64,000 nucleotides of DNA from Nitrospira sp. (lineage in GTDB: Bacteria; Nitrospirota; Nitrospiria; Nitrospirales; Nitrospiraceae), in contig JARFXQ010000001.1 of assembly GCA_029194725.1 (NCBI GenBank), positions 124,001 to 188,000 of the forward strand, given 5' to 3'. The notes under the pieces are model-generated. The model ran no database searches. It was given only the letters and a program-made list of their open reading frames with translations, and was not told the origin of the DNA. How positions within the stretch are numbered: the first letter of the stretch is position 1; the number at the start of each line of letters is the position of its first letter. Position numbers and translations under genes: made by a program. This document shows, one piece after another, positions 1-64,000 of this stretch.

Positions 1-95
1 ACAGCTGATGCCAGCAGCATCGCCAGCATGCCGAGCACCGTCCCCACCTGGTGAAAGCTCCTTCGACTCAACCTCTGCCCCCTCACCTGCCTCAT
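1..95 (-). CDS. N-terminus of a secreted protein, probably second M16-type peptidase subunit (partial)
   Basis: Only the first 31 codons lie in the window. They read as an Arg-rich n-region followed by a hydrophobic stretch (VLGMLAMLLASA), i.e. a signal peptide. The ATG overlaps the stop codon of the preceding M16 peptidase gene as ATGA, so the two are translationally coupled. M16 peptidases of this type are usually encoded as adjacent pairs, one with the zinc site and one without. The identity as the partner subunit is inferred from this context only; no catalytic sequence is visible. Confidence 0.55.
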   Translation of the reverse strand, partial: MRQVRGQRLSRRSFHQVGTVLGMLAMLLASA

Positions 96-1708
96 GGCCT
101 CACCTCGCCTGCCGGCATGGCCGCAACGGCGTTACCGGTACCTTTCTTCACCAGGACCGCAACGGTACGATTCGCCTTGGTAAAGTACTGCCTTGCCACT
201 CGCTGTACATCAGCAGTCGTGACCGCAGCAACCTTGTCGCGCGATGTCAGGATGTAGCGCCAATCACCGGCCACCGCCTGATATAACGCGAGTTGAGAAG
301 CCAGACCGCCGTTCGATCGTAGACCCCGCACCAAATCTGCATCCAAATTGTTCAGCACCTTCTCCAGCTCCTTGGAAGAAACCGGTTCACGCTTCAGCCG
401 CTCGATCTCCTCATAGATGGCGGCCTCTACTTCCGCTGTCGTATGAGGGGCCAACGGCGTAGCTGTAAAAATAAATAGGTTCGGCGCACGCACACCCGGA
501 TGATTCGCATCCGACCCGGCCGAGGCAGCCAGACGTTTTTCCCGCACCAATGTCTGATGCAAGCGAGACGTGAGTCCGTCGCCCAACACCGCATCGATCA
601 CGTCAAATACATCGTCATCCGGATGACCCAAGGTCGGTTTGTGGTAGCCGATCACAATTGCCGGCTCCGCATCAAATTCCACCTCCACTCGTCGCTCACC
701 TCGTTGTTCCGGCTCGACCGTCACCAGGGGTGGCGGTGGTGGCGCGGCAGGAATCCTTCCGAACGTCTGCTCGATCAAGGCAATCGTGTCTTTCGGATTG
801 ATATCACCGACCAGAGCAATCGTGGCTTGATCCGGACTGTAGTAGGCTTTAAAGAAGGCCTCCGTAGCGGCAGGTGTCAGCGACAGGATGTCGGATCCCC
901 ATCCGATGGTCGGGACCCCATAACTATGGGCCCGAAAAGCAGCGGATGTGAATGTCTCAAACAACAGTCCGTTGGGGCTGTCGTCGTTACGCAGACGCCG
1001 TTCTTCCATCACGACACCGCGTTCCTTATAGAACTCGCGCAACACAGGGTTGGCCATGCGATCCGACTCGATCGCCGCCCACAAAGGCAACCGATTGGAG
1101 GGCAAACTGATCATGTACCGCGTCACGTCTTTGCCCGTCGATGCATTGAGTCCCACCCCGCCGTGTCGCTGGTACAACAGAGCCATTTCATTCCCGACAA
1201 CGTACTGAGCGGCCTGAGCCTGTAGCTCCACGAGGCGATTCTGGAGTGATTCGATCATGGCTCGCTCTTCAGCCGTCGCGCCTCCGTTCTTGGTGGCTGC
1301 GTCGCGCTGACGTTGGTCAAGCTCGGTCCCGACCAACGCGAGTTCGTCCACAATCGGCTTTTCTTTCTCATAGTTCGTCGTGCCGACCAACCTGGTACCC
1401 TTAAAGGCCATATGCTCGTAGAGGTGCGCGAGACCGGTTTGGCCGACCTGCTCATTGATCCCCCCCACCGCAAATGTGATGTTGATGGAGACGACAGGCG
1501 TCTGATGTCGTTCGACCATGAGAACGGTCAACCCATTGGCCAGCCGGTGCTCGATCACACGTTCGGCGAGATTCGGCGACCCAGCAAGAAGTGGGGCAAG
1601 GTTGAGGGTAAGACTCAGGATGACGCCAAAACAAGAAATCAGAATTTTATTTCGCCTGCGGACAAACTCTTCACTCAACCTAAACCTCAGCCTCAATCTG
1701 GATTTCAT
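92..1708 (-). CDS. M16 family zinc peptidase (pitrilysin/processing-peptidase type), secreted
   Basis: A 538-residue protein with the inverted zinc motif HxxEH at residues 95-99 (HLYEH), typical of M16 peptidases; the family uses the two His and a downstream Glu to bind zinc and the first Glu for catalysis. An N-terminal basic stretch followed by a hydrophobic segment (about residues 21-42) indicates export to the periplasm or a membrane anchor. The usual two-lobe M16 layout is present, the second lobe beginning near residue 230. Its start overlaps the stop of the HAD gene by ATGA, and its own stop overlaps the next gene, so at least three genes are coupled. The substrate cannot be told from sequence. 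Confidence 0.9.
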   Translation of the reverse strand: MKSRLRLRFRLSEEFVRRRNKILISCFGVILSLTLNLAPLLAGSPNLAERVIEHRLANGLTVLMVERHQTPVVSINITFAVGGINEQVGQTGLAHLYEHMAFKGTRLVGTTNYEKEKPIVDELALVGTELDQRQRDAATKNGGATAEERAMIESLQNRLVELQAQAAQYVVGNEMALLYQRHGGVGLNASTGKDVTRYMISLPSNRLPLWAAIESDRMANPVLREFYKERGVVMEERRLRNDDSPNGLLFETFTSAAFRAHSYGVPTIGWGSDILSLTPAATEAFFKAYYSPDQATIALVGDINPKDTIALIEQTFGRIPAAPPPPPLVTVEPEQRGERRVEVEFDAEPAIVIGYHKPTLGHPDDDVFDVIDAVLGDGLTSRLHQTLVREKRLAASAGSDANHPGVRAPNLFIFTATPLAPHTTAEVEAAIYEEIERLKREPVSSKELEKVLNNLDADLVRGLRSNGGLASQLALYQAVAGDWRYILTSRDKVAAVTTADVQRVARQYFTKANRTVAVLVKKGTGNAVAAMPAGEVRP

Positions 1709-2352
1709 TCGAATATCTCCATCAATTGTTCAGGCCTCTCGATGAACCAATCTGGTTCACAAGCTTGCATCTTCGCTCGATTCCCCATGCCATATCCGAC
1801 GGCACAGACACGAATGCCCGCGTTATGTCCTCCGTTGATATCATTCGTGCTGTCCCCGACAAGGACCGTTCGCTCTTTCAGCGCACCTGCCTTTTCCATG
1901 ATGTGCAATAACATCCCTGGTTCCGGTTTCAGCCCAAACCCGTTGTCCCCACCGACCATGTACCGAAAATGTTGCACGCCCAACCCGTTCAGGATTACGC
2001 GGGTGTATTCGATCGACTTGTTGGTTGCAACCGCCTTGTCTTTGTGTGCGAAATGTTGCAGCATCGGCTCGATGCCGGGATAGAAGCTGGTCCTGTCCAA
2101 GCAATGTTCGAGGTAATAGGCTCGAAAGACTTTCAGCGCTTCTTCAAATTTGGCCTGATTGCCCTCTCCGACCGCAAGACGCAGCAACCGCTTGACTCCG
2201 TCGCCGACAAAACCAAAGATCTCTTCAATTGGACGTTCTGGTAACCCCAGTTCGGTAAGGGTGAAGTTCACAGATTGAGCGATGTCCCACTTCGATTCAA
2301 TCAGCGTACCGTCGAGGTCAAAAATCAGCAAATCCACGAGGGTCTGTGCCAT
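1705..2352 (-). CDS. HAD-family phosphatase, phosphoglycolate phosphatase-like
   Basis: A 215-residue HAD hydrolase. Motif I DLDGT is at residues 12-16 (nucleophile D12, acid/base D14), motif III is around KPEP at 142-145, and motif IV GDSTND is at 166-171. The helical cap between residues 20 and 90 fits the Gph/PGP subfamily, which removes phosphate from 2-phosphoglycolate or similar small phosphoesters. The gene sits between a secreted unknown protein (stop/start overlap TAATG) and an M16 peptidase (ATGA overlap), so it lies in a tight operon. Family assignment is firm; the substrate is not. Confidence 0.88.
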   Translation of the reverse strand: MAQTLVDLLIFDLDGTLIESKWDIAQSVNFTLTELGLPERPIEEIFGFVGDGVKRLLRLAVGEGNQAKFEEALKVFRAYYLEHCLDRTSFYPGIEPMLQHFAHKDKAVATNKSIEYTRVILNGLGVQHFRYMVGGDNGFGLKPEPGMLLHIMEKAGALKERTVLVGDSTNDINGGHNAGIRVCAVGYGMGNRAKMQACEPDWFIERPEQLMEIFE

Positions 2353-2915
2353 TACTTTACCTTTTGCAAAGATTCAACGAGTTCCGCAAGGATTCTACGA
2401 TGAGCCTCATCTTGTTCCTTGGTTTCAGCTTCGCGCACAAAGCTCACCATCCGCTTCAGTCCGACGTGCGGAGGGATCATCGGATCGAGGATGCGCCAGA
2501 AGTTCTCCACGACTTTCACGTGAAAACGAACCTCTTCCATCGTTTCCTCAGGCACGAAGGTGGCGGTTTCCAGGTAGACCGCCCCCTGCACGTAAAATGT
2601 GACGGGGATGATCACTTCAAGATTGTTGAGGATCTCCCACTTCCGATAATCGTCCGGGACGGTTGTTTTCTCGATGACAACGACACGGCCCCATGCTGGT
2701 TCTTCTCTCCAATCAATATAGGGGGTCAAGGTTTCAAATGACGGAGCATTTAAGCGAGCACCCTTCCGGTCCAAAAGCACATACCGCTTCACGACCTCTG
2801 CCGGAGATCGTCTCATCGAACCGCTCGGACTCACTTGTGCGCTCGACGTGACAGCCAAGCCGAGAACAGCCAGGATGACCAGATAATGGATCAGGCACTT
2901 GGGTAACGGATTCAC
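2352..2915 (-). CDS. Secreted protein of unknown function
   Basis: Not recognised. A GTG start at 2915 puts a clean signal peptide first (PLPKCLIHYLVILAVLGLAV, then TSSAQ). A longer form starting at 2987 is open but adds a leader without obvious purpose. The mature part is about 160 residues, soluble, mixed alpha/beta, with no Cys in the mature domain and a charged C-terminal helix. It is the first gene of the leftward group with the HAD phosphatase and M16 peptidases and overlaps the HAD start by one base. It is probably periplasmic; no function is proposed. Confidence 0.65.
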   Translation of the reverse strand: MNPLPKCLIHYLVILAVLGLAVTSSAQVSPSGSMRRSPAEVVKRYVLLDRKGARLNAPSFETLTPYIDWREEPAWGRVVVIEKTTVPDDYRKWEILNNLEVIIPVTFYVQGAVYLETATFVPEETMEEVRFHVKVVENFWRILDPMIPPHVGLKRMVSFVREAETKEQDEAHRRILAELVESLQKVK

Positions 2916-3145
2916 GCGTCTAACCGGATGGATCTTACACACCGCCCATAAGTTTCGCACAATACCCCACGGACATACGTCCAACACCTGCTTTTTGAGA
3001 TGGACACTTCAGCCGTCTCATTCTAGCAAACGGGACTAGAGACATCCAGGTAACAAGGAGACGGCCCTTCCGTTGTTTGACCTTTTTAAAACGAGAATGC
3101 TACGGTCGCCTGACAGGTCAACATCTTGCCAAGGCAGAAGCGCCT

Positions 3146-3577
3146 ATGTTCACCCTTCGACGGAGATGGGTTCGGCTCATCGGTCTGCTCATCGGCCTAT
3201 TATGCACGTTCAGCCTGTCGTCCTTGGGCTCCATCGCCGCTGTTGACCTCAGCGACGAATCTCGGAATGGCAACAGCACTATCACCTCGCCTGGTCACAT
3301 CAAACTACCGTCATCGTTCGCAGCCGCTCCTCAGAAAGCCTACGTCCTGCTCAAACAGCTCCAAGAGCGAAGCGGGATACCGTTGCCGGGCTACGTTGGA
3401 GGGCGTGAATTCCAAAACCGGGAACGACGTCTTCCACGAGGCTCCTATCGGGAGTATGATGTCAACCCGAAGAGACAAGGTCGTGGGCGCGATGCAGAAC
3501 GACTCGTCATCGAGCAGCGAACCGGAAAAGCTTACTATACCGGAGACCATTACCAAACGTTTGCCCCTCTTAACTGA
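3146..3577 (+). CDS. Secreted guanyl-specific ribonuclease, barnase / RNase Sa family
   Basis: A 143-residue preprotein. Residues 1-33 form a signal peptide (Arg-rich start, then LIGLLIGLLCTFSLSSLGSI). The C-terminal half carries every landmark of the microbial N1/T1 RNases: FQNRE at 89-93, R119, and TGDHY at 132-136. By comparison with Streptomyces RNase Sa, E93, R119 and H135 correspond to the catalytic Glu, Arg and His. Such enzymes cut RNA after guanosine and are exported. ATG 3146 is chosen over an in-frame TTG at 3077 because it places the signal peptide at the N-terminus. The next gene, 26 bases downstream, encodes a barstar-type inhibitor, which supports the call. Confidence 0.88.
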   Translation: MFTLRRRWVRLIGLLIGLLCTFSLSSLGSIAAVDLSDESRNGNSTITSPGHIKLPSSFAAAPQKAYVLLKQLQERSGIPLPGYVGGREFQNRERRLPRGSYREYDVNPKRQGRGRDAERLVIEQRTGKAYYTGDHYQTFAPLN

Positions 3578-3603
3578 CGAAGGCCCAAACCGAGAACATC
3601 GCT

Positions 3604-4152
3604 ATGGCGGGAAACACCACCTTACAGATTCATCTTTGTAATGCGACCCCCCCCTGGTCGGCTCTCCTTGTCATTCCTCGCGGGATCTCACCCTCGGGGT
3701 TGGTGAAAACGCCGCCGGGATATGCCATGCGTACCATCCAGGGAAAGAAATGCCGAACTCCATCGGATCTCTTCGATGAGTTCGCACGGGCACTCTCTTT
3801 CCCTGATTACTTCGGACACAACTGGGACGCACTCGAAGAATGTCTGGCTGATTTGGAGTGGCTTCCGGCCAAAGGGTATATCTTGCTCATTACCGACACA
3901 CAAGCCGTGCTTCCAGAGGACGAAGATGAGTACGACACATTGCTGGAAATCCTCGACGATGCCGGCGAGGCTTGGAGCCAAGGACACACCGCCGACGGCC
4001 GGAGCGCCCCATTCCACGTCGTGTTCATAATTGCCGAGCAGGACAAATCGAAGAGAAAGCACTGGGAGCTGGAGGAATTCTCCTCTACCGATTCAAAGAC
4101 ACCCAGGACAAAACCCAGCCCGAGACGTTCAGCCAAGCGGTCCAGAGAATAA
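3604..4152 (+). CDS. Barstar-family ribonuclease inhibitor
   Basis: A 182-residue protein whose centre matches barstar: a helix-forming segment YFGHNWDALEECL at residues 69-81, corresponding to the barstar segment that plugs the RNase active site (W74 and D75 align with the contact region; barstar D39 is the key acid). It probably protects the cytoplasm from the RNase encoded just upstream. It is twice the usual 90 residues, with about 40 extra N-terminal residues (an internal start at M42 would remove them) and a Lys/Arg-rich tail after residue 160. The family is clear; cognate pairing with the upstream RNase is inferred from adjacency. Confidence 0.85.
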   Translation: MAGNTTLQIHLCNATPPWSALLVIPRGISPSGLVKTPPGYAMRTIQGKKCRTPSDLFDEFARALSFPDYFGHNWDALEECLADLEWLPAKGYILLITDTQAVLPEDEDEYDTLLEILDDAGEAWSQGHTADGRSAPFHVVFIIAEQDKSKRKHWELEEFSSTDSKTPRTKPSPRRSAKRSRE

Positions 4153-4239
4153 GGACTTCTACGACAAGCTGGAATAAGCTCGCCCAACAATCACTTTCTT
4201 GACCGGCTCTCACCCCACGTGATAGGGTGCGCCCCCGTT

Positions 4240-5523
4240 ATGAGAACATCCCGTTCTGCCAAACTCTTCACCGAGGCTCAGCAACTTATTCCTGGCGGTG
4301 TCAACAGCCCTGTCCGCGCCTTCCGCTCGGTCGGAGGACAACCGCGCTTTATCGCACGGGCGAAAGGATCGCGGCTCTATGATGTGGACCGCAACGTCTA
4401 TATCGACTATGTGATGTCGTGGGGGCCGATGATTTTAGGCCACGCCCCTTCCGCCGTGGTCACTGCGATCAAGAGCGCGGCTGGCCGAGGCACGAGTTAC
4501 GGAGCGCCGACTGAGTCGGAAGTATCGCTGGCCCGAGAAATACGGAACGCCTTCCCTTCCATGGAAAAGATCCGGCTTGTCAGCTCCGGCACCGAAGCCG
4601 TCATGAGCGCCATCCGAGTGGCCCGCGGATTCACCAAACGGACCGGCGTCATGAAATTCGAAGGTTGTTATCATGGCCACGGTGACTATCTGTTGGCAAA
4701 AGCCGGATCAGGCCTGGCTACCTTAGGGATTCCGGATTCACCGGGCGTGCCGGAAGACTTTGCCAAACACACCCTCACCGCTCCCTATAATGATATTCGT
4801 ACGGTTCAGCAGGTGATCAAAGCCAATCGGGATCGTGTTGCCTGCATCATCGTCGAGCCGATCGCAGGGAACATGGGAGTCGTCCCTCCTGCTCCGGACT
4901 TCCTGGCGGCACTGCGGCAGCTGACCAGGGATCACAATATCCTCTTGATTTTTGACGAGGTCATCTCGGGATTTCGTGTCGGCTATGGAGGGGCGCAGGC
5001 ACTCTATGACATAACACCGGACCTCACGGTGCTCGGAAAGATCATCGGTGGTGGATTGCCGGTCGGTGCCTATGGCGGGCGGAAAGAGATCATGGATCTC
5101 ATCGCACCGGTCGGACCCGTTTATCAAGCCGGTACTCTCTCCGGTAATCCGTTGGCGGTCTCCGCTGGACTGGCAACACTCACGCAGTTGCGGGTGAAGG
5201 GGGTGTACAAGAAACTCGAAGAGCGATCAGCTGCCCTAGCCAAGGGAATCGGCGAAGCTGCAAAGAAGGCAGGGATTCCCGTGACCCAAACACGAGTCGG
5301 GTCGATGTTGACGACCTTCTTTACGCCTGGCCCTGTTGTGGATTGGAATACGGCGAAACAGTCCGACACGAAGCGGTACGGCCAGTTTTTTCACCTTATG
5401 CTGGAGCAGGGTATTTATCTCGCACCATCTCAGTTCGAAGCTGCCTTCCTCTCGACTGCCCACAGCACACAGGACATCGAGAAGACCATCCGCGCCGCAC
5501 ACACCGCCTTCAAAAAGCTCTAA
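4240..5523 (+). CDS. hemL: Glutamate-1-semialdehyde 2,1-aminomutase
   Basis: A 427-residue class III PLP-dependent aminotransferase of the standard length for HemL. It converts glutamate-1-semialdehyde to 5-aminolevulinate in the C5 heme pathway. Visible landmarks are the N-terminal PGGVNSPVRAF, the substrate-loop region GHGDYLLAKAGSG, the PLP-binding FDEVISGFRVG, and the Schiff-base lysine in VLGKIIGGGLPVG (about residue 267). ATG 4240 is preferred over an upstream GTG at 4219 because HemL proteins begin close to the SxxLFxxAQxxIPGGVNSP block. It lies downstream of the RNase/inhibitor pair, with a short hairpin region after its stop. Confidence 0.97.
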   Translation: MRTSRSAKLFTEAQQLIPGGVNSPVRAFRSVGGQPRFIARAKGSRLYDVDRNVYIDYVMSWGPMILGHAPSAVVTAIKSAAGRGTSYGAPTESEVSLAREIRNAFPSMEKIRLVSSGTEAVMSAIRVARGFTKRTGVMKFEGCYHGHGDYLLAKAGSGLATLGIPDSPGVPEDFAKHTLTAPYNDIRTVQQVIKANRDRVACIIVEPIAGNMGVVPPAPDFLAALRQLTRDHNILLIFDEVISGFRVGYGGAQALYDITPDLTVLGKIIGGGLPVGAYGGRKEIMDLIAPVGPVYQAGTLSGNPLAVSAGLATLTQLRVKGVYKKLEERSAALAKGIGEAAKKAGIPVTQTRVGSMLTTFFTPGPVVDWNTAKQSDTKRYGQFFHLMLEQGIYLAPSQFEAAFLSTAHSTQDIEKTIRAAHTAFKKL

Positions 5524-5547
5524 CGCCATCCATCAGGACACGGGCAT

Positions 5548-5590
5548 TCTGTATCTTGCAAGATACGAACGGTATCCGTTTAGATACAGA
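5548..5590. repeat. Alternating inverted repeats that can form mutually exclusive hairpins, after hemL
   Basis: The pentamer GTATC and its complement GATAC alternate four times. GTATCTTGCAAGATAC (5551-5566) is a perfect 16-base palindrome; GATAC-GAACG-GTATC and GTATC-CGTTTA-GATAC follow. The outer arms TCTGTATCT (5548-5556) and AGATACAGA (5582-5590) also pair. The block lies between the hemL stop and the convergent small gene at 5643. There is no T-run, so it is not a standard intrinsic terminator. Confidence 0.6.
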
Positions 5591-5642
5591 GCAATTCCTT
5601 CTGAAGCCCGTTTTCCGTTGACAACTGATGCTCGACGATTCT

Positions 5643-5873
5643 CTATTCGTCGTCCTCGTCCTCCGCTTCAAGAGCCTCCTGCCGCTTCTGTTCTTCCATC
5701 GCGTTGTGCAGCAGCATGCGGATAAACATAGAATAGAGCGACCCTTTTTCCAAGGTTCCGCCAGGCGGGATGGCGATTTTCCCTTCCTTAATCATGCGAT
5801 CCATCCAGGCTTTCTGATCAGGGGCGATTAACACAGGAATTTCGACCAGCCCCACCTTTCCCATCATATCCAT
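5643..5873 (-). CDS. Small acidic-tailed protein of unknown function
   Basis: Not recognised. It encodes 76 residues. The N-terminal half is hydrophobic-mixed (KVGLVEIPVLIAPDQ), followed by an amphipathic middle and a strongly acidic C-terminus (EALEAEDEDDE). There is no signal peptide or membrane span. It is convergent with hemL and divergent from the nuclease gene at 5995. The codon pattern and compact start support a real gene, but no function can be offered. Confidence 0.55.
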   Translation of the reverse strand: MDMMGKVGLVEIPVLIAPDQKAWMDRMIKEGKIAIPPGGTLEKGSLYSMFIRMLLHNAMEEQKRQEALEAEDEDDE

Positions 5874-5994
5874 GACATAACCCTCCGTGAATCAATTCAG
5901 GTCCGATGAAAGGCACCGTCGCATTGCAGCATGCCATTTTGATCGTTGTCAATCGATCAGAACCTGGCACGACACCTGCGTACAGAGACAGGCC

Positions 5995-6588
5995 ATGGGT
6001 CCGCGTCTAAGAATCATGACAGCCTGGTTGACCATCGGCTGGGCATGGCTTGCCACGTCAACTCCCGAAGCCTTGGCAGAGGCTCTGCAGAAATCCAGCC
6101 TTGGCTCCACTCTCAACCAGCAATGTGATCTTTGCTGGTATCCCTCGCCCAATGAGCAAGATTCGGATCGCCTCCCCACATACAAACAGCCACGACACAA
6201 ACGTCCACCGGACAGTCGCCCCCAACGCTATCCCAAAGGACGATACAAATTAGGCCCCGCGCATAAACAGTCTCGTCTTTCCACTCTCCGAACCCGGTCC
6301 AGGCACGAGATGAAGGTGCTGAGCACGTTACAAGTGCGTGCCGTCGATGGAGATACGATTCGTGTGGGAGGCGAACGCATCAGACTTCGCGGGATCGACA
6401 CACCAGAAATGAGTGAATTCGACGGTCCGGCAGCCAAGCGGCGGTTGGAAGAATTACTCCGTAACGGCCCAATCCGCATCGTCCCGCATGGTAGGGATGT
6501 CTACAATCGCCTCCTAGCCGATGTGTTCGTGAACGAACAGAACGTGGCGGACATTCTTCGGAGTGAAGGTTTTTCAAAAACAGGATAG
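5995..6588 (+). CDS. Secreted staphylococcal-nuclease-like (SNase/TNase) protein
   Basis: From ATG 5995 the 198-residue protein starts with a signal peptide (AWLTIGWAWLATSTPEALA). A linker rich in Pro, Arg and Lys follows, then an SNase domain in the C-terminal 90 residues. The catalytic pattern is intact: RLRGIDTPE supplies the Arg, Asp and Glu matching R35, D40 and E43 of staphylococcal nuclease, and YNRLLADVF supplies the second Arg (R87 equivalent). Family members hydrolyse DNA and RNA using calcium. An in-frame GTG at 5887 would put 36 residues before the signal peptide and is less likely. Confidence 0.82.
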   Translation: MGPRLRIMTAWLTIGWAWLATSTPEALAEALQKSSLGSTLNQQCDLCWYPSPNEQDSDRLPTYKQPRHKRPPDSRPQRYPKGRYKLGPAHKQSRLSTLRTRSRHEMKVLSTLQVRAVDGDTIRVGGERIRLRGIDTPEMSEFDGPAAKRRLEELLRNGPIRIVPHGRDVYNRLLADVFVNEQNVADILRSEGFSKTG

Positions 6589-6796
6589 TTCGATATCAGA
6601 GCTGTTCATCACTCTGCTCGTTCACCATAAGGATTGAGCCCTCTCATCCAGGCACAGATGAAATCCATAACTCGCGGCAAAGACATTTCTGAAGTTGAAG
6701 TCACAACCAGCTAACCTCAATTGTTAACACTAGGAGCCTGTCCGACATTAGCCTCAAACACTTCGGACCTTCCGTCCCTATGCCCCTGAGACCATG

Positions 6797-7110
6797 TGAC
6801 TGGTGCTGTCGTCGCTGTGTGACTGGTTGCCTGATGACCACTTAGCGTACTTCCTATCGGATCTTGCTGGACGAATTACATCTCCAACTCATTCTGGCTG
6901 TCTATGGCGGAGTGACGCGCAGCGCGGCTGCCGTATCACCCCCAGCTCCTGGTCAAGGTATTGTTTGATGCGTACGCGGTGGGCATTCCGGCGTCGCGGC
7001 AGACTGCGCGAAAACTATGTGGCCTTTCGGATGCTGGCGGCGAACCAGTGGCCGGCTTTCCGGACGATCACGGACTTTCTGAAACAGCATCTGAATAGCC
7101 AAAAATTCAC
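6797..7110 (+). pseudogene. Broken IS1182-family transposase N-terminus
   Basis: Pieces of one transposase appear in successive reading frames: WLPDDHLAYFLSDL, then LILAVYGGVTRSAAA, then YHPQLLVKVLFDAYAVGIP with SRQTARKL, then VAFRMLAANQWPAFRTITDF with LKQH. These match, in order, the N-terminal region of IS1182-type DDE transposases. At least two frameshifts and an internal stop separate them, and the catalytic domain is gone. No terminal inverted repeats were found, so this is an old remnant. The flanking 6589-6796 and 7111-7362 hold no convincing gene. Confidence 0.75.
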
Positions 7111-7362
7111 TGATATCTAAGCGCATAATGGTACACCCTTACGACAACAAGGCAATGATCCACGATCTCAGCGGCGGCTTACTGGACCGCCATTGAGGCA
7201 AGGAGGGTACCATTGGGGTTGTTTTACACCCTGCACCGACGGTCTGAACTGTGAGGCTCACAAGGCTGCAGATCCGCCACGCAGGGACAGTATCCGCAGA
7301 GCTGGCGGTAGTGGTGCGGGGTCGTTCCAATCAATGGCACAACGAACAGGGACTGATAGCAC

Positions 7363-8010
7363 CTACTTCACTTTGGAGAAATCGGCGGGAATTCTGATCT
7401 CTTTTCCATCTTGCAGATTGACGACGAACACCGAGGATGCAGTGGGGTCGAACTGTTCGTAGGCGAAGAGCGCCGTGAACCGTGACCGGAAAGTTGGACC
7501 GCTGCTTTCGTTCTTTCGTCCTCGTTCGGCCTTGCCGATATCGATAGGCTTGACCCGCTTCGATCCTTGCTGCAGTTCAATCAATGCGCCCTCGGCGAAA
7601 TACTCGTCATCGCCGCACAACTGCACTTCCATTTCCATGTTGGGCATGTCCATCACTTTCTGGATGAACTCCTCGGGCATGCGCACATCCGTCTTCCGTT
7701 TCTTCGATTCTGCCGCCTCTTGGCGACCAAAGGCTTCCAGCCGATACCGCTTGGTACGAAGGACAGCGCTCGCGCCGCAGGGCTCCTTCTCAGGGTCGGC
7801 GCCAACGCGAGTCGCTAAGGACGCTTGCTGAAGGACTTTCTTCACATCTTCGGGCGAGTTAGCCTTTTCCATCGGAATTCGCCCAACCTCCAGCGCTTTG
7901 TGCGCCTCGTCTGAGGACAGTTTGACATCAATCGCCCACAGGCCGCTGTTCCCTGCCGCAAGAACTCCGATCAGACCCAACAGTGATGCAGTCTGTTTAC
8001 GAACAGTCAC
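7363..8010 (-). CDS. Secreted protein of unknown function
   Basis: Not recognised. From GTG 8010 (preceded by GAGAGG) the 215-residue protein begins with a signal peptide, TVRKQTASLLGLIGVLAAG, cleaved near LWA. The mature part is Lys/Glu-rich with two Cys (EKEPCGA and VQLCGDD, possibly a disulphide) and ends in a short beta-rich segment. It stands alone between the transposase remnant and maf. It is likely periplasmic; there is no basis for a function. Confidence 0.65.
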   Translation of the reverse strand: MTVRKQTASLLGLIGVLAAGNSGLWAIDVKLSSDEAHKALEVGRIPMEKANSPEDVKKVLQQASLATRVGADPEKEPCGASAVLRTKRYRLEAFGRQEAAESKKRKTDVRMPEEFIQKVMDMPNMEMEVQLCGDDEYFAEGALIELQQGSKRVKPIDIGKAERGRKNESSGPTFRSRFTALFAYEQFDPTASSVFVVNLQDGKEIRIPADFSKVK

Positions 8011-8104
8011 GTTTCCTCTCAATAGCCCGACATGGAGAGGTCTAAACGACCCGGCAAATTAGATGAATGTCATGCATTGTAGGTGAACCGTCACGCCTTT
8101 GCAA

Positions 8105-8737
8105 TTAGACCTCGAACCGATTCCAATTCGCATACGGTTTGCGCCGATACAGTTCTTCGACATTCACGAGAATTGGATAACCGACCGACCGAAGCAGCTG
8201 TGTCACAAGCTTCAGCGGTAATCCCACCACGGTCGTGTAGTCGCCGATGATCCGTTCCACGAGATCTCCACCGAGTCCTTGAATCGCATAGGCGCCGGCT
8301 TTGCCCAATGATTCCTCCGATGCAACATATCGTTCATAGGCATGATCGCGGTCTGCTTTCATCCTGACTTCGGCGGTGGCAACCTCCACTGATCCAATGT
8401 TTTCCTCGTGGTTGCATAAGGCGACGGCAGTATGGACATGATGGGAACGGTCGACCAGACGTGCCAGCATGGCGCGCGCATCAGCAAGATCCACCGGCTT
8501 CCCGAGTAGTTGTCCATCGAGATCGATCACGGTATCGCTGCCGAGGACGAGGGCTCGTGGTCTCAGCAGCGCCACAGATGACGCCTTTCCACGCGCGAAG
8601 CGCTTGACCTGCTCGACAGGTGACAACCCGACCTCTGGTTGCTCGCGGAACTCCGATGGGCACACCTCGAAAGAAAGACCCAACAGTGCTAGGAGTTCCT
8701 GGCGGCGTGGCGAACTCGACGCCAGGACTAGCTGCAT
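8105..8737 (-). CDS. maf: Maf family nucleoside triphosphate pyrophosphatase
   Basis: A 210-residue Maf/HAM1-like protein. It begins with the diagnostic LASSSPRRQELL, followed by VLGSDTVIDLDG, LGKPVD, and GAYAIQGLGGDLVERIIGDYTTVVGLPL, the usual order of substrate-binding motifs. Maf proteins hydrolyse non-canonical or modified nucleoside triphosphates to monophosphates and can affect septum formation. Its start overlaps the end of the upstream dihydrouridine synthase gene by 10 bases, so the two are probably co-transcribed. Which nucleotide it prefers (dTTP/UTP or m7GTP type) was not resolved. Confidence 0.93.
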   Translation of the reverse strand: MQLVLASSSPRRQELLALLGLSFEVCPSEFREQPEVGLSPVEQVKRFARGKASSVALLRPRALVLGSDTVIDLDGQLLGKPVDLADARAMLARLVDRSHHVHTAVALCNHEENIGSVEVATAEVRMKADRDHAYERYVASEESLGKAGAYAIQGLGGDLVERIIGDYTTVVGLPLKLVTQLLRSVGYPILVNVEELYRRKPYANWNRFEV

Positions 8738-9903
8738 CGCGAGACCAGCAAACTCGACTCATCGACTGATTCGGCCTCGGGTAGGTCCATCATGGCTTCT
8801 AGCCGATTGCGGAAATCTGCGAGGAGGACATGGAGTCCTTCGACGGAAGAGACACGCACCATCTGTGCGCGAAGCGAGGCGGCATGTGGAAAGCCTTTAC
8901 AATACCAGCCTAGATGTTTACGCATACGATAGAATTGCTTTTCCCCGACCAGCGACTGGAACTGTTTCGCATGATCGACCAGCACGGCGAAACGCTCGTT
9001 CAGCGACACCTCACCGAGATCTCGACCAACCTGGGTCCCATTCACACCTCGTGCTCGCATGCGGGCTTGCTCTTTTGAGCGAAAGAACCACGGCGCCCCA
9101 AGCACACCCCGCCCAACCAATACGCCATCGACTCCGGTTTCACAAACTCGCGCCGCGATATCGTCAAGGCTCTGAATGTCTCCATTCCCCAATAACAATG
9201 TTCCGGTTCCCCGCACCAGTGCGGCAGCACGTCCAATCGCCGACCAGTCCGCCGAGCCTCGATACATTTGCCGGAGCGTTCGCCCATGAAGCGAGATCAC
9301 GGCCGGTTGTTCCATCAAAAGCTCGTCGATCCATTCCTCAATCGTCACTGAGTCATACCCGAGCCGGGTCTTCACGGAAAGGGGCAGTCGGCGCCGCGGG
9401 GCTGAACCCGTGTCGCCGCGCTGTTGATTCAGACGTTCAAACATGGCTACTCGCGCCGGCGTAAAACCTGCTTGTTCAAGGGTCTGTCCTTCGGCCCAAT
9501 CCTCGATCCCACGTTTGACTGCCTGCATTATCGTGCGGGCCAGTTCTGGTGTGCGGATCAATCCGGCACCTGATCCGGACGACGCCACGCTCTTGGAAGG
9601 ACAACCCATGTTGATATCCAGCCCATCGAAGCCCAGCTCGCATACCGCCAGTGCCGCCAAATAAAAGAGATCAGGATCTTTCCCATAGAGCTGGGCCACA
9701 ATTGGACGCTCTCTCTCGCTGTACAGAAGCGTCTCCAAGTGAATCTCTGGTCCGTGACAGACGTCATGGACATGCGTAAATTCCGTAAAACTGACATCCG
9801 GCTTCCCCTGCTGGGCGATCACGGATCGAAAGCAAGCATCGGTCACACCATCCATTGGGGACAACCCTATGAGAGGGCGTGGAAGGCTCAGCCAAAAGTT
9901 CAT
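8728..9903 (-). CDS. tRNA-dihydrouridine synthase (DusC/DusB-like)
   Basis: A 391-residue FMN-dependent TIM-barrel enzyme that reduces uridines in tRNA D-loops. It opens with RPLIGLSPMDGVTDACFRSV, then has the catalytic-Cys motif DINMGCPSKSV, VKTRLGYDS, ISLHGRTLRQMYRGSADW, LLGNGDIQS and VGRGVLGAPWFF. The catalytic Cys in GCP is present. ATG 9903 is chosen because it follows the upstream MNIO stop by one base and sits directly before the domain; a longer form would overlap that gene by over 100 bases. It overlaps maf at the other end. Subfamily assignment (B or C) is tentative. Confidence 0.9.
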   Translation of the reverse strand: MNFWLSLPRPLIGLSPMDGVTDACFRSVIAQQGKPDVSFTEFTHVHDVCHGPEIHLETLLYSERERPIVAQLYGKDPDLFYLAALAVCELGFDGLDINMGCPSKSVASSGSGAGLIRTPELARTIMQAVKRGIEDWAEGQTLEQAGFTPARVAMFERLNQQRGDTGSAPRRRLPLSVKTRLGYDSVTIEEWIDELLMEQPAVISLHGRTLRQMYRGSADWSAIGRAAALVRGTGTLLLGNGDIQSLDDIAARVCETGVDGVLVGRGVLGAPWFFRSKEQARMRARGVNGTQVGRDLGEVSLNERFAVLVDHAKQFQSLVGEKQFYRMRKHLGWYCKGFPHAASLRAQMVRVSSVEGLHVLLADFRNRLEAMMDLPEAESVDESSLLVSRCS

Positions 9904-9904
9904 G

Positions 9905-11395
9905 TCAGCTTTCGTACAGGAGAACGCCTGGTTCGTTTGCAAAGCGGTAAGCGCACTGAAGCTCCTCGGCCTCTCTCTCGGCAATGCCTCGCAACTCCGG
10001 CGCCACTTGATGGACAAACTCCACGAACCGTTCGACTTTCAACAAAAAGAAATCATAGATTCCGGAGACATGCCTAGGCTCACTGAACCAGAACACTACA
10101 AATCCATCGAGCGACACGTCACGCGCCCTGAGAAGACGACAGGATTCGACAAACATGTCCTCCACCTCTCCTCCCCAATGAAGAATCTCGTAAGGAAGAT
10201 AGACGGAGCGATAGAAGTCCAAATCTTGGAGACTGGCCTGATCTTGGCTCCACTCTGTTCCTACCGGCTCGGTTTTACCAGCCAGTACCTGTGCATATCG
10301 ATTATAGGCCACTCGGAGCGCTTGCGTGTCAGATGTAGACATCGGCTCTTCCGATACCGCGCGCAACTCAAAATCCGGTACGGCCTGTTCGGTCTTGTCA
10401 TGCCTGGAGAACAGCGCGCCATACCGTCGGGAGAATTGGGCGAATTCATCCACGATCAATTCGGCCTGTTTCGTATCCACTTCCAAAGCAAGGCCCTTCA
10501 GGCTGGTAAGCTGAGGATGGCATAGAATCTGATCGAGCATTTCGAACAAGACGGTCGGAATAGGGGCGGCATGGTCATCGATCCAAGCAGGAAGGGCATC
10601 ATCACCCCCGCTACCCTTCAGTTGTGAATCGAGGATTCGGTGTGATTGATGAACGGCCAGACCAGCCACGTGAATCTCCACCACACGATCCATGGGAAAC
10701 TCGTTGAGAAAGTCCTCGACAAATCGTGTAAGCGACATGGCTCGATGCGATCCAGAATATCGAAACACCGTCCAGAGATGACCCACGTCCAAGACAAACC
10801 CACAGGAAGCCTGTTCGCTGATGAGCTGAAAAAACCCTGGGATGGACATCGTCCCCGCAACAAAGTACGTAAGTGGCGGCATTTCAAGCAGCACCAACGG
10901 CGTGCTTCCATTGGCCAAACGACAGTGTTGGTCGAGCAAATGTTGGATCAATCGTGTATTGTACGCTACCACTTTCGCGCTTAATGGCGTGTAGAGAGGA
11001 GGAAGATAGGTCCCGTAGTGATAGCCGGCGAGATATTTAGTCGCACATTCATGATTCAGCCAGGCACTTTGCACGATCTTCAGTTGTTCTGCAGCCGCGC
11101 CGATTTCTTGTCCAAACCCCATAGCATCGGCCATCTCGGGCTGAGTGAGCCACAATCCTTCACCATGATAGGTCAGCAGACCGTCGCCGACCTCTTTCTT
11201 AGTGGATGCCAAGGCCATCGGTATTGTACGGAACACTTCAAGATAGGCAGGCGGCACTTGACGTTCCTGTAGACTTCGCCGCAAGCTTGTAATGTGGGGA
11301 GCATGAATATCGACTGAAAGCCCCAGCCCATGCAGAGGAATTGTCCCGAGCCGACGAAAGAACTCCCTATGGTAAGGCCCGCTCGACGCCATCAT
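9905..11395 (-). CDS. MNIO (DUF692) family iron-oxidase-like protein with a C-terminal extension
   Basis: The N-terminal 300 or so residues look like the DUF692/MNIO TIM-barrel family: GLGLSVDIH near the start, then GYHYGTYLPPLYT, VLLEMPPLTYFV, CGFVLDVGHLW and VVEIHVAGLAVHQSH, which supply the expected acidic and His metal ligands. MNIO enzymes modify Cys or other residues of small peptides using two or three irons. About 180 further residues follow with no assigned domain (YNRYAQVLAGK, ILHWGGEVEDMF). The ATG at 11395 follows AAGGGA. No Cys-rich precursor peptide or DUF2063 partner is seen nearby; the next gene, one base after its stop, is the dihydrouridine synthase. Confidence 0.72.
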   Translation of the reverse strand: MMASSGPYHREFFRRLGTIPLHGLGLSVDIHAPHITSLRRSLQERQVPPAYLEVFRTIPMALASTKKEVGDGLLTYHGEGLWLTQPEMADAMGFGQEIGAAAEQLKIVQSAWLNHECATKYLAGYHYGTYLPPLYTPLSAKVVAYNTRLIQHLLDQHCRLANGSTPLVLLEMPPLTYFVAGTMSIPGFFQLISEQASCGFVLDVGHLWTVFRYSGSHRAMSLTRFVEDFLNEFPMDRVVEIHVAGLAVHQSHRILDSQLKGSGGDDALPAWIDDHAAPIPTVLFEMLDQILCHPQLTSLKGLALEVDTKQAELIVDEFAQFSRRYGALFSRHDKTEQAVPDFELRAVSEEPMSTSDTQALRVAYNRYAQVLAGKTEPVGTEWSQDQASLQDLDFYRSVYLPYEILHWGGEVEDMFVESCRLLRARDVSLDGFVVFWFSEPRHVSGIYDFFLLKVERFVEFVHQVAPELRGIAEREAEELQCAYRFANEPGVLLYES

Positions 11396-11560
11396 TTGTC
11401 CCTTGTTGACGATCAAAATGCATTCTTAGTGTATGTCGTCGAACCGTTGAATGACAACGCTTTGAACCTCTCATGGCCCCTAGGGACCTTCTGCTATACT
11501 TGGCATACATTGCAGCCAGGAGGGAGGCAAATTCGTGAGGGAAAAGGACCTCGCTGACAA

Positions 11561-12337
11561 ATGGTGGACAAAGACGATCAACAGCCTACATCCTCGGATC
11601 ACCAGACTATACTGGTTGCACACATGATGACACCCGGCGTAGTCCAGATTCCAGGAGATGTATCGGTCACCGAAGCGGCGTCGCTCCTGGAACGCGAGCG
11701 AATGCCCTGCCTCCTGGTCAAAGATACGGAGTCTCGCTTCGGACTCATGACGCCGACCGACATTGTCAAAAAGGTCGTCGCGCAAGGCCTCGAACCGGAT
11801 GACATCGCAGTCCGGACCATCATGACAAGGCCGGTCCAATTTATCGAGTACGATCGAGCGATGGACGAAGCTTCGGCGCTCATGATGTCCACCGGGACAC
11901 CGATCCTCATCGTCACGAAACAAGATCAACCGGTCGGCGTCCTCACCGCCAGAGACCTGCTCCTTTCTCCAAAGCGATGCGTAACGAACATCTCAGCTAC
12001 CATAAGTGTCATTGAGGGGGAGGGCGTGGGAGATGAGCATCAGGTCTCCATCTCACAACTCAGCCATGCCGGCGCCTCGGTGGAATCTCCCGTGATGTTA
12101 CTGTCAGGGACCAAAATCATATTGAGCTTTTGCCTCTCTGAGATGATGAGTCCCTTGACCATTCGAGGGACCGTCTTGGATAACGCGAGAGTTGAGACGC
12201 TCTCTGGCACATCCGGTTCCCTCATGACATCACAGCGAGGGGTAGAGATACAATTTGTCGATCTCTCTCCCGCAGACCAGTCCAGGATCAAGGCCTGGGT
12301 GCTGAGCAATCTCCCTAAATCTTTCGACCCCTCATAA
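11561..12337 (+). CDS. CBS-pair protein with C-terminal PilZ-like domain
   Basis: 258 residues. Residues 20-140 form two CBS repeats (MMTPGVVQIPGDVSVTEAAS; then IMTRPVQFIEYDRAMDEAS with ILIVTKQDQPVGVLTARDLL), which usually bind adenine nucleotides. Residues 150-250 resemble a PilZ-type barrel (LSHAGASVESPVMLLSGTK, ending GVEIQFVDLSPADQSRIKAW). The c-di-GMP motif is degraded: no RxxxR is visible and the DxSxxG position reads QLSHAG. A TGCTATACT extended -10 lies at 11492-11500 and a strong AGGAGGGAGG at 11518-11527 is 33 bases before ATG 11561, so the real start or leader may differ. It is likely a regulatory sensor protein. Confidence 0.72.
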   Translation: MVDKDDQQPTSSDHQTILVAHMMTPGVVQIPGDVSVTEAASLLERERMPCLLVKDTESRFGLMTPTDIVKKVVAQGLEPDDIAVRTIMTRPVQFIEYDRAMDEASALMMSTGTPILIVTKQDQPVGVLTARDLLLSPKRCVTNISATISVIEGEGVGDEHQVSISQLSHAGASVESPVMLLSGTKIILSFCLSEMMSPLTIRGTVLDNARVETLSGTSGSLMTSQRGVEIQFVDLSPADQSRIKAWVLSNLPKSFDPS

Positions 12338-12463
12338 GATTCTCCCGCCTCTATGGGCAGGGACCTCCCGCCGGATTGGACCGCACCGGATCCCGACAAT
12401 CTTTGACCAAAATACGATCCGTTGGTACAATTTTCCGTCTCAATTACCCTTAAGAGGACCACT

Positions 12464-13519
12464 ATGAATTCCACCGGTAGACCTCCGCAGATTCGGCCCC
12501 GCCCCACCTTGTCACGAGATGAAATCCTACATCAAATCAGTGTCCTTCTCGACAACCGTGAAGACCACCTGCATGCCGCTCTCATGTCGGAACTTCTGAC
12601 GGGGTTGCTGAAACTCCACGAGGCACGCTTAGACCTCCTGGACGTGAAAATCGTAAACCGTGCCGTCAAAGAACTTCGCCATGCATTCAGTGTTTTCCGC
12701 GGATATCGTGACCGCCAGAAAGTCAGCATCTTCGGCTCGGCACGTACTCTTTCCGACGATCCCAATTATCAGCTAGCATACAAGTTCTCCCAAGCTATCG
12801 TTCGAGAAGGATTCATGGTCATCACCGGGGGAGCCGATGGGATCATGCGGGCTGCTCAAGAGGGTGCCGGTCGTGAAAACAGCTTCGGCGTCAATATCAT
12901 GCTTCCGTTCGAACAGGGGCCTAACTCCACGATCGCCGACGACCCGAAACTTATTACCTTCAAGTACTTTTTCACTCGCAAGTTGATGTTTCAAAAGGAA
13001 GCGAACGCCATCGCCCTCTTCCCTGGAGGATTCGGCACACACGACGAGGGTTTTGAAATACTCACCCTGGCCCAGACCGGCAAGAGTGACCCTCAGCCGA
13101 TCATCTGTCTTCAGGCCCCCGGCTGCGACTACTGGGATGATTGGTCGGCGTTTGTGACGAGACAACTACTGAAGAGGAATCTCATCAATGAAGAAGATAT
13201 GAATCTTTTTGCAATCGTTAATTCCACAGAAGCAGCTGTGGACCAGATCCTCAGATTTTACCGCCGCTACCACTCCATACGCTTTGTGGGGCGACAGCTG
13301 ACAATGCGTCTCAAGCAGACGATCTCCCTTGAGCAACTTGAGGAGATTCGGCAGCGATTCGCCGATCTCCTCTCCGACGGGACATTCGAACTGCGAGGTG
13401 CTCTCGAAGAAGAGATCGATGAACCAGCCTTGCGTGACTTGCCAAGACTCGTGTTCGCTTTTAATCGGCGCAGCGCCGGACGACTTCGCCACCTGATCAG
13501 TCACCTGAACGAGTTGTGA
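12464..13519 (+). CDS. LOG/TIGR00730-family Rossmann-fold protein
   Basis: 351 residues from ATG 12464, which follows AAGAGG. The central domain has KVSIFGSAR, MVITGGADGIMRAAQEGA and the signature PGGFGTHDE, the pattern of the LOG family (lysine decarboxylase-like fold; several members are cytokinin-activating phosphoribohydrolases or bind nucleotides). There are about 85 extra N-terminal residues and a C-terminal helical region of about 110 residues, so it belongs to a long LOG subgroup rather than the 190-residue plant-type enzymes. The exact substrate is unknown. Confidence 0.85.
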   Translation: MNSTGRPPQIRPRPTLSRDEILHQISVLLDNREDHLHAALMSELLTGLLKLHEARLDLLDVKIVNRAVKELRHAFSVFRGYRDRQKVSIFGSARTLSDDPNYQLAYKFSQAIVREGFMVITGGADGIMRAAQEGAGRENSFGVNIMLPFEQGPNSTIADDPKLITFKYFFTRKLMFQKEANAIALFPGGFGTHDEGFEILTLAQTGKSDPQPIICLQAPGCDYWDDWSAFVTRQLLKRNLINEEDMNLFAIVNSTEAAVDQILRFYRRYHSIRFVGRQLTMRLKQTISLEQLEEIRQRFADLLSDGTFELRGALEEEIDEPALRDLPRLVFAFNRRSAGRLRHLISHLNEL

Positions 13520-13575
13520 GCCATGCCTAATTGTAGAGGAGAACACGACAGACACTTTTTAGTCTTGACCTGAGC

Positions 13576-14469
13576 ATGTTATGCTCGTCCAACTCTATGG
13601 GTACTGTATCTTCAGCCCCCTCATTCCATGGCCCTCCGGATATCGTCCTGTACCATGCTGAATGTTCTGATGGGTTCGGGGCGGCCTGGGCTCTCTGGAA
13701 AAAGTTTCCGAGTGCAAGCTTTTTGCCCGTCAAGCACGGCCATCCGCCCCCTCCCGATCTCAAGGATCGCCGTGTCGTGATCGTGGACTTCAGCTATGCC
13801 CGGCCGGTTCTGGAAGCAATGGCCGCCGAGACCAAGGAACTCCTGGTTCTGGATCACCATATCACTGCTGAGCGAACCTTGGATGGCTTTTCAAACGCGT
13901 ACTTCGATCAAACAAAGTCCGGCGCCGTCCTGAGCTGGGAATGGGCTCACGGCACAACAGCTCCATGGTTACTTCAGTATATTCAGGACAAGGATTTATG
14001 GACCTGGGCTTTGCCGAGGAGTCGAGAAATCAACGCGGCTTTGGCCTCCTACCCGTTCGACTTCAACGTTTGGAATGGCTTTACACAGTCGGCGCTCGAG
14101 GTAGATGGTCGAGCCATCTTACGCTACGAACATGAGCTCGTTGGGAAGCTCGCAGCACAGGCTTCGATGGTGGAATTCCAGGGTATCGTCGTTCCCGCCG
14201 TGCAAAGCTCCATCTTGACCAGTCAAATCGGCGAGCGTCTGTCGCCCCACCATCCCTTTTGCCTGATCTGGCATGACCGCGACGGTCGCCGGTATTTCAG
14301 CATGCGTTCCCGATCTGACGGGACGGATGTCGGGAGGATCGCCGCCTCGCTCGGAGGAGGAGGCCATACTCATGCTGCCGGATTCTCCATTCCACTCGAG
14401 ATCGACGGAACACCTCCGCGTGATCCCAAACTGCCTCGTACGGTCGTGGATCGTCGCCGTGCTCAATAA
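13576..14469 (+). CDS. DHH-family phosphoesterase
   Basis: 297 residues. The N-terminal DHH domain shows VLYHAECSDGFGAAWALWK, VVIVDFSY and the defining LVLDHHITA; the C-terminal DHHA1-like part ends RSRSDGTDVGRIAASLGGGG followed by HTHAAGFS. These are manganese-dependent phosphodiesterases related to oligoribonuclease NrnA and to predicted phosphohydrolases of small nucleotides. It precedes the rhomboid gene by 12 bases and probably shares its transcript. The family is clear; the substrate (short RNA, pAp or a dinucleotide) is not. Confidence 0.87.
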   Translation: MLCSSNSMGTVSSAPSFHGPPDIVLYHAECSDGFGAAWALWKKFPSASFLPVKHGHPPPPDLKDRRVVIVDFSYARPVLEAMAAETKELLVLDHHITAERTLDGFSNAYFDQTKSGAVLSWEWAHGTTAPWLLQYIQDKDLWTWALPRSREINAALASYPFDFNVWNGFTQSALEVDGRAILRYEHELVGKLAAQASMVEFQGIVVPAVQSSILTSQIGERLSPHHPFCLIWHDRDGRRYFSMRSRSDGTDVGRIAASLGGGGHTHAAGFSIPLEIDGTPPRDPKLPRTVVDRRRAQ

Positions 14470-14481
14470 TGTCAGATCACC

Positions 14482-15183
14482 ATGATTCCACTCCACGATG
14501 ATAATCCTACGCAAGGGACTCCCGTCGTCACTATGATCTTCATCGGCATCTGTGTTGCTGTATTTCTCTATCAAGTGAATCTCCCTCAGCATGCTGCGAC
14601 GCTCTTCACATTTCAATACGGTGCCATCCCTGCCATTGTCTTCAACCAGGCTTCGCTTCCCGAGGAAGCGGTCGCGATTCCGGCGGCCCTCACCCTGGTG
14701 ACCAGCATGTTTCTTCACGGAAGTTGGATGCATCTCCTCGGAAACATGCTCTACCTCTGGATTTTCGGCAATAACATAGAGGATGTGATGGGTCACACGA
14801 AATTCGTCCTCTTCTATGTCTTATCCGGTATTCTCGCCGCTCTGAGTCATGCCTTGACCGACCCTTCCTCCCAAATACCGATGGTTGGGGCAAGCGGAGC
14901 GATCTCGGCCGTGCTCGGCGCTTATATACTGCTATTTCCACACGCTCACGTCCTGGTCTTACTGCCGATGATCGGGATGACCCGAGTGGCGGCGGGCATC
15001 GTCCTCGGCATGTGGTTTATGACGCAGCTCATCAGCGGAGGCATGAGTGTGGGAGCCACTGGAGGTGGTGTTGCTTTTTTCGCTCACATCGGTGGATTCA
15101 TCGCCGGCATGGCGCTGATTGGTCTCTTCAAACGGAAGGACGTGCGATTTTTTGCGCCGGGCCGGTCGAGATGGAGTTCATGA
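14482..15183 (+). CDS. Rhomboid-family intramembrane serine protease
   Basis: 233 residues with about six membrane segments. The landmarks of the family are all visible: an HGSWMHLLGNMLYLWIFG block (His/Asn of the oxyanion region), the nucleophile serine in VGASGAISAVLG, and the catalytic His in VAFFAHIGGFIAGM. Rhomboids cleave transmembrane substrates within the bilayer. It lies 12 bases after the DHH phosphoesterase gene. The N-terminus (MIPLHDDNP) and first span match the short rhomboid type without extra domains. Confidence 0.92.
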   Translation: MIPLHDDNPTQGTPVVTMIFIGICVAVFLYQVNLPQHAATLFTFQYGAIPAIVFNQASLPEEAVAIPAALTLVTSMFLHGSWMHLLGNMLYLWIFGNNIEDVMGHTKFVLFYVLSGILAALSHALTDPSSQIPMVGASGAISAVLGAYILLFPHAHVLVLLPMIGMTRVAAGIVLGMWFMTQLISGGMSVGATGGGVAFFAHIGGFIAGMALIGLFKRKDVRFFAPGRSRWSS

Positions 15184-15213
15184 GGACATACCTCGCAGCA
15201 TCGGTAACGCCGC

Positions 15214-15405
15214 TCACACAGCATCCAACAGCTCTCTCTCCTTCTCGATCAATCCTGACTGGCGGTAGGGTTGCTGCGGGACAAACCGCTGGTTGATCCG
15301 ATGGTGTTGAATCGCTTCATCACCGTAGCCTGAGATGAACAATTCCGTGATATTGTTGTGTGAGTAGTTGACACAATCCAACGCCGGCAGATTGCTTACT
15401 TCCAA
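15214..15405 (-). pseudogene. Remnant of a response-regulator receiver domain (C-terminal part)
   Basis: The leftward frame reads LFISGYGDEAIQHHRIN, then FVPQQPYRQSGLIEKERELLD. This follows the last beta-strands and helix of receiver domains attached to hybrid histidine kinases, whose usual form is FxSGYxD and FxxKPFxxxxLxxKVRxxLD. The Lys of KP has become Gln and the phosphoacceptor half is missing, so it is non-functional debris between rhomboid and purK. The match is by eye over about 45 residues. Confidence 0.5.
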
Positions 15406-15445
15406 AGAACATTTTGATCACCTGTTCAACGGGTATTGAGCGAAC

Positions 15446-16609
15446 CTAGGCAGGCTTTAGCAGGCCCTTGGTGAACCGGTGAGCCAATTCTGCTGCTACC
15501 AGAGCTTGTGGAGCAGTAAATGTTACGTGTCCCATTTTTCTCCCAGGACGAATCATCCGCTTTCCGTACAGATGAAGCACCGCCCCTGCTGTTGAATGGA
15601 GCGCGTAGGCCCCTGTGCTGGATGTAACAGATTGCATTTCTTCACCGATGAGATTCACCATGACCGCAGGGCTTAAGAGCCTTGTCTCTCCCATTGGGAG
15701 TCCACACGTCACTCGTACCTGCTGCTCGAATTGGGATACAGTGCAGACGTCCAGTGTGTAGTGGCCCGAGTTGTGAGGTCGAGGTGCAATCTCGTTTATA
15801 AGCAGAGAGCCGTCTTTGACCTGAAAGAGTTCCACGCAGAAAACCCCAACCCCTTGTAACGCCGTTACGGCTTGTTTCGAAAGTTCCGTCGCTTTTTCCG
15901 CGACGTCAAGAGGAATGGAAGCAGGCACGCAGGTTTCTCGTAAGATACCCTGTTCATGCCGATTCTCGACCACTGGATACACACAGGACTCTCCGCGATC
16001 GCTTCGCACGACGAGCACGGAGAGTTCGGTGAGATAGTCTATGAACTGTTCAAGAATCCACCGATGACGAGGCTTGGTTGTTTCTATTATGTGCTCTACC
16101 TCCCTCATATCATGACTGTCTCGGAGAAGCCATTGGCCTTTCCCATCGTACCCACTTTTGGCTGTTTTACAGACAGCAGGAAGCCCGAGACGATCGACTC
16201 CCGAGATCAGTTGAGGTATCGATTCGACGACGGCGAAAGCGGGAACAGGGAGGTGTCGTGAGGACAAGTATTGTTTCTGTTCAATCCGGTCCTGAAGGAT
16301 CCGGAGAACAGAGCCGGAAGGTCGCATCGGGCAACGTTGTTCCAGCCAGTCACAGAGCTCCGCAGGTACATTTTCCCATTCGAGAGTCACTGCAGCCGCG
16401 ATACTTGCGAATTGGTCGCGGACATTATGATCCGTGAATGGGGCTGGAAATGGGTAGGTGGCAATTCGATGGGCGGGCGCGTCGGCATCTGGATCCCAAA
16501 CAGCTACCCGGTAACCCATGCGGTGAGCAGTCCCGACGAACATAGCCCCCAATTGTCCACCACCCAACACTCCGAGAGTGGCGCCAGGTCCAAGGATTCG
16601 CTCGGTCAC
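15446..16609 (-). CDS. purK: 5-(carboxyamino)imidazole ribonucleotide synthase
   Basis: A 387-residue ATP-grasp enzyme that carboxylates AIR to N5-CAIR in purine synthesis. It starts with the PurK dinucleotide-like GATLGVLGGGQLGAMF, then VTLEWENVPAE, the ATP-grasp GYDGKGQWLL, and ELFQVKDGSLLINEIAPRPH followed by NSGHYTLDVC, the hallmark of PurK. The length is normal. It follows purE by 10 bases in the same direction, the common purEK arrangement, and the two enzymes act in sequence. Confidence 0.95.
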   Translation of the reverse strand: MTERILGPGATLGVLGGGQLGAMFVGTAHRMGYRVAVWDPDADAPAHRIATYPFPAPFTDHNVRDQFASIAAAVTLEWENVPAELCDWLEQRCPMRPSGSVLRILQDRIEQKQYLSSRHLPVPAFAVVESIPQLISGVDRLGLPAVCKTAKSGYDGKGQWLLRDSHDMREVEHIIETTKPRHRWILEQFIDYLTELSVLVVRSDRGESCVYPVVENRHEQGILRETCVPASIPLDVAEKATELSKQAVTALQGVGVFCVELFQVKDGSLLINEIAPRPHNSGHYTLDVCTVSQFEQQVRVTCGLPMGETRLLSPAVMVNLIGEEMQSVTSSTGAYALHSTAGAVLHLYGKRMIRPGRKMGHVTFTAPQALVAAELAHRFTKGLLKPA

Positions 16610-16619
16610 AGCCGATCAC

Positions 16620-17171
16620 TCATCTCGTACCCTTGGCCTCGGGCGAATCAAGAACGCTCTTCGTTTGTGCCATCCGATATCTTTTGATACGCTCAGCAAT
16701 TTCAGGATGACGGCCTGCGAGAATTTGGCCGGCGAGCAGCCCTGCATTCTCGCCACCCCCGATCGCCACGGTTGCAACCGGAATGCCTCTCGGCATCTGG
16801 ACGATTGACAATAATGAGTCGAGGCCACGAAGGTTTTCCGTAGGAATCGGTACACCGATCACGGGGAGGTGGGTCTTGGAAGCCAACATGCCGGGAAGAT
16901 GAGCCGCTCCTCCAGCTCCCGCAATGATGACCTCGATTCCTCGGTCATGGGCACTTGTGGCGTACTCGAAGAGGCGGTCCGGCGTCCGATGAGCCGAAAC
17001 GACGAGTAGTTCATGGGGAATATCAAGTTCGTCCAAGATTGCTCCCGATTTGTCCAGGACGGGGAAATCGGATTTACTGCCACCCAAGATGCCCACAAGG
17101 GGTCTGCGACTCGCGAGGTCTCGGCTTGCCGGCTGCGGTGACTGTTTCACCGCCCGCTGTATTCTGGTCAT
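16620..17171 (-). CDS. purE: N5-carboxyaminoimidazole ribonucleotide mutase
   Basis: 183 residues of a class I Pur[78 protein letters not shown] and [16 protein letters not shown]. The SDxxxM-type loop reads SDFPVL here. It converts N5-CAIR to CAIR. ATG 17171 is selected because GGAGGGG sits six bases upstream and the extra 33 codons of the longer frame are not PurE-like. It is followed by purK. Confidence 0.94.
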
Positions 17172-17217
17172 CGTCTGCCCCTCCATCATTTCCTGGCTCC
17201 ACAAAATACGTAGCGGC

Positions 17218-17246
17218 ACCTTAGCGAGTCCATCTAACCAGGTCAA
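17218..17246 (-). promoter_or_regulatory. Candidate sigma-70 promoter of purEK
   Basis: On the minus strand TTGACC (17246-17241) and TAAGGT (17223-17218) are separated by 17 bases, about 45 bases before the purE start. The -10 is a weak match. Confidence 0.4.
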
Positions 17247-17432
17247 GGAGATTGAAATTGTCGCAATCATGCGGTGGATTTTAGTCGCTCAAGGATTTGG
17301 ACAGAAGCCTCAGTAGCAATTCGCGAGTTTGCATTGAGGCCGTCGTTTCTTGGCGTGGTTGCGATTGCTGTGCGTAGGTTGTCGGATCGGCAAATCGACG
17401 GGGATAAAGCGGTTACAGCTACCGCTCACTGC

Positions 17433-17504
17433 GAAGATGGCCCAGGGCATTCCCTGAGCCATCTTCAGGAAGGAGAACTATGTGCCGTATCGATTGTACG
17501 GCAC
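17433..17504 (-). other. Two strong hairpins after the HlyD-type gene
   Basis: Downstream of the adaptor stop codon come two stem-loops. The first, 17504-17482, has perfect 8-bp arms GTGCCGTA/TACGGCAC with a 7-base loop. The second, 17466-17433, has arms GAAGATGGC/GCCATCTTC continuing through one G-U pair into CAGGG/CCCTG with a 4-base loop. Neither is followed by a T-run. They may end or protect the transcript of the five-gene export operon. The rest of 17272-17510 shows no gene. Confidence 0.6.
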
Positions 17505-17510
17505 GATCGA

Positions 17511-18956
17511 CTACTTACCGCCTGGAGCCGCCACCTTGGGAGCGAACATCTCAAACACACTTGGTGACCGTTCAATGTAATCCGGCGGGAAGAAGTTAAA
17601 GCGCCGCCACAGTTCATACCACAGAGGGACACGATTCATGACCACCCAGCCCAATACCTTTGTGCCCTGCCTCACCTGAGACTGATCAGGCCATGGTTGA
17701 GGATCATCAGGGTCAGGAACGACCCAGAACCGATAATTTCCTTTTCCATCGTCGATCTGGTCAACCACCTTGATGACCCCCCCACGAGTACCAGCCATCA
17801 ATGAAGGCCAGGCAGGCAATGGGATGGCCGGCACTCCAAAAAACAGGATTCGAACCTTCCGCCCAGGTTTCAAAAGTGGAGAATCCAACCCTTCGGCAGT
17901 CATTTCGATGGCTGGATCGGTGGCGAGAGGAGAAATCGTGACCAAATTATCTCCCTGCCTGACGGTCTCGTTGACACCGACCCTAGCCATTTTGACCACG
18001 GTGCCGTCCATAGGAGCGATGAGGCGGGCGGCCTCGATCCGTTGTTGGACCCCCTGTTGCCGGTACGAGATATCCGCCAAACTCTCCGTGGCCTTCGCGG
18101 CTTCAGCCACGGCATTATCTCGCATGGCTATTGCCTCCATGAGCCGTTGCTGCACATCCGCCGTGACTTGATCACGCCCGAAGCTTAACGAGGACCGAGC
18201 CTGCTCAGCCGCCAACAAAGCGGCCTGGGCTGCCTGCAAACCAGCTTTTGTGCTGATTTCCGTCTGAATCGTCAACTCAAGTTCTCGTTGTGAAACGAGC
18301 CCGTCCCTGACAAGTTGTCGATGGCGGTCGACATTGAGTTGCGCTGTGTGGACATCGATCTTATACTGTTCGACCTTCTGTTGCGCCTCTCGCACTTTGT
18401 TGTCTGCTTCCACCACTCTGGCCTCGGCCGCTGGCACGGCAGCCTGGACCAGTTTTTTCATCTCCCCGATCCTCTTATTGAGCTGATCCGCTCTTGAGAG
18501 TGCTGCCTGACGTGTTTGCTCTAGAGCTGCCCGACGTTGTTCGAAGAGAGGAATGATTTCCGGCGCCATAAAGGTCGGATCATAGTCTTCGAGTTCGCCG
18601 ATGAGCTCGCCTTTTTTAACCTTCACTCCTTCAAAAATATGCCAAGCCTTGACACGACCCGTGATCCGAGACTCGATCTTCTGCGGTCGGTCGTAGGGAG
18701 TATAAGCAGAAACTCTCCCATTCGCGGAGATCGTCTGTGTCCATGGGACGAACTCAAGAACGATCAGAAAAAGCAGGAGGGTCGTCAGTATCGCACGAGA
18801 TGCCGTGAACATTCCTCCTGGAATCTGTACCGCTTCCCAGCACGGCAACTTTGCCAATGTGGGTCCTTGTTCGATGGTGATCGCTGCCAAGCCTACCCCT
18901 CGCTTGGCCAACGCACGTTCTCCGCTGCCTTCGCCACCGTGACCTAGGCTAGCCAT
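17511..18956 (-). CDS. HlyD-family membrane fusion (adaptor) protein of the export operon
   Basis: 481 residues from ATG 18956, which follows GGAGG. One transmembrane segment (ILTTLLLFLIVLEFVPW, about residues 55-75) precedes a biotinyl-lipoyl-like half domain (GRVKAWHIFEGVKVKKGELI), a long coiled-coil hairpin (about residues 140-310, rich in Ala, Glu, Gln) and the second lipoyl half (APMDGTVVKMARVGVNETVR). Such proteins bridge an inner-membrane transporter to a TolC channel. It is the last gene of the operon, 47 bases after the ABC gene. The C-terminal region (WPDQSQVRQGTKVLGWVVMN) resembles type I secretion adaptors. Confidence 0.85.
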   Translation of the reverse strand: MASLGHGGEGSGERALAKRGVGLAAITIEQGPTLAKLPCWEAVQIPGGMFTASRAILTTLLLFLIVLEFVPWTQTISANGRVSAYTPYDRPQKIESRITGRVKAWHIFEGVKVKKGELIGELEDYDPTFMAPEIIPLFEQRRAALEQTRQAALSRADQLNKRIGEMKKLVQAAVPAAEARVVEADNKVREAQQKVEQYKIDVHTAQLNVDRHRQLVRDGLVSQRELELTIQTEISTKAGLQAAQAALLAAEQARSSLSFGRDQVTADVQQRLMEAIAMRDNAVAEAAKATESLADISYRQQGVQQRIEAARLIAPMDGTVVKMARVGVNETVRQGDNLVTISPLATDPAIEMTAEGLDSPLLKPGRKVRILFFGVPAIPLPAWPSLMAGTRGGVIKVVDQIDDGKGNYRFWVVPDPDDPQPWPDQSQVRQGTKVLGWVVMNRVPLWYELWRRFNFFPPDYIERSPSVFEMFAPKVAAPGGK

Positions 18957-19003
18957 GGAGCCTCCATTCATTTATCGGTGTTGATGTTACCCTTACAACC
19001 TGT

Positions 19004-20680
19004 TTACGCATGAGCATGGTGCAGCATAATACGACGATCGGCATGATCCGTAAGATTGGGATCCGTCGATACAAAGATCACGGACCATGCTTCATCTTTA
19101 GAGCACAGCCGACGCAGCACGCGCTCGCGCAGCGATGGCTCGAGCGAGTGAATCAAGCCGTCGAATATGAGAACTTGTGGACGCCCTAGAATAGCCCTGG
19201 CCAGAAGAATCTGCACAATGTGGGTCGGCGAGACGGACTCCCCCAACGAGGAGACCTCGGACTTCACGCCGTGTGACAATCCCTCGACATCTTCCTCAAG
19301 TTCGGTGAATCGGAGAGCCCAGTTGAGGTCGTCATAGGTGACATAGGATCGTCCCATGACGATATTTTCTTCGATCGTTCCCTTGAGCAACGACAACTGA
19401 GAGTCGATCATGACACTGCGGGTTTGGTTGATGGCATTAGGCTCGATATACCGAAGATCGACTCCATTGTACTGAACGACACCATTGGTCGGAGCTTCAA
19501 GGCCACCCAACACCCTGGCCAAAGCAGTCTTGGCTCCCGTAGTTCGGGCGTAGATACCGAGCTTCTCGCCTGGTGCTACTTCCAGGTTGAAGCCATCGAA
19601 GACGGACACTCCGCCGTGGATCAGACTCACGCTTTTGCAGGTGACGCGAACCCCTTGAGTCAAATGTTTGGGAAGCGCCACGACGGATTCGGGTACGACG
19701 TAATCTTGCTCTTGGCTAAAGACCACATCGAGGTGTTTCAGAGACGTGAAGAAATAGTACACATACCCCATGTTTTTGATCAGGGAATCGAAATTGAGGA
19801 TGAGTGCGCCGACGACCGCCTGAACAGCGACCAATTGCCCCAGAGTCATCTGCCCTGATGCCATGAGCCAGGCTGAGAGGGCGAGAGCTCCAGATTGTGC
19901 AACTGCTTGCCCCGTCACCGAACCAATGTATTGCCGCACAAGGACGACAAACCGGGCCTTCCGAGTTTCGACATACCGAGTGACAAGCTCATTCGTCTTC
20001 TGAAAAAGAAATGGGCGGCTGTCGGTGGCCTTCAACTGCAAGGCATTCTGCGAGATCTCCTGAATCCAATTGAAGACATCGTACTTCGCATGAGACATGG
20101 CGAGGGTCGTCTTCAGAGCACCACGGGAGAGCACGAAAAACGTGATCCCGAACCCTGCCATGAGCAGAAGGTTGTACACGAGAAAATAGGGATGGTAGAC
20201 GACCAGCACGACCATGCCGACCGAGCCACCCACCACGACGTTCATCAGGTCGATGAGCAGGGTGGACAAGGCCCGTTGCATAAAGACCGTCTCGATAAAG
20301 TAGTTCGAGAGCTCAACCCGCGCCCCTTTAAATCGATTCCGAGGAAGCTGCTCAACCATCGCGACTGCAACCCTTGCAAAGAGTCGGCGTTGCACGACAT
20401 CCACCGCGTAGAAATGGAAGGTCTTGAACAGGCCGACAAACAACAGCACTGCCAACATAATGCCGGTCAGAGTCCAAATCATGACCGGCTGCACCGCGTA
20501 GGAAAAGGTGCTGACCAACTCCTGCACGGTCAACGGGATGATGAGGGAAAAGAACCCAACGGCTAGGGCGTAAGAAAAAATCAGACTCATGATCTTTTTC
20601 TCAGCCTTCATAGCCACGGACAGCTGCTTCATCAGCGCTTCAAACAGGCCTTGATAACTTTCGCCCTGAGGTTCTTTCAT
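19004..20680 (-). CDS. ABC transporter (fused membrane and nucleotide-binding domains) with degenerate ATPase motifs
   Basis: 558 residues from ATG 20680. The N-terminal half is an exporter-type membrane domain (spans near SLIFSYALAVGFFSLIIPL, ALALSAWLMASGQMTLGQL and others) without a C39 peptidase. The C-terminal NBD retains the fold (PGEKLGIYA, GTIEENIVMGR, ILLARAILGRPQVLIFD), but the active-site motifs are altered: Walker A reads ARTTGAKT, the Q-loop Gln aligns with Ser (SQLSLLKGTI), LSGGQ reads VSPTH, the Glu after Walker B is Gly (IFDG), and the switch His is Thr. It sits between the TolC trio and a HlyD adaptor. It is probably an exporter component whose ATPase is weak or inactive. Confidence 0.85.
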   Translation of the reverse strand: MKEPQGESYQGLFEALMKQLSVAMKAEKKIMSLIFSYALAVGFFSLIIPLTVQELVSTFSYAVQPVMIWTLTGIMLAVLLFVGLFKTFHFYAVDVVQRRLFARVAVAMVEQLPRNRFKGARVELSNYFIETVFMQRALSTLLIDLMNVVVGGSVGMVVLVVYHPYFLVYNLLLMAGFGITFFVLSRGALKTTLAMSHAKYDVFNWIQEISQNALQLKATDSRPFLFQKTNELVTRYVETRKARFVVLVRQYIGSVTGQAVAQSGALALSAWLMASGQMTLGQLVAVQAVVGALILNFDSLIKNMGYVYYFFTSLKHLDVVFSQEQDYVVPESVVALPKHLTQGVRVTCKSVSLIHGGVSVFDGFNLEVAPGEKLGIYARTTGAKTALARVLGGLEAPTNGVVQYNGVDLRYIEPNAINQTRSVMIDSQLSLLKGTIEENIVMGRSYVTYDDLNWALRFTELEEDVEGLSHGVKSEVSSLGESVSPTHIVQILLARAILGRPQVLIFDGLIHSLEPSLRERVLRRLCSKDEAWSVIFVSTDPNLTDHADRRIMLHHAHA

Positions 20681-20805
20681 GAGCACCCCCAGTAATGATT
20701 TAAGTAAAAATGTGGATGATCCGCCTCTTGCCGAACTACACCACGTTCAAGAGCCCACTGCCAACCCACCGAATGAACTATCCCCTATTACCACCCTGCT
20801 TCTAC

Positions 20806-22404
20806 CTAATCACGTCCCGGCGGTTTGCGGCCAGCAGATCCGGCCGAAGCCAAGGGGTTGCCGTATTGGGCCAGCACGTCGTCGGCCAGTGGTTTTGACA
20901 GTGCCCCCCTGGCCCACAACATCCCTCCTCGGGCCACCGCATAGTCTGCCTGTGCGCGGTAGAGCTCATAGGCCGCTTGGACGACGGCGCGCTCGCGCAC
21001 GTTGACGAACAACACACTCGTCGCCCCCATATTAAACCTGGCTCGCTCCCCCTCTTCCAAGGTCTTGGCCAATCGGAGTGATTCGGTCGCGGCTCTCACC
21101 CGGTCTCGGGACCGCACAATCGCTGAAAGCCAGTTATCGACCTCGATCTGAACCTGTCGTTCCATGTAGGCTTGCTTATAGACCAATCGCTCCAGCTCGG
21201 CCTCCGCGTGAAGAACCTTCCCTCTGGCACCTCGATTGAACAACGGCATACTGAAGAACAGACCCACTTTGTAAGCGAACCCTCCGAAAACATAGATTGC
21301 GCCCGTTTGCGGCCCCCCCTCAATCGTTAGCTTTGGAAGGAGATTATTCTTCGCCAGTTTCAGTTCGACATTGTTCAATTTGACTTCAATGTAGAGATCG
21401 CGTACTTCCGGCCGATCCTCCCTCGCTTCCGCTTTGAAGGCCGCCACCTCCTCCTCGCTCGGCAACGACGTTTCACCCTGAAACTCCGGCGCCCATTCCG
21501 GGCGTGGGGTCACCGGTTCGTCGTTTTCCCAGAGAAAGAGCGCCAGCTTATATTGTTCATACTCCACCTTCCGTTGCGCGGCAATGGCAGCCTCCCGACG
21601 AGCCTGAACTTCTTCTCGGGCCTCGACCACGTCAATCGGAGCGACCGCGCCGGCTTTGGCTCTCCCCTCAACCATGCGATAGCGCTCCTCCGCGACGGCC
21701 AGCGCACGTTTCACCACATCGGCTTGTTTGACGGCGACCTGCCAATCCCAGTATTGAATGGCCCCGGCGAGATAGAGATCTTGCCGTTTCTGGGCCACCT
21801 TCACCTCGGCTTGCGGCCCAGCGATCTCCGCCTGTTGCAACACGGCATACTCTTCGTTGACCATGAATCCCCGTAGGAGATTAATCGCTCCGCCGACGAT
21901 ACCCGATTGTTGCGGATAGAACAGTTGGACGTCCTGAGGGATCGCCACCGCGGGACTCAGTGGAGTATGAGGTGGATTTAGGGTGTTGCCACTGCCAGTG
22001 ATAGTGGCTCTATCCCCAAAGCCGTTACGGATACCGCCGAAGATCTCCCACCCCCAGGGGTGTCCGACCTTGAGATAGGTATCGTTATAGCCAACGCTCA
22101 ATTTATTCGGCGCGCCTTGAACGTTCGTCAGATTATACGTTTCATACCGGTCGAACTCGAGCTCGTTCCGAAGTCTCGGCTCCCATGCACCCAACGCTTT
22201 CAGGATTTTCGCCCGAGCCTGCGCCCGCTCCAGTCCCATTGCCCGGAGCAGCGGATGGGTCAACTCAATCCTCGCGAACACCTCTACAATGGTCAGGGGA
22301 GCGGTGCGTGTCGATTGAGCCTGCACGGCACTCAAGTCGATCAGCGGTTCCGCCAATGCGGTCGCCGACACCATCATGAACGAGAACAGCAAGAGAAGGA
22401 TCAA
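20806..22404 (-). CDS. TolC-family outer membrane efflux protein (third of three tandem copies)
   Basis: 532 residues. The start is TTG 22404, with AAGGAG nine bases upstream, the same spacing as in both paralogues. A signal peptide (ILLLLFSFMMVSATALA) is followed by EPLIDLSAVQAQSTRTAPLT, nearly the same mature N-terminus as the other two. Two OEP repeats with long Ala/Glu/Arg-rich helices follow (QKRQDLYLAGAIQYWDWQVA; LRLAKTLEEGERARFNMGAT), as in TolC channels. It lies 25 bases after the second copy and 125 bases before the ABC gene. It carries unique segments (e.g. around IPQDVQLFYPQQSG), so the copies are not redundant in sequence. Confidence 0.9.
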   Translation of the reverse strand: MILLLLFSFMMVSATALAEPLIDLSAVQAQSTRTAPLTIVEVFARIELTHPLLRAMGLERAQARAKILKALGAWEPRLRNELEFDRYETYNLTNVQGAPNKLSVGYNDTYLKVGHPWGWEIFGGIRNGFGDRATITGSGNTLNPPHTPLSPAVAIPQDVQLFYPQQSGIVGGAINLLRGFMVNEEYAVLQQAEIAGPQAEVKVAQKRQDLYLAGAIQYWDWQVAVKQADVVKRALAVAEERYRMVEGRAKAGAVAPIDVVEAREEVQARREAAIAAQRKVEYEQYKLALFLWENDEPVTPRPEWAPEFQGETSLPSEEEVAAFKAEAREDRPEVRDLYIEVKLNNVELKLAKNNLLPKLTIEGGPQTGAIYVFGGFAYKVGLFFSMPLFNRGARGKVLHAEAELERLVYKQAYMERQVQIEVDNWLSAIVRSRDRVRAATESLRLAKTLEEGERARFNMGATSVLFVNVRERAVVQAAYELYRAQADYAVARGGMLWARGALSKPLADDVLAQYGNPLASAGSAGRKPPGRD

Positions 22405-22429
22405 GGCAGGATGCTCCTTTGTTGCCGAG

Positions 22430-23974
22430 TTAATCGCGTCCCTGTCGTTTGTAACCGTTCATGCCCGCCGCCGTCACCGGGTCCCCGTACTTGACCAACT
22501 CGCTTTGGGGCCACGGCTTCGACAATGTTCCCTTGGCCCACAACATGCCACCGCGCGCCACGGCGTAGTCGGCTTGCGCTCGATACAGTTGGTACGCTTG
22601 TGTCACCGCGTTGCGCTCACGGACGTTCACAAAGAGGACGGTGCTCGCGCCCATATTGAATCGGGTCCGCTCGCCCTCTTCCAGCGTCTTGGCCAACCGC
22701 AGGGCTTCCGTCGCAACCTTCACCCGATCACGAGCCCTCACAATGGCTGAGAGCCAGTTGTCCACGTCGATGCTGACTTGTTGCTCGGTGTACAGCTGTT
22801 TCATGACCAATTGTTGCTGGTCCGCTTCCGCGTACATGACCTCCCCACGCCCTTTCCGCTGGAACAGCGGCATCTCAAAGTTCGCTTCGAACCGATACCC
22901 GATTCCCACAACCCAGTCCAAGGCGAACGGCATTTGTCCCCCCTTAAAATCCATCTTCGGGAGCAGGTGGTTCTTGGCGAGTTTGATGTCGATATTGTTC
23001 ATCTTGGCTTCGATGTAGATCTCCCGCACTTCCGGCCGATCTTCTTTCGCCTCCACTTTATAGGCCGCAACCTCGTCCTTGGTCGGGAGCGGCGTTTCAC
23101 CCTGGAACTCCGGCGCCCATTCCGGGCGTGGCGTCACCGGCTCGCCCTTCTCCCAGAGAAAGAGTGACAGTTGGTACTGCTCATACTCGACCTTCCGCTG
23201 GGCGGCAATCGCTGCCTCCCGGCGTCGCTGCACTTCCTGCCTGGCCTCAATGACGTCGAGCGGCGAGGCCAGGCCACTCTTGGCCTGCCCTTCAATCTGC
23301 GTGAACCGTTCTTCGGCCACGCCCAGGGCCCGCTGCTGCACCTCGTTCTGTTTGACCGCGACCTGCCAATCCCAGTACTGCACGGCACCGGCGAGATACA
23401 GGTCCTGCCGTTTCTGCGCCACCTTGATCTCCGCCTGTGGCCCCGCGAGTTCGGCCTTTTGAAGCTCCGCGTACTCCTCGTTGATCATGAAGCCGCGCAG
23501 GAGGTGAGCCTCACCCCTGAAGAGCGCTTGTTGCGTAGGGTAGAAAAGTTGCACATCCGCGATATACATCGTGGCGTCTCGTGTGAAGACATCCCCAAAA
23601 CCGTTGCGGATCCCGCCTTCAATCCGGAAGCCCCAGGGATGCCCGATCCCAAGGGTGGTGTCGTTAAATCCCCCCCATTGCTCCTGCCTGAGGGCCAAGA
23701 AATTCCAAACCTGATACCGACCAGCCTCTGTCTCATTCTTGAACTTCGGTTCCCAGGCCCCAAGCGCTTTCAGGATCTTTGCCCGGGCCTCCATCCGTTC
23801 CACCCCGGTCGCTCGAAGTAGCGGATGCGCCAACTCAATACGGGCGAGCACTTCGCTGATGGTCAGGGGCTCGGTGCGGACAGATTGGGCCTTCACCGCG
23901 CTTGAATCGTGCACCGGTTCCGCCAGTGTCGTCACGGGAAGCAAGATCAGAATCAGGAGTAATAAAGCGGCCAT
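22430..23974 (-). CDS. TolC-family outer membrane efflux protein (second of three tandem copies)
   Basis: 514 residues from ATG 23974, nine bases after AAGGAG; a longer frame to 24109 would overlap the upstream paralogue and lacks a signal peptide. The signal peptide AALLLLILILLPVTTLA is followed by the OEP domain with the shared blocks LRATGVERMEARAKILKALG and NNIDIKLAKNHLLPKMDFKG. Like its neighbours it should form a trimeric outer-membrane channel with a periplasmic coiled-coil barrel. The region 23284-23460 is almost identical at the DNA level to 24854-25024 of the first copy, while the extracellular-loop region differs. Confidence 0.9.
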   Translation of the reverse strand: MAALLLLILILLPVTTLAEPVHDSSAVKAQSVRTEPLTISEVLARIELAHPLLRATGVERMEARAKILKALGAWEPKFKNETEAGRYQVWNFLALRQEQWGGFNDTTLGIGHPWGFRIEGGIRNGFGDVFTRDATMYIADVQLFYPTQQALFRGEAHLLRGFMINEEYAELQKAELAGPQAEIKVAQKRQDLYLAGAVQYWDWQVAVKQNEVQQRALGVAEERFTQIEGQAKSGLASPLDVIEARQEVQRRREAAIAAQRKVEYEQYQLSLFLWEKGEPVTPRPEWAPEFQGETPLPTKDEVAAYKVEAKEDRPEVREIYIEAKMNNIDIKLAKNHLLPKMDFKGGQMPFALDWVVGIGYRFEANFEMPLFQRKGRGEVMYAEADQQQLVMKQLYTEQQVSIDVDNWLSAIVRARDRVKVATEALRLAKTLEEGERTRFNMGASTVLFVNVRERNAVTQAYQLYRAQADYAVARGGMLWAKGTLSKPWPQSELVKYGDPVTAAGMNGYKRQGRD

Positions 23975-23997
23975 CGACGGATGCTCCTTGTGTCGGA

Positions 23998-25551
23998 TTA
24001 ATCGCGCCCCGGTTGTTTGTAACCGTTCATGCCCGCCGCCGTCAGCGGATTTCCATACTTCGCCAAGGACTCCGTCGGCCAAGGCTTCGACAATAGTCCT
24101 CTCGCCCACAGCATTCCTCCCTTGGACACCGTATAGTCTGCCTGGGCCCGATACAGCTGGTAGGCCAATTGCACCACGTTGCGCTCACGGAGGTTTACAA
24201 AGAGGACAGTGCTCGAACCCATATTGAATCGGGTCCGTTCGCCCTCCTCCAGCGTCTTGGCCAACCGCAGGGCTTCCGTCGCCGCTGCCACTCGATCTCT
24301 GGACCGCACTTGGGCCGAGAGCCAGTTATCCACGTCGAAGGTGACTTGTTGCTCGGTATAGCGCTGCTTCAACGCCCATTGCTGCTGGCTCACTTCCGCG
24401 GCCATGACCTTCCCACGCGCTTCCCGCTGAAACAGGGGTATCTCAAAGTGCATGCCCATCCGATACTGGTATCCCACCATCCAGTCCGCATAGTTAGGTT
24501 GCGGCCCCCCTTCAAGATCCAACTTTGGGAGCAGGTGGTTCTTGGCGAGTTTGATGTCGATATTGTTCATCTTGGCTTCGATGTAGAGGTCCCGCACTTC
24601 CGGCCGACCTTCTTTCGCCTCCACTTTATAAGCCGCGACCTCGTCGCTGGTCGGGAGCGGCGTTTCACCCTGAAACTCCGGCGCCCATTCCGGGCGTGGG
24701 GTCACCGGCTCGCCGTTTTCCCAGAGGAAGAGGGACAGCTTGTACTGTTCATACTCGACCTTCCGCTGGGCGGCGATCGCTGCCTCTTGGCGTCGCTGCA
24801 CTTCCTGCCTGGCCTCAATGACGTCGAGCGGCGAGACCAGGCCACGCTTGGTCTGCCCTTCAATCTGCGTGAACCGTTCTTCGGCCACGGCCAGGGCCCG
24901 CTGCTGCACCTCGTTCTGTTTGACCGCGACCTGCCAATCCCAGTACTGCACGGCACCGGCGAGATACAGGTCCTGCCGTTTCTGCGCCACCTTGATCTCC
25001 GCTTGTGGCCCCGCGAGCTCGGCCTGTTGAAACTGGGCGTTCTCCTCGTTGACCATGAGGCCTCGCAGCAGGTGGAACGACCCGCCGTAGTAGAAATGCT
25101 GCGTGTGATAAGTGGCCAGGACCTCAGAGGGAAAAGCAATGCGGTTGCTTGTCCCGCCATCCCCGAAGCCGCTACGGAGCCCGCTTTCGACCCGGAACCC
25201 CCAGGGATGCCCGACCTGGACTGTGGTGTCGTTATATCCTCCCGTATGTTGACTCGGAATGTCGAACGCTGTCGTGAGATTCCACGTAGTAAAACGTTCA
25301 ACCTGTGTATAGCTCTTGAACGTGGGTTCCCAAGCCCCGAGCGCCTTCAGGATCTTCGCCCGGGCCTTCGTTCGCTCGGCTCCCATCCCCCGCAGCAGCG
25401 GATGCGTCAACTCGATGCGAGCCAACACTTCATCGATGGTCAGTGGAGTAGTGCGCGTCGACTGAGCCTGCACCGCGCGAGAGTCGATCACCGGTTCCGC
25501 CAGTGCGGTCATTGGCAGGAGGGTCACAATGGCCAATACCAGAGCGATCAT
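23998..25551 (-). CDS. TolC-family outer membrane efflux protein (first of three tandem copies)
   Basis: 517 residues from ATG 25551, nine bases after AAGGAG; an in-frame GTG at 25569 overlaps that ribosome site and is rejected. Signal peptide IALVLAIVTLLPMTALA, then the OEP domain (VDNWLSAQVRSRDRVAAATE; LEEGERTRFNMGSSTVLFVN). It is first in a leftward operon of three TolC-like genes, an ABC transporter and an adaptor. A candidate promoter at 25591-25619 lies just upstream and a divergent LysR-type gene starts 144 bases away, so expression is probably under that regulator. Confidence 0.9.
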   Translation of the reverse strand: MIALVLAIVTLLPMTALAEPVIDSRAVQAQSTRTTPLTIDEVLARIELTHPLLRGMGAERTKARAKILKALGAWEPTFKSYTQVERFTTWNLTTAFDIPSQHTGGYNDTTVQVGHPWGFRVESGLRSGFGDGGTSNRIAFPSEVLATYHTQHFYYGGSFHLLRGLMVNEENAQFQQAELAGPQAEIKVAQKRQDLYLAGAVQYWDWQVAVKQNEVQQRALAVAEERFTQIEGQTKRGLVSPLDVIEARQEVQRRQEAAIAAQRKVEYEQYKLSLFLWENGEPVTPRPEWAPEFQGETPLPTSDEVAAYKVEAKEGRPEVRDLYIEAKMNNIDIKLAKNHLLPKLDLEGGPQPNYADWMVGYQYRMGMHFEIPLFQREARGKVMAAEVSQQQWALKQRYTEQQVTFDVDNWLSAQVRSRDRVAAATEALRLAKTLEEGERTRFNMGSSTVLFVNLRERNVVQLAYQLYRAQADYTVSKGGMLWARGLLSKPWPTESLAKYGNPLTAAGMNGYKQPGRD

Positions 25552-25590
25552 GAGGGACGCTCCTTTCACGTTGGGTGGCGGACGGCGCCC

Positions 25591-25619
25591 ACAGTAGCAA
25601 TGTCCTGCTTATTTTTCAA
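25591..25619 (-). promoter_or_regulatory. Candidate promoter of the TolC-ABC-HlyD operon
   Basis: Minus strand TTGAAA (25619-25614) and TACTGT (25596-25591) with 17-base spacing, about 40 bases before the first TolC start. It lies immediately left of the LysR-type operator. Confidence 0.5.
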
Positions 25620-25634
25620 AATAGATAAAACGGA

Positions 25635-25664
25635 TTGGAGTTATCGGCTAATCCGATGTATAGT
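25635..25664 (+). promoter_or_regulatory. LysR-type operator (T-N11-A dyad) overlapping the regulator's promoter
   Basis: ATCGG-CTAAT-CCGAT at 25643-25657 is a perfect dyad and contains the LysR consensus T-N11-A (T25644 to A25656). A second overlapping dyad is CGGATT (25631-25636) with AATCCG (25650-25655). TTGGAG (25635-25640) and TATAGT (25659-25664), 18 bases apart, form a likely promoter for the regulator, with the operator inside the spacer, so self-repression is expected. Confidence 0.6.
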
Positions 25665-25694
25665 GTCTCTTAATTCGAAGGCGTCGGACCATCT

Positions 25695-26594
25695 ATGGAT
25701 TGGTTGAACTATCACCACCTGCTGTACTTCTGGTCCGTCGCCAAGCACGGGACCGTCACGAAAGCCTGCGAAGAACTCCGTCTGGCCCAACCCACGATCA
25801 GCGGACAGATCCACCTCTTGGAATGTACGTTGGGAGAAAAGCTCTTCATCCGAACGGGGCGCCGCCTGGCGCTGACGGAGATGGGCCGGCTCGTGTTCAG
25901 GTACGCAGAGGACATCTTCTCGACCGGGCAAGAGCTGATGAACTCGGTCAAGGGGCAGACGAACGGACATCCTGCCAGGCTGGTCGTCGGCATCGCGGAC
26001 GCAGTCCCAAAACCGCTGGCGACCCGACTGCTCAGGTCAGCGCTGAAACTGTCCCGTCCGACTCGCTTGATCTGTCAGGAAGACAAACTTCCCCAACTCT
26101 TGACCGATCTGACGGCCCATCGATTGGATCTGGTGATCGCCGACACACCGGCCCCATCGAACATCAAGGAACTCACCTACAGCCATCCCCTGGGTGAATC
26201 GGGAGTGATGCTGTTTGCGACGGCCAAGTTGACGGCACAATATCGTCGGGGGTTTCCGCAGTCGTTAAGCGGCGCACCTCTCCTCCTCCCGACATCCAAT
26301 GCCGTGCTTCGACGACTGCTCGATCAATGGCTGGTCAACCAGAGGCTACATCCGGACATAGTCGGGGAGTTCGACGACAGCGCGACCTTAAAGGCATTCG
26401 GCCAGGACGGATATGGGATCTTCCCCGGCGGGTCGGTCATCGAGAAGGAGATCTGCCGCCAATATCGGGTGCAGGTGGTCGGAGAGCTAGATGCTATCAA
26501 ACAGCATTTCTACGCGATCACCGTGGAGCGAAGGCTTAAGCACCCTGCCGTCCTTGCCCTCGTCCGGACTGCCCGGGAAGAGCTGCTGGCCTGA
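25695..26594 (+). CDS. LysR-family transcriptional regulator, NhaR-like
   Basis: 299 residues. The N-terminal winged helix begins MDWLNYHHLLYFWSVAKHGT and continues CEELRLAQPTISGQIHLLE, the form seen in NhaR-type regulators. The C-terminal two-lobed sensor domain follows (VVGIADAVPKPLATRLLRSA; LVIADTPAPSNIKELTYSHP). It is divergent from the TolC-ABC-HlyD operon and a T-N11-A operator lies between the two, which makes control of that operon likely. NhaR proteins respond to sodium or other ionic stress in enterobacteria; whether this one senses the same signal is unknown. Confidence 0.88.
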   Translation: MDWLNYHHLLYFWSVAKHGTVTKACEELRLAQPTISGQIHLLECTLGEKLFIRTGRRLALTEMGRLVFRYAEDIFSTGQELMNSVKGQTNGHPARLVVGIADAVPKPLATRLLRSALKLSRPTRLICQEDKLPQLLTDLTAHRLDLVIADTPAPSNIKELTYSHPLGESGVMLFATAKLTAQYRRGFPQSLSGAPLLLPTSNAVLRRLLDQWLVNQRLHPDIVGEFDDSATLKAFGQDGYGIFPGGSVIEKEICRQYRVQVVGELDAIKQHFYAITVERRLKHPAVLALVRTAREELLA

Positions 26595-26623
26595 CGCCAT
26601 TCCCGATTTCAAGATGAGATCCG

Positions 26624-27337
26624 TCATGAACGATCCCGTCCCACAGCTTGCAGGAGCCGTTCGCGCTCCTGACTTGTGAGTTCTTTCCATTCGCCGATTC
26701 GTAGCCCTTCGGCGGTAATGTGCATGATCCTCGTCCGATGCAGCTTGGTCACTCGATAGCCAAGCGCCTGGCACATGCGTCTGATCTGCCGGTTCCGTCC
26801 CTCCGTCAGGATAATGCGAAACTGATCGTGCCCGATTCGCATCGCCCGGCAGGGTTTCGTCCTGCTTCCAAGGATCATCACGCCCCGCGACAGCTGATGC
26901 AAAAAGGATTGGTCGAACGGATGATCGACCTGCACCAGGTACTCTCGTTCGTGGCCGAATTCGGCGCGGAGAATCTCATTCACGATGTCGCCATCGTTCG
27001 TCAGCAAGATCAGACCGGACGAATCCTTGTCCAGCCGTCCGATGGGGAAAATCCGCTGCGGATGTCCGATCTCAGCAATAATATTCCGAGGAATATGCGA
27101 TTCGCTCGTGGTCGTGACGCCGACCGGCTTATGATATTTGATATAGAGATTCGCTCTGCCCCAAGGCATCACGCGACCCTCGCAGGCAATGACGTCATCG
27201 GACGATACCTGGTCGCCGAGTTTCGCCGGCCGGCCGTTGATCGTGATGGTGCCCGACTCAATGAGACGGTCTGCCTCGCGTCGGGAACAGATCCCATGCT
27301 CTGTAAAGAACTTATTGATGCGAATGGGTTGCGCCAC
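26624..27337 (-). CDS. rluF: 23S rRNA pseudouridine synthase, RluF/RsuA type
   Basis: 237 residues. An S4 RNA-binding domain (RINKFFTEHGICSRREADRL) is followed by the RsuA/RluB-type catalytic domain with the Asp motif PIGRLDKDSSGLILLTNDGD and the C-terminal TEGRNRQIRRMCQALGYRV. RluF modifies U2604 of 23S rRNA (and can act on tRNA-Tyr); within this family the compact form without a C-terminal extension and the YHKPVGVTTT segment favour RluF over RluB. It lies downstream of agmatinase, separated by a nested inverted repeat. The subfamily call is good but not certain. Confidence 0.83.
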   Translation of the reverse strand: MAQPIRINKFFTEHGICSRREADRLIESGTITINGRPAKLGDQVSSDDVIACEGRVMPWGRANLYIKYHKPVGVTTTSESHIPRNIIAEIGHPQRIFPIGRLDKDSSGLILLTNDGDIVNEILRAEFGHEREYLVQVDHPFDQSFLHQLSRGVMILGSRTKPCRAMRIGHDQFRIILTEGRNRQIRRMCQALGYRVTKLHRTRIMHITAEGLRIGEWKELTSQERERLLQAVGRDRS

Positions 27338-27373
27338 GGGAAGACGAAACGATTAGATGCGTAGATGCGAGAT

Positions 27374-27511
27374 ACTACAAGCCATTTCAAAACCCTATAA
27401 TTGTGCTTCGACGGGCTCAGCACGAACGGAACAAGAGATCGTTTCAGGACTCTCTCCGTTCGCCCTGAGCTGGTCGAAGGGTGAACGGAGGGGTTTGAAA
27501 TGGCTTGTAGT
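27374..27511. repeat. Nested inverted repeat, MITE/REP-like
   Basis: A 138-base element between the agmatinase stop and rluF start. Outer arms 27374-27395 and 27490-27511 match over 22 bases with one mismatch (ACTACAAGCCATTTC on the left). Inside are second arms at 27406-27430 and 27455-27479 (25 bases, four mismatches) containing TTCGAC, CTCAG and GAACGG blocks typical of REP elements spread in many genomes. The element forms a long cruciform or RNA hairpin in the transcript. No ORF inside. Confidence 0.75.
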
Positions 27512-28446
27512 TATGAATGTACACGACGACCGGCCCTGACACGACCGAGTATACGATAGATCAAACGCGCGATGGAAAATTGCGGCGCCACGAATCCTTC
27601 GATGGGGGCGAGCTCGCTGACATCCATGCCGACAATACCGGGTCCGTTGGCCAGAGCCGTGATGAGATTGAGGGTATCATACCAGCCAAGCCCACCTGGC
27701 TCGGGAGTGCCCAAGGCGGGAACGATCGACGCATCCAGCCCATCGCAGTCGAATGTCAGGTACACGGGCGTTCGGCAGGCCGCGACCACGTCAGGTATCC
27801 AGTTCGACGCTTTGCCTTCGTACGGGCCGGATGGATCGAGGATGGTGGCTGCAAAAAACGTCTTGATGCGGGCCGTGGCCTCGATACGAGCGACCTCTTC
27901 CTGGCTGATCGACCGAATACCCACTTGTACCAATGGTAAGCCGTCTTCCACCACCCGCGCCATGACGCTGGCATGGCTGAACGGATTGCCTTGATAGGCA
28001 TCCCGGAGATCTCCGTGGGCATCGATCTGCACAACGGTCATCCGTGGGTATCGTTTCGCATGGGCTCGAATGGCTCCCAACGCACCAGTGTGTTCGCCCG
28101 TCAACGTAATCACGAAGCGTCCGGTTCCTACGTGCGGTGAGACGAAGGCTTCGATCGCGTCGACTGCCGCGCGATCGACCTTCCCATTGAGATCCAACGG
28201 CGAAGCCGTCGCGATCCCGCCCCATTCTCGAAACGGTTCACACTTGAGCTGCTCGTCGTAGAATTCAACCTGGCCGGAAGCTTCAAGGATGGCCGAAGGG
28301 CCACGGTCCGACCCAAGAATATAACTGGAGGTGTGTTCGTAGGGAGCCGGCAGAACGTAGACGCCCGCTTGGTCCGGGTGACACCAGGGTTCGTCGATTC
28401 CCAGAAAATTGTGTTTCGGCCCTTCCCAACCAGCGGGAAGTGTCAT
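27511..28446 (-). CDS. speB: Agmatinase (ureohydrolase family)
   Basis: 311 residues of the arginase/agmatinase/formiminoglutamase family. The manganese ligands are visible in VVQIDAHGDLRDAY (DAHxD) and YLTFDCDGLDASIVPALGTP (FDxDxxD), plus TGEHTGALGA (the first His). The enzyme splits agmatine into putrescine and urea. It lies 66 bases downstream of a pyruvoyl-dependent arginine decarboxylase that would supply agmatine, which argues for agmatinase rather than arginase or guanidinobutyrase. Its stop codon abuts the nested repeat. Confidence 0.9.
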   Translation of the reverse strand: MTLPAGWEGPKHNFLGIDEPWCHPDQAGVYVLPAPYEHTSSYILGSDRGPSAILEASGQVEFYDEQLKCEPFREWGGIATASPLDLNGKVDRAAVDAIEAFVSPHVGTGRFVITLTGEHTGALGAIRAHAKRYPRMTVVQIDAHGDLRDAYQGNPFSHASVMARVVEDGLPLVQVGIRSISQEEVARIEATARIKTFFAATILDPSGPYEGKASNWIPDVVAACRTPVYLTFDCDGLDASIVPALGTPEPGGLGWYDTLNLITALANGPGIVGMDVSELAPIEGFVAPQFSIARLIYRILGRVRAGRRVHS

Positions 28447-28512
28447 GGGCGATCTTCCCTCGGCTGGAACAACGGCTGAGACGATCTGAATACGGTCAAG
28501 ACCGATATGCCT

Positions 28513-29082
28513 CTACTTGCGAGAACGGGTGGGCACATTCTCTGGTGGGATGAAGACCGCCAATGCGATGACCGTCGTCCACTTACCCTTTTTTCCGACG
28601 GCCGATTGGGTGATGTTCAGGGTTCTCACGATTTTCCCACCCATTTTGAAGACCTGCTCGCGCTCTTTCCATGCCACGTTCGGATCGAATTCGACACCCA
28701 AGGTCGTCGCAAGCATTTGCGCTGCGAGGTCTTCCGTATACTCTCCGGTCTCCTCATCTGTTTCACCATGGGCATGGTGTTCCGAGAGATAGCCGTATGT
28801 GCCCCGGTCTGTGGGCTTCGCAAGGCCGACGGACGCCGAGATGAGCCGGTTTCGTTCATTCGTTTCCGAACGCGCCATGACGCAAAACGTGATTTCACCA
28901 GGTTTCAGCAGCTTCTCTCCGCGCTTCCGAGGGATGATCTTGCAATGGGGAGGAAGGATGGACGATACGCTGACGAGATTGCAATAGGCCACACCGGCGC
29001 TGCGCAACGCCTCTTCGAAGGAGGCCAGCTTTTCCTTGTGGACTCCCACACCTCTCGTTAAAAACATATGCGTAGGTACCAT
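28513..29082 (-). CDS. pdaD: Pyruvoyl-dependent arginine decarboxylase
   Basis: 189 residues. [19 protein letters not shown] (from about residue 35) holds the self-cleavage Ser-Ser bond (S40-S41) that makes the pyruvoyl cofactor, as in methanogen and chlamydial PvlArgDC. Other matches are [14 protein letters not shown] and [20 protein letters not shown], typical of the family. It decarboxylates arginine to agmatine, which the next gene (agmatinase) would convert to putrescine. The ATG at 29082 follows GGGGAG. The gap upstream, 29083-29237, has no convincing gene. Confidence 0.93.
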
Positions 29083-29237
29083 TCTCTCCCCTTTCGTCAG
29101 GTCGTCGGCCTGCCTGGTTGTTCGGATGTTATTTGGCGACGTGTTCCAAAGCGGCTAGCTGGACAAAACATCGGACCAAATCAATGACCGTATCGGGCGC
29201 CTGTTGTAGCAAGATTGAACCGGCTTCGCAATATCTT

Positions 29238-30692
29238 CTAGACACTTTTTTCGGAGAAGTGCTGGGGGTCTTTCAGATTCATGATGAGCATCCGAGGCTC
29301 CGTCATATCCTCCATCGCGGCACGAACGCCCTCCCGTCCTAACCCGGAATCTTTCACGCCGCCGTACGGCATATGGTCGGCACGGAACGTCGGAATCTCA
29401 TTCGCCAACACGGCTCCGACCTCCACGTGGCGAAAAGCGTAAAAGATCTTGTTGATGTCTTGCGTGAAGATGCCGGCCTGCAATCCATAGTCCGATTGAT
29501 TGAGCAGTGCCACGGCCTCGCTGAGCTGTCGATAAGGCGTGACCGTGACGACCGGTCCAAACACCTCCTTGCAGGAAACCTTCATGCCGGGTGTCACATT
29601 CGCCAGCACCGTGGCCTCAACAAGCGATCCCATCCGCTTCCCGCCCAACAGCACACGCGCTCCGCCCACGACGGCTTCGCCGATCCAGTTCTCCACCCGT
29701 TGAGCGGCCGCCTGATCGATGAGGGGGCCGATGCTCGTCGTCTCGTCGGCAGGATCTCCCATTTTCAGCCGAGCGACATGCATCAGCAACTTGGTCGTAA
29801 ACACATCGGCGATCGAATGGTGAACGAACAGCCGCTGCACCGAAATGCAGGTCTGCCCGGCATACCCAAATCCACCTGCGGCGCAACGCTGGGCTACAAG
29901 CTCAAGATCGGCATCCGGCTCGATGACCACGCCGGCGTTGCCGCCGAGTTCGAGCGTCACCTTTTTCTTTCCACACTTGGCCTTCAACATCCATCCCACC
30001 GACGCGCTGCCGGTGAAACTGAGCAATTTGAATCGTGGATCGACCACCATCCGCTCGGCGAGAAGATTCTCGCAGGGCACCACGTTGAGCCCACCCGGAG
30101 GAACTCCCGCCTCTAAGGCGATCTCTCCGAGGAGCAGCGCGGTCAAGGGCGTTTGAGGAGCAGGTTTGATAAGAATCGGGTTGCCGGACGCGAGCGCCGG
30201 GGCCACTTTATGCGCCACGAGATTGAGTGGAAAGTTGAACGGTGTGATGCCGAGAATCGGACCGATCGGAAAACGTCGAAGCAGGCCAAGGTGTGTATCA
30301 TAGCCGGGGGTCCAATCGAGCGGTACCACCTCGCCCGGAATCCGTCGTGCCTCTTCGGCAGCCACCGTGAAGGTTTGGATTGCCCGGCTGACTTCGCGCT
30401 TCGCGTCGGTGATCGGCTTACCTGCCTCGGCTGTGATGGTCTGTGCAAACTCATCGCGACGTCGATAAAGTAACGCCGAGATCTGTTGAAGCATGTTGTA
30501 TCGAGCATGTCCCGGCAACTGCCCCATGGCTGCAGCAGCACTGGAAGCGGACGCAGTGGCCTGTTCGACATCGGACTCGTTCGCTTGCGCAACCTGGGCC
30601 ACGAGCTTCCCGGTGAACGGGTCCACGACCGAGGCGGAAAGGTCGCCTGACTTCCATTGGCCATGCACGAGGAACGGACGGGATGCCTGCAC
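29238..30692 (-). CDS. NAD(P)-dependent aldehyde dehydrogenase
   Basis: About 484 residues. ALDH motifs are complete: ITPFNFPLNLVAHKVAPALA, SFTGSASVGWML, the general-base Glu in VTLELGGNAGVV, the catalytic Cys in GYAGQTCISVQR, and EVFGPVVTVTPY. The sequence is closest to the lactaldehyde/GapN-like branch of ALDH, judged by eye. The start is uncertain: GTG 30692 is used because the domain begins at FLVHGQW and no ATG is available; an open frame continues to 30884 but overlaps the neighbour. In a polyamine gene group it could oxidise an aminoaldehyde, which is inference. Confidence 0.85.
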   Translation of the reverse strand: MQASRPFLVHGQWKSGDLSASVVDPFTGKLVAQVAQANESDVEQATASASSAAAAMGQLPGHARYNMLQQISALLYRRRDEFAQTITAEAGKPITDAKREVSRAIQTFTVAAEEARRIPGEVVPLDWTPGYDTHLGLLRRFPIGPILGITPFNFPLNLVAHKVAPALASGNPILIKPAPQTPLTALLLGEIALEAGVPPGGLNVVPCENLLAERMVVDPRFKLLSFTGSASVGWMLKAKCGKKKVTLELGGNAGVVIEPDADLELVAQRCAAGGFGYAGQTCISVQRLFVHHSIADVFTTKLLMHVARLKMGDPADETTSIGPLIDQAAAQRVENWIGEAVVGGARVLLGGKRMGSLVEATVLANVTPGMKVSCKEVFGPVVTVTPYRQLSEAVALLNQSDYGLQAGIFTQDINKIFYAFRHVEVGAVLANEIPTFRADHMPYGGVKDSGLGREGVRAAMEDMTEPRMLIMNLKDPQHFSEKSV

Positions 30693-30727
30693 TGGAAGGC
30701 TCGCTGGAGTCTTTAATGAGGTTGGTA

Positions 30728-31000
30728 TTAGTCCGCCGCTTCGACCGACGCGGCAGCTTCGGCGGCAGGTTGAGCAACTGTGGCTGCTTCTTGTGCAGCA
30801 ACGGCTTTGGCAATCAATTCTTCCGTGCCCCAATCGCGGATCGCCTCCAAGGTAAATCCCTCGTAGGTCGACACACCGTGACAAGAGGGACAGTCGGGCA
30901 TCGGAACTTTTCTATAGAAGACTTCTGTGAGACAAGACATACAGACCCAGAAGTCGTCATCGCGATGGGAGACGGGCCAGAACGATTGCATCGAAGCCAT
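30728..31000 (-). CDS. Small zinc-ribbon-like protein
   Basis: 90 residues. Two CxxC pairs, VCMSCLTEV and CPSCHG, spaced 16 residues apart, form a probable zinc ribbon with the aromatic residues FWV/FYRKVP around it. The C-terminal third is Ala/Glu-rich (EAATVAQPAAEAAASVEAAD) and probably disordered. No known family name was recognised. It lies between the DsbA-like gene and the aldehyde dehydrogenase in the same direction. It may be a small metal-binding or adaptor protein. Confidence 0.65.
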   Translation of the reverse strand: MASMQSFWPVSHRDDDFWVCMSCLTEVFYRKVPMPDCPSCHGVSTYEGFTLEAIRDWGTEELIAKAVAAQEAATVAQPAAEAAASVEAAD

Positions 31001-31099
31001 ATGGACACCTTATCTTAGATTAGACCAAAAGAACTATCGTACCTACGTGCCGATGTCAACATCATGCGCGAAGATGCACTCCGCTCCAGGGCAATTCTG

Positions 31100-31741
31100 C
31101 TATTTCTTGTCGCTTGCCAGAAGTCGATCGATTTCTTCCGCGAACATCTCGAATGGAAATGCTCCAGGGATTGCAACGGCCGGCTCTTTCTCCGTCGGCT
31201 CAACGGCCGTCCGCACAAGGATAAACCCAGGGGTGCCGTGAAACCCCCACTGGTTGGCTTCCTGACGATCTTCGAAAATCGCCTTTGCATAAACCCCATC
31301 GTTCATACATCGTTCAAATGCAGGCCGATCCAAGCTCAGGGCCGCAGCATGTCGAAAATACACCTGCTTGTCCAGCCGACCCCCTTCGGAAAACAACCGA
31401 TCATGCATCGCCCAATACTGACCTTGCGCCCCGGCACATCGCGCTGCCATCGCCGCATCCAGCCCAGCCCCTTGGTCTCCCCTTGGAAAATCTCGGTACA
31501 CAAATCGCACTTTTCCTGTATCGACATACTGAGCCTGAATCCGAGGCCAGGTCCGTTTGAAAAATTTCAAACAGTATCCGCAGGTGAAATCGGAATATTC
31601 GATCAAGGTCAGTGGGGCATTGGCTTGGCCTCTCATTCGCACATCGGCTTCGGATGAATTTCCGCCGAAGACCAAGGACGACCATAGGAGGCTGCTACAA
31701 GTCATCAGCTGAACCAACCGTTGTCCAGTCGTCCAGTTCAT
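31100..31741 (-). CDS. DsbA-family thiol-disulphide oxidoreductase, exported
   Basis: 213 residues. A signal peptide (LVQLMTCSSLLWSSLVFGG) precedes a thioredoxin-fold DsbA/BdbD domain: PLTLIEYSDFTCGYCLKFF carries the redox motif CGYC, with a helical insertion and the cis-Pro region GFHGTPGFIL. Such proteins form or exchange disulphides in periplasmic proteins. Its start overlaps the end of the deoxyhypusine-synthase-like gene (ATGA at 31738-31741), so the two are co-translated, an unexpected partnership. The C-terminus contains an insertion (VEPTEKEPAVAIPGAFP). Confidence 0.87.
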   Translation of the reverse strand: MNWTTGQRLVQLMTCSSLLWSSLVFGGNSSEADVRMRGQANAPLTLIEYSDFTCGYCLKFFKRTWPRIQAQYVDTGKVRFVYRDFPRGDQGAGLDAAMAARCAGAQGQYWAMHDRLFSEGGRLDKQVYFRHAAALSLDRPAFERCMNDGVYAKAIFEDRQEANQWGFHGTPGFILVRTAVEPTEKEPAVAIPGAFPFEMFAEEIDRLLASDKK

Positions 31742-32844
31742 GAACGGCGACTCACATCAGCGCGCTTCCTTTCGAGAAGCCCCATCATCAACAAGGGCCA
31801 GACGACCGTCGCATCGCTCAACACCTCGGCGAATCGCCCCCCGTCCTTCGGTGTCACAAATTTTCCCCAAGAAAGTCCTTCTTGGTAGGTACAGCCACTG
31901 AGCCCCCCCCAGTAGTCCGGTTCGGGACAAATTCTCACTCCGTAGTAAAATCGAGGCGGCTTCACGTTCAGGCCCAACCGAAGATTCCCGATTTCAATGT
32001 ACGGGCCGACCTGTTGCGCCCAGTTCCGTGGAACACCACCTCCGATCGTGAATATTCCAAGTCGTTTAGCGGTGAGAACATGATCGGCATAGCTGTTGAG
32101 ATCGAGGTACGGGTTGAATGACGGGCACGATTGATGGATCGTTCGCAAAACGTCCAGATCTCTCCCCTGCCCTACCTGAGATCGGGCTCGATCGACCTCA
32201 CGAGCCATCGCCCAGGTTCCCATGTCCAGTCCCACTTCCGAATCAGTGAAAGCCGGGATATAGACCGGTACCTTTTTCAAGTAGGCGCTCTTGAGAATCC
32301 CGTCGCCGTCTATTTCTTCCGCCAACGTCTTTCCCAGCTCCCGCGTGATGACTTCCGATGAAAGCGGCCGATCATGATTGAGGCGCTTGACCGTGTGCGC
32401 GACGACATGCTCCACATAATTCAAATTCGCTTCCATCTCGAGTGTATCGTAGACGCGATTGTATCCTTTCTTGAACAACTCTTCGTCGCTCATCGAAGGA
32501 TCGTGCCGATAATGCGTCTTGCCGACCGACTCACTCAGCCCATGGGCCATCAACGCCCCGGTCGAGACAATGCATTGCACCATGCCCTCATCGATCATCT
32601 TCGTGATGATCTTGCCCATCTTGGCGATCGTCATCGCGCCCGACAATGTCATCACGACTTGGCAGTCAGGATCCTCGATCATCGCGGAGAGTACGTCGAA
32701 CGCCTTGCCGACGTGCCGCCCCCCGAACGCGGTCTTGCCCATCGCCTCAAGCAAATGGCTGAACGAGGTGATCTTATCGGGATCGAGCGGCTCGAGCGCT
32801 TCCAATCCGTCTTTTGCGCCGTCACGAAACTCGCGTGCGTACAT
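31738..32844 (-). CDS. Deoxyhypusine-synthase-like protein (probable homospermidine-type aminobutyl transferase)
   Basis: 368 residues from ATG 32844, which follows CAGAGG. The deoxyhypusine synthase fold is recognised from MTLSGAMTIAKMGKIITKMI, VSTGALMAHGLSES, PVYIPAFTDSEVG, FTIGGGVPRNWAQQ and QEGLSWGKFV, where the Lys matches the enzyme-intermediate lysine of the eukaryotic enzyme. Bacteria lack eIF5A, so members here are thought to transfer the aminobutyl group to another amine, for example making homospermidine. Arginine decarboxylase and agmatinase genes downstream would supply putrescine. The substrate is inferred. Confidence 0.85.
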   Translation of the reverse strand: MYAREFRDGAKDGLEALEPLDPDKITSFSHLLEAMGKTAFGGRHVGKAFDVLSAMIEDPDCQVVMTLSGAMTIAKMGKIITKMIDEGMVQCIVSTGALMAHGLSESVGKTHYRHDPSMSDEELFKKGYNRVYDTLEMEANLNYVEHVVAHTVKRLNHDRPLSSEVITRELGKTLAEEIDGDGILKSAYLKKVPVYIPAFTDSEVGLDMGTWAMAREVDRARSQVGQGRDLDVLRTIHQSCPSFNPYLDLNSYADHVLTAKRLGIFTIGGGVPRNWAQQVGPYIEIGNLRLGLNVKPPRFYYGVRICPEPDYWGGLSGCTYQEGLSWGKFVTPKDGGRFAEVLSDATVVWPLLMMGLLERKRADVSRRS

Positions 32845-32878
32845 ACGATCCTCTGAGAAATCCCACACTGTTCATTTG

Positions 32879-32908
32879 TTTATACACAACCAAGAACAGA
32901 GGCGTCAA
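32879..32908 (-). promoter_or_regulatory. Promoter of the deoxyhypusine-synthase-like operon
   Basis: Minus strand TTGACG (32908-32903) and TATAAA (32884-32879) with 18-base spacing, about 35 bases before the ATG at 32844. Both hexamers are close to the sigma-70 consensus. Confidence 0.6.
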
Positions 32909-33299
32909 TGAAAGCTTCCCCTGTTTCAGCCAAGTCCACCGGAACTCGTGGAGTCGAATGTGAGGACTCTCGCGAAGGTCAGACGCAGTTGCAATCCGTG
33001 GATCGGCAGCGAATGCAACGACTGCCATCAGAAACTGGAACAGGGCGAAGGAAACTGCTGGAGGCGCTTATCCGTCCGCCTATAAGATGCCGCGGAGCAT
33101 GACTGCAACACAACGCTCCTATTGTCCTCAGATGGCGAAGAGCCGGTGCCAATGTCGTCGCTTCCTGCCGCCGGCTCAAGTCCGTCTCGACGGCCGCCAC
33201 GACGGCGCGACCCTTTCACTCTGTCGCGTACTTGATGTCGGGCATGACAGAATGTAAGCAACGAATATTAAAGAAGCGTATATTGAGGAAGGATCACCC
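32909..33299. other. Intergenic stretch without a recognised gene
   Basis: Between the leftward polyamine operon and the rightward efflux genes. Short open frames exist on both strands (for example a 64-codon frame from 32908) but none has a convincing ribosome site or recognisable product. The stretch ends with GAGGAAGGA before the mini-ORF at 33300. Confidence 0.4.
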
Positions 33300-33368
33300 A
33301 TGTCGCACCAGGCGCATAAGCACAGCGAGCAGCTCAGCGCGATACCGTCGCGGAGCATCCTCGTCTGA
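33300..33368 (+). CDS. Possible 22-residue leader peptide before the efflux adaptor gene
   Basis: ATG 33300 is preceded by GAGGAAGGA at good spacing and opens a 22-codon frame (begins MSHQAHKHSEQLSAI) ending in TGA at 33366. It is His/Ser-rich at the start. It ends 54 bases before the adaptor gene. It could be a leader peptide controlling the efflux genes or a decayed gene start; the only evidence is the ribosome site and position. Confidence 0.3.
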   Translation: MSHQAHKHSEQLSAIPSRSILV

Positions 33369-33422
33369 TTTCAGCGCCACCCCCGTGAGTTCTGGAGGTG
33401 CTGCAGTGTACCGCTCGAACCG

Positions 33423-34625
33423 ATGATCGCCAGTCGCCCTGGAAAAGTCATTGCCTCTCTAGTGATTCTGTTGTCTTTGCTGTATCTCGGCTACCGCCTT
33501 TATGACAGCAAGAACGACGCCGCGGAGCTTCACCCCGAGACGCTTGAGGAAACCGTCCCTGCCGTGACCGTCACCCTTCCCGCGGCGGTGCCGCCGACCG
33601 AGACGATTACTCTCCCCGGCAACATTGTGGGCTGGTACGAAGCGCCGATCTACGCGCGCGTCACTGGTTATGTGAAGATGTGGTACAAGGACTACGGAGA
33701 CCACGTGAAGGCAGGTGACATTCTCGCCGAGATCAGCACGCCGGATCTCGATGCCGACTATCGGCGGGCCAAGGCCGATCTGAAATCGGTACGCACCAGA
33801 TATAAACTTGCCGAAGTGACGGCGAAACGTTTGATCGCCCTGCGCCCAACCTACGCCGTCTCCGAACAGTCCATTACGGTGGAAGAACAACACATGAAAA
33901 CCCAGGCGGCTCTGGTCAAGGGAGCCGAGCAAAAGGTCAAGAACATCGAAGCCTTCATTGGGTTCAAAAAGATCACCGCCCCCTTTAACGGCGTGGTCGT
34001 CCAGCGCAACATCAACGTCGGGGATTTGGTCAGCAAGGAAGGCAATCTCAGCTCCCCCAACGGGATCACCAACCTCTATACGGTAGCCGTCGTCGATAAA
34101 TTGCGCCTCTTTGTCAATGTGCCGTCGCGGTTCGGCCCTTTCCTCCATCCAGGCCTGACGGTCGACGTGACGGTGCCGCAATTGCCCGATCGTCATTTTA
34201 CCTTCAATTTCCTGACCATCGCCCGTCACTTCGAGTCGGGCACGCGCACTGCGACCACGGTCTTCACGATCGACAATGAAGACCACGCGCTTTGGCCCGG
34301 CTCTTACGCACAGGTCCACATCACGGCGCCGGTCAATCGGCAAGCCTTCGCCATGCCGTACACCTCGCTGGTGTTTCAGGAACACAATGCGCAGGTGGCC
34401 GTAGTGACCGAGGACAACCGCGTCCACTTCAAACGCATCACGATCAGCAAGCTCACGAATCAAATTATCGAAGTGGAGGAGGGGCTTTCTGCAAGCGACC
34501 GCATCATCAACAATCCGAGCAACGCATTGCTCGAAGGCGACAAAGTGCGTGTCGTCACACCGGCATCCGACGAAGGCTCTCACACCACACAAGAGCCGTC
34601 ATCAGAGCAATCATCGACAGAGTGA
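33423..34625 (+). CDS. RND-efflux membrane fusion protein (first copy)
   Basis: 400 residues with an N-terminal anchor (VIASLVILLSLLYLGYRLY). Then come the paired lipoyl halves (YARVTGYVKMWYKDYGDHVK and ITAPFNGVVVQRNINVGDLV) around a short helical hairpin, and the beta-barrel and membrane-proximal domains (ATTVFTIDNEDHALWPGSYA). It connects an RND pump to an outer-membrane channel. It is about as long as, and strongly similar throughout to, the second copy at 39151, which flanks the pump gene on the other side. The C-terminal tail is Ser/Glu-rich. No TolC-type gene is next to it. Confidence 0.9.
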   Translation: MIASRPGKVIASLVILLSLLYLGYRLYDSKNDAAELHPETLEETVPAVTVTLPAAVPPTETITLPGNIVGWYEAPIYARVTGYVKMWYKDYGDHVKAGDILAEISTPDLDADYRRAKADLKSVRTRYKLAEVTAKRLIALRPTYAVSEQSITVEEQHMKTQAALVKGAEQKVKNIEAFIGFKKITAPFNGVVVQRNINVGDLVSKEGNLSSPNGITNLYTVAVVDKLRLFVNVPSRFGPFLHPGLTVDVTVPQLPDRHFTFNFLTIARHFESGTRTATTVFTIDNEDHALWPGSYAQVHITAPVNRQAFAMPYTSLVFQEHNAQVAVVTEDNRVHFKRITISKLTNQIIEVEEGLSASDRIINNPSNALLEGDKVRVVTPASDEGSHTTQEPSSEQSSTE

Positions 34626-34742
34626 TGCGGGCTCAAAGGACTCTGCTCGCATGGCTGAACCTTAGGTAGAGCGGTACTGAACGTAATGTCGATTGGGGTC
34701 TGCTCAACAAAAACGGATAACTGCTCTTCAGCAGGATCATGC

Positions 34743-35627
34743 TTACCCCCGGTCCTCAAGAAGAAATCGCCGTTTGGGTCCACGCTTCAACGGCCTCGGT
34801 AAAAGCTCAACAAACGTATAACCCCAGACTTCGCGCATCGCGGATCTCAGGACGAGCCACCGTTCAGTAGACCGTCCCGTAGACAGTTCCATGATGCCGG
34901 TGATCGGGCCGACCGGTTCCAAAGACCCGCTATTCTGTAACCCATAAGCATCACTGGTGTTATACGCCAGTACGCGACAAGAGTCTTCGGACTCGACCAT
35001 ACCGACAATCTCTTTCATCGATGCTCCTGAATTTTCGTCTCCGTCGAGCGTCATGTCGGATGTGGACTGCCGAATCTCTTCCTGCAGATAATAGACCTTC
35101 GCGTTCAACTCTTTAGAAATCAGGACTTGAAGCCCCGTGATGACGAAGCCCTTATCCGGTATCATGCAGGTGCTGGCCGACTGCTCACTGCGCATCGCGT
35201 CGGCCGCCTTCCATTGGAGGAGAGAGCTGATTTCCATTCCCACGGCCACCAGAAACTGCGCTTTGGGATCCGCTAGTCGGCCCTCGGTTAGACCGTACAC
35301 ATAATGCGGTAGTGGGTGTGCCATCGCCTTCGGCAGAACCGTTTCCTTTTGAAGGAGCCTGAGATGCAAGAGATCCGTCTTGTGATAGAGCAGGAGAACC
35401 TCTTCGTTGCCGGCAGGGAGCTGAGCAGATGGAATGAGAATACGGTCACCTTCCACCTGAGCCGGATAGAACCGGATTCGGCCATCGAGAAAGCTCACCG
35501 TTTCTGCATCTGCAATTGCCACGGCCAGGAGCAACGAGATCGCCCAAAGGAGTAGGATCGAAGCTGCCTGTCTCAGGCTACCGGGAGGGTCCATTCCATT
35601 ATAATGAGGGTCTCTTTTGGCTTGCAT
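34743..35627 (-). CDS. Secreted or anchored protein of unknown function, inserted between efflux genes
   Basis: Not recognised. About 294 residues; start codon uncertain (ATG 35627, or 35594 directly before the signal peptide). A signal peptide or anchor QAASILLLWAISLLLAVAIA is followed by a beta-rich domain (VSFLDGRIRFYPAQVEGDRI) and a region with two Cys (STCMIPDKG, EDSCRVLAYN). It ends Arg-rich (PRPLKRGPKRRFLLEDRG). It is transcribed opposite to the RND genes that flank it, so it interrupts what would otherwise be an adaptor-pump-adaptor operon. Confidence 0.6.
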   Translation of the reverse strand: MQAKRDPHYNGMDPPGSLRQAASILLLWAISLLLAVAIADAETVSFLDGRIRFYPAQVEGDRILIPSAQLPAGNEEVLLLYHKTDLLHLRLLQKETVLPKAMAHPLPHYVYGLTEGRLADPKAQFLVAVGMEISSLLQWKAADAMRSEQSASTCMIPDKGFVITGLQVLISKELNAKVYYLQEEIRQSTSDMTLDGDENSGASMKEIVGMVESEDSCRVLAYNTSDAYGLQNSGSLEPVGPITGIMELSTGRSTERWLVLRSAMREVWGYTFVELLPRPLKRGPKRRFLLEDRG

Positions 35628-35959
35628 TGATATCGTTAGTTCGGTCAGATTGCTTAAAATCATAGCCGAGGTTTTATTTTCCCGCCGTTAGAAGAACATG
35701 GCCTGCTGGTTACTCTCATACACCCTGAAACCACTGCGACCTGCAGAGGTCAGCGCTTTTCTAGGAACACGCTTTGGTAAATGATTAGGCCACAAGCTGA
35801 TGGTGAGGCTCGTATGCTCCCGATGAGGTTGCCTCAAGCTTTCGCCGCCACTATACTTTGGGGGCCTTTGGTCAGACAAGGCCGTCCTGCGCGACAGAAG
35901 AATCCTTCCGCCTGTGAGGGGTCAACATCCCTCAGGACAACGGCCTCCCTACTTCCCGT

Positions 35960-38900
35960 ATGAACCAGATTGTCCTCATTGCCCTCCGGCGGCCTTACAC
36001 CTTCGTTGTCCTGGCGATTTTGATCGTGCTGTTCGGAACCTTGACGATCCAGGACATGCCCACCGATGTCTTCCCATACATCAATATTCCCGTCACATCC
36101 GTGGTCTGGATCTACAACGGGATGTTGCCGCAGCAGGTGGAAGGGCGCATCACGTATATGTTCGAGCGCTTCGTGACCTCGACGGTGGAGGGAGTTAAAT
36201 ATCTCCATAGTCACTCCTACTACGGTATCAGCATTACCAATATTTTTCTTCAGGACGGCATTGATGTGGGCCGAGCTGAAGCGGATATCACGGCGATTGC
36301 ACAGAACGTGGTCAAAGCCCTCCCGCCCGATATTTCCCCTCCCATGATCATGCGTCTCGCCCCATCGTCGATCCCGGTGGCGATGCTGCAAGTGAGCTCC
36401 GATACAATGACGCCGGCGGAGCTCTATAACCTCGCCTACATGCGAATCCGCCCTCTGCTCGTGACGGTACCAGGCGTGATCGTGCCGCATCCATACGGAG
36501 GGCAGCCCATGCAGGTCATGGTCAACCTCGATCAACAGCAATTGCTCGCCCGGCACATCACTCCGGCCGATGTTCACGACGTGCTTCGGCAACAGTACCT
36601 CATCCTGCCGTCCGGGGACGTCAAGATCAAGGAGACCGACTGGATCGTCCAGACCAACGCCTCACCGATGAAGATCGATGACTTCGAGAATATTCCGATT
36701 AAGCGGGAAGGCAACGCATTCGTCTACCTGCGCGACCTCGGCACGGTTCGTCTCATGGGACAGGTGCAACAGAACGTGGTGCTGGTGGAGGGCAAACAGG
36801 CGGTCACCATCGTCGTGATGAAGAGCACGGAGGCGTCCACCCTGGACGTGGTGGACGGGATCAAAAAGATGATCCCCCGCGTCCAGAAGATCGTCCCGAA
36901 AGGCGTGAGCATCAGACTCCTCGACGACGCCTCGGCGTTCGTCAAAGAGGCGATCTCGGACGTTCTCCACGAGATGTTGTCCGCCGGCGCGCTGGTCGGT
37001 TTCATCGTGTTGGTGCTCTTGGGGTCTTGGAGACCAACGGTCATCATCGCCACCTCGATCCCGCTCTCTATTCTGACCGCCATCATCGGCCTCCATTGGC
37101 TCGGGGAGACGATCAATGTGATGACCCTGGGTGGTCTGGCGCTGGCCGTGGGCATCCTGGTCGATGATGCCACCGTCATGATTGAGAACATCGATCGCCA
37201 TATGGAAATGGAGAAGCCCCTGGAACAGGCGATCATCGATGCCGCCAATGAGATCGTCGTCCCGACGCTCGTCGCCACCCTAGCCATCGCGATCGTCTGG
37301 TTGCCGCTCTTCAGGCTCAGCGGCGTGTCCGGCTGGCTGTTCATGCCGATGGCGGAGGCGGTCATCATTGCCATGCTCGCCTCCTTCATCCTGTCACGCA
37401 CACTCGTGCCGACCATGGCGAAATACTTGCTCGTCAAGGGTCACCAGGCGCCACTGGAGCATCATGAACATCAAGTTGGTTGGCGCGCCAACGTGACGGG
37501 ACTGATGGGTTTCTTCACCAGCTTTCAAGCCGGCTTCGAACGCCGTTTTCATCGATTTCGTGAAGGGTATGGAGAGCTGCTCGAAGGGGCCGTGGGTCGG
37601 CGACGCAGCTTCGTCACCATTTCACTGGCCATCGCGGTGGGCTCCTTTTCTCTCTTTTACTTTCTGGGACGCGACTACTTCCCCGAGATTCGATCGGGGG
37701 TCATTCAGATGCATTTGCGCGCGCCGCTCGGCACGCGCATCGAAGTGTCGGCACGCATCACCTCGCTTGTCTCCGAAGACATCTCGTCGTTGCTGCCCGG
37801 TCAAGTGGAAAAGGTCGTCAGTAATTGCGGGTTGCCCGCCGGACCCCATAACCTCGCCTTCATCCCGACTCCCACGATCGGTTCCCAAGATTGTGATTTA
37901 ACGATCCTCTTGAAGAACGGCAAGTCTCCGGTGTGGGAGTACCGGCGCATTCTCCGCAAAGGCTTGAGGGAGCGTTATCCAGGGGCCGAATTCACCTTTC
38001 AGCCTTCCGATCTGACGGCAAAAATCCTTAATTTCGGCGAGCCAGCGCCGATCGACGTGCAGATCAACGGCCCGGATTACTATCCGAACTACGAGTTCGC
38101 CCGCAAATTGGTCGGCCGGCTGCGTCTGATTCCCGGCGCCTCGGACGTGGTGATCCAGCAGACGATGCGCACGCCCACCATCATGGTCGAAGGCCGGCGC
38201 ACATTCGGACTTGACGTGAAGAAGACCGAGAAGGACATCGCCGACAATCTCCTTCTGACGACCGCCGGGAGCCAACAGATCGACCAGATCTATTGGCTCG
38301 ATCCCGCAACCGGCTTCTCCTATATGATCAACGTCTACATCCCGCAGCCGCAGATCAATAGCATCAACGGCCTCAAGACCATCCCGGTCGGTTCCGCCAG
38401 CCATGCGTCAGATACGGGGGTGGAGCTGCTCGGGAATTTGGCCAGCCTGTCCCCGATGGGAACACCGGGTGTGGTGACGCACGGGAACATTATGCCGTTG
38501 TTCGACATCTACATCTCTGCCGAAGGGCGTGACCTTGGCGCGGTGCTACAGGAGGTCGAAGCGGTGACTCACGACATGGAGGGCGAGTTGCCCGAAAGCG
38601 CGGAGATCCAAATCCATGGCCAGGCCTCCCTCATGCATGATGCCTATGCGGAACTGGTTTTCGGCCTGCTCGCCGCGATCGTGCTGGTCTATCTGCTGAT
38701 CGTCGTCAACTTTCAGTCCTGGCTCGATCCCTTCATCATCATCACGGCCTTGCCCGGCGCACTGGCGGGCATTGCCTGGTCGTTGTTCCTGACCCATACG
38801 CGGCTGTCGGAACCGGCGCTCACGGGCGCCATCATGTGCATGGGCACTGCGACCGCCAATTCCATCCTTGTCGTCTCCTATGCGCGTGACCAGCTCCAAG

Positions 38901-39154
38901 AGCATGGCGACGCTCTGCGGGCCGCGATCGAAGCCGGGAAGACCCGCTTTCGCCCCGTGCTCATGACGGCTTCAGCTATGATCCTGGGCATGGTCCCCAT
39001 GGCGACCGGGTACTCGCAGAATGCACCGCTGGGTCGGGCCGTTATCGGTGGCTTGCTCGTGGCGACGGTCTTTACCCTGTTCTTCGTGCCCTGCGTGTAC
39101 GCAATTATCTACAGCCGGCGAATCGTTCGGCAACAGGCATCGGCCTCGCGATGA
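35960..39154 (+). CDS. RND-family efflux pump, inner-membrane transporter
   Basis: 1064 residues, normal for AcrB/HAE-type RND pumps, with twelve membrane spans in two halves. The start RRPYTFVVLAILIVLFGTLT and the proton-relay GILVDDATVMIENIDRH (the Asp pair in TM4) are intact. The large periplasmic loops contain the porter and docking domains, and the second half has AIVLVYLLIVVNFQSWLDPF. The sequence looks more like hydrophobic/drug pumps than CusA metal pumps, since the CusA methionine ladder was not evident. It overlaps the second adaptor gene by 4 bases. An outer-membrane partner is not adjacent; TolC-like genes lie 10 kb away. Confidence 0.93.
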   Translation: MNQIVLIALRRPYTFVVLAILIVLFGTLTIQDMPTDVFPYINIPVTSVVWIYNGMLPQQVEGRITYMFERFVTSTVEGVKYLHSHSYYGISITNIFLQDGIDVGRAEADITAIAQNVVKALPPDISPPMIMRLAPSSIPVAMLQVSSDTMTPAELYNLAYMRIRPLLVTVPGVIVPHPYGGQPMQVMVNLDQQQLLARHITPADVHDVLRQQYLILPSGDVKIKETDWIVQTNASPMKIDDFENIPIKREGNAFVYLRDLGTVRLMGQVQQNVVLVEGKQAVTIVVMKSTEASTLDVVDGIKKMIPRVQKIVPKGVSIRLLDDASAFVKEAISDVLHEMLSAGALVGFIVLVLLGSWRPTVIIATSIPLSILTAIIGLHWLGETINVMTLGGLALAVGILVDDATVMIENIDRHMEMEKPLEQAIIDAANEIVVPTLVATLAIAIVWLPLFRLSGVSGWLFMPMAEAVIIAMLASFILSRTLVPTMAKYLLVKGHQAPLEHHEHQVGWRANVTGLMGFFTSFQAGFERRFHRFREGYGELLEGAVGRRRSFVTISLAIAVGSFSLFYFLGRDYFPEIRSGVIQMHLRAPLGTRIEVSARITSLVSEDISSLLPGQVEKVVSNCGLPAGPHNLAFIPTPTIGSQDCDLTILLKNGKSPVWEYRRILRKGLRERYPGAEFTFQPSDLTAKILNFGEPAPIDVQINGPDYYPNYEFARKLVGRLRLIPGASDVVIQQTMRTPTIMVEGRRTFGLDVKKTEKDIADNLLLTTAGSQQIDQIYWLDPATGFSYMINVYIPQPQINSINGLKTIPVGSASHASDTGVELLGNLASLSPMGTPGVVTHGNIMPLFDIYISAEGRDLGAVLQEVEAVTHDMEGELPESAEIQIHGQASLMHDAYAELVFGLLAAIVLVYLLIVVNFQSWLDPFIIITALPGALAGIAWSLFLTHTRLSEPALTGAIMCMGTATANSILVVSYARDQLQEHGDALRAAIEAGKTRFRPVLMTASAMILGMVPMATGYSQNAPLGRAVIGGLLVATVFTLFFVPCVYAIIYSRRIVRQQASASR

Positions 39155-40350
39155 AGACACTCAGCAGAAAGCACATTGTGGCTTTGGCAATCTCGCTGGG
39201 GCTGCTTTATCTCGGATATCGCATTTATGAGGACAGAAGCGATGCCGCAGCGCTCCGCGACATGACGCTCGAAGGCGCCATTGCCACGGTGGCCGTTGTC
39301 TCTCCCAAGCCGATGTCGGCGACCGAGAGTATCACGCTTCCCGGCACCGTTGAGGGCTGGTATGAAGCGCCGATGTACGCGCGAGTCACAGGCTATGTGA
39401 AGATGTGGTATAAGCGCTATGGAGACTGGGTGAAGAAGGGTGACGTCCTCGCCGAAATCAGCACGCCGGATCTCGACGCCGAATATCGGCAGGCCATAAA
39501 GGATCTCGAATCGGAACGCGCCAAGTATCGGCTCGCCTCCGTGACCGCGAAACGTTGGATTGCCCTCCGCCCAAGCCATGCGGTCTCTGAGCAGTCGATC
39601 ACGGTGAAGGAACAAGAACTGAAAGCCCAGGCTGCAGTCGTCGAGGCAGCGGAGCACCAAGTCAAGAACATCGAGGCGTTCATTGGGTTCAAAACCATCA
39701 TCGCCCCCTTTGACGGGGTGGTGATCCAGCGCAACATCAACGTCGGTGATTTGGTCAGCAAGGAGGGCAATCTCAGCACCCCCAATGCAAAAAGTAACCT
39801 GTTTACGGTGGCCGTTGTCGATAAATTGCGCCTGTTTGTCAACGTACCGGAATTCTTCGGGCCCTTCCTTCACCCAGGCTTGACCGCCGACGTCACCGTG
39901 CCGCAATTGCCCAATCGCCATTGGACCGCCAAGTTCCTCACGGTCGCCCGTGGATTCGAGGTTGCTACGCGGACAGCGACCACGGTCTTCACGATCGACA
40001 ACGAAGACCACGCGCTCTGGCCTGGTTCCTACGCTGAAGTCAACCTCACGGCATCGGTTAAGCGGCAAGCCTTTATCATTTCGACCAGCGCCTTGGTATA
40101 CCAGGAGCAAGGCATGCAAGTGGCCGTGGTGACGGAGGACAACCACGTGCATTTCAAACCGATTACCGTGACCCAACTCATGGACAACGCGGTCGAGGTG
40201 GCAGAGGGGCTTTCCGCGAGCGACCGCGTGATCAACAATCCCAACGCCACGTTGCTCGAAGGCGACGTCGTGCGCATCGTCACGCCGAGACCGGGGTATG
40301 GCCTCGGCACGACAGAAGGGTCCGAGGCAAAGACAGCATCGTCACGATGA
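39151..40350 (+). CDS. RND-efflux membrane fusion protein (second copy)
   Basis: 399 residues, start overlapping the pump stop as ATGA, so co-translated with it. The layout is the same as the first copy: anchor IVALAISLGLLYLGYRIYED, lipoyl halves (YARVTGYVKMWYKRYGDWVK; IIAPFDGVVIQRNINVGDLV), beta-barrel ATTVFTIDNEDHALWPGSYA. Long identical runs with the first copy show a duplication; differences concentrate at the N-terminal linker and the C-terminal tail. Some RND pumps use two adaptors as a heteromer, which is possible here. Confidence 0.9.
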   Translation: MKTLSRKHIVALAISLGLLYLGYRIYEDRSDAAALRDMTLEGAIATVAVVSPKPMSATESITLPGTVEGWYEAPMYARVTGYVKMWYKRYGDWVKKGDVLAEISTPDLDAEYRQAIKDLESERAKYRLASVTAKRWIALRPSHAVSEQSITVKEQELKAQAAVVEAAEHQVKNIEAFIGFKTIIAPFDGVVIQRNINVGDLVSKEGNLSTPNAKSNLFTVAVVDKLRLFVNVPEFFGPFLHPGLTADVTVPQLPNRHWTAKFLTVARGFEVATRTATTVFTIDNEDHALWPGSYAEVNLTASVKRQAFIISTSALVYQEQGMQVAVVTEDNHVHFKPITVTQLMDNAVEVAEGLSASDRVINNPNATLLEGDVVRIVTPRPGYGLGTTEGSEAKTASSR

Positions 40351-40395
40351 GTATGGCTGCCTGGCGGCAGTCAGTACGCTGGGGCAGACAAAGCG

Positions 40396-40662
40396 TCAGT
40401 GCTCTGATGTGTTTGATGGTGATCGCTCACCGCTGAAGGCGAGCAAGCCGCCTGTGGCCAGGATACGGCGCATCTCCCAAAATGCGCGATCTTCATCTTG
40501 GATTCCCTCAGGAAAAACGCCATGTGATTCGCTATGGCAGGAGATGGCCATGAGGGACGTGTTCATGTTGAGTCGAAAACAGGTGAAGAAGATCGAGCCG
40601 TCTGTTCCAGCACCATAGGGCAAGCTGCCGGGAGACGACGTAGGGGTGATCAGCGGGATCAT
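40396..40662 (-). pseudogene. Possible C-terminal remnant of a SAM-dependent methyltransferase
   Basis: The leftward 88-codon frame ends with SHGVFPEGIQDEDRAFWEMR and RILATGGLLAFSGE, which resembles the motif IV-V region of class I methyltransferases (usual form EMRRVLKPGGLLVFS). The SAM-binding N-terminal part is absent and Pro of KPGG is Thr. It may also be an unrelated short gene. The segment 40663-40861 to its right has nothing recognisable. Confidence 0.3.
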
Positions 40663-40861
40663 TGACGTAATCCAACGCTGGGTGAGGTGGCTCCGCTTGA
40701 TTGGACAGTCTCTGCCAGTTCGTAAGTGGCGCTAGGCGGTTTGAGCTTATGCAGCTGTCTGCCGTGCAGGCCGGTTGTCACACTGCACGGCATCGGGAGG
40801 GTGTAGGGTAGAAACAAAGAGATCCGACCGCTTAACTGTGTCCCTCTACCTTATTGATGGA

Positions 40862-41296
40862 TCAACGGCTCAATTCCTTGACCAATGGATCAGCACTCGG
40901 CGTCGTCGGACCCGCTCCATAAATTGTTGCACCATAGGGCCCAGTCGGGACTCCATCTGATCTGTTCTGAGAGTAGCTGTCAGAGGGGGTGGGGCCAGGT
41001 GGACTTACGTTGCTGGATGAACCAGATTCCCTTGTACGGCGGGATGGATCATCTGATGTGAATGGGACGGGTCCCTGCCGGGGATGCCCCATTGTCTGGT
41101 ATTCAGGGTTATCAATGCGGGGGGCACCTAGATCCTGCACAGTGTGGATCCACGGGTTCCACCCTAACCCGCCTCGGTCGACTACATGTCGGTCGCTGAC
41201 GCCTACCCACCAAGCCTCGGCAGAGCGACTAGAAAAGGTGAGCCCTCCGGTTACTACGAAGATCGCCAAAGCTGTCAATACGTGTTTCTGTCTCAT
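40862..41296 (-). CDS. Secreted Pro/Ser-rich protein of unknown function
   Basis: 144 residues from ATG 41296, five bases after AAGGAGG. A signal peptide (RQKHVLTALAIFVVTGGLTF) precedes a Trp-containing segment (AWWVGVSDRHVVDRGGLGWN) and then a low-complexity tail rich in Pro, Ser and Gly. No known domain. It is isolated, in the opposite direction to the efflux genes. It is probably a small periplasmic or surface protein. Confidence 0.6.
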   Translation of the reverse strand: MRQKHVLTALAIFVVTGGLTFSSRSAEAWWVGVSDRHVVDRGGLGWNPWIHTVQDLGAPRIDNPEYQTMGHPRQGPVPFTSDDPSRRTRESGSSSNVSPPGPTPSDSYSQNRSDGVPTGPYGATIYGAGPTTPSADPLVKELSR

Positions 41297-41829
41297 GACA
41301 TCCTCCTTATCCACGTATCGTTAAACTGCATACTTCTACCATGGCATTGTAATGCACGATATCGTACGACTACAACCCTATTTTCCGGCTAGGCGCGAGA
41401 GCTGAAGAGACCGAGATGGTTTCCGATCGCAGGAGAAGGGGGACCCGCATGGCATCGGCATTGCGTAACGTGTCACCCAGTGTGCGAACTGCCAAGCACT
41501 GAGGACACGGATGCCGGAGACGCTGTCGGAGAGTATGCCGCTCCCATTCGAGATTGACGATATCCAATCAGCCGGGATCAGTATACTGCACCGCCTCGAT
41601 TTACAGCTGAGTTCGGGGCCCACAAGAAGTACTGAATCGAAGAAAGAAACACGGGAGACGCTCATCCGGCGGCGATAACGGGGATGAGCTTCGCTCGATG
41701 AGCCGCCCGCCATCACGAGCGAGCTTGGTTTGGTCCACAACGAGATTCGAACCTGTGTTTAGATTCGACGACGGCTCCGCCATTTTTTATCGCTGGCTTC
41801 GCCGATTTTTCCAAGTCGGGACCGGTTCC
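41297..41829. other. Gene-poor stretch with a decayed tRNA-Glu fragment
   Basis: Overlapping leftward frames (41378-41740, 41601-41783) have no recognisable products and no ribosome sites. The stretch contains the third tRNA-Glu 3' fragment at 41731-41761. It reads as degraded insertion debris. Confidence 0.45.
41731..41761 (-). repeat. Decayed third copy of the tRNA-Glu 3' end (old attachment site)
   Basis: TGGTCCACAACGAGATTCG on the plus strand differs from the attachment repeat by one inserted base and a few substitutions and continues to ACCTGTGTTT. It lies 806 bases left of the intact left attachment repeat and in the same orientation. Confidence 0.6.
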
Positions 41830-42390
41830 TCATCTCTTAGTCTGCAACTCTACGTTAACGAGTTTTATTTCTGACAGGTCCGCGAGCCGCGGGCACCAAC
41901 GTGTGCCGGCACGCCACAAGGCTGAGTCCAGTTGGTCGTAGATCGTCCCTGGGTGCTCATAGTGAATGCCATAGGCATGTGTGGCAGCACATCGACAGGG
42001 GAATACGAACGACTTCGCCACGTCGTCGGACTCCACCTCGAATCGTGTCACGGCCAGGTCAAATGTGAGCCGGATCTTGAACCAACAATGAGCATGATGA
42101 TCGTCGACCTGCATCGATTGCTGATAGCACTGTAACACATCACGGACGGTCACCATGGCCAACGACGCGTTTCCCGAGAAAACCTCGGCTCGCTTGTCGA
42201 GCACCAACGCCTTGGCTAGGGACAAGGCATGCCCTACTTGAATCGGGTTCAAGAGGTCGAAAGCCGACTCATAAATGGTGATGTTGGGATCTACCTTGAA
42301 TTCGCGTAGGGATCCCCGCTTGGCCAACTCGAGGTTCCAATAAAAGTCTACGGCCGGGGACTGGCGGAAGCGAAAGGTCACCAGGTTCAT
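41830..42390 (-). CDS. Protein of unknown function between the old and current attachment sites
   Basis: Not recognised. 186 residues beginning MNLVTFRFRQSPAVDFYWNL, soluble, with three Cys in the second half and a helical segment around ALSLAKALVLDKRAEVFSGN. No signal peptide. It lies just outside the 12.5 kb element, between the decayed and intact tRNA-Glu 3' fragments, so it is a plausible leftover of an earlier element at the same site. The frame is open and compact but has no other support. Confidence 0.45.
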   Translation of the reverse strand: MNLVTFRFRQSPAVDFYWNLELAKRGSLREFKVDPNITIYESAFDLLNPIQVGHALSLAKALVLDKRAEVFSGNASLAMVTVRDVLQCYQQSMQVDDHHAHCWFKIRLTFDLAVTRFEVESDDVAKSFVFPCRCAATHAYGIHYEHPGTIYDQLDSALWRAGTRWCPRLADLSEIKLVNVELQTKR

Positions 42391-42536
42391 AATTCACCCC
42401 CCGTCACTAAGGTTAGCTATATTGGGAACCTCCGGGAAGGTACTCGGTCACGATAAATCTACCCAACTTCTGCAACATCTTCAGCTGCCTTTTGACGGAA
42501 GCTTGAACTTCGCCAGGCCTCCAGGAAAAGGAAAGG

Positions 42537-42582
42537 GTGGTGGTCCCAACGGGATTCGAACCCGTGTTTAAGCCTTGAGAGG
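42537..42582 (-). repeat. Left attachment site (displaced tRNA-Glu 3' half)
   Basis: Identical over 46 bases to 54990-55035. It reads, on the minus strand, from the anticodon loop through the T-arm (GGGTTCGAATCCC) to the acceptor 3' strand and CCA. It diverges immediately after the shared GAGAGG, ACGGAGG here versus GCTCCG at the intact tRNA. Confidence 0.92.
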
Positions 42583-43060
42583 ACGGAGGATACCACAGAA
42601 AATCAACAAGATGATAGTTCTGAACCGTCCGATGAGTAGCAAGGACTTTCAACGAGTTACAGAACCCGTGTCCTATGTAGGACAGACAGCCAATTCGCTC
42701 CTGCGGTCCAGTGTCCTGACACGATCGCCTGAAGCACTGCTCCAGCTTGCCGGGTCTCATCGGTCGGCATCTGTTGATCGAGCACTGTGGCCGTGATGAC
42801 ATGGCTCATGTTCCGATCGCGGTGCAGAGGGAAGGAGCCTCATGATTTCGAGGCTGAACCCGTTGAGGAAAGTTAAGGTTCCGGTTGGTAAAAGTTGGTC
42901 TTCGCACATCCTCACCATTCAAGGATATGTTCAATTGCCCAGAAATTGAAGCATTGCGAGATGTCGCTGCGATGTATCCGGTGACGAGGCATCACATGAT
43001 GATTTCGAACTCACTCGCTAGACACCCCAGTAGAGAAAACTAGAGGTTTGGACGACCGAC
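42583..43060. other. Left end of the element: no recognised gene, two ATGATTTCG sites
   Basis: The first bases continue the integrase frame in the predicted excised form, as 18 codons ending in TAG at 42637-42639. ATGATTTCG occurs at 42842 (after GGGAAGGAG, opening a 35-codon frame that starts MISRLNPLRKVKVPVGKSWS) and at 42999. CGAGGCATCACA at 42985-42996 matches the end of the zinc-ribbon module. No larger gene is supported. Confidence 0.5.
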
Positions 43061-43504
43061 ATGAAAGCTCTTGTGACCGAATTTCATGCGCTCGATATCA
43101 CTCAACTGAACCGAGGGTGGCTTCATCCAAACACGACGTTTGACTGGGTATGGCGCACGAACAAGGGAGCCCAAATAGCGACCGTGAAGATTACGGTGCT
43201 TGAGTCAGCCGTTGAGCTCTGGTTCCCGATAGAATCCACGAGAGCAATCCAGCCTGTGTCCTTGATCTATTCAGCCGGTCCACAAGGAGGCAAGCGTCCC
43301 TGGTTCGCCTGTCCCCAATGTGAACGACGAGTGGGGATCCTGTATCACGTCCCCTCTCGCCCGTTTTTCTGCCGGCGATGCTGTGACCTTGCCTATCCCT
43401 CTCAATATCAGGCTCGGAATCGAAGCTATGGACGGCGCTTCCGAGGCATCACACAACGAGAACGAGAGAGACTGAGTGTGAGCCGTCCGCCTGATTGCCA
43501 ATGA
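43061..43504 (+). CDS. Zinc-ribbon protein of a mobile-element type, unknown function
   Basis: 147 residues. Two CxxC pairs, WFACPQCERRVG and FFCRRCCDLAYPSQ, form a zinc ribbon in the C-terminal half, a pattern seen in many uncharacterised proteins of bacterial islands. The N-terminal half is beta-rich (FDWVWRTNKGAQIATVKITV). The tail YGRRFRGITQRERERLSVS is Arg-rich. The last part and the 190 bases after it are duplicated at 45903-46150 with the rest of the gene missing there, so it belongs to a repeated module within the element. Confidence 0.6.
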   Translation: MKALVTEFHALDITQLNRGWLHPNTTFDWVWRTNKGAQIATVKITVLESAVELWFPIESTRAIQPVSLIYSAGPQGGKRPWFACPQCERRVGILYHVPSRPFFCRRCCDLAYPSQYQARNRSYGRRFRGITQRERERLSVSRPPDCQ

Positions 43505-43620
43505 TTTCGAGAATTCTCCGACTACCACTGAAGGGAGTGGGCTGACAAAGCAGACTGCGTTGATGCGCGGTTCATACGCTACAACAACGAAAGGGAGTCT
43601 TCATGATTTCGACGCGAGAT
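43425..43620 (+). repeat. Zinc-ribbon 3' module, copy A
   Basis: Runs from the Arg-rich end of the zinc-ribbon gene to the ATGATTTCG at 43603. Blocks shared with copy B, in order: CGAGGCATCACACA, TGATTTC with ATTCTCC, GGAGTGG, GCTACAAC, CGAAAGG, ATGATTTCG. By eye roughly two thirds of positions agree. GAGAATTCTC at 43509-43518 is a palindrome. Confidence 0.65.
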
Positions 43621-44100
43621 TCCCTAGCCATTACCCTTGCCGTGAAACCGGTCCTGAGATTGAAGTCCGCGTCCGTGAGGACAAGCAAGATTATCAACTT
43701 CCATCCTTCCATCATGGAATTCTTCTCACGCAATAGGTCCCTCTTCTGTAGGATGGTGATCTTAGCCGTGAAGTTCATACCCTGCACCGTAGGTGGCGGA
43801 AAATGATGCGTGAATCTGGAGATATCAGGAGGAGTCTGATGGCGCGATTCTGGTATTGTAGTCCTGATCGGCAGCGGCCTCCTCACTTCTGCATCAGGTA
43901 TGCGGACATCAACGAAGGCTCACCCAAGCGAAATGATGAGTCTCAGACGTTCGGCATAGAGCATAACCGCTCTAGCGTTGTGAGGGTATTGCCAAGATCC
44001 GGCCGCAAGACTCAATGTGTCCTCGGAAAAATATGGGCTCGTGATTTCGGAATGCTCAAGAGGTTGTGCCGACTTCAAAACTCAGACTATGGAGGCTTTA
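43505..44100. other. Gene-poor stretch with two possible short ORFs
   Basis: Includes the noncoding half of module copy A, then a 67-codon frame from ATG 43603 (begins MISTRDSLAITLAVKPVLRL, after AAAGGGAG) and a weaker frame from 43803. A minus frame of 104 codons covers 43572-43886. None matches a known protein. GTGATTTCGG, a variant of the recurring motif, is at 44041. Confidence 0.4.
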
Positions 44101-44502
44101 ATGCGAAACACCGTGCTACCGATCACAGCTGTGTTGATATTGGCTGGCTGCACCTTTGGCAGTATCTCTTCTATACCACAGGAGATTGAAGGTGTCGGTA
44201 CAGTCTATCGATACCAGGGGCGAGCCAATTTTGCTCACCAAATAGCTGAGGCTGATCGAATGATCACGGAACACTGCAAAGAACTCAATGGTGGGAACCC
44301 CGTCATTGTTGATGTGCAGAAACGAGACTTAGGCGTTGTCGCAATGGGAAGTGGGCAGTCCGCCACACGAATCAATGCAACGGGAACGGAGACGCCTTAT
44401 GCTACAAACATTATGGGTACGACAACGACTACAGCGTCGGGTACCATGGCTGGCGTGCGCAATTTCAATCAAGAGATCTTCTTCAAGTGTGTTGCTAAAT
44501 AG
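44101..44502 (+). CDS. Small lipoprotein of unknown function
   Basis: 133 residues from ATG 44101, five bases after GGAGG. A lipoprotein signal (RNTVLPITAVLILAGCTFGS) has the lipobox LAGC. The mature part has a short beta-rich domain (EGVGTVYRYQGRANFAHQIA; NPVIVDVQKRDLGVVAMGSG), then a Thr/Ala-rich low-complexity stretch and a final FFKCVAK. Lipidation and outer- or inner-membrane attachment are predicted. It resembles small lipoproteins often carried on islands; no function assigned. Confidence 0.65.
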   Translation: MRNTVLPITAVLILAGCTFGSISSIPQEIEGVGTVYRYQGRANFAHQIAEADRMITEHCKELNGGNPVIVDVQKRDLGVVAMGSGQSATRINATGTETPYATNIMGTTTTTASGTMAGVRNFNQEIFFKCVAK

Positions 44503-44589
44503 ACACCCGCCTAGAGCCTATATCAAAATAGTTGACGGCCAGTACATCTATCCACCTTGCCAGGCCGACGAGCTTTTCGTGTAGAGCAG

Positions 44590-44871
44590 TCAGATCAACC
44601 TTCTGAGGCGTAGGCGATGTCTATCGACTGCGAGCGTCGGGCTCGAAGGCTCGACTTCGCTGTAGCGGGGAGCCGGATACTTCAGATCCCCCTTCAAGTG
44701 CTTGGCCTGGACGCACTTCTCGTACAGGTCCTTCGGATCGAATCCCTCCACTTGCGCCCGTGCCAGATCGTTGCGAATCCCTTCAGGGTCGATGGGTCCT
44801 CTGAGGTCCGAATTCAGACGGACGATATGCTGGATTTTCCGCATCTGGGTAGAACGGTCGGAGTTTGACAT
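44590..44871 (-). CDS. Small unknown protein, tandem paralogue 1
   Basis: 93 residues. It shares with the next gene the pattern LARAQVEGFDPKDLYEKC and YPAPRYSEVEPSSPT. It is helical, charged, without Cys pairs or membrane spans. The pair probably arose by tandem duplication within the element. Start at 44871 gives MSNSDRSTQMRKIQHIVRL. No known family recognised. Confidence 0.55.
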   Translation of the reverse strand: MSNSDRSTQMRKIQHIVRLNSDLRGPIDPEGIRNDLARAQVEGFDPKDLYEKCVQAKHLKGDLKYPAPRYSEVEPSSPTLAVDRHRLRLRRLI

Positions 44872-44914
44872 CGAACTCGGCTCTAGCGTATTGCGGGAAG
44901 ATGGTGCCCCTGTG

Positions 44915-45184
44915 TTAGTCCGGACGACTCGGCGCTACGTCCTCGTAGACTGGCGCTGGGCTCCAATGTGTCGGGCGTATCCTGACGGTGGCGTTGAAAA
45001 TTCTCTGGGGGTCCAGTCCGTCCTGCTGTGCCTTCGCCAGCCACATTCTGACGACCTCTGGCTCGGGAGGATTCTGCAATGCCACTGAGACCTTTGACAG
45101 GTAGTCGCGCTCCTTGTCGCCCCAAAGGCCGTTGTTTGGAGAGATCTGCTCGGAGTCCGGTAAGGACATCAGGGCCTCCATCAA
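44915..45184 (-). CDS. Small unknown protein, tandem paralogue 2
   Basis: 89 residues. LAKAQQDGLDPQRIFNATV and SPAPVYEDVAPSRP align with the equivalent parts of the neighbour at 44590, with the same spacing, so the genes are diverged duplicates. The N-terminal part (MEALMSLPDSEQISPNNGLW) differs. It is predicted to be a soluble helical protein. Neither copy was recognised as a known family. Confidence 0.55.
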   Translation of the reverse strand: MMEALMSLPDSEQISPNNGLWGDKERDYLSKVSVALQNPPEPEVVRMWLAKAQQDGLDPQRIFNATVRIRPTHWSPAPVYEDVAPSRPD

Positions 45185-45317
45185 GGAGCCGCATGAGGTC
45201 GGCTTGCAATCCCCTCAAGCGTTCCTGTCCCACGATACATGATTCAGCTCCAACTGATAAGGGTCCAGCTGCGTCATCTTTGCTCGGCGTGCAAATTCGA
45301 TCCCGCACGATTTCAGA

Positions 45318-45869
45318 TCAAGGCCCTTGCTCAAATCGTCGGATCACGTTTTCCCGCCAGCTCTTGATAAAGGCTACCGCCTCCCGCTGGAGATCCTCGC
45401 GCATGGCTTGAACAGTTTCCTCTTCGTTTTCTTCTGGATCTATGAAGTCAATGGGTAACGGTACGTCGTACTTCCTGGCTCCCTCAAGATAGGCTTCCAC
45501 GAGCATCTGGCCGAACTCATCGTCGTTCTCCGCTGATCCAAGAATAACCTTTGCCACCGAAATGCTCGCTTCCTGCCAACCTTCTTGGGTTACATCAAAA
45601 TCATAGTCTAGTAAGCCCAGGAGGTTGCAATGGACCGGCCAGACCTCCTTCAGACGATCATCGATTTCGCTCTGCAACTCGTCTCTTGCTGATTGTGTAG
45701 GGTTTTCATACAGGGAAAGTCTCTGATCCATTGCAGCCTCCATCATGAGACGCTTTCCGAGCCGCTGTAACATTTCCGAGCGTGCATTATGATCGAGACA
45801 GCGAAATAGCCGAATAAGACACTGCTCATCCTCGCTTATTGCCCCCATCGATGGGTTTGATTCGCTCAT
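45318..45869 (-). CDS. Acidic helical protein of unknown function
   Basis: Not recognised. 183 residues from ATG 45869 (MSESNPSMGAISEDEQCLIR), rich in Glu and Asp, mostly helical, with an acidic patch FIDPEENEEETVQAMREDLQ near the C-terminus. No signal peptide or membrane span. It is upstream of the two small paralogues and in the same direction, so the three may be co-transcribed. Its 5' end abuts the truncated zinc-ribbon copy. Confidence 0.55.
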   Translation of the reverse strand: MSESNPSMGAISEDEQCLIRLFRCLDHNARSEMLQRLGKRLMMEAAMDQRLSLYENPTQSARDELQSEIDDRLKEVWPVHCNLLGLLDYDFDVTQEGWQEASISVAKVILGSAENDDEFGQMLVEAYLEGARKYDVPLPIDFIDPEENEEETVQAMREDLQREAVAFIKSWRENVIRRFEQGP

Positions 45870-45902
45870 GGGATGATACTTTAGTTTGTAGCTCAATGGC
45901 AT

Positions 45903-45989
45903 TCAAGCAAGTGGCATCGCGAGTATGGGAGGCGGTATCGAGGCATCACACAGCAAGCACGAGACAGGCGAGTGAGCTATCCCACATGA
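45903..45989 (+). pseudogene. Truncated second copy of the zinc-ribbon gene (C-terminal end only)
   Basis: The plus frame reads SSKWHREYGRRYRGITQQAR, then DRRVSYPT and a stop at 45987-45989. This matches the tail YGRRFRGITQRERERLSVS of the gene at 43061. The zinc-binding part is absent, so only the end of the gene and its downstream module were kept. Confidence 0.7.
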
Positions 45990-46150
45990 TTCCAATGATC
46001 CAGGTGTCGTAAGAGACTTATGATTTCAAGGATTCTCCATCCTACTCTAAGGAGTGGATTGAGAGAAACCGGCTGCTCTGATGCAATGGTTTTCACTTAA
46101 ACGGTGGCTACAACAGCGAAAGGTACTTGTAATGATTTCGGCAACGAGCA
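45917..46150 (+). repeat. Zinc-ribbon 3' module, copy B
   Basis: Diverged direct repeat of 43425-43620, with ATGATTTC at 46020 and ATGATTTCG at 46132 in the same relative places as in copy A. The rest, to 46294, holds no recognised gene. Confidence 0.65.
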
Positions 46151-46294
46151 GTAGACAAATGTAGACAATCAGTCAACTCAAGCGGCGATCCCCGCGAGAT
46201 ACAGCAAGAATACAGGGACGAGCAAGGGGCGAGACTGTTTCAGCTTGATGCTGGTGTCACGCCTCTATCGGAGCACTTCGTATCAACATGCCCG

Positions 46295-46762
46295 TCATGG
46301 AACGTCGATAGCTAATTGAGAAAAACTAGCCAGCACGCTCTGCACAAAAGCTTCAATCCCTGGCGCTGAAGCCGCGCGCGGGCCTGCCACGTTTAACCTG
46401 TGAATCTGGTGCTGCTCACAAAACTCCTGAAGTTCTTCGTACCAGTGTTCTCCAGGAAACACATGCAACCAAGGCCGCTTCTGCTTTCGAGCCTGTTGAG
46501 CGGTAAACAGGCTGCCGCCGGCTAGTTCCTTCCCTAAGGTGATGATCAGCGTGGCATCGGCATCACGAATGTTCCAGGTCGTGCGTTGGCGATAGTTCCG
46601 TGTGGGAGTCTCGACGAGGGTATAGCAATCTGGAATGACTCCATCGTCTGCACGCCGTTCCTTGGGACACCAGCCGCCATGAGGAATCTCATGTTGGATG
46701 GCCCAGTCCAATGCGGCACGATCGGCGCCGGTCTGTCCGTCGGAGATGATTCGCAACTTCAT
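46295..46762 (-). CDS. Circularly permuted YpsA/LOG-like protein (putative molybdenum carrier family)
   Basis: 155 residues from ATG 46762. It begins LRIISDGQTGADRAALDWAI, then GWCPKERRADDGVIPDCYTL, RQRTTWNIRDADATLIITLG and KRPWLHVFPGEHWYEELQEF, the sequence of motifs in the cpYpsA (putative Mo-carrier) family. These are Rossmann-like proteins that probably bind a nucleotide; members are frequent on mobile elements. The function here is unknown. The gene is in the leftward arm of the element, next to a lipoprotein gene. Confidence 0.8.
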   Translation of the reverse strand: MKLRIISDGQTGADRAALDWAIQHEIPHGGWCPKERRADDGVIPDCYTLVETPTRNYRQRTTWNIRDADATLIITLGKELAGGSLFTAQQARKQKRPWLHVFPGEHWYEELQEFCEQHQIHRLNVAGPRAASAPGIEAFVQSVLASFSQLAIDVP

Positions 46763-46804
46763 CCGGATCACCAAGTGAGGTTGAAATGTTGCGATAGATC
46801 CTCG

Positions 46805-47155
46805 CTAATAACAGTCAGTATAGGTGGTGTTTCCCAAATGAGAAGATGTACAGTTTATGGGAGGACTCCCCCTTCGACGTTCAGCCTCTTGGCGCAACCC
46901 CTCCTGTAGCGCATCATTGACGAGAACATCGATTTCCTCTTCGGTCATCGTGGGGTATTCGTGTCGAAATTTGAGCTGAAGCGCTGGACGTTTAGCTGCA
47001 ATGTACCGTTCGCGATACTGTCGTCCTGCTTCACGGCCCTGATAATACAGCGCCTTGCGTTCTTCGGTCCAAAATGATGGGTCGAGAGTTTCATCCGATC
47101 TGGGCTCGGCACATCCGCTAAGAAGAGTGAAGATCAGAATTAGAACGAGTCGCAT
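46805..47155 (-). CDS. Small lipoprotein of unknown function
   Basis: 116 residues from ATG 47155, preceded by GGAG. The signal MRLVLILIFTLLSGCAEPRS has the lipobox LSGC. The mature part is a charged helical domain (WTEERKALYYQGREAGRQYR; MTEEEIDVLVNDALQEGLRQ) with two late Cys (INCTSSH, TDCY). Lipid anchoring is predicted. A longer frame from 47218 is rejected because it hides the signal. Function unknown. Confidence 0.65.
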   Translation of the reverse strand: MRLVLILIFTLLSGCAEPRSDETLDPSFWTEERKALYYQGREAGRQYRERYIAAKRPALQLKFRHEYPTMTEEEIDVLVNDALQEGLRQEAERRRGSPPINCTSSHLGNTTYTDCY

Positions 47156-47225
47156 GATGCAACTCCATGTGCCTTCTTGAGGATCTCCACTGGCTTGGAC
47201 TAACCGTCTAGACGGCAAGTTGCAA

Positions 47226-47414
47226 TCACTTCGTTTTTGGAAGTAAGCCCTTCTTATCCAAGTCCTGCCAGTGGGATTCTACGAGATCCATGAGGAGCGC
47301 CTTCACTGACTTATTTTGAACGGCCGCTTCGATCTTTGCTTTCACAATGATGTCTCGTGGGACCTCTCGAAAGTTCCAGATCCCGGCTTCGTCCTGGTCT
47401 TTAGGCTTGGGCAT
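47226..47414 (-). CDS. Small ribbon-helix-helix-like protein
   Basis: 62 residues from ATG 47414. The pattern IWNFREVPRDIIVKAKIEAA with VQNKSVKALLMDLVESHWQD, a short strand and two helices, resembles ribbon-helix-helix DNA-binding proteins of the kind found as antitoxins or plasmid regulators. It is divergent from the RHH gene at 47511, with which it shares a 96-base intergenic region containing a palindromic operator. The family call is by fold pattern only. Confidence 0.5.
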   Translation of the reverse strand: MPKPKDQDEAGIWNFREVPRDIIVKAKIEAAVQNKSVKALLMDLVESHWQDLDKKGLLPKTK

Positions 47415-47456
47415 GAGCGCTACTGTAGCAGAGAGAATGATGTTGATCAACACCTA

Positions 47457-47505
47457 TTGACGTAAAAACATCATATGATGTATAACACTCTTATAAAGGA
47501 GGTGA
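47457..47505 (+). promoter_or_regulatory. Promoter with palindromic operator and strong ribosome site for the RHH gene
   Basis: TTGACG (47457-47462) and TATAAC (47481-47486) are 18 bases apart. ACATCATATGATGT (47468-47481), a perfect 14-base palindrome, fills most of the spacer. AAGGAGGTGA (47496-47505) is a near-perfect anti-16S match before ATG 47511. This is the usual layout of an autorepressed RHH gene. Confidence 0.7.
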
Positions 47506-47510
47506 GGATC

Positions 47511-47660
47511 ATGAAAATGTCCCGTCTTAATATTCAGCTTCCCATTTCGCTCAAGGCCAAACTCGACGCCTTGCGAGCTCACGGCACCACATCCAGCGGG
47601 TTTATTCGAAGCCTGCTGGAACGAGAATTCAAGACCGGTCGTCACAAGAAACACGTTTGA
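47511..47660 (+). CDS. Ribbon-helix-helix DNA-binding protein
   Basis: 49 residues from ATG 47511. It starts KMSRLNIQLPISLKAKLDAL, with the beta-strand residues (RLNIQLP) that read DNA in CopG/Arc/omega proteins, followed by two helices (LKAKLDALRA; TSSGFIRSLLEREF). An in-frame start at 47475 lies inside the promoter and is rejected. It is first in a rightward group of small genes and probably represses its own promoter through the 14-base palindrome upstream. Confidence 0.75.
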   Translation: MKMSRLNIQLPISLKAKLDALRAHGTTSSGFIRSLLEREFKTGRHKKHV

Positions 47661-47679
47661 CACGAAAGGAAGGTGTGAC

Positions 47680-48099
47680 ATGAAGAATCAAGCGACAAAT
47701 GCATTAGTGGGTGTCGAGAAGCAACCTGCGAAACCGAAGAAGAAACCAGAGAAGATCACATTCATCGAAGTTCCACCGGACGAGTCTTGGTTTCAGCACG
47801 TGCGTGGTCGTCGTGGATTTCCGATCTGGTTCCTTCGCCTGCAAATGACGGGACTGCGGCCTCGACGGTATGGACCGTTTGATTCTCAGCGCAAAGGTCT
47901 CCTATTCCTGGATCAGCTCCTGGGCGGAGTTGGAGAGGCCTTGTGTTCAGCCAGCAACGAACTTGATGCTTTTCAAACCAAAGGACCAGGTTTTAGTTAT
48001 AGAGGTGGGCATTACCCCATCGTAGAGGATGAGGTCATTGAGGCGGACAGAATGAATGGGGAACGATCTCGGACGACTGTCGGAAAGAAGGGACGGTGA
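47680..48099 (+). CDS. Unknown small basic protein
   Basis: Not recognised. 139 residues, starting with a Lys-rich region (EKQPAKPKKKPEKITFIEVP), then a Trp/Arg-rich middle (HVRGRRGFPIWFLRLQMTGL with RPRRYGPFD) that resembles a small nucleic-acid-binding or AP2-like fold, and a charged tail. AGGAAGG precedes the ATG. It follows the RHH gene by 20 bases and is probably in its operon. Confidence 0.55.
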   Translation: MKNQATNALVGVEKQPAKPKKKPEKITFIEVPPDESWFQHVRGRRGFPIWFLRLQMTGLRPRRYGPFDSQRKGLLFLDQLLGGVGEALCSASNELDAFQTKGPGFSYRGGHYPIVEDEVIEADRMNGERSRTTVGKKGR

Positions 48100-48102
48100 G
48101 CG

Positions 48103-48387
48103 ATGAAAAGATCGACTACCAAGAAAGCAGATCTCAAAGCCCCAGATCACCGTTGTGGGAACCCCGATGATCTCATTGAGCCGGTTGAAAGTTTAAAGAA
48201 GCTTCACGGTGCGGTGACGCTCTTGGCTTCCCTGGGCTCTCCAGAGCGCGAGTGCTATGACACCGATCACATAATCAGGTTCTGCGAGTTGATCGAGAAT
48301 CAGCTGGAGTCAGTCATCCAGGAACTCGTGGCTCTCCAGGAGGCTTATATACAGCCGTTGCCAAAGAAGTTAGCACAGGTTGGCTGA
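48103..48387 (+). CDS. Unknown small helical protein
   Basis: Not recognised. 94 residues, predicted mostly helical (SLKKLHGAVTLLASLGSPER; FCELIENQLESVIQELVALQ), with a Lys-rich start (KRSTTKKADLKAPDHR). It is 3 bases after the previous gene, so co-translation is likely. No motifs of a known family. It belongs to the rightward group under the RHH promoter. Confidence 0.5.
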   Translation: MKRSTTKKADLKAPDHRCGNPDDLIEPVESLKKLHGAVTLLASLGSPERECYDTDHIIRFCELIENQLESVIQELVALQEAYIQPLPKKLAQVG

Positions 48388-48421
48388 CAGCAAGAATAAT
48401 CTGACAGAAAGGATTGCCGTT

Positions 48422-48778
48422 ATGGCCCGAGTAAGAATCATAAAGATGCACTTTGACTTAACGAATGAGTATGACGCAGCCACGTACCAAAGATTAGCCG
48501 AATCAGCACAACGGGCAGGCCGTAGAGGCCGAGGCAATCAGGCAAACTTTCTCGTCTCTCTTATGTTGGGGGTCAGGCCATCTGATTGCTTCCAGTATTC
48601 TGGCTTGACCGAAAGACCTCACTTTACACCGACAATCGAGGAACTCGATCAGCGATTGACTGCCCTTGAGGCAACGCTTAAAGGGTTCTCCATGGATGTG
48701 TCTCAAAAAGAGAACCATGCACCGATCCTTCGCTTAGTACCACCTGGCGATCAGGGCTGTTCTGAGCAGAGCGCGTGA
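48422..48778 (+). CDS. Unknown protein with predicted coiled-coil segment
   Basis: Not recognised. 118 residues from ATG 48422 ([20 protein letters not shown]), which follows GAAAGGA; an open frame extends upstream to 48380. The centre ([20 protein letters not shown]) is basic, and [20 protein letters not shown] forms a short coiled coil. It may be a small DNA-binding or regulatory protein of the element, but there is no direct evidence. Confidence 0.5.
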
Positions 48779-48827
48779 TGTACACATCTTCAAACGGTCG
48801 TATGGTCTTGTGTACAAGGAGGCTTCC

Positions 48828-49511
48828 ATGACAAACCGAGCAGCTATAGCGTACATGCGAGTGAGCACAGCCGACCAGGGGAACAAGGGCAACGGTCTTG
48901 CCGCTCAACGCGAGACCATTGGTCGTTTCGCTGCAGCCGAGGGGTTTACGATTTTTGAGTGGGTGGAGGAAGTGGAAACCGGTAAAGGCAACGATGCCCT
49001 TGCGAGACGACCCAAACTTGCCGAAGTGCTTCGTCAAGCGAGGCGGATTAAAGCACCCGTCATTGTGTCGAAGCTCGATCGGCTCTCAAGGGATGTCGCC
49101 TTTATCGCCGGCCTGATGGCCGAGCGAGTTCCATTCATCGTCGCCGATCTCGGTCCAGACGTGGACCCATTCGTGCTGCATTTGTATGCGGCTTTGAGCG
49201 AGAAAGAGCGAAGCATGATCTCAGTCAGGACCCGCGAGGCTCTGGCCGCCTTGAAGCGTCGAGGGGTCAGACTCGGCAATCCCTCACATCGAAGCCTGTG
49301 CGATGCTTCGCGCATCGGCGCCAATGCTCGACAACGATCCGCCGATACATTTGCATGTTCGATCAAGCCAATGATCCAGGGCTATCGTGCTCAGGGCCTT
49401 ACGCTTCGTGCCGCAGCTGAAGCTATGAACCACAGCGGTGTACCGACGTATCGAGGGACGGGAACCTGGACAGCTACACAACTCTCACGCATCATGGCCC
49501 GCAGTTCATGA
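48828..49511 (+). CDS. Serine recombinase (resolvase/invertase family)
   Basis: 227 residues from ATG 48828, which follows AAGGAGG. The catalytic domain has the active Ser in [56 protein letters not shown] and [20 protein letters not shown], in resolvase order. The C-terminal helix-turn-helix is weak but present ([20 protein letters not shown]). Resolvases of this size cut and rejoin DNA at res or inversion sites. Within the element it could resolve replication dimers or invert a segment; no paired sites were identified. Confidence 0.88.
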
Positions 49512-49616
49512 TAGTGTGACTTCCGGACGGCAACGGTCAGGCTTGATCACCTGGCCGGCTCGTGTTCCTGGCACGAGCGCCGTCCCTCCTCACCAGGAAC
49601 CCGACAGGAGGGGCAT

Positions 49617-50153
49617 ATGCCGGATAAACCAGCCACTTCTATGAAAGGGTACTTCAATGAGCCATGGCGCGAAGGCTTTGGACTCGAACGTCCCATGGGT
49701 GCCAAAACTGAGTATATATATGGGTTTGGGAAGACGGAGGAATGCTTGAGCAGGTTGTTCGAGTGGTCTGAGCGAACGCGCTGGATTATCGAACTAGAAA
49801 AAGCACATGGTCAAACGGAAGAAGATTTCCCCCAGCTCGCAACGATACGGCTGCTGCCAGGAGTATCCTTGAAGGAGGCACGAAAGGCCGCTGAAATAGC
49901 TGTGCGAAGGCTAGGAAAGCAAGGGGTAGGCCGTAGACCATCGACTCCTAGCACTGTGATTACTGTATTGCACAAGCTATTTGAAGCCGTGGAGCCAGAA
50001 ATCAATCAACGTGGGATCAGAAAGAACGTAATAGAGATTTGCGATGTGGCCTTAAGATATGGTGGCAAGCCCATTAGTCGATCACGAATACAGAATGAAT
50101 TGCTTCGCTGGTTGCGTCAACGTAAACATCGCATTAAGCGGTATGAACGATAA
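49617..50153 (+). CDS. Unknown protein, basic C-terminus
   Basis: Not recognised. 178 residues from ATG 49617, preceded by AGGAGGGG. The centre (GVSLKEARKAAEIAVRRLGK) is helical and the C-terminal half looks like a helix-rich nucleic-acid-binding region (SRSRIQNELLRWLRQRKHRI with KRYER). No signal peptide. It is located between the serine recombinase and the MerR-type gene. Confidence 0.5.
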   Translation: MPDKPATSMKGYFNEPWREGFGLERPMGAKTEYIYGFGKTEECLSRLFEWSERTRWIIELEKAHGQTEEDFPQLATIRLLPGVSLKEARKAAEIAVRRLGKQGVGRRPSTPSTVITVLHKLFEAVEPEINQRGIRKNVIEICDVALRYGGKPISRSRIQNELLRWLRQRKHRIKRYER

Positions 50154-50275
50154 AATATTCCTACCCCCGCTACTCCACCGCTAACTTCCCCCACATATTC
50201 GGGTTCTATTTATAAGTTTTTTACAATCTTCGCCTGCATCCATATCCTTGGAACATATCATCCAGGAGGCATGGC

Positions 50276-50461
50276 ATGGAGCAATTAATTACCACCTCAG
50301 ACGCAGCGAGACTTCTCAACCGATCAGCGGATCGTGTGCGAGATTACGAGCGTGAAGGAAAGTTGCCGGCTCAGAAAACCCCAGGTGGGCAACGCCTATT
50401 CAAGACGAGCGATGTGGAACGCTTAGCTAAGGAACTGGGAGCAATGAAGAAGAGCACATAA
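50276..50461 (+). CDS. MerR/excisionase-type helix-turn-helix protein
   Basis: 61 residues. TTSDAARLLNRSADRVRDYE is the MerR-type helix-turn-helix, followed by REGKLPAQKTPGGQRLFKTS, the wing, and a short helix. At this length it has no effector domain, like the small regulators and recombination directionality factors of phages and islands. AGGAGG precedes the start. It is 57 bases upstream of the gene that leads into the replication protein. Confidence 0.75.
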   Translation: MEQLITTSDAARLLNRSADRVRDYEREGKLPAQKTPGGQRLFKTSDVERLAKELGAMKKST

Positions 50462-50517
50462 AAACGCCGCGCCCAGAGCTGACACTCAAAAGCGCGGCAT
50501 AACCGAGGAGCAAACAA

Positions 50518-50781
50518 ATGGTGACTGCAATCTTATCTCAGGAACACTCGGCGATCAACTCCCCGACACTTGACGAGGCGGACAGTCGAGAAGAAATCGT
50601 CATCCGAATCGGTCTTAATGGACTTCGAGGCGTGGAAATAATCGCTGACCAGTCCGAGGCGCAAAGTAATCTGCAACAGCTTTGGGACGCTCTACGCTGT
50701 CCGCTGGAAGATGAAATGGGCCGGCTGCTCAATGACAGAGGGTTTACTTGCATGGAAGGGCGAGTTGGAGCCACGCTCTGA
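50518..50781 (+). CDS. Unknown small protein, translationally coupled to the replication protein
   Basis: Not recognised. 87 residues, acidic and soluble (SPTLDEADSREEIVIRIGLN; EAQSNLQQLWDALRCPLEDE). Its stop TGA overlaps the start ATG of the next gene as TGATG, so translation of the replication protein is likely coupled to it. It could act as a small partner or regulator. Only position supports any role. Confidence 0.55.
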   Translation: MVTAILSQEHSAINSPTLDEADSREEIVIRIGLNGLRGVEIIADQSEAQSNLQQLWDALRCPLEDEMGRLLNDRGFTCMEGRVGATL

Positions 50782-53048
50782 TGAGCCTCGCACCTGAACA
50801 TCTTTCTGACTTAAAGGCATCTGGCCTGACGGATGACACGATCAGCGCATGTAGGTTTACAGCAGTCCGTCCGCACGATAACAGGTTACGCGGTGTGGCT
50901 TCCGCATACCTGATTCCATATTTCGATCTGGACGGTCGGCCCAATGGCGTCGAACGCTGGAAACTGTTTCCACCCATCGTCAGACCGAACGGAACACAGA
51001 AATACCATCAACCTCTCAACTCCGCTCCTGCCTTGTACCTCCCGCCGCTGCACCCCTGGGACGACATTGCCCGTGATTCTCAGCGCTCCATCTGCATCAC
51101 TGAGGGAGAAAAGAAAGCGGCGGCGCTGTGCCAGACCAGCATTCCAACATTCGGTGTCGCTGGGGTGTGGAACTGGCGGCAACGGTTCGATCATGGGGAA
51201 CGGCTTGTTATTCCTTCAGTCGATCAAATCGTGTGGAAAGATCGCGATGTAGAGCTGATCCCAGATAGCGACGTGTGGCGTGAGGAGAAACGGCACGCGC
51301 TGTGCGGATTCTATTCGTTCGCACAAGAACTCGTCTCCCGTGGGGCCAACGTGCGTTTCATTGTCCTGCCAGAAGATGGACACGGGAAAGTCGGCGTGGA
51401 TGATTGGCTGGTGAAGACCGGCGCACGGTGGAAAGACTATTGGCCGTTGCTGGATCGGATCGCCCTCGATGATCGTCGGTTGGTGAAAGCGGCGAAGTGG
51501 TGGCAAGAGTGGCGAGAGAAGCAGGCGTTACAGCTTTCGTTGCAACAGGCATCACAGGAACCCATGGAAATCATGGATCTGGCCGGCTCCTTCCAGGTCC
51601 GCTTTCCGACTCACCATGTTGCGCTCAGCTTTCAGCGTCTCTCCGAAAATGGACGCGGGGTCAGTGCCGAATTGACTGTGACCGTTGGTCAAATCGATCT
51701 CCTTGGCGAGACCGATATCGGATTGAAATCTGATTCGAGTCGAGACAAACTCGCAAAGTCTTTGTCACGCACGGCTAATCATGTTCCCTGGAAACACCTG
51801 CTAGAGCGAGCTTGCGGCGAAGTCCTCAAGCGCCATCGGCACGGCGAGCCCATCATCGAGTTGGAGCCAGCCGAATCCACCCATACCCCGTTCGTGCTGA
51901 ATCCGATTGTCTACCGTGGGCATCAGACGCTCATTTTCGCTCCGGGTGGATCCTGCAAATCGTATCTCGCACTGTACATCGCTCTCCTCACGATTGCGGG
52001 ACAACGTCAGAACGGGATTGCGGCCATCCAGACGAACGTCTTATATCTCGATTGGGAGCTCGATCATGAAACGGTCGGCGCTCGGCTGAAAGCCTTGCAT
52101 ACTGGCCATCCTGAATTGGCCCACTGTCGCCCCTCTTACCGCCGCTGCACGCAACCCTTGCATTTAGAAGCCCTTCAGATCGCCGTCGAAGTGGCCCAGC
52201 GACATATCGGACTTGTAATTGTCGATTCTGCCGCTATGGCATGCGGTGGGGATCTACACTCTCCCGAATCGGCCATTAAGTTACAGCAAGCCCTCCGCCG
52301 GATCGGCTGTGCCTCGATTGTCCTGGCGCACGTGTCGAAGACGACGGCAGAAGGACAAGACAAGAGCGCCTACGGGACGGTGTTCTTTCGGGAGTTGGCC
52401 CGCAATGTCTGGGAACTCTCCAGGCCCGAGGGCTCTGACCGCGTCGTCCTCTCCCAAACTGGCACGACCTGCAAGAATTCATTCGGACGTAAGCAAAATC
52501 CGCTGGGCTTCGAGTTCTCCTTCGGCTCTGACCGCGTGCAAATCTCGTCCTTCAACCCCGCCGATGAAGAGGAGAGTGGCTTTGAGGATAAGCTCCCGCT
52601 GCGGGATCGAATCCAGCGTCTCTTACGGGATAAGACTTCCCGCAGTTCGCAAGAGATCGCCGATGCGCTTCACGCCCCTCTGAGTTCAGTGAAATCCGGG
52701 CTCTCGCAGGGCCGTGGGAAGATGTTTGAGCGGTCCGGATCGCAGCGCGACGGCAAGTGGACCCTGACAGCCTTCGCGTTGACCCACTTTTCATCGTTGA
52801 GATCGATCGTTGGGGCCTCCATCGTTGATCCATCGTTGCAACCGTTGAGCGGGGATGAGGGAAAGCAGCGTAACTATTTGAATCCACATGACAAACCAAT
52901 CGTTGAAGACATCGTTGATGATCGTTGTACCCCATCGTTGTTGAAACAAGGGGGGTATATTAATACCCCCCCTTCAACGATCAACGATTCAACGATAAAA
53001 ACTCTCTCCCATTCCCAACCGGAGGAGTTCATCGACCTTGCTGATTGA
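50781..53048 (+). CDS. TOPRIM (DUF3854) plus RecA-like ATPase replication protein
   Basis: 755 residues. Residues 1-240 carry a DUF3854/TOPRIM-like primase domain (SICITEGEKKAAALCQ about 104-119; PDSDVW about 161). Residues 370-520 form a RepA/AAA_25-type ATPase: Walker A-like FAPGGSCKSYLALYIA with Cys for Gly in GxGKS, VLYLDWELDHE, Walker B-like VGLVIVDSAAM, and SIVLAHVSKTTAEGQDKSAY. Residues 607-665 look like a winged helix (SSQEIADALHAPLSSVKSGL). This architecture occurs in replication proteins of phages and plasmid-like islands. The last 260 bases overlap an iteron array. Start ATG 50781, coupled to the preceding gene. Confidence 0.82.
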   Translation: MSLAPEHLSDLKASGLTDDTISACRFTAVRPHDNRLRGVASAYLIPYFDLDGRPNGVERWKLFPPIVRPNGTQKYHQPLNSAPALYLPPLHPWDDIARDSQRSICITEGEKKAAALCQTSIPTFGVAGVWNWRQRFDHGERLVIPSVDQIVWKDRDVELIPDSDVWREEKRHALCGFYSFAQELVSRGANVRFIVLPEDGHGKVGVDDWLVKTGARWKDYWPLLDRIALDDRRLVKAAKWWQEWREKQALQLSLQQASQEPMEIMDLAGSFQVRFPTHHVALSFQRLSENGRGVSAELTVTVGQIDLLGETDIGLKSDSSRDKLAKSLSRTANHVPWKHLLERACGEVLKRHRHGEPIIELEPAESTHTPFVLNPIVYRGHQTLIFAPGGSCKSYLALYIALLTIAGQRQNGIAAIQTNVLYLDWELDHETVGARLKALHTGHPELAHCRPSYRRCTQPLHLEALQIAVEVAQRHIGLVIVDSAAMACGGDLHSPESAIKLQQALRRIGCASIVLAHVSKTTAEGQDKSAYGTVFFRELARNVWELSRPEGSDRVVLSQTGTTCKNSFGRKQNPLGFEFSFGSDRVQISSFNPADEEESGFEDKLPLRDRIQRLLRDKTSRSSQEIADALHAPLSSVKSGLSQGRGKMFERSGSQRDGKWTLTAFALTHFSSLRSIVGASIVDPSLQPLSGDEGKQRNYLNPHDKPIVEDIVDDRCTPSLLKQGGYINTPPSTINDSTIKTLSHSQPEEFIDLAD
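52793..52996. repeat. Iteron array ATCGTTGA with central hairpin: candidate replication origin
   Basis: ATCGTTG occurs at 52793, 52806, 52821, 52832, 52899, 52911, 52921 and 52934, with a variant ACCGTTGA at 52841. Three inverted copies (TCAACGAT) follow at 52974, 52981 and 52989. Between them is a hairpin, GGGGGGTAT (52950-52958) and ATACCCCCC (52963-52971) with an ATTA loop. The direct copies lie in all three reading frames of the host gene, so they are selected as DNA, not as protein repeats. The layout fits an iteron origin bound by the replication protein. Confidence 0.72.
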
Positions 53049-53454
53049 AGCTCTTTATCCACTCCATATTCGTCGCCCAGGTGGAGACCTTCACTTACTC
53101 CCCGGGCAGCTGGTTGAATTGGATGCCAAGGAAGCCCAGAGACTCCTTACGAAGGCCCACGGCAAGGTGCGGGTCATTGCCCAGGAGGAAATCGTCATAG
53201 AGCCGGCCATGAAGCCGGACGGCAATCGCTTATCGCCGATCTTTTGGGAGCGAGCGGACGGATCTATTGTTGGCCCAGCACAGCCGGAGTTCTTCGCCAG
53301 AGTCGGCTGTGGAAACCGTGAAGAAGATTTCTGGCTTGTGATCCAGTTTGATGGACAGACAGTGTGGATTCGACCCGACAAACTGCGAACCGAGTGGGCA
53401 TATGACCAGCAAGTCTTGCCCAAGATCATCGAGCCCGTGAAGGAGCCCAGGTGA
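53038..53454 (+). CDS. Unknown protein following the replication gene
   Basis: Not recognised. 138 residues beginning at TTG 53038 (LIEALYPLHIRRPGGDLHLL), with GGAGGAG upstream; it overlaps the replication gene by 11 bases. Beta-rich segments and a conserved-looking EDFWLVIQFDGQTVWIRPDK. No Cys pairs, signal or membrane span. It is probably a small cytoplasmic protein of the element, perhaps acting with the primase/ATPase. Confidence 0.5.
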   Translation: MLIEALYPLHIRRPGGDLHLLPGQLVELDAKEAQRLLTKAHGKVRVIAQEEIVIEPAMKPDGNRLSPIFWERADGSIVGPAQPEFFARVGCGNREEDFWLVIQFDGQTVWIRPDKLRTEWAYDQQVLPKIIEPVKEPR

Positions 53455-53509
53455 CGCCCTACGTTGTAGGCTATGCGCGATCTGAAGGTCTCAAAGAGAG
53501 GTCGCTTGC

Positions 53510-53788
53510 ATGAGACCCCTCACCCTTGCAGAGGCCGCTCAGTTCCTCAGGATGTCCCGATCCAGCTTGTACCAGCGGAAGGACATTCCGCGATACCGGC
53601 GGCCCGGCTCGCGGGTGATGCTGTTCGATCAGGAGGAGCTGGAGGTTTGGTTAAAACAAGGGCGCGTGGTTGCGGAGAAGCAACCGGCGCTTCAATCGAT
53701 GATGCCCGATACCTTGCCAGCAACTGATCCGGGCATCGTGGACATTTCCGTCCCGCCTGTTTACCATCGCAGCGCCCGGTATCGGTGA
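53510..53788 (+). CDS. Helix-turn-helix excisionase-like protein
   Basis: 92 residues. LTLAEAAQFLRMSRSSLYQR with KDIPRYRRPGSRVMLFDQEE is the HTH_17/excisionase form: a helix-turn-helix then an Arg-rich wing, as in recombination directionality factors. GAGAGG lies upstream. It overlaps the integrase start by 4 bases, so excisionase and integrase are probably co-translated, a normal pairing for elements that excise. Confidence 0.78.
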   Translation: MRPLTLAEAAQFLRMSRSSLYQRKDIPRYRRPGSRVMLFDQEELEVWLKQGRVVAEKQPALQSMMPDTLPATDPGIVDISVPPVYHRSARYR

Positions 53789-55047
53789 ACACAGCTATGA
53801 CGTACAGCATCACCACACGACAGACGAAGAAGGGCGTGGCGTTCGATCTGTACATCCGCTGGAAGGGGAAACGACACCGTCCCCTGCTCGGATACGACCT
53901 GTCGAAGGAACAGGCCGAGAACGCGGCGATCGCCATGATCGCGAAAATTCATCGGGGTGAGCCGTCCGCAGTGGCCCCGGCTCCCATTTCTCCAACTCTG
54001 AAAGCCTTCCTTCCCCTCTTCTGGCAGACCATGCATGTGAAGAAGAGGTTCGACCTGGCCCGACCTGAATCAGTGATCGAGACGCACTTGCTACCACGGT
54101 TTGGAGATCGCCCGCTTGATTCCCTCAGGGCTGAGGACGGATTGGCTTACATCACCTCTCGGATCAAGGCGAAGGCTGCGCCCTGGACTATTAGGCGTGA
54201 GTGGACTGTCCTCATGCGGATTCTGAATCTCGCCGTCGATTTCGACAAGCTGGATAAGAACCGGCTGAAGCAGCTGGAACTCCCCGACGTGGCAACCCGT
54301 GAGCGAGTGGGAACCATTGAGGAGTTAAAGACGATCAAGCTGAAAGCCGAGGAGCGTCGGCTCAAGTTGACTCAGGCAAACCAATACGACCCGGCAGAAC
54401 TGTGGCGAATCGTGACGGTTGCCCTCAACACCGGCCTCCGTGAAGCGAAGATTCTGGAGATCGATCGGACCTGGATGCGGAAGCGGGATGATGGCTGGTG
54501 GTTGATCCTGCCTCCGGCACGGAGCCGACTGAAGCAGACACCCCGTGAAATTCCCCTCACTCCTGCCGCCTACGCGGCCCTACGCGGAGAGATCGCCCAC
54601 GTGGATGGCAGAATCTTCAGGCGATGGACTCCCGCCGCGTTTAGCATCTTCTGGAAGCGTTTAGTGACGGAAGCGAAGGTCGTTGATCTCCACTTCCATG
54701 ACCTCCGGCACACGTTCGCCACCTGGCTGCAAAACCTCGGCGTGCCGCTCGAAGTGCGAGCCGCGTTGTTGGGACATCGGCTGAGAGGATTCGGACAGGA
54801 TCAACTCGGTGGAGAATCGATGACGGCTGCGTATTCACACGGCGGATACGGATGGAATCAACAGCTCCGTGAAGCCGTGACCCGCCTCCACACCGCCCTT
54901 TTGTCCTATGGATTGTCCTATGGAAATTCAACCGACGAGGCAACCGCTGTTGTAAGAGTGGCTAACGCACGGAAAGAAGAAGGGAAAGAGTGGTGGTCCC
55001 AACGGGATTCGAACCCGTGTTTAAGCCTTGAGAGGGCTCCGTCCTAG
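53785..55047 (+). CDS. Tyrosine integrase whose stop codon lies inside tRNA-Glu
   Basis: 420 residues from GTG 53785. An N-terminal arm-binding domain and SAM-like core (about residues 70-170) precede the catalytic domain: Arg in LNTGLREAKILEID, HDLRHTFATWLQNL (His-x-x-Arg), LLGHRLRG, and the nucleophile Tyr in MTAAYSHGGY. It sits at the right end, next to its target tRNA-Glu. The last codons read the tRNA gene backwards (WWSQRDSNPCLSLERAPS) to a stop at 55045. In the excised circle the frame would continue past the att core into 42583 and end with a different, acidic tail. Confidence 0.92.
   Translation: MNTAMTYSITTRQTKKGVAFDLYIRWKGKRHRPLLGYDLSKEQAENAAIAMIAKIHRGEPSAVAPAPISPTLKAFLPLFWQTMHVKKRFDLARPESVIETHLLPRFGDRPLDSLRAEDGLAYITSRIKAKAAPWTIRREWTVLMRILNLAVDFDKLDKNRLKQLELPDVATRERVGTIEELKTIKLKAEERRLKLTQANQYDPAELWRIVTVALNTGLREAKILEIDRTWMRKRDDGWWLILPPARSRLKQTPREIPLTPAAYAALRGEIAHVDGRIFRRWTPAAFSIFWKRLVTEAKVVDLHFHDLRHTFATWLQNLGVPLEVRAALLGHRLRGFGQDQLGGESMTAAYSHGGYGWNQQLREAVTRLHTALLSYGLSYGNSTDEATAVVRVANARKEEGKEWWSQRDSNPCLSLERAPS
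54990..55035 (-). repeat. Right attachment site within intact tRNA-Glu
   Basis: Same 46 bases as 42537-42582. It covers the 3' half of tRNA-Glu, so the insertion rebuilt a complete tRNA from the element's own copy. Confidence 0.92.
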
Positions 55048-55068
55048 GCCAGGCTAGACGATGGGACC
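54991..55068 (-). tRNA. tRNA-Glu (anticodon CUC)
   Basis: On the minus strand the acceptor GGTCCCA (55068-55062) pairs with TGGGACC, followed by A73 and encoded CCA (54991-54993). The D-arm GTCTAG, the anticodon stem GAGCC/GGCTT with loop CTCTCAA (anticodon CTC), and the T-arm ACGGG-TTCGAAT-CCCGT are all present. It is the target of the integrative element. Confidence 0.93.
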
Positions 55069-55295
55069 ATTCCAGAACTGTCCGAAGGTGGACCGTAGCA
55101 TAAGCGGTTTTCTGATTGCAACGAAGCGCCGAGGCGACTCCCGCGGGACATTGGAAGCGATTTTCTGCTTGCGACGACACAGCATTTTCCCTATAAGACA
55201 TGGGATCTATTGGTTGAACTACCCGAAGTAGGCCGATAGGCACCATGAAAGAACCATTTCACGATGAGGTTTCATTACATACCGGTCGTCTTATC

Positions 55296-55730
55296 ATGAT
55301 CGAAGGCAGGACTCACGACATACTCCGTCGCCCAGCACTGATGCTTATTTTGGGTGGCGCGACTGTTCTCTTGGTAAGCTGTGCAAGTCTTATAGGAAGT
55401 GGAGCGCCAACGCTGCATTGTCCGGACGCAGTCCAGGCCAAGGTCAGTGCAGCGCAGCCAACCGTTCATGTCTCATACAGAGAACCATCGTTTACCTCAA
55501 AAGACAATCCCCTGACAAGCCTCGCCAAAACGAGCATCTACTACGATCTGGGTAATGGGCGTACACTTGCCAAAGAGGTACCGGCAACGCGATCGTCCGG
55601 AGGCGGAGAAATATCCGAGACCATCACGGTTGCGGTGAAATCCAAGGATACCCAGTCCGTAAAGATTTGCGTCACGGCAACCGATCGCGATGGAAATGAA
55701 AGTAGGATGCCCCCCCTAAGCGCACCCTGA
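55296..55730 (+). CDS. Lipoprotein of unknown function
   Basis: 144 residues from ATG 55296; the frame is open from 55245. The signal ALMLILGGATVLLVSCASLI has the lipobox LVSC. The mature part is beta-rich (TVHVSYREPSFTSKDNPLTS; ISETITVAVKSKDTQSVKIC) with a final CVTATDRDGNESRMPP, which resembles a single Ig/fibronectin-like domain. It is probably membrane-anchored. It lies in the chromosomal flank right of the element. Confidence 0.6.
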   Translation: MIEGRTHDILRRPALMLILGGATVLLVSCASLIGSGAPTLHCPDAVQAKVSAAQPTVHVSYREPSFTSKDNPLTSLAKTSIYYDLGNGRTLAKEVPATRSSGGGEISETITVAVKSKDTQSVKICVTATDRDGNESRMPPLSAP

Positions 55731-55925
55731 TCCACGCGTGGAAGAGCTCTTTGGGCACATCCCATTGGGCCGTTTGTATGGGGCCATAATATATGGCTCC
55801 GGCCGCGCTGAACGCTCTTGACAGAAGCGAGCAGAAGCCCTAGTTTGCCTGATGTTTGATGAAACTCCATATACTCTGCATCAACTCCACACGACCTGGG
55901 GAACATCAAGGTTCGAGGTTGTCCA

Positions 55926-56459
55926 ATGGATGATCCAGTGGCATTCCGTAGGACCGAATCCAATGGTCGTACGGCAACAGCGGGAGTGTCATTCAAATCA
56001 GGACTCGCGATTGGGATCGGATCCAACATTTTTCGAAACACCAACGGCGTCGTCAGGATTCATGGGAAAGAGCAACTCGTCATTGAGGTAAAACCTGAGC
56101 GAGGACTGCTTCTCACTACCCTCGATCTCTACAACGAGCGCTGCATCCGTATCGCACACCTGCGTAGAAACGTTCTCACATTGAACGACAGCGGACGATT
56201 TACCGCCGATGTTCCGCTCGGTCAAAGCCTTTCGTCAGTTGATGCTCCGACTGTTCTGGTGACAGATATGCAGTCTGGTCATGTCGTGCTCGAAGTGCGA
56301 ATGACGTCGGAGCATCGAGTCGACCTCACCTGCGCAAAGCTGTACTCGCACAAGGGAATGCCGGTGGAGATCACTCCCCACTACTGCCGGATCGGCTCAG
56401 GCACGACGCTGTTCGGAAACATCGTGGAAGCTCGCGGCGGGCCGGTTATTCTCGATTGA
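55926..56459 (+). CDS. Unknown beta-rich protein
   Basis: Not recognised. 177 residues starting MDDPVAFRRTESNGRTATAG. The chain alternates short strands (EQLVIEVKPERGLLLTTLDL; APTVLVTDMQSGHVVLEVRM), suggesting a beta-sandwich. No signal peptide. It ends just before the start of the following frame, so the genes may be coupled. No function offered. Confidence 0.55.
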   Translation: MDDPVAFRRTESNGRTATAGVSFKSGLAIGIGSNIFRNTNGVVRIHGKEQLVIEVKPERGLLLTTLDLYNERCIRIAHLRRNVLTLNDSGRFTADVPLGQSLSSVDAPTVLVTDMQSGHVVLEVRMTSEHRVDLTCAKLYSHKGMPVEITPHYCRIGSGTTLFGNIVEARGGPVILD

Positions 56460-56569
56460 CCGTGCTCGTTTTTCACAGCGTCCCGACCCTCGATTTTTTC
56501 GATACCTACCGCCTTCAGAAAAGCAGGAACCGTTTTGCCCTTATGCATCCTTTCTCTAGAATAGCGATT

Positions 56570-57001
56570 ATGACCGAGATCCCAAAACCTACCGTTCAAG
56601 CATTTCTCGTCTGCGATCACGTGATCGAGGACAGCCTCACGAAAAAGAAAAGTCTGATCGGAATCTTTACCCACCTACAGGCCGCCACCTTTCCATTCCA
56701 GCATCAACAGATGGGCCTCTACTTCTGCCTCACCGATGCCGAAGGCCTGTACCACTTTGATATCGACCTGATCTATCTGAACACCGAACAACTAGTCTGT
56801 CGGGCCACACTTCCCAACATCGAGATCGGCGATCGCCTCCAGATTTCAGACTTCGGGATCAACATTCCTCTGTTGATCTTTCCCGCGCCTGGTCGGTATG
56901 AATTCCGGCTACGCATGGAGGGCCATCTCATCGCCCAAAAGGATTTCAACGTCATGCCGGTGCCGATGTCAAACCCCTCCGCCACCGATCCCTCTACTTA
57001 G
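56570..57001 (+). CDS. DUF6941-like protein, unknown function
   Basis: 143 residues from ATG 56570; the open frame extends to 56456 but the upstream part is not conserved-looking. PTVQAFLVCDHVIEDSLTKK with KSLIGIFTH and the later beta-strands (GRYEFRLRMEGHLIAQKDFN) match a family of small bacterial proteins known only as DUF6941. The molecule is predicted to be a cytoplasmic beta-sandwich. No function is known. Confidence 0.6.
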   Translation: MTEIPKPTVQAFLVCDHVIEDSLTKKKSLIGIFTHLQAATFPFQHQQMGLYFCLTDAEGLYHFDIDLIYLNTEQLVCRATLPNIEIGDRLQISDFGINIPLLIFPAPGRYEFRLRMEGHLIAQKDFNVMPVPMSNPSATDPST

Positions 57002-57097
57002 CCTTTTCCCATTCCTCCCGTCAGACCGTCTATGGTAGAACTTCAGTCTGGACCTCCCGTCCACACATGACCCTGCGAAGGATTCACGCAAGATTCC

Positions 57098-58804
57098 ATG
57101 AGCACACCGGAGCCCTCAACTTCCTCGAATTTTATACGAGAGATCGTGGCAGCCGACCGTGCGGCAGGCAAACATGGCGGACGGGTCGTCACGCGATTTC
57201 CTCCCGAGCCAAACGGATATCTCCATATTGGTCACGCCAAGGCCATCGTGCTGAATTTTGGGATCGCGAATGAGGCTTCCGGGGGGATCTGTCACCTAAG
57301 ATTCGACGATACAAATCCTACCACCGAAGACCCCGAGTACGTTCAAGCCATACAGGAAGACGTCCGCTGGTTGGGGTTTGACTGGCACGACAGGCTGTTC
57401 TATGCCTCGGATTATTTTGAGCAGCTCTATGCTTTTGCGATCAGCTTGATCAAGAAAGACAAAGCCTACGTCGACAGCCTCACAGCGGATCAAATCCGAG
57501 AACATCGTGGTACCCTGACCGAATCAGGCCGTGACAGTCCTTATCGGACCCGGTCCGTCGACGAGAATGTGAATCTCTTCGCCCGCATGCGAGCCGGAGA
57601 ATTCGCCGACGGAACCCATGTCCTGCGCGCGAAAATCGATATGGGTTCCCCAAATATCAATCTGCGAGATCCGATCCTCTACCGGATCCGGCATGCCATC
57701 CACTATCGGACAGGAACCGCATGGTGCATCTATCCCTCGTATGATTTTGCTCACCCGTTGTCTGACGCCATCGAAGGAATCACGCACTCTATCTGTACGT
57801 TGGAGTTTGAAGATCACCGCCCCCTCTACGATTGGGTCGTTGCCGAAGCCGACAGTCCCCATCGCCCACAGCAAATCGAATTTGCCCGACTGAATCTCAC
57901 CTCCACCGTGATGAGTAAGCGCAAGCTTCTCGAATTGGTCGACAAGAAGTTGGTGAGCGGCTGGGATGATCCACGCCTCCCCACCTTGAAAGGTCTCCGT
58001 CGCCGAGGGGTGACTCCAGAAGCGATTCGCGCATTTTGCGAACACATCGGCGTCGCCAAGCGCGACGCAATCGTCGAGATGCAGCTGCTCGAACACTTCA
58101 TCCGAGAGGACTTGAACAGACGGTCGCCGCGTGTGATGGCGGTGCTCCGACCATTGAAAGTCGTACTCGACAACTATCCTGACGGTGTCGTTGAAGAGCT
58201 TGACGCAGTGAATAATCCGGAGGACATCTCAGCGGGGACGAGAAAGGTTCCTTTCTCAAGAACGCTGTACATCGAGCAGGACGATTTCAGGGAGAATCCG
58301 CCGAAACAGTTCTTTCGTCTCGCGCCTGGGCGGGAGGTCCGGCTGCGCTATGGGTACATCATTAAGTGTGTGAGCGCGACAAAGGACCCTCAGACCGGCG
58401 CCGTTACCGAGCTGCATTGCACCTACGACCCTGAGACCAGAAGCGGATCGGCACAAGAACAGCGCAAGGTGAAAGCCACCATTCACTGGGTGTCGGCATC
58501 ACATGCAGTCACGGCAGCCGTGCGGCTCTATCATCCACTTTTTCTTTCCGACCGAGCCAATCTTTCAGCTGAACAGGACTGGACAGGATCGTTGAACCCC
58601 CAGTCGTTGGAACTCCTCACCGGCTGCCTGGTTGAGCCAAGCCTTCACTCAGCCGCGCCTGGTTCCCGCTTCCAATTCGAGCGTCAGGGGTACTTTTGCG
58701 TCGATCCCGATTCATTACCCGACGCCCTGATTTTCAACCGAACCGTGTCTCTCAAAGATACCTGGGCCAGGGTTGAGAAGGCTCGGCAAACACCCCCGCG
58801 CTGA
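57098..58804 (+). CDS. glnS: Glutaminyl-tRNA synthetase
   Basis: 568 residues, the normal length for bacterial GlnRS. The class I signatures are visible: the HIGH motif in [20 protein letters not shown] (about residue 45) and the KMSKS-like [36 protein letters not shown] and the C-terminal anticodon-binding barrel confirm GlnRS over GluRS. Its presence implies direct charging of tRNA-Gln, two genes for which lie at 63.4-63.6 kb. ATG 57098 is followed by a short non-conserved leader. Confidence 0.96.
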
Positions 58805-58861
58805 TGTTAACGAACGTTCTCGCGACTGTACTTCATTCGGTTTCGACGTTACACTACATCC

Positions 58862-59062
58862 ATGACCTGTCCTCTGTGCCAGCAATCCACGACTTGGGAA
58901 GCAAACCCCTGGCGTCCATTCTGTTCTGAGCGTTGTCAGCTTACGGATTTGGGAACGTGGGCCGCGGAACAATACCGTATTCCCGGTTCGCGACTCACAG
59001 CTGATAGGGTCATACCCGAGTCCATCGGTGAGACCGAGCATCAGGGCCAAGGCCAAACATAG
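58862..59062 (+). CDS. yacG: DNA gyrase inhibitor YacG-type zinc protein
   Basis: 66 residues. The YacG zinc finger is complete: MTCPLCQQS and [20 protein letters not shown] (CxxC ... CxxxC). In E. coli YacG binds gyrase subunit B and inhibits it. The tail is short and polar. It follows glnS by 57 bases. Confidence 0.88.
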
Positions 59063-59261
59063 GGGTGAAGAACGGTTCGACAACCGAGCATCTGCTTCCA
59101 GGAGCGACAATGTTATGTTCGACCTCACCGAACCCAAACTCCCTTGCTCCAGGCAATGATCGATCCTGTTGATAACAGAATCTGCTTTCTTCACTATTGG
59201 CAAGGCGGAGTGAACTTGCTAAGAGGATATTTCTTGCTCACCTCGCGGAGGGGAATGCTCT

Positions 59262-60305
59262 ATGCTCGCGACTAAAGGCTACGCGGCGATGGCCGCCAAA
59301 GAGAGATTGCAACCGTTTTCCTTCGAACGACGTGAAGTCGGTCCGCACGACGTCTTGATCACGATCTCGCATTGCGGCATCTGCCACTCAGATATCCATC
59401 AGGCTCGTAACGAGTGGGGCATCTCCCTGTTCCCAATGGTACCAGGGCACGAGATCGTCGGAACTGTCGCACAGGTCGGCACGTCCGTGACTGCCTTCAA
59501 GGTTGGTGATCGAGCCGGTGTCGGCTGCTTTGTGGATTCCTGCCGGACCTGTACGGCATGCCGCGAGGGCCTGGAACAATATTGCGACGGAGGCACACTT
59601 TGGACCTACAGTGGACAGGATAGGGCAGGCCGGATCACGCAAGGCGGCTATTCGACCCAGATCGTGGTAGACGACAAATATGTGCTCCGAATTCCCTCGG
59701 CGCTCTCGCCCGCGGGAGCGGCCCCCCTGCTCTGTGCGGGAATTACGACCTACTCTCCCCTGCGTCAATGGGGCGTCGGTCGTTATCACAAACTCGCCGT
59801 CGTCGGCCTGGGGGGTCTCGGTCACATGGCGGTAAAGATCGCCAAGGCGATGGGTACCGAGGTCACGGTGTTTAGCACATCGGAGAATAAACGGGAAGAA
59901 GCGAAGCGGCTGGGCGCTGCGAACTTTGCCGCGACATCAAGCCCTCAGACCTTTACCAAGTTCCAAGGGTACTTCCACTATGTCCTCGATACGGTTTCCG
60001 CGCCACATGATTACAATGCCTATTTGAACCTCCTCAAGACGGATGGCACCATGATCCTCGTGGGTGCACCCGAAACGCCGACTCCTGTTCAGGCGTTCTC
60101 GCTCATTTTCAAGCGACGGCGTCTCGCCGGCTCTCTCATCGGCGGGATCAAAGAAACGCAAAAGATGCTCGACTTTTGCGCGCAACATCGGATCGAGTCG
60201 GACATTGAGCTGATCCCCATCCAGCAGGTCAATGAGGCGTACGAACGGGTACTCCGTGGAGACGTGAAGTTTCGATTCGTGATCGACCTCAGTACGTTGA
60301 CCTAA
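59262..60305 (+). CDS. Zinc-dependent alcohol dehydrogenase (NADP-type, cinnamyl/YahK-like)
   Basis: 347 residues of the medium-chain dehydrogenase family. ISHCGICHSDIHQARNEWG gives the catalytic zinc Cys and the start of the fold, MVPGHEIVGTVAQVGTSV the His/Glu, and GCFVDSCRTCTACREGLEQY the structural zinc Cys cluster. The cofactor motif is VVGLGGLGHMAVKIAKAMG. It resembles broad aldehyde reductases such as YahK/Ahr, which reduce aldehydes with NADPH. A GGAG site lies upstream. Its physiological substrate is not evident. Confidence 0.93.
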   Translation: MLATKGYAAMAAKERLQPFSFERREVGPHDVLITISHCGICHSDIHQARNEWGISLFPMVPGHEIVGTVAQVGTSVTAFKVGDRAGVGCFVDSCRTCTACREGLEQYCDGGTLWTYSGQDRAGRITQGGYSTQIVVDDKYVLRIPSALSPAGAAPLLCAGITTYSPLRQWGVGRYHKLAVVGLGGLGHMAVKIAKAMGTEVTVFSTSENKREEAKRLGAANFAATSSPQTFTKFQGYFHYVLDTVSAPHDYNAYLNLLKTDGTMILVGAPETPTPVQAFSLIFKRRRLAGSLIGGIKETQKMLDFCAQHRIESDIELIPIQQVNEAYERVLRGDVKFRFVIDLSTLT

Positions 60306-60488
60306 CCCCTGGATAGCGCCGGCGCTGCCAACTCTTCGCGTGATTCGTCATGCGCATCCGCGAAGCGAACGCCTGAGCTTCAACCTCAGATTCTGTTCGG
60401 AAACTAACGGGAGACGACTGATCGCCATTCCAGACCGTTGAATTCTCCTGACCGATCACCTACAGTAGCGCCGATCGGAGCCCATGGT

Positions 60489-60845
60489 ATGGATCAAGAA
60501 TCCCTGGCGCAAATCAAACAAATTGTCACCGGAGCCACTGAAGCCCTCGAAGACCGACTTCGCCAGGAGATTCAACAGACCGAAGGCCGGCTTCGGGGAG
60601 AAGTCGAAGACGTCAAGCGACATACCGGTGTCCTGGTTGAACATCTCGAACAGAAGATCTCGCTGCTCGTGGAGGGACAACAGGCCGTTCGACAATATAT
60701 GGAAGATTTCCGCTCAGAAATGCAAAGTGGAACTAAAGAAACCCAGGCTCTCCTGCGGTTGTCGTATCAGCAACTCCATCAGCGGGTGGAGAATTTGGAG
60801 CAACGAGTTCTCGCCATCGAACATCGCTTGGGTCTCACAGTCTAA
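60489..60845 (+). CDS. Coiled-coil protein of unknown function
   Basis: 118 residues from ATG 60489. It is almost entirely heptad-like helix (EALEDRLRQEIQQTEGRLRG; EHLEQKISLLVEGQQAVRQY; RVENLEQRVLAIEHRLGLTV) with no globular domain. An in-frame TTG at 60438 is possible. Such proteins form oligomers or act as scaffolds; no partner is apparent in the neighbourhood. Confidence 0.65.
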   Translation: MDQESLAQIKQIVTGATEALEDRLRQEIQQTEGRLRGEVEDVKRHTGVLVEHLEQKISLLVEGQQAVRQYMEDFRSEMQSGTKETQALLRLSYQQLHQRVENLEQRVLAIEHRLGLTV

Positions 60846-61078
60846 CGATCCTCTTTCCTCAAGCTCTTAGCCGCTCAGCCTCTCTTCGCTGAGAAGCAGC
60901 TATCCATGCCGTCTTCAGTTTGATTGATGCCCGTATTTTTGGCGTGACAATGTGGGCCACCAGTTATTGCAAGGCGAGGAAATAGCTCAGATCTTCGTCA
61001 AGGCGCTCTCAAAGATTACACGTTTTCTGCCGAAGCACGCGAAGCCGTTCATCGCCGAGATCGCGAACAGAAGGGGGC

Positions 61079-61285
61079 TTGGAGCGATACGACTGGAATA
61101 AGGCCGTCAGAGGCCGACACACCTCCAGATTCCCGAGGAAGGCTCATGCTCTCATGATTGCTCCAGAGCGCTGGCAGCGTTTTGATACGGCCGAGGCGGT
61201 GAACGATGGCTTACGAATGCTCCTAATAATGGCCACCTTGGCAAAGAGTGAACAGCCCAAACGGAGGAAGCGAGCTATCGCTTAG
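61079..61285 (+). CDS. Antitoxin-like short protein, possibly degraded
   Basis: 68 residues. YDWNKAVRGRHTSRF and TAEAVNDGLRMLL follow the pattern of a common antitoxin-like family (usual form YDFSxGVRGKYxxRY ... SxxVNEALRxLL). The middle is altered (APERWQRFD). The segment before it, 60846-61078, holds no supported gene; no toxin partner was found beside it. Confidence 0.4.
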   Translation: MERYDWNKAVRGRHTSRFPRKAHALMIAPERWQRFDTAEAVNDGLRMLLIMATLAKSEQPKRRKRAIA

Positions 61286-61310
61286 TCCCAAACAGCTCAA
61301 ATAAAGAAAT

Positions 61311-61571
61311 TCACGGTTCCAACAGCGGAATCAGCGTCGTGTGATGTTGCTGACGCGCAAGATCCACCGGGCGTTCCCCCTCTTTTGTCTTCGCCTTTTT
61401 GTCTGCTCCGCTCTTGAGCAGCAACGTTACCACGGCGCGATGACCGTTCGCGGCCGCCCTGTGCAAGGGCGTGAAACCATCCGTCGTGGGTGCATTCACC
61501 TTCGCACCCTTCTCTAGCGGCACTGCGACGATCTCGCGATGGCCGTTCTGGGCCGCTATGTGCAGAGGATT
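61311..61571 (-). pseudogene. Ankyrin-repeat gene remnant
   Basis: The minus frame reads NPLHIAAQNGHREIVAVPLE, then TDGFTPLHRAAANGHRAVVT and LLLKSGADKKAKTKEGERPV, i.e. two to three ankyrin repeats ending at 61311. An in-frame stop at 61572-61574 precedes the first repeat, so the upstream part of the gene is lost. The region 61575-61667 has nothing else. Confidence 0.65.
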
Positions 61572-61667
61572 TCAGGCAATAGCATTCATCTAGGAATCAG
61601 TTAGTGGAAGAACACGAGGAGGTGTAAATGGCTTGTTGACTAACAATATGTACTAGGCATAAATATT

Positions 61668-61706
61668 CAGAGACTGACGTCCTACCCGCTAGACGACCCT
61701 CCAACC
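61668..61706 (-). repeat. tRNA-Gln 5'-half fragment
   Basis: Matches the intact tRNA-Gln(CUG) at 63600-63638 over 39 bases with one inserted base and one substitution, same orientation, from the anticodon arm to just outside the 5' end. The 3' half is missing. It looks like a scar of insertion or duplication. Confidence 0.65.
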
Positions 61707-61806
61707 GAGTTCCACCAGATCAATAGTCCGGCCAGACCCCATCACTGGAATCCTCTCGCATTCCACCGGGGAAGGGCTTTCATTGGTCTCGGTCAAGCTC
61801 TTGTTC

Positions 61807-62636
61807 TCACTCCGAACGCGCCGTTCGTGCGCGCGCCAGGTGCTCAAACATCGCAGCGCTGATGTCAGGGCTGCTTGGCCAATGGCCCCGCGTTTTGCCC
61901 TCGTGCGTTTGATATGTCTGTAACTGGCCAGGGTCAGGCTGCACGACATTCCCGCCGTGCAAAAACAGCAGGCCAATCTTCTCGGTCGGCATGCGCGTCA
62001 CAAACGCCTCGGCCTCGTTGAGGACTTCCCGCAGGCGGATCATGGTCGCGGCAGGGTCAATGCGCTGGTCGCTGTCGAGACGGCGGAAATCAGCGTCGGT
62101 GTATCGAGCCAGGCGGCGAATCTCGCCGATCATGCCTTCCGGGGTGAAGCCCACCGCTTTCCCAGTGGCAGCCCAAATGACCGCGCCAAGCGCGAGAATA
62201 CGTTCATGCACGGTCAACAAATCCACCACGTCACGCGGCTCCCGACGGCCATAAGCGGCGGCGACTTTATTGGTGGCGAGGTCGACCGGGTGCAAGACGT
62301 ACCCGAACGTGTCATCGCGCATCGCCGAAAAAAACCGAACTCGCTATCGACCACCCATTCAAGTCTTGTGGTCGCCTGCTCACGCGCCGCGAGCACGGCG
62401 TACATGGTTGGCTCGCGCCTGATCCATTCCAGAGCATACCCATGCTGTTCCAGCACGGCGGCATCGGTCTGTGCGGCCCTCGCCACCCGGTCTTCGCGGT
62501 CGTGAAACACATCTATATCACCTGAATAACGCGGGGCGTCCACATTGAGCGGCGTACTCCCGGCGATGTAACTTTCAGGGTCGCGGTGCGCAGCGATCAG
62601 GCGAAGAATGTCGGACTGGATTCTAGAGAGAGGCAC
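61807..62636 (-). pseudogene. AbiEii-like nucleotidyltransferase toxin gene split by a frameshift
   Basis: The first frame (from GTG 62636) carries VPLSRIQSDILRLIAAHRDP, YIAGSTPLNVDAPRYSGDID with VFHDRED (GSxxLN and DxD of the nucleotidyltransferase) and WIRREPTMYAVLAAREQATT. After a run of seven T (62334-62328) the continuation, LHPVDLATNKVAAAYGRREP with RDVVDLLTVHERILALGAVI, is in another frame. One extra T would join them. The domain resembles the nucleotidyltransferase (AbiEii/AbiGii) toxin family. The real state could be a decayed gene, a sequencing error or a frameshift site. It overlaps the small gene upstream. Confidence 0.7.
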
Positions 62637-62844
62637 GGCGGCAAGCCTTCTCAATCTGTTCAGCCAAACGCCGCGCGTCGCGGTCGCCTTCAACCCGCAA
62701 ACTCTGCGTAATCGCCAGCGCATCGGCAGGGGTAGGTTCCGCGACAGCCTTGCTACTCCATAAGGCACGCGCGCCGAACTGCTCGAAAGCGCGGCGGTAC
62801 AGCGTGGCGTAGTCCTCTGGCGTGTCGGTCGTCTCGATCGTCAT
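62623..62844 (-). CDS. Small protein preceding the nucleotidyltransferase, possible antitoxin
   Basis: 73 residues (begins MTIETTDTPEDYATLYRRAF), helical and acidic-basic mixed, ending LAEQIEKACRRASL. Its end overlaps the start of the AbiEii-like gene by about 14 bases, the usual arrangement for antitoxin-toxin pairs of this class. No known antitoxin family was recognised, so the role is inferred from position. Confidence 0.55.
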   Translation of the reverse strand: MTIETTDTPEDYATLYRRAFEQFGARALWSSKAVAEPTPADALAITQSLRVEGDRDARRLAEQIEKACRRASL

Positions 62845-63085
62845 AGGGCTGTGCTTACCATGTCTGCGCGGCTAATGCCAGCATTCATCCGGGATCATCG
62901 CTTCGAATCGCCCTCATTGCCAGTTGTCATGTTTCATGAGGAGTAAGTGCTGGAATACACACCAATGCCGGTGTTACCGTATTACAACTCTTTGTTTCAT
63001 AATCCCAATATGCACTCTTAGAGCCCCGAAGTTACGTACCTCTACGCTGCGCACATGGCACGGAGGGGCAGAGGCTACTGGATGT

Positions 63086-63283
63086 TCACCTCCCCCGATG
63101 CGCCAGCGCTTCCTCGATCTTCTTATCAGTTTTGTACTGGCTTAAGCTGTACACCGCCCAGATCGTCGCCGGAATCCAGCCAATGAGCGTGAGCTGAAGA
63201 ATCAGGCAAAGGATACCTGCGAGAGGTTTACCGATAGTGAAGAACGTGAGCCACGGAAGAAGAAAGGCTATCAATAAGCGCAT
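63086..63283 (-). CDS. YqaE/Pmp3-family small membrane protein
   Basis: 65 residues with two hydrophobic segments (LLIAFLLPWLTFFTIGKPLA and LCLILQLTLIGWIPATIWAV), the size and layout of Pmp3/YqaE proteolipids, which affect membrane potential and stress tolerance. The C-terminus is short and charged (YKTDKKIEEALAHRGR). It stands alone between the toxin-like locus and the tRNA-Gln genes. The 62845-63085 gap has no gene. Confidence 0.8.
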   Translation of the reverse strand: MRLLIAFLLPWLTFFTIGKPLAGILCLILQLTLIGWIPATIWAVYSLSQYKTDKKIEEALAHRGR

Positions 63284-63441
63284 GTCTCAACTCATCCTTG
63301 TAAGAACCACATTGAAACGACTCCTATGACTACACGTTATCGAGAACCGACCAACCAAGGCAAGAAGCGTTGCGCACATCAGGCACGTCCCAGAGCCTAA
63401 AAAGGCCAGAACCCGTGATAGGGATCTAGAAACGAGAGAAA

Positions 63442-63515
63442 TGGCTGGGGGACTAGGAATCGAACCTAGGTAGCCGGCTCCAAAGGCCGGCGTCCTACCG
63501 CTAGACGATCCCCCA
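63442..63515 (-). tRNA. tRNA-Gln (anticodon UUG)
   Basis: Minus strand TGGGGGA (63515-63509) pairs with TCCCCCA near 63446-63452, followed by G73 and encoded CCA. Anticodon stem CCGGC/GCCGG, loop CTTTGGA (anticodon TTG), and the T-arm with GGTTCGATTCC are present. Confidence 0.93.
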
Positions 63516-63561
63516 GCGCGGTACGTGGCACATCGTAATGCGGGAGCGGAGAGAGGAATTT

Positions 63562-63635
63562 TGGCTGGGGGACTAGGAATCGAACCTAGGTAGTCAGATC
63601 CAGAGACTGACGTCCTACCGCTAGACGATCCCCCA
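63562..63635 (-). tRNA. tRNA-Gln (anticodon CUG)
   Basis: Same body as the preceding tRNA, with anticodon loop CTCTGGA (anticodon CTG), stem TCAGT/TCTGA (last pair mismatched), acceptor TGGGGGA/TCCCCCA and encoded CCA at 63562-63564. The two genes are 46 bases apart in tandem. Confidence 0.92.
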
Positions 63636-63705
63636 ACCAACGTTCACAGTAATATATCGATTGCAATTCCGTCAAGATCGACGCGGGTTTGGCAGGAGAA
63701 ACCCT

Positions 63706-64000
63706 TCATCCCGTGGAGGCGCGCTCAAGCCCTTTGCGGAGGCGAAACAGGGTCCGGCCACGGCCCAGCACTTCCATCACCTCAAAGAGTCCAGGGCTTG
63801 CCGTCCGTCCGGTCAAGGCGACACGAACCGGCTGGGCCAATGCACTCATCTTGACTCCTTCTTCCTCGACCAACTTCTTGAAACTCTCTTCCCAAACCTG
63901 TTTGGAAAAGCTGGGAAACGCCTCAAAGCGCGCAAGAAGTTTGTGCAGCAAGGGAGCGACCGTGGGGGTGAGAAATTTCTTGGCTGCCTCCATATCAAAT
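63706..64000 (-). CDS. gltX: Glutamyl-tRNA synthetase, C-terminal end (partial)
   Basis: The frame runs out of the window at 64000. The 97 or so residues present match the C-terminal anticodon-binding region of GluRS (EAAKKFLTPTVAPLLHKLLA; VALTGRTASPGLFEVMEVLG with RGRTLFRLRKGLE). The final TGRTASPGLFEVMEVLG block is the familiar end of GltX. The downstream neighbours are two tRNA-Gln genes. Confidence 0.9.
   Translation of the reverse strand, partial: FDMEAAKKFLTPTVAPLLHKLLARFEAFPSFSKQVWEESFKKLVEEEGVKMSALAQPVRVALTGRTASPGLFEVMEVLGRGRTLFRLRKGLERASTG

Follow-up and report, generated by a model that had tools for sequence, protein, structure and literature searches.

What an ABC exporter subunit can do once the residues that hydrolyse ATP have been replaced is the question raised by one gene in a 64,000-nucleotide stretch of Nitrospira DNA, called the window here. 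The gene encodes a half-transporter of 558 amino acids, referred to below as the pseudo-ABC, that was recognized by open reading frame, Pfam and NCBIfam profiles and predicted structure. It stands in an operon with genes for a periplasmic adaptor and outer-membrane channels.

The pseudo-ABC and its degenerate motifs

The pseudo-ABC gene lies on the minus strand at 19004..20680, with an ATG start at 20680, a stop codon ending at 19004 and 558 codons; a GTG at 20686 is a possible alternative start. A membrane domain (residues about 1-335, 19676..20680, minus strand), supported by hallmark residues and a dN/dS of 0.04-0.12, precedes a degenerate nucleotide-binding domain (NBD; residues about 336-558, 19007..19675, minus strand) for which an ABC fold is predicted. 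Five motifs of the NBD, all located on the minus strand by alignment, are altered. (i) The Walker A position reads ARTTGAKT (A378-T385, 19526..19549), with Ala for the last Gly of the P-loop. (ii) The Q-loop position, D426-S427-Q428 (19397..19405), is longer by one inserted residue than in canonical exporters. (iii) The signature position is VSPTH (483-487, 19220..19234). (iv) The Walker B segment (19148..19162) keeps Asp507, as part of FDG, with Gly508 in place of the catalytic Glu and His511 downstream. (v) The H-loop position reads S538-T539-D540-P541 (19058..19069), and Thr replaces the switch His. The first-pass annotation had reported all five changes within the correct coordinates, and the alignment bears them out; it had noted neither the strand nor the wider family, the four-helix sensor partner and the orphan copies beside a two-component system or an antiporter that are described below. 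Its description of every ATPase signature as changed goes too far, since Asp507 of Walker B and Lys384/Thr385 of the P-loop are kept. It had also paired the Q-loop Gln with Ser: the Gln is indeed displaced and follows at 428, and the residue aligned with the canonical Gln is Asp426 or Ser427 according to where the gap is placed. Of the features of a functional ABC ATPase, the Walker A consensus GxxGxGK[ST], LSGGQ, the catalytic Glu and the switch His are absent and the Walker B Asp is present. Judged by its motifs, the pseudo-ABC is unfit for catalysis.

The Pfam ABC_tran profile matches residues 362-507 with 35.4 bits. The nearest NCBIfam families are bacteriocin and type I secretion exporters, and the scores are far under every cut-off (TIGR03796, 118 versus 853 bits; TIGR03375, 103 versus 693; TIGR01846, 77 versus 726). 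In the AlphaFold2 monomer the NBD is modelled with confidence (block-mean pLDDT 74-91 over residues 341-550 and 79-91 over 341-540), and the membrane domain is low-confidence. The best Foldseek match of the model is HlyB of the HlyB/D complex, and PCAT1, TAP and IrtAB are matched as well; the modelled NBD superimposes on that of TAP1 with Z 24.6 and 2.2 A over 223 residues. The prediction thus has the type I ABC exporter fold, a six-helix membrane domain joined to an ABC NBD. The type I secretion ABCs (HlyB, LssB/TIGR03375, PCAT1/ComA and NHLM_micro_ABC1) share with the pseudo-ABC this fold, a gene unit with HlyD and TolC and the best family scores. Unlike them, it lacks the ATPase motifs except for the Walker B Asp and the P-loop Lys/Thr, and it has no peptidase-like N-terminal domain.

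Conservation, selection and distribution

Family matches in 59 related genomes range from 96% down to 38% identity and are mostly full length. Motif counts were taken over 146 distinct family members from Nitrospirales, 143-145 of which could be scored at each position. The catalytic Glu position holds Gly in 145/145. The switch His occurs in 0/143, its place being taken by N (87), T (52), S (2) or I (2). Within the P-loop, the first Gly is found in 0/145, the last in 22/145 and the Lys in 120/145. The Walker B position is D in 126, E in 10 and N in 8 of about 145; genomes of the N. defluvii type have Glu there, and Asn in their tandem copy. LSGGQ is found in no member; at its third position Gly has given way to P, S, T, R, L, K, A or V. 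Several replacements are themselves nearly fixed: DS at the Q-loop (139/145), DGxxH at Walker B (His in 144/145) and [NT]DP at the H-loop (140). Since these replacements are shared by 139-145 of the roughly 145 homologues, and a T1SS ABC transporter of the same Nitrospira genome, included as a control, has intact motifs, chance is excluded as their source. Loss of the P-loop is graded. Early-branching Nitrospirales copies read ...STGKTTLA, and later ones lack the Gly and then the Lys or Thr; the remaining motifs are lost even in the early-branching copies with a GKTT P-loop.

Selection was measured with Nei-Gojobori dN/dS, given as medians over seven Nitrospira orthologues, some pairs of which have dS > 1. 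The pseudo-ABC scores 0.086 overall, with 0.114 for the membrane domain and 0.049 for the NBD. A canonical peptidase-type ABC from these genomes scores 0.087 overall, with 0.061 for its membrane domain and 0.102 for its NBD; HlyD stands at 0.054 and TolC3 at 0.225. The dead NBD is therefore under tighter constraint than its own membrane domain (0.049 versus 0.114) and no less constrained than a working NBD (0.102). On these rates and replacements, catalysis was lost long ago and the dead NBD performs some function. The first-pass annotation had asked whether homologues in related genomes share the changes and had called for dN/dS. The answers (Gly in 145/145, His in 0/143; 0.086, purifying), together with the conserved operon, uphold its view of an intact, maintained gene whose product would be unable to hydrolyse ATP normally; close homologues with normal motifs, which it had named as evidence of decay, are absent among those found.

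The phylum sample comprised 295 genomes, of which 77 have a family member at E<=1e-60; these 77 belong to a single order and to two taxonomic families within it. The named loci belong to Nitrospira and related metagenome-assembled genomes (MAGs), apart from two with other labels. These two, labelled Acidimicrobiia (L145) and a Nitrosospira bin (L136), carry Nitrospirales-type copies and are probably misbinned or mislabelled MAG contigs. Beyond the phylum, a plasmid collection yielded copies, all of them plasmid-borne, from Bacteroidota and Sphingomonadales, the best full-length matches being from Persicobacter, Aureibacter and Riemerella and from Novosphingobium, Sphingobium and Croceicoccus, respectively. 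Each such gene is accompanied by HlyD, and TolC is adjacent where annotated or detected. Every plasmid copy examined has a degenerate NBD with substitutions of its own. The Sphingomonadales proteins have a P-loop deletion without Lys/Thr and a replaced Walker B Asp; the Persicobacter protein has Asn-Asp at Walker B. The Riemerella protein keeps a near-complete P-loop and the Glu, and has Lys at Walker B; it lacks both LSGGQ and the switch His. A DUF2309 gene precedes the triad in Sphingobium sp. KCTC 72723 (L203:1362-5664). Queried with the HlyD of the window, the same collection returned only 20 plasmid records, and in each of them a dead ABC gene, or one closely related to it, is present as well.

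In a whole-protein tree, a branch with 100% SH-aLRT support separates all 49 dead ABCs from 13 canonical exporters; a tree of the membrane domain only, with 12 canonical rows, gives the same split at 100% SH-aLRT. The canonical rows come from Nitrospirota and plasmids, and both trees were built by a quick method, with long branches and limited canonical sampling. Read most simply, a dead or dying ABC originated once, with lineage-specific erosion afterwards; the differing substitutions would also allow repeated losses within one clade. Membrane-domain residues common to the three phyla are Tyr37, Arg/Lys136, His163, Ser196, Tyr/His200 and Gln250, of which H163, Q250, S196 and Y37 are rare or absent in canonical exporters. 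In our reading of the alignment, H163 corresponds to the TM3-TM4 turn on the periplasmic face of canonical exporters, and it may contact the adaptor instead of carrying protons. E287 in the last helix was considered as a universal proton site and rejected, the window protein having Gln there. Taken together, the comparisons establish a natural family of ABC exporter subunits, catalytically dead by sequence, encoded as a gene unit with an HlyD-type adaptor and TolC.

The family appears to have passed without recognition so far. Degenerate sites as such are well known in asymmetric pairs (PMC7756269). A literature search on dead ABC exporters with HlyD returned no paper on the family among open-access papers. 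A probable member is the 'HlyBD2-OMP2' system of Blastomonas fulva, whose ABC component is reported to be 51.8% similar to a toxin-secretion ABC of Novosphingobium aromaticivorans (PMC9505733). Plasmid pNL2 of N. aromaticivorans carries one dead triad; the homologue in strain DSM 12444 is SARO_RS19820. The two systems, compared by description, share a three-gene ABC-HlyD-OMP unit, whereas HlyBD2-OMP2 is presented as an ATP-driven efflux pump and the excerpt makes no mention of NBD degeneracy (PMC9505733). Secondary-SecA/HlyD loci were set aside as a parallel, those loci being without an ABC transporter homologue in the excerpt available (PMC4452313).

Gene neighbourhoods

On the minus strand of the window the order is tolC1-tolC2-tolC3-pseudo-ABC-hlyD, followed by purE and purK; the first-pass annotation had placed the gene in an operon with three TolC-like proteins and an adaptor. 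The gene tolC1 (23998..25569) is followed by tolC2 (22430..23974) and tolC3 (20806..22404), all three on the minus strand and assigned as TolC-like by profile match, tolC3 as an outer-membrane factor. The mechanical tolC2 frame extends to 24109 and overlaps tolC1; 23974 is its likely start. These three tandem paralogues, spanning 20806-25569, are 63-74% identical to one another, and relatives have a single copy; TolC3 evolves faster (dN/dS about 0.23) than the pseudo-ABC and HlyD of its operon. TolC-docking motifs of adaptors have the residue spacing RxxxLxxxxxxS. The periplasmic adaptor gene hlyD (17511..18971, minus strand; profile match and motif scan) encodes this motif RHRQLVRDGLVS, which is present in 89 of 95 adaptors and absent from several of those in Sphingomonadales and from that of Riemerella. 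It is the RLS-type motif described in PMC3391258. Like the pseudo-ABC, HlyD and TolC score below curated cut-offs (TIGR01843, 60 versus 209 bits; TIGR01844, 64 versus 225). Adjoining HlyD and TolC genes, as in a tripartite type I secretion system, are thus present, and the cut-offs for T1SS and bacteriocin exporters are missed. Upstream, the divergent nhaR (25695..26594, plus strand) encodes a LysR-type regulator that exceeds the NCBIfam cut-off for NhaR, a Na+/H+ stress regulator (240.5 versus 219 bits). A promoter and terminator scan performed no better than on shuffled sequences.

This layout is syntenic across the clade of the window. Most other Nitrospiraceae have the arrangement purE<-|hlyD-tolC-pseudo-ABC(-pseudo-ABC)-4HB. 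Outside the window's clade the locus often ends with this 4HB gene, which encodes a stand-alone membrane protein with a 4HB_MCP_1/TarH sensor domain; Pfam gave no match to an output domain in it. The 4HB proteins are 57-77% identical to the first sequence of their alignment. Examples include L036:6659-7447, L112:13616-14272 and L137:8224-8868, and a periplasmic stretch, LRVSRSGRSE, is invariant. A search of the genome that the window comes from, which is 78% complete, did not find the gene. Published gene lists give NhaR for comammox Nitrospira and N. moscoviensis and not for N. defluvii (PMC5596200), a distribution that agrees with the operon types seen here. In twelve loci, L112 and L137 among them, two ancient dead ABC paralogues stand in tandem between the TolC and sensor genes; such a pair is likely to be a heterodimer without a working ATPase site.

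Main-type loci have HlyD and TolC neighbours, and orphan paralogues occur without HlyD or TolC nearby. Some orphans (L043:279-4814, L041:4956-9498 and L166-L168) lie immediately upstream of genes for a histidine kinase with a PAS domain and a response regulator of NtrC-like type, an association that suggests a signalling complex. Four others (L047:3763-6674, L160, L170 and L174) stand next to a CPA2-type cation:proton (Na/H) antiporter. A cation or proton theme thus recurs, with NhaR beside the window operon and CPA2 beside orphan copies, and is suggestive only.

Possible modes of action

The favoured reading, to which a probability of a little under one half is given, is that conserved dead ABC subunits form the inner gate, or translocator, of an HlyD-TolC conduit, opened otherwise than by ATP hydrolysis. 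Two chains, or in sister genera the two dead paralogues encoded in tandem, would dimerize in the inner membrane as in HlyB/HlyD, the dimer closing the trans-envelope conduit from within. The NBDs would keep their fold without hydrolysing ATP, most members probably without normal ATP binding, and would act as a constrained dimerization, gating or docking module. Opening could be triggered by an H+/Na+ or substrate gradient acting on the membrane domain, by a partner signal such as that of the four-helix sensor, or by both; sensor, kinase or ionic state may supply the gating input. In the window's clade, expression is probably cation- or pH-responsive through NhaR. The inner-gate reading draws on the conserved loss under purifying selection, the retained NBD fold, the HlyD-TolC operon in three phyla, the docking motif kept by the adaptor, the grouping of the dead ABCs in the trees and the membrane-domain hallmarks common to the three phyla. 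A gating or signal input is proposed because the partners are the 4HB_MCP sensor, the PAS kinase with its NtrC-like regulator, the CPA2 antiporter and NhaR. Ion-coupled drive is proposed because of a precedent: ATP-independent, proton-coupled transport has been reported for the NBD-less proteins LmrA-MD (PMC2704374) and MsbA-MD (PMC4979069). These share with the pseudo-ABC an exporter membrane domain without an ATPase. They differ in being laboratory truncations with reported transport, whereas the pseudo-ABC is natural and keeps its NBD fold. Several observations weigh against the inner gate: some members, with GKTT in early-branching Nitrospirales and the near-complete P-loop of Riemerella, may still bind nucleotide; E287 fails as a universal proton site and H163 may serve adaptor contact, as described above; and the orphan copies, by their gene neighbourhoods, show that the subunit can function outside a conduit.

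The rival that survives best, itself rather unlikely, takes the pseudo-ABC for a scaffold or sensor that transports nothing, its role being to anchor and regulate HlyD-TolC, or else a histidine kinase or an antiporter. The orphans beside kinase and regulator or antiporter genes fit this, as do the sensor protein without an output domain at the end of many main loci and the tighter constraint on the dead NBD than on the membrane domain; set against them are the conduit genes adjacent in all three phyla, which suggest export, and the adaptor's retained docking motif. It is improbable that ATP or another nucleotide is bound without being hydrolysed, as a regulatory ligand or dimer glue. The P-loop Lys (120/145), the Walker B Asp (126/145) and the near-complete P-loops of early-branching members and Riemerella would suit such a role, but the first P-loop Gly is lost in all and the last in 123/145, the window protein has Ala at the latter position, and the Sphingomonadales members combine a P-loop deletion with loss of Lys/Thr and of the Walker B Asp.

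The first-pass annotation had also offered pairing with a second NBD. The pseudo-ABC would then be the degenerate half of a heterodimer whose active half-transporter is encoded elsewhere, as in TmrAB and TM287/288. In such heterodimers the degenerate half normally keeps LSGGQ, its contribution to the one active site; no member of the pseudo-ABC family retains LSGGQ, so that neither composite site would be canonical. Composite ATP sites of heterodimeric exporters have been described, and one degenerate site per heterodimer is common (PMC7756269). TmrAB, TM287/288, TAP, BmrCD and CFTR/ABCC resemble the pseudo-ABC in having lost the catalytic Glu and switch His from a folded NBD, but TmrAB-type heterodimers keep one canonical site that powers them (PMC7756269). 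Canonical ABC genes are present elsewhere in the genomes; none was found in any locus examined, and an active tandem partner is ruled out, the tandem copies being equally dead. Pairing is accordingly disfavoured, and a partner in trans has only a slender chance of being correct. A decaying copy is rejected, its likelihood practically nil: a few draft-genome copies are broken into frames (G002:C25, G192:C4, G015:C100) and two same-genus genomes lack a family match (G021, G159), but the substitutions are identical in all homologues, omega is about 0.09, the frame is intact in nearly all genomes, synteny is maintained and no close homologue has intact motifs.

The inner-gate reading can be carried further, more tentatively, to multi-phylum tripartite export or signalling machines in which the ABC component works without ATP, as an ion- or gradient-driven, sensor-gated translocator whose NBD would be a regulatory dimerization module. 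Hydrolysis of ATP is what defines an ABC exporter, and a degenerate site is ordinarily known as half of an asymmetric pair (PMC7756269). If the proposal is true, an all-dead family found in three phyla and equipped with its own adaptor and channel would offer a natural way of testing whether the ABC membrane domain can run on another energy source, a question so far approached mainly through LmrA and MsbA engineered to lack the NBD. A record annotated 'ABC transporter ATP-binding protein' is not necessarily an ATP pump when its neighbours are HlyD and TolC.

Follow-up and report, generated by a model that had tools for sequence, protein, structure and literature searches.

The integrative element and its initiator gene

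The window (the whole 64-kb stretch of Nitrospira DNA that was analysed) carries a replication initiator gene (rep, 50781–53048, plus strand) within a mobile element whose integration target is a tRNA-Glu (CTC) gene (54991–55068, minus strand; ARAGORN and Rfam). The right attachment repeat (54991–55035) lies inside the tRNA gene and the left one (42538–42582) is a copy of the tRNA 3′ end, a 56-nt direct repeat pairing the left border with 54980–55035 at 96%. In a relative (G291) the site is empty, the sequences corresponding to window positions 41716–42582 and 54991–60355 being joined (L184, 5822–5866) with the tRNA intact. From the repeat of the tRNA 3′ end and the flanks joined in G291 the intervening DNA is recognized as a 12.45-kb integrative element, which thus has the integrase, the att repeats at a tRNA 3′ end and the empty site in a relative that characterize tRNA-integrating mobile elements. 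Upstream of rep on the same strand are genes for a serine recombinase of the resolvase family (48810–49511; Pfam PF00239, E 9e-22) and a small MerR/HTH_17 regulator (50276–50461; Pfam). The end of rep is overlapped by an ORF with no Pfam or PHROG match (53038–53454, plus strand), which is followed by genes for an excisionase/AlpA-like HTH protein (53510–53788, plus strand; HTH_17, 1.7e-8; PHROG 66, excisionase and transcriptional regulator) and a tyrosine integrase (53785–55047, plus strand; Pfam PF00589; PHROG 1, 6.5e-37) whose end lies inside the tRNA gene. The element also encodes a cpYpsA SLOG-family protein (46295–46774, minus strand, 1.5e-52), a nucleotide-binding family often tied to stress or defence functions, and contains a 55-nt repeat (43416–43470 and 45913–45967, 75% identical), the first copy of which lies within a zinc-ribbon-like ORF and which is perhaps a decayed gene duplicate.

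The initiator is a 755 aa protein in which Pfam, AlphaFold2 and VIA-align together distinguish a DUF3854 (TOPRIM-like) domain, a RepA-type helicase, a winged helix and a disordered tail. Its Pfam matches are DUF3854 (1e-14) and AAA_25 (2.5e-14), the latter marking a RecA-type helicase motor (residues 373–522, 51897–52346) that is also supported by profile and structure. RSF1010 RepA (1g8y) was the top solved-structure profile match (1.2e-6) and the best structural match of the ATPase model after VIA-align realignment (Z 21.4, rmsd 2.5 over 216 residues, with the next rows close in Z); with Foldseek alone, chains of RAD51 and KaiC had headed the list, and the realignment then placed RSF1010 RepA at the top. 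By fold and profile the protein therefore has the RepA-type SF4 helicase (a predicted hexamer) of the IncQ/RSF1010 system. The motor does not match the SaPI/D5/VapE helicase class, and the prim/pol plus SF3 helicase combination of pRN1-type proteins is not the domain content of this initiator. No Pfam match to a separate RepC iteron-binding protein or RepB′ primase was obtained among the element ORFs tested. Behind the motor lies a C-terminal winged helix (residues 607–662, 52599–52766), identified at residues 602–663 by a profile search that matched winged-helix domains of solved structure and modelled by AlphaFold2 with pLDDT above 90 over most of the domain; it is the presumed reader of the repeats described below, also on the strength of its covariation with their sequence. 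Homologue alignments stop near residue 663, whereas the window ORF continues for about 90 residues further, and the last part of this extension (residues 677–755, 52809–53045) is a non-conserved tail of about 80 residues that is predicted to be disordered (pLDDT about 30), falls outside the aligned parts of the homologues and ends in the acidic sequence PEEFIDLAD (53019–53045).

The repeat array and palindrome

The non-conserved tail is overprinted on an array of short repeats spanning 204 bases (52793–52996). Eight exact direct copies of ATCGTTG begin at 52793, 52806, 52821, 52832, 52899, 52911, 52921 and 52934, with one variant copy (ACCGTTG) at 52841 and three inverted copies at 52975, 52982 and 52990, counts that agree with the preliminary description. 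The direct copies form two groups (group 1, four exact copies and the variant, 52793–52847; group 2, four exact copies, 52899–52940; both plus strand), within each of which the copies are spaced by 10–15 bp and between which there is a 67-bp step. This step includes an AT-richer spacer (52863–52898) containing TAACTATTTGAATCCACA, similar to TAAGTATTTGGTCCACA in the homologous locus L007; its GC content is 39% against 57% for the gene, a modest difference over a short stretch. Group 2 is followed by a palindrome (52950–52971, GGGGGGTATATTAATACCCCCC) composed of GGGGGGTAT-ATTA-ATACCCCCC with G6TAT/ATAC6 arms, an element type that recurs in relatives, and then by the three inverted copies (52975–52996, minus strand). 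No T tract accompanies the hairpin, and a terminator scan returned nothing at 52950–52971, so that we rejected it as a candidate intrinsic transcription terminator.

The array stands out clearly from its surroundings. When the whole 64 kb was examined in 210-bp intervals, at least five copies of any 7-mer were found only at the ATCGTTG array, where the maximum reached 10 per interval, and 20,000 first-order Markov sequences simulated with the array's own composition never contained more than four. A pattern search for three consecutive ATCGTTG copies 3–30 bases apart found a single site in the assembly, a genome-wide uniqueness that refers to an assembly which is 78% complete. The codon frames of the direct copies are, in order, 2, 0, 0, 2, 0, 0, 1 and 2, and as all three frames are used the claim that this is not a protein repeat is borne out. 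That it sits at the 3′ end of the gene is correct in that it lies inside the end of the ORF, but since the homologue matches end near residue 663 it lies past the conserved protein. The array thus has the repeat arrangement of an iteron-type origin, with many short direct repeats of one word adjoining an initiator gene, and also the arrangement of the SaPI/SCCmec type, with iterons directly 3′ of a gene for a helicase with a C-terminal DNA-binding domain, except that the window array overlaps the end of that gene.

Arrays, palindromes and winged helices in homologues

The homologues from the phylum that were matched through the winged helix and whose gene ends were read (L006–L013 and L016) all have an array beginning within about 45 bases of the stop codon, with a word that is private to each (among them ACCGTTAA, AGCGTAACA, TTGTTAAA, AAATAGGA and CGTTGCAG). 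A search of IMG/VR gave 138 relatives and 80 loci were retained; a narrow search of genome contigs gave eight loci. Statistics were calculated on 76 non-redundant loci from uncultivated phages, Nitrospira and Chloroflexi. An array of at least five copies was present at the 3′ end of the homologous gene in 34 of these 76 loci, where 0.11 would be expected on the basis of other windows of those loci. At least seven copies were present in 22 loci, a number that was reached in no background window out of 4,654. An obvious array is missing from about half of the homologues. The check proposed in the preliminary description, a search for the same array at the ends of homologous genes, therefore yielded arrays with different words, so that the refuting condition named there, homologous elements without the repeats, did not hold. 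Because these same-place arrays differ in word it is their position and layout that are conserved and not their sequence. For most homologues the array is located outside the coding sequence.

In the usual order the forward iterons come first and the inverted iterons last, and between them stands a palindrome whose arms are a C-run and a G-run and whose core is TTTA or TATA. C-run/G-run palindromes with an AT core were found at 28 of the 76 gene ends as compared with 7 of 1,571 background windows; the window palindrome is of the reverse type, with the G-run first, which it has in common with L060 and L065. A stem-loop 3′ of the replication gene, as in pRN1-type plasmids, is thus present in the window and in 28 of the 76 relatives, though far shorter. 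Five loci (L037, L085, L112, L119 and L126) have few or no iterons and yet carry the C-run/AT-core/G-run palindrome directly after the gene, and this retention suggests that the palindrome may be the minimal conserved core of the unit. No GC-skew shift was detected at the gene end in 43 loci (p 0.95). In L125 the gene is a DUF3854–AAA_25 fusion like that of the window, and in L042 and L043 the gene directly upstream matches either the DnaG zinc ribbon or, weakly, Toprim_2. Among curated plasmids there was no homologue of the ATPase–winged-helix part and a single match to the DUF3854 part, so that the relatives include no autonomous replicon of this type. Searches of cultured phages gave matches confined to the DUF3854 part with P0001, none with L048 or L115 and weak ATPase matches with L125.

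The relation between word and protein was assessed on 41 deduplicated loci with 2,000 permutations. Similarity between words was correlated with identity between winged helices (rho 0.157, reached in 3 of 2,000 permutations) and not with identity between ATPase domains (rho 0.027, 592 of 2,000); the partial correlation of word with winged helix was 0.155 (2 of 2,000), and the correlation was 0.166 (7 of 2,000) when Nitrospira-type loci were left out. The word therefore tracks the winged helix, an effect that is small but specific to the domain expected to read it. Elements at the same tRNA-Glu site provide a second comparison. The integrase regions of L182 (G200) and L183 (G403) have 83% and 81% nucleotide identity to that of the window element and their words, which adjoin those elements' own rep genes, are CGTTGCA and GTTAACA respectively; L181 has an integrase that is 82% identical in protein, and neither an array nor a rep homologue was seen in it. 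As elements at the same site with close integrases have other words or none, the array goes with rep and not with the integrase. The L182 and L183 elements are about 17 kb in length, with rep genes that differ from that of the window, and the G200 rep reading frame is seemingly split in two (L016 and L034). L181 takes up the whole of contig C30 (12,951 bp) of G000, the assembly that also contains the window element; its tRNA-Glu(CTC) has a matching flank, and it may be a variant, in tandem or from another strain, at this site. Its cargo includes ArsR- and transporter-like arsenic genes and, by eye, a relaxase-like ORF.

Arrays placed inside the 3′ end of the ORF, as in the window, also occur with other motors, namely DUF3854 with a VapE-like motor (L024, L025 and L030) and DUF3854 with DUF3631 (L017). 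Further in-ORF arrays were found in L015 (an AAA_16-matching ATPase), L031/L199 (AAA_25) and L194, and L191 was counted among them by word and position. All of the initiators with in-ORF arrays end acidic, and for the seven groups that were counted, the window's among them, ten residues sum to a net charge of −3 to −5. Where the array follows the stop codon, such a tip was present in 2 of 36 proteins (p 2e-5, a post hoc value obtained with some related sequences). Besides the PEEFIDLAD of the window the tips seen were FDDIEILDE, TDDWQEVD, TPEDFEE, TEDDLL and PVEEEL. These acidic tips suggest that the frame may be kept open across the origin for the sake of the C-terminal peptide, a lead that arose post hoc. 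Four phage initiators with the array after the stop codon (L048, L057, L102 and L114) have a -PF end behind acidic residues (DEPF, EAPF, DKVPF and EEEAPF), which recalls the C-terminal tip of SSB.

The array as a candidate replication origin

We interpret 52793–52996 as the replication origin of the element, whose own self-loading helicase would read it through the winged helix, and would give this reading a probability of roughly 0.85. It builds on what was observed of the array (that it exists, that its place and architecture are conserved and that it is no protein repeat), on the domains of the initiator, on the borders of the element and on the covariation of word with winged helix. Weighing against it are the homologues that have no obvious array, although some of these keep the palindrome, the GC skew that does not shift at the gene end, the curated plasmids that gave no ATPase–winged-helix homologue, and the small size of the covariation. 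The iteron-origin layout put forward in the preliminary description holds up through the same-place arrays in homologues and a word that follows the winged helix, but it is not a plain one as the palindrome and the inverted copies are added to it.

One alternative is that the array is an operator, the iterons allowing the initiator or the MerR-type protein to regulate rep or xis-int while replication begins elsewhere. It does lie upstream of the next ORFs and of xis-int, and iterons in known plasmids often double as control sites, but its place is 3′ of rep and away from the rep promoter, no promoter-like site overlapping it was found, distantly related phages keep an array beside the gene, and a palindrome surrounded by 6 to 12 copies would be oversized for an operator; we therefore regard this explanation as unlikely. 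The proximity of attR (about 2 kb away) and of the adjoining xis and int genes might instead point to arm-type sites through which integrase or excisionase would serve excision. This is very improbable as it is already contradicted by the different words of L182 and L183, and the lack of an array in L181, despite their close integrases. Repeat arrays close to a maintenance gene may also act as centromeres, so a partition site (parS/parC-like) or other maintenance site was considered; as no ParA/ParB-like gene is present among the element ORFs tested, and the gene conserved alongside the arrays is a helicase, we give this little credence. The non-conserved tail might finally invite the view that the array is a low-complexity repeat at the protein level or a cluster that arose by chance where the end of the gene evolves fast, but this is already refuted by the use of three codon frames and both strands, by a copy number never reached in the 20,000 simulations and by the position of the array outside the gene in most homologues.

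If the array is the origin of the element, we infer a sequence of binding, hexamer loading, melting and priming that would be used after excision. The C-terminal winged helix of the initiator would bind both sets of iterons flanking the GC-armed palindrome, and the RecA-type (SF4, RSF1010-RepA-like) domain would assemble on the array as one or two hexamers. The ring might then load itself once either the AT-richer spacer or the palindrome has been opened by it, a primer being supplied by the fused TOPRIM-like domain or, in some relatives, by a separate DnaG-like gene product, with the rest left to host enzymes. Firing of the origin would follow excision from the tRNA-Glu gene.

The layout is known in principle from SaPI, SCCmec, P4, RSF1010 and pRN1. 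In SaPIs iterons lie directly downstream of the gene for an initiator that is a self-acting helicase and carries a DNA-binding domain at its C terminus, as shown biochemically for SCCmec Cch2 (PMC7581432), and the window element resembles SaPI Rep/ori and Cch2 in being integrative, in the proposed binding of two hexamers and in having iterons 3′ of the helicase gene (PMC7581432). It differs in that a RecA-type AAA_25/RSF1010-RepA motor is fused to a TOPRIM-like domain (VapE-like motors being present in other DUF3854 elements), in that a C/G-run palindrome often forms the centre of the arrays and in that the window array lies inside the ORF. At RSF1010 (IncQ) oriV the iterons are read by RepC, RepA unwinds and RepB′ primes (PMC4234260, PMC8965321); the helicase fold, the iterons and the stem-loops near the origin are shared, whereas here reader and motor form one polypeptide with a TOPRIM-like domain, in place of three proteins, and the word is 7–8 bp. 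ORF904, the replication protein of the archaeal plasmid pRN1, has its winged helix at the C terminus, and its gene is followed on the 3′ side by an essential stem-loop (PMC4234260). A winged helix and a stem-loop are placed alike here, but ORF904 combines prim/pol with an SF3 helicase, and pRN1 has a 100-bp stem-loop and no iterons. The lactococcal phages TP901-1 and Tuc2009 likewise have direct-repeat origins within their own initiator genes (PMC8965321), although these initiators are replisome organizers and not helicase fusions. The Vibrio PLE is also integrated, with its own initiator and an iteron origin (PMC7145576), but that initiator is of the RepA_N family without a helicase or primase domain and a helper phage is needed. 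The unit in the window therefore mixes features of known systems, with an RSF1010-type motor in a SaPI-type layout, and belongs to none of them.

In the open-access literature we found no description of an SF4 helicase–winged-helix fusion with a palindrome-centred origin. A broader proposal, to which we would give even odds, is that such fusions of an RSF1010-RepA-type helicase with a winged helix constitute a widespread and apparently undescribed initiator class. Its members, carried by integrative elements as well as by uncultivated phages, would each have an iteron word not shared with the others, and their palindrome-centred origins would be fixed at the 3′ ends of the initiator genes themselves. 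In some of them the ORF would stay open through the origin so that the disordered, overprinted tail carries an acidic tip which may recruit or restrain a partner. The 3′ end of the AAA_25–winged-helix gene would provide a sequence rule by which the origins of such phages and elements could be located, and the dozens of natural protein–word pairs may allow the reading of many DNA words by one winged helix to be decoded. The presence of the roles of RSF1010 RepC and RepA in one polypeptide would bear on the origin of self-loading ring helicases, and for Nitrospira the element offers a candidate replicon.
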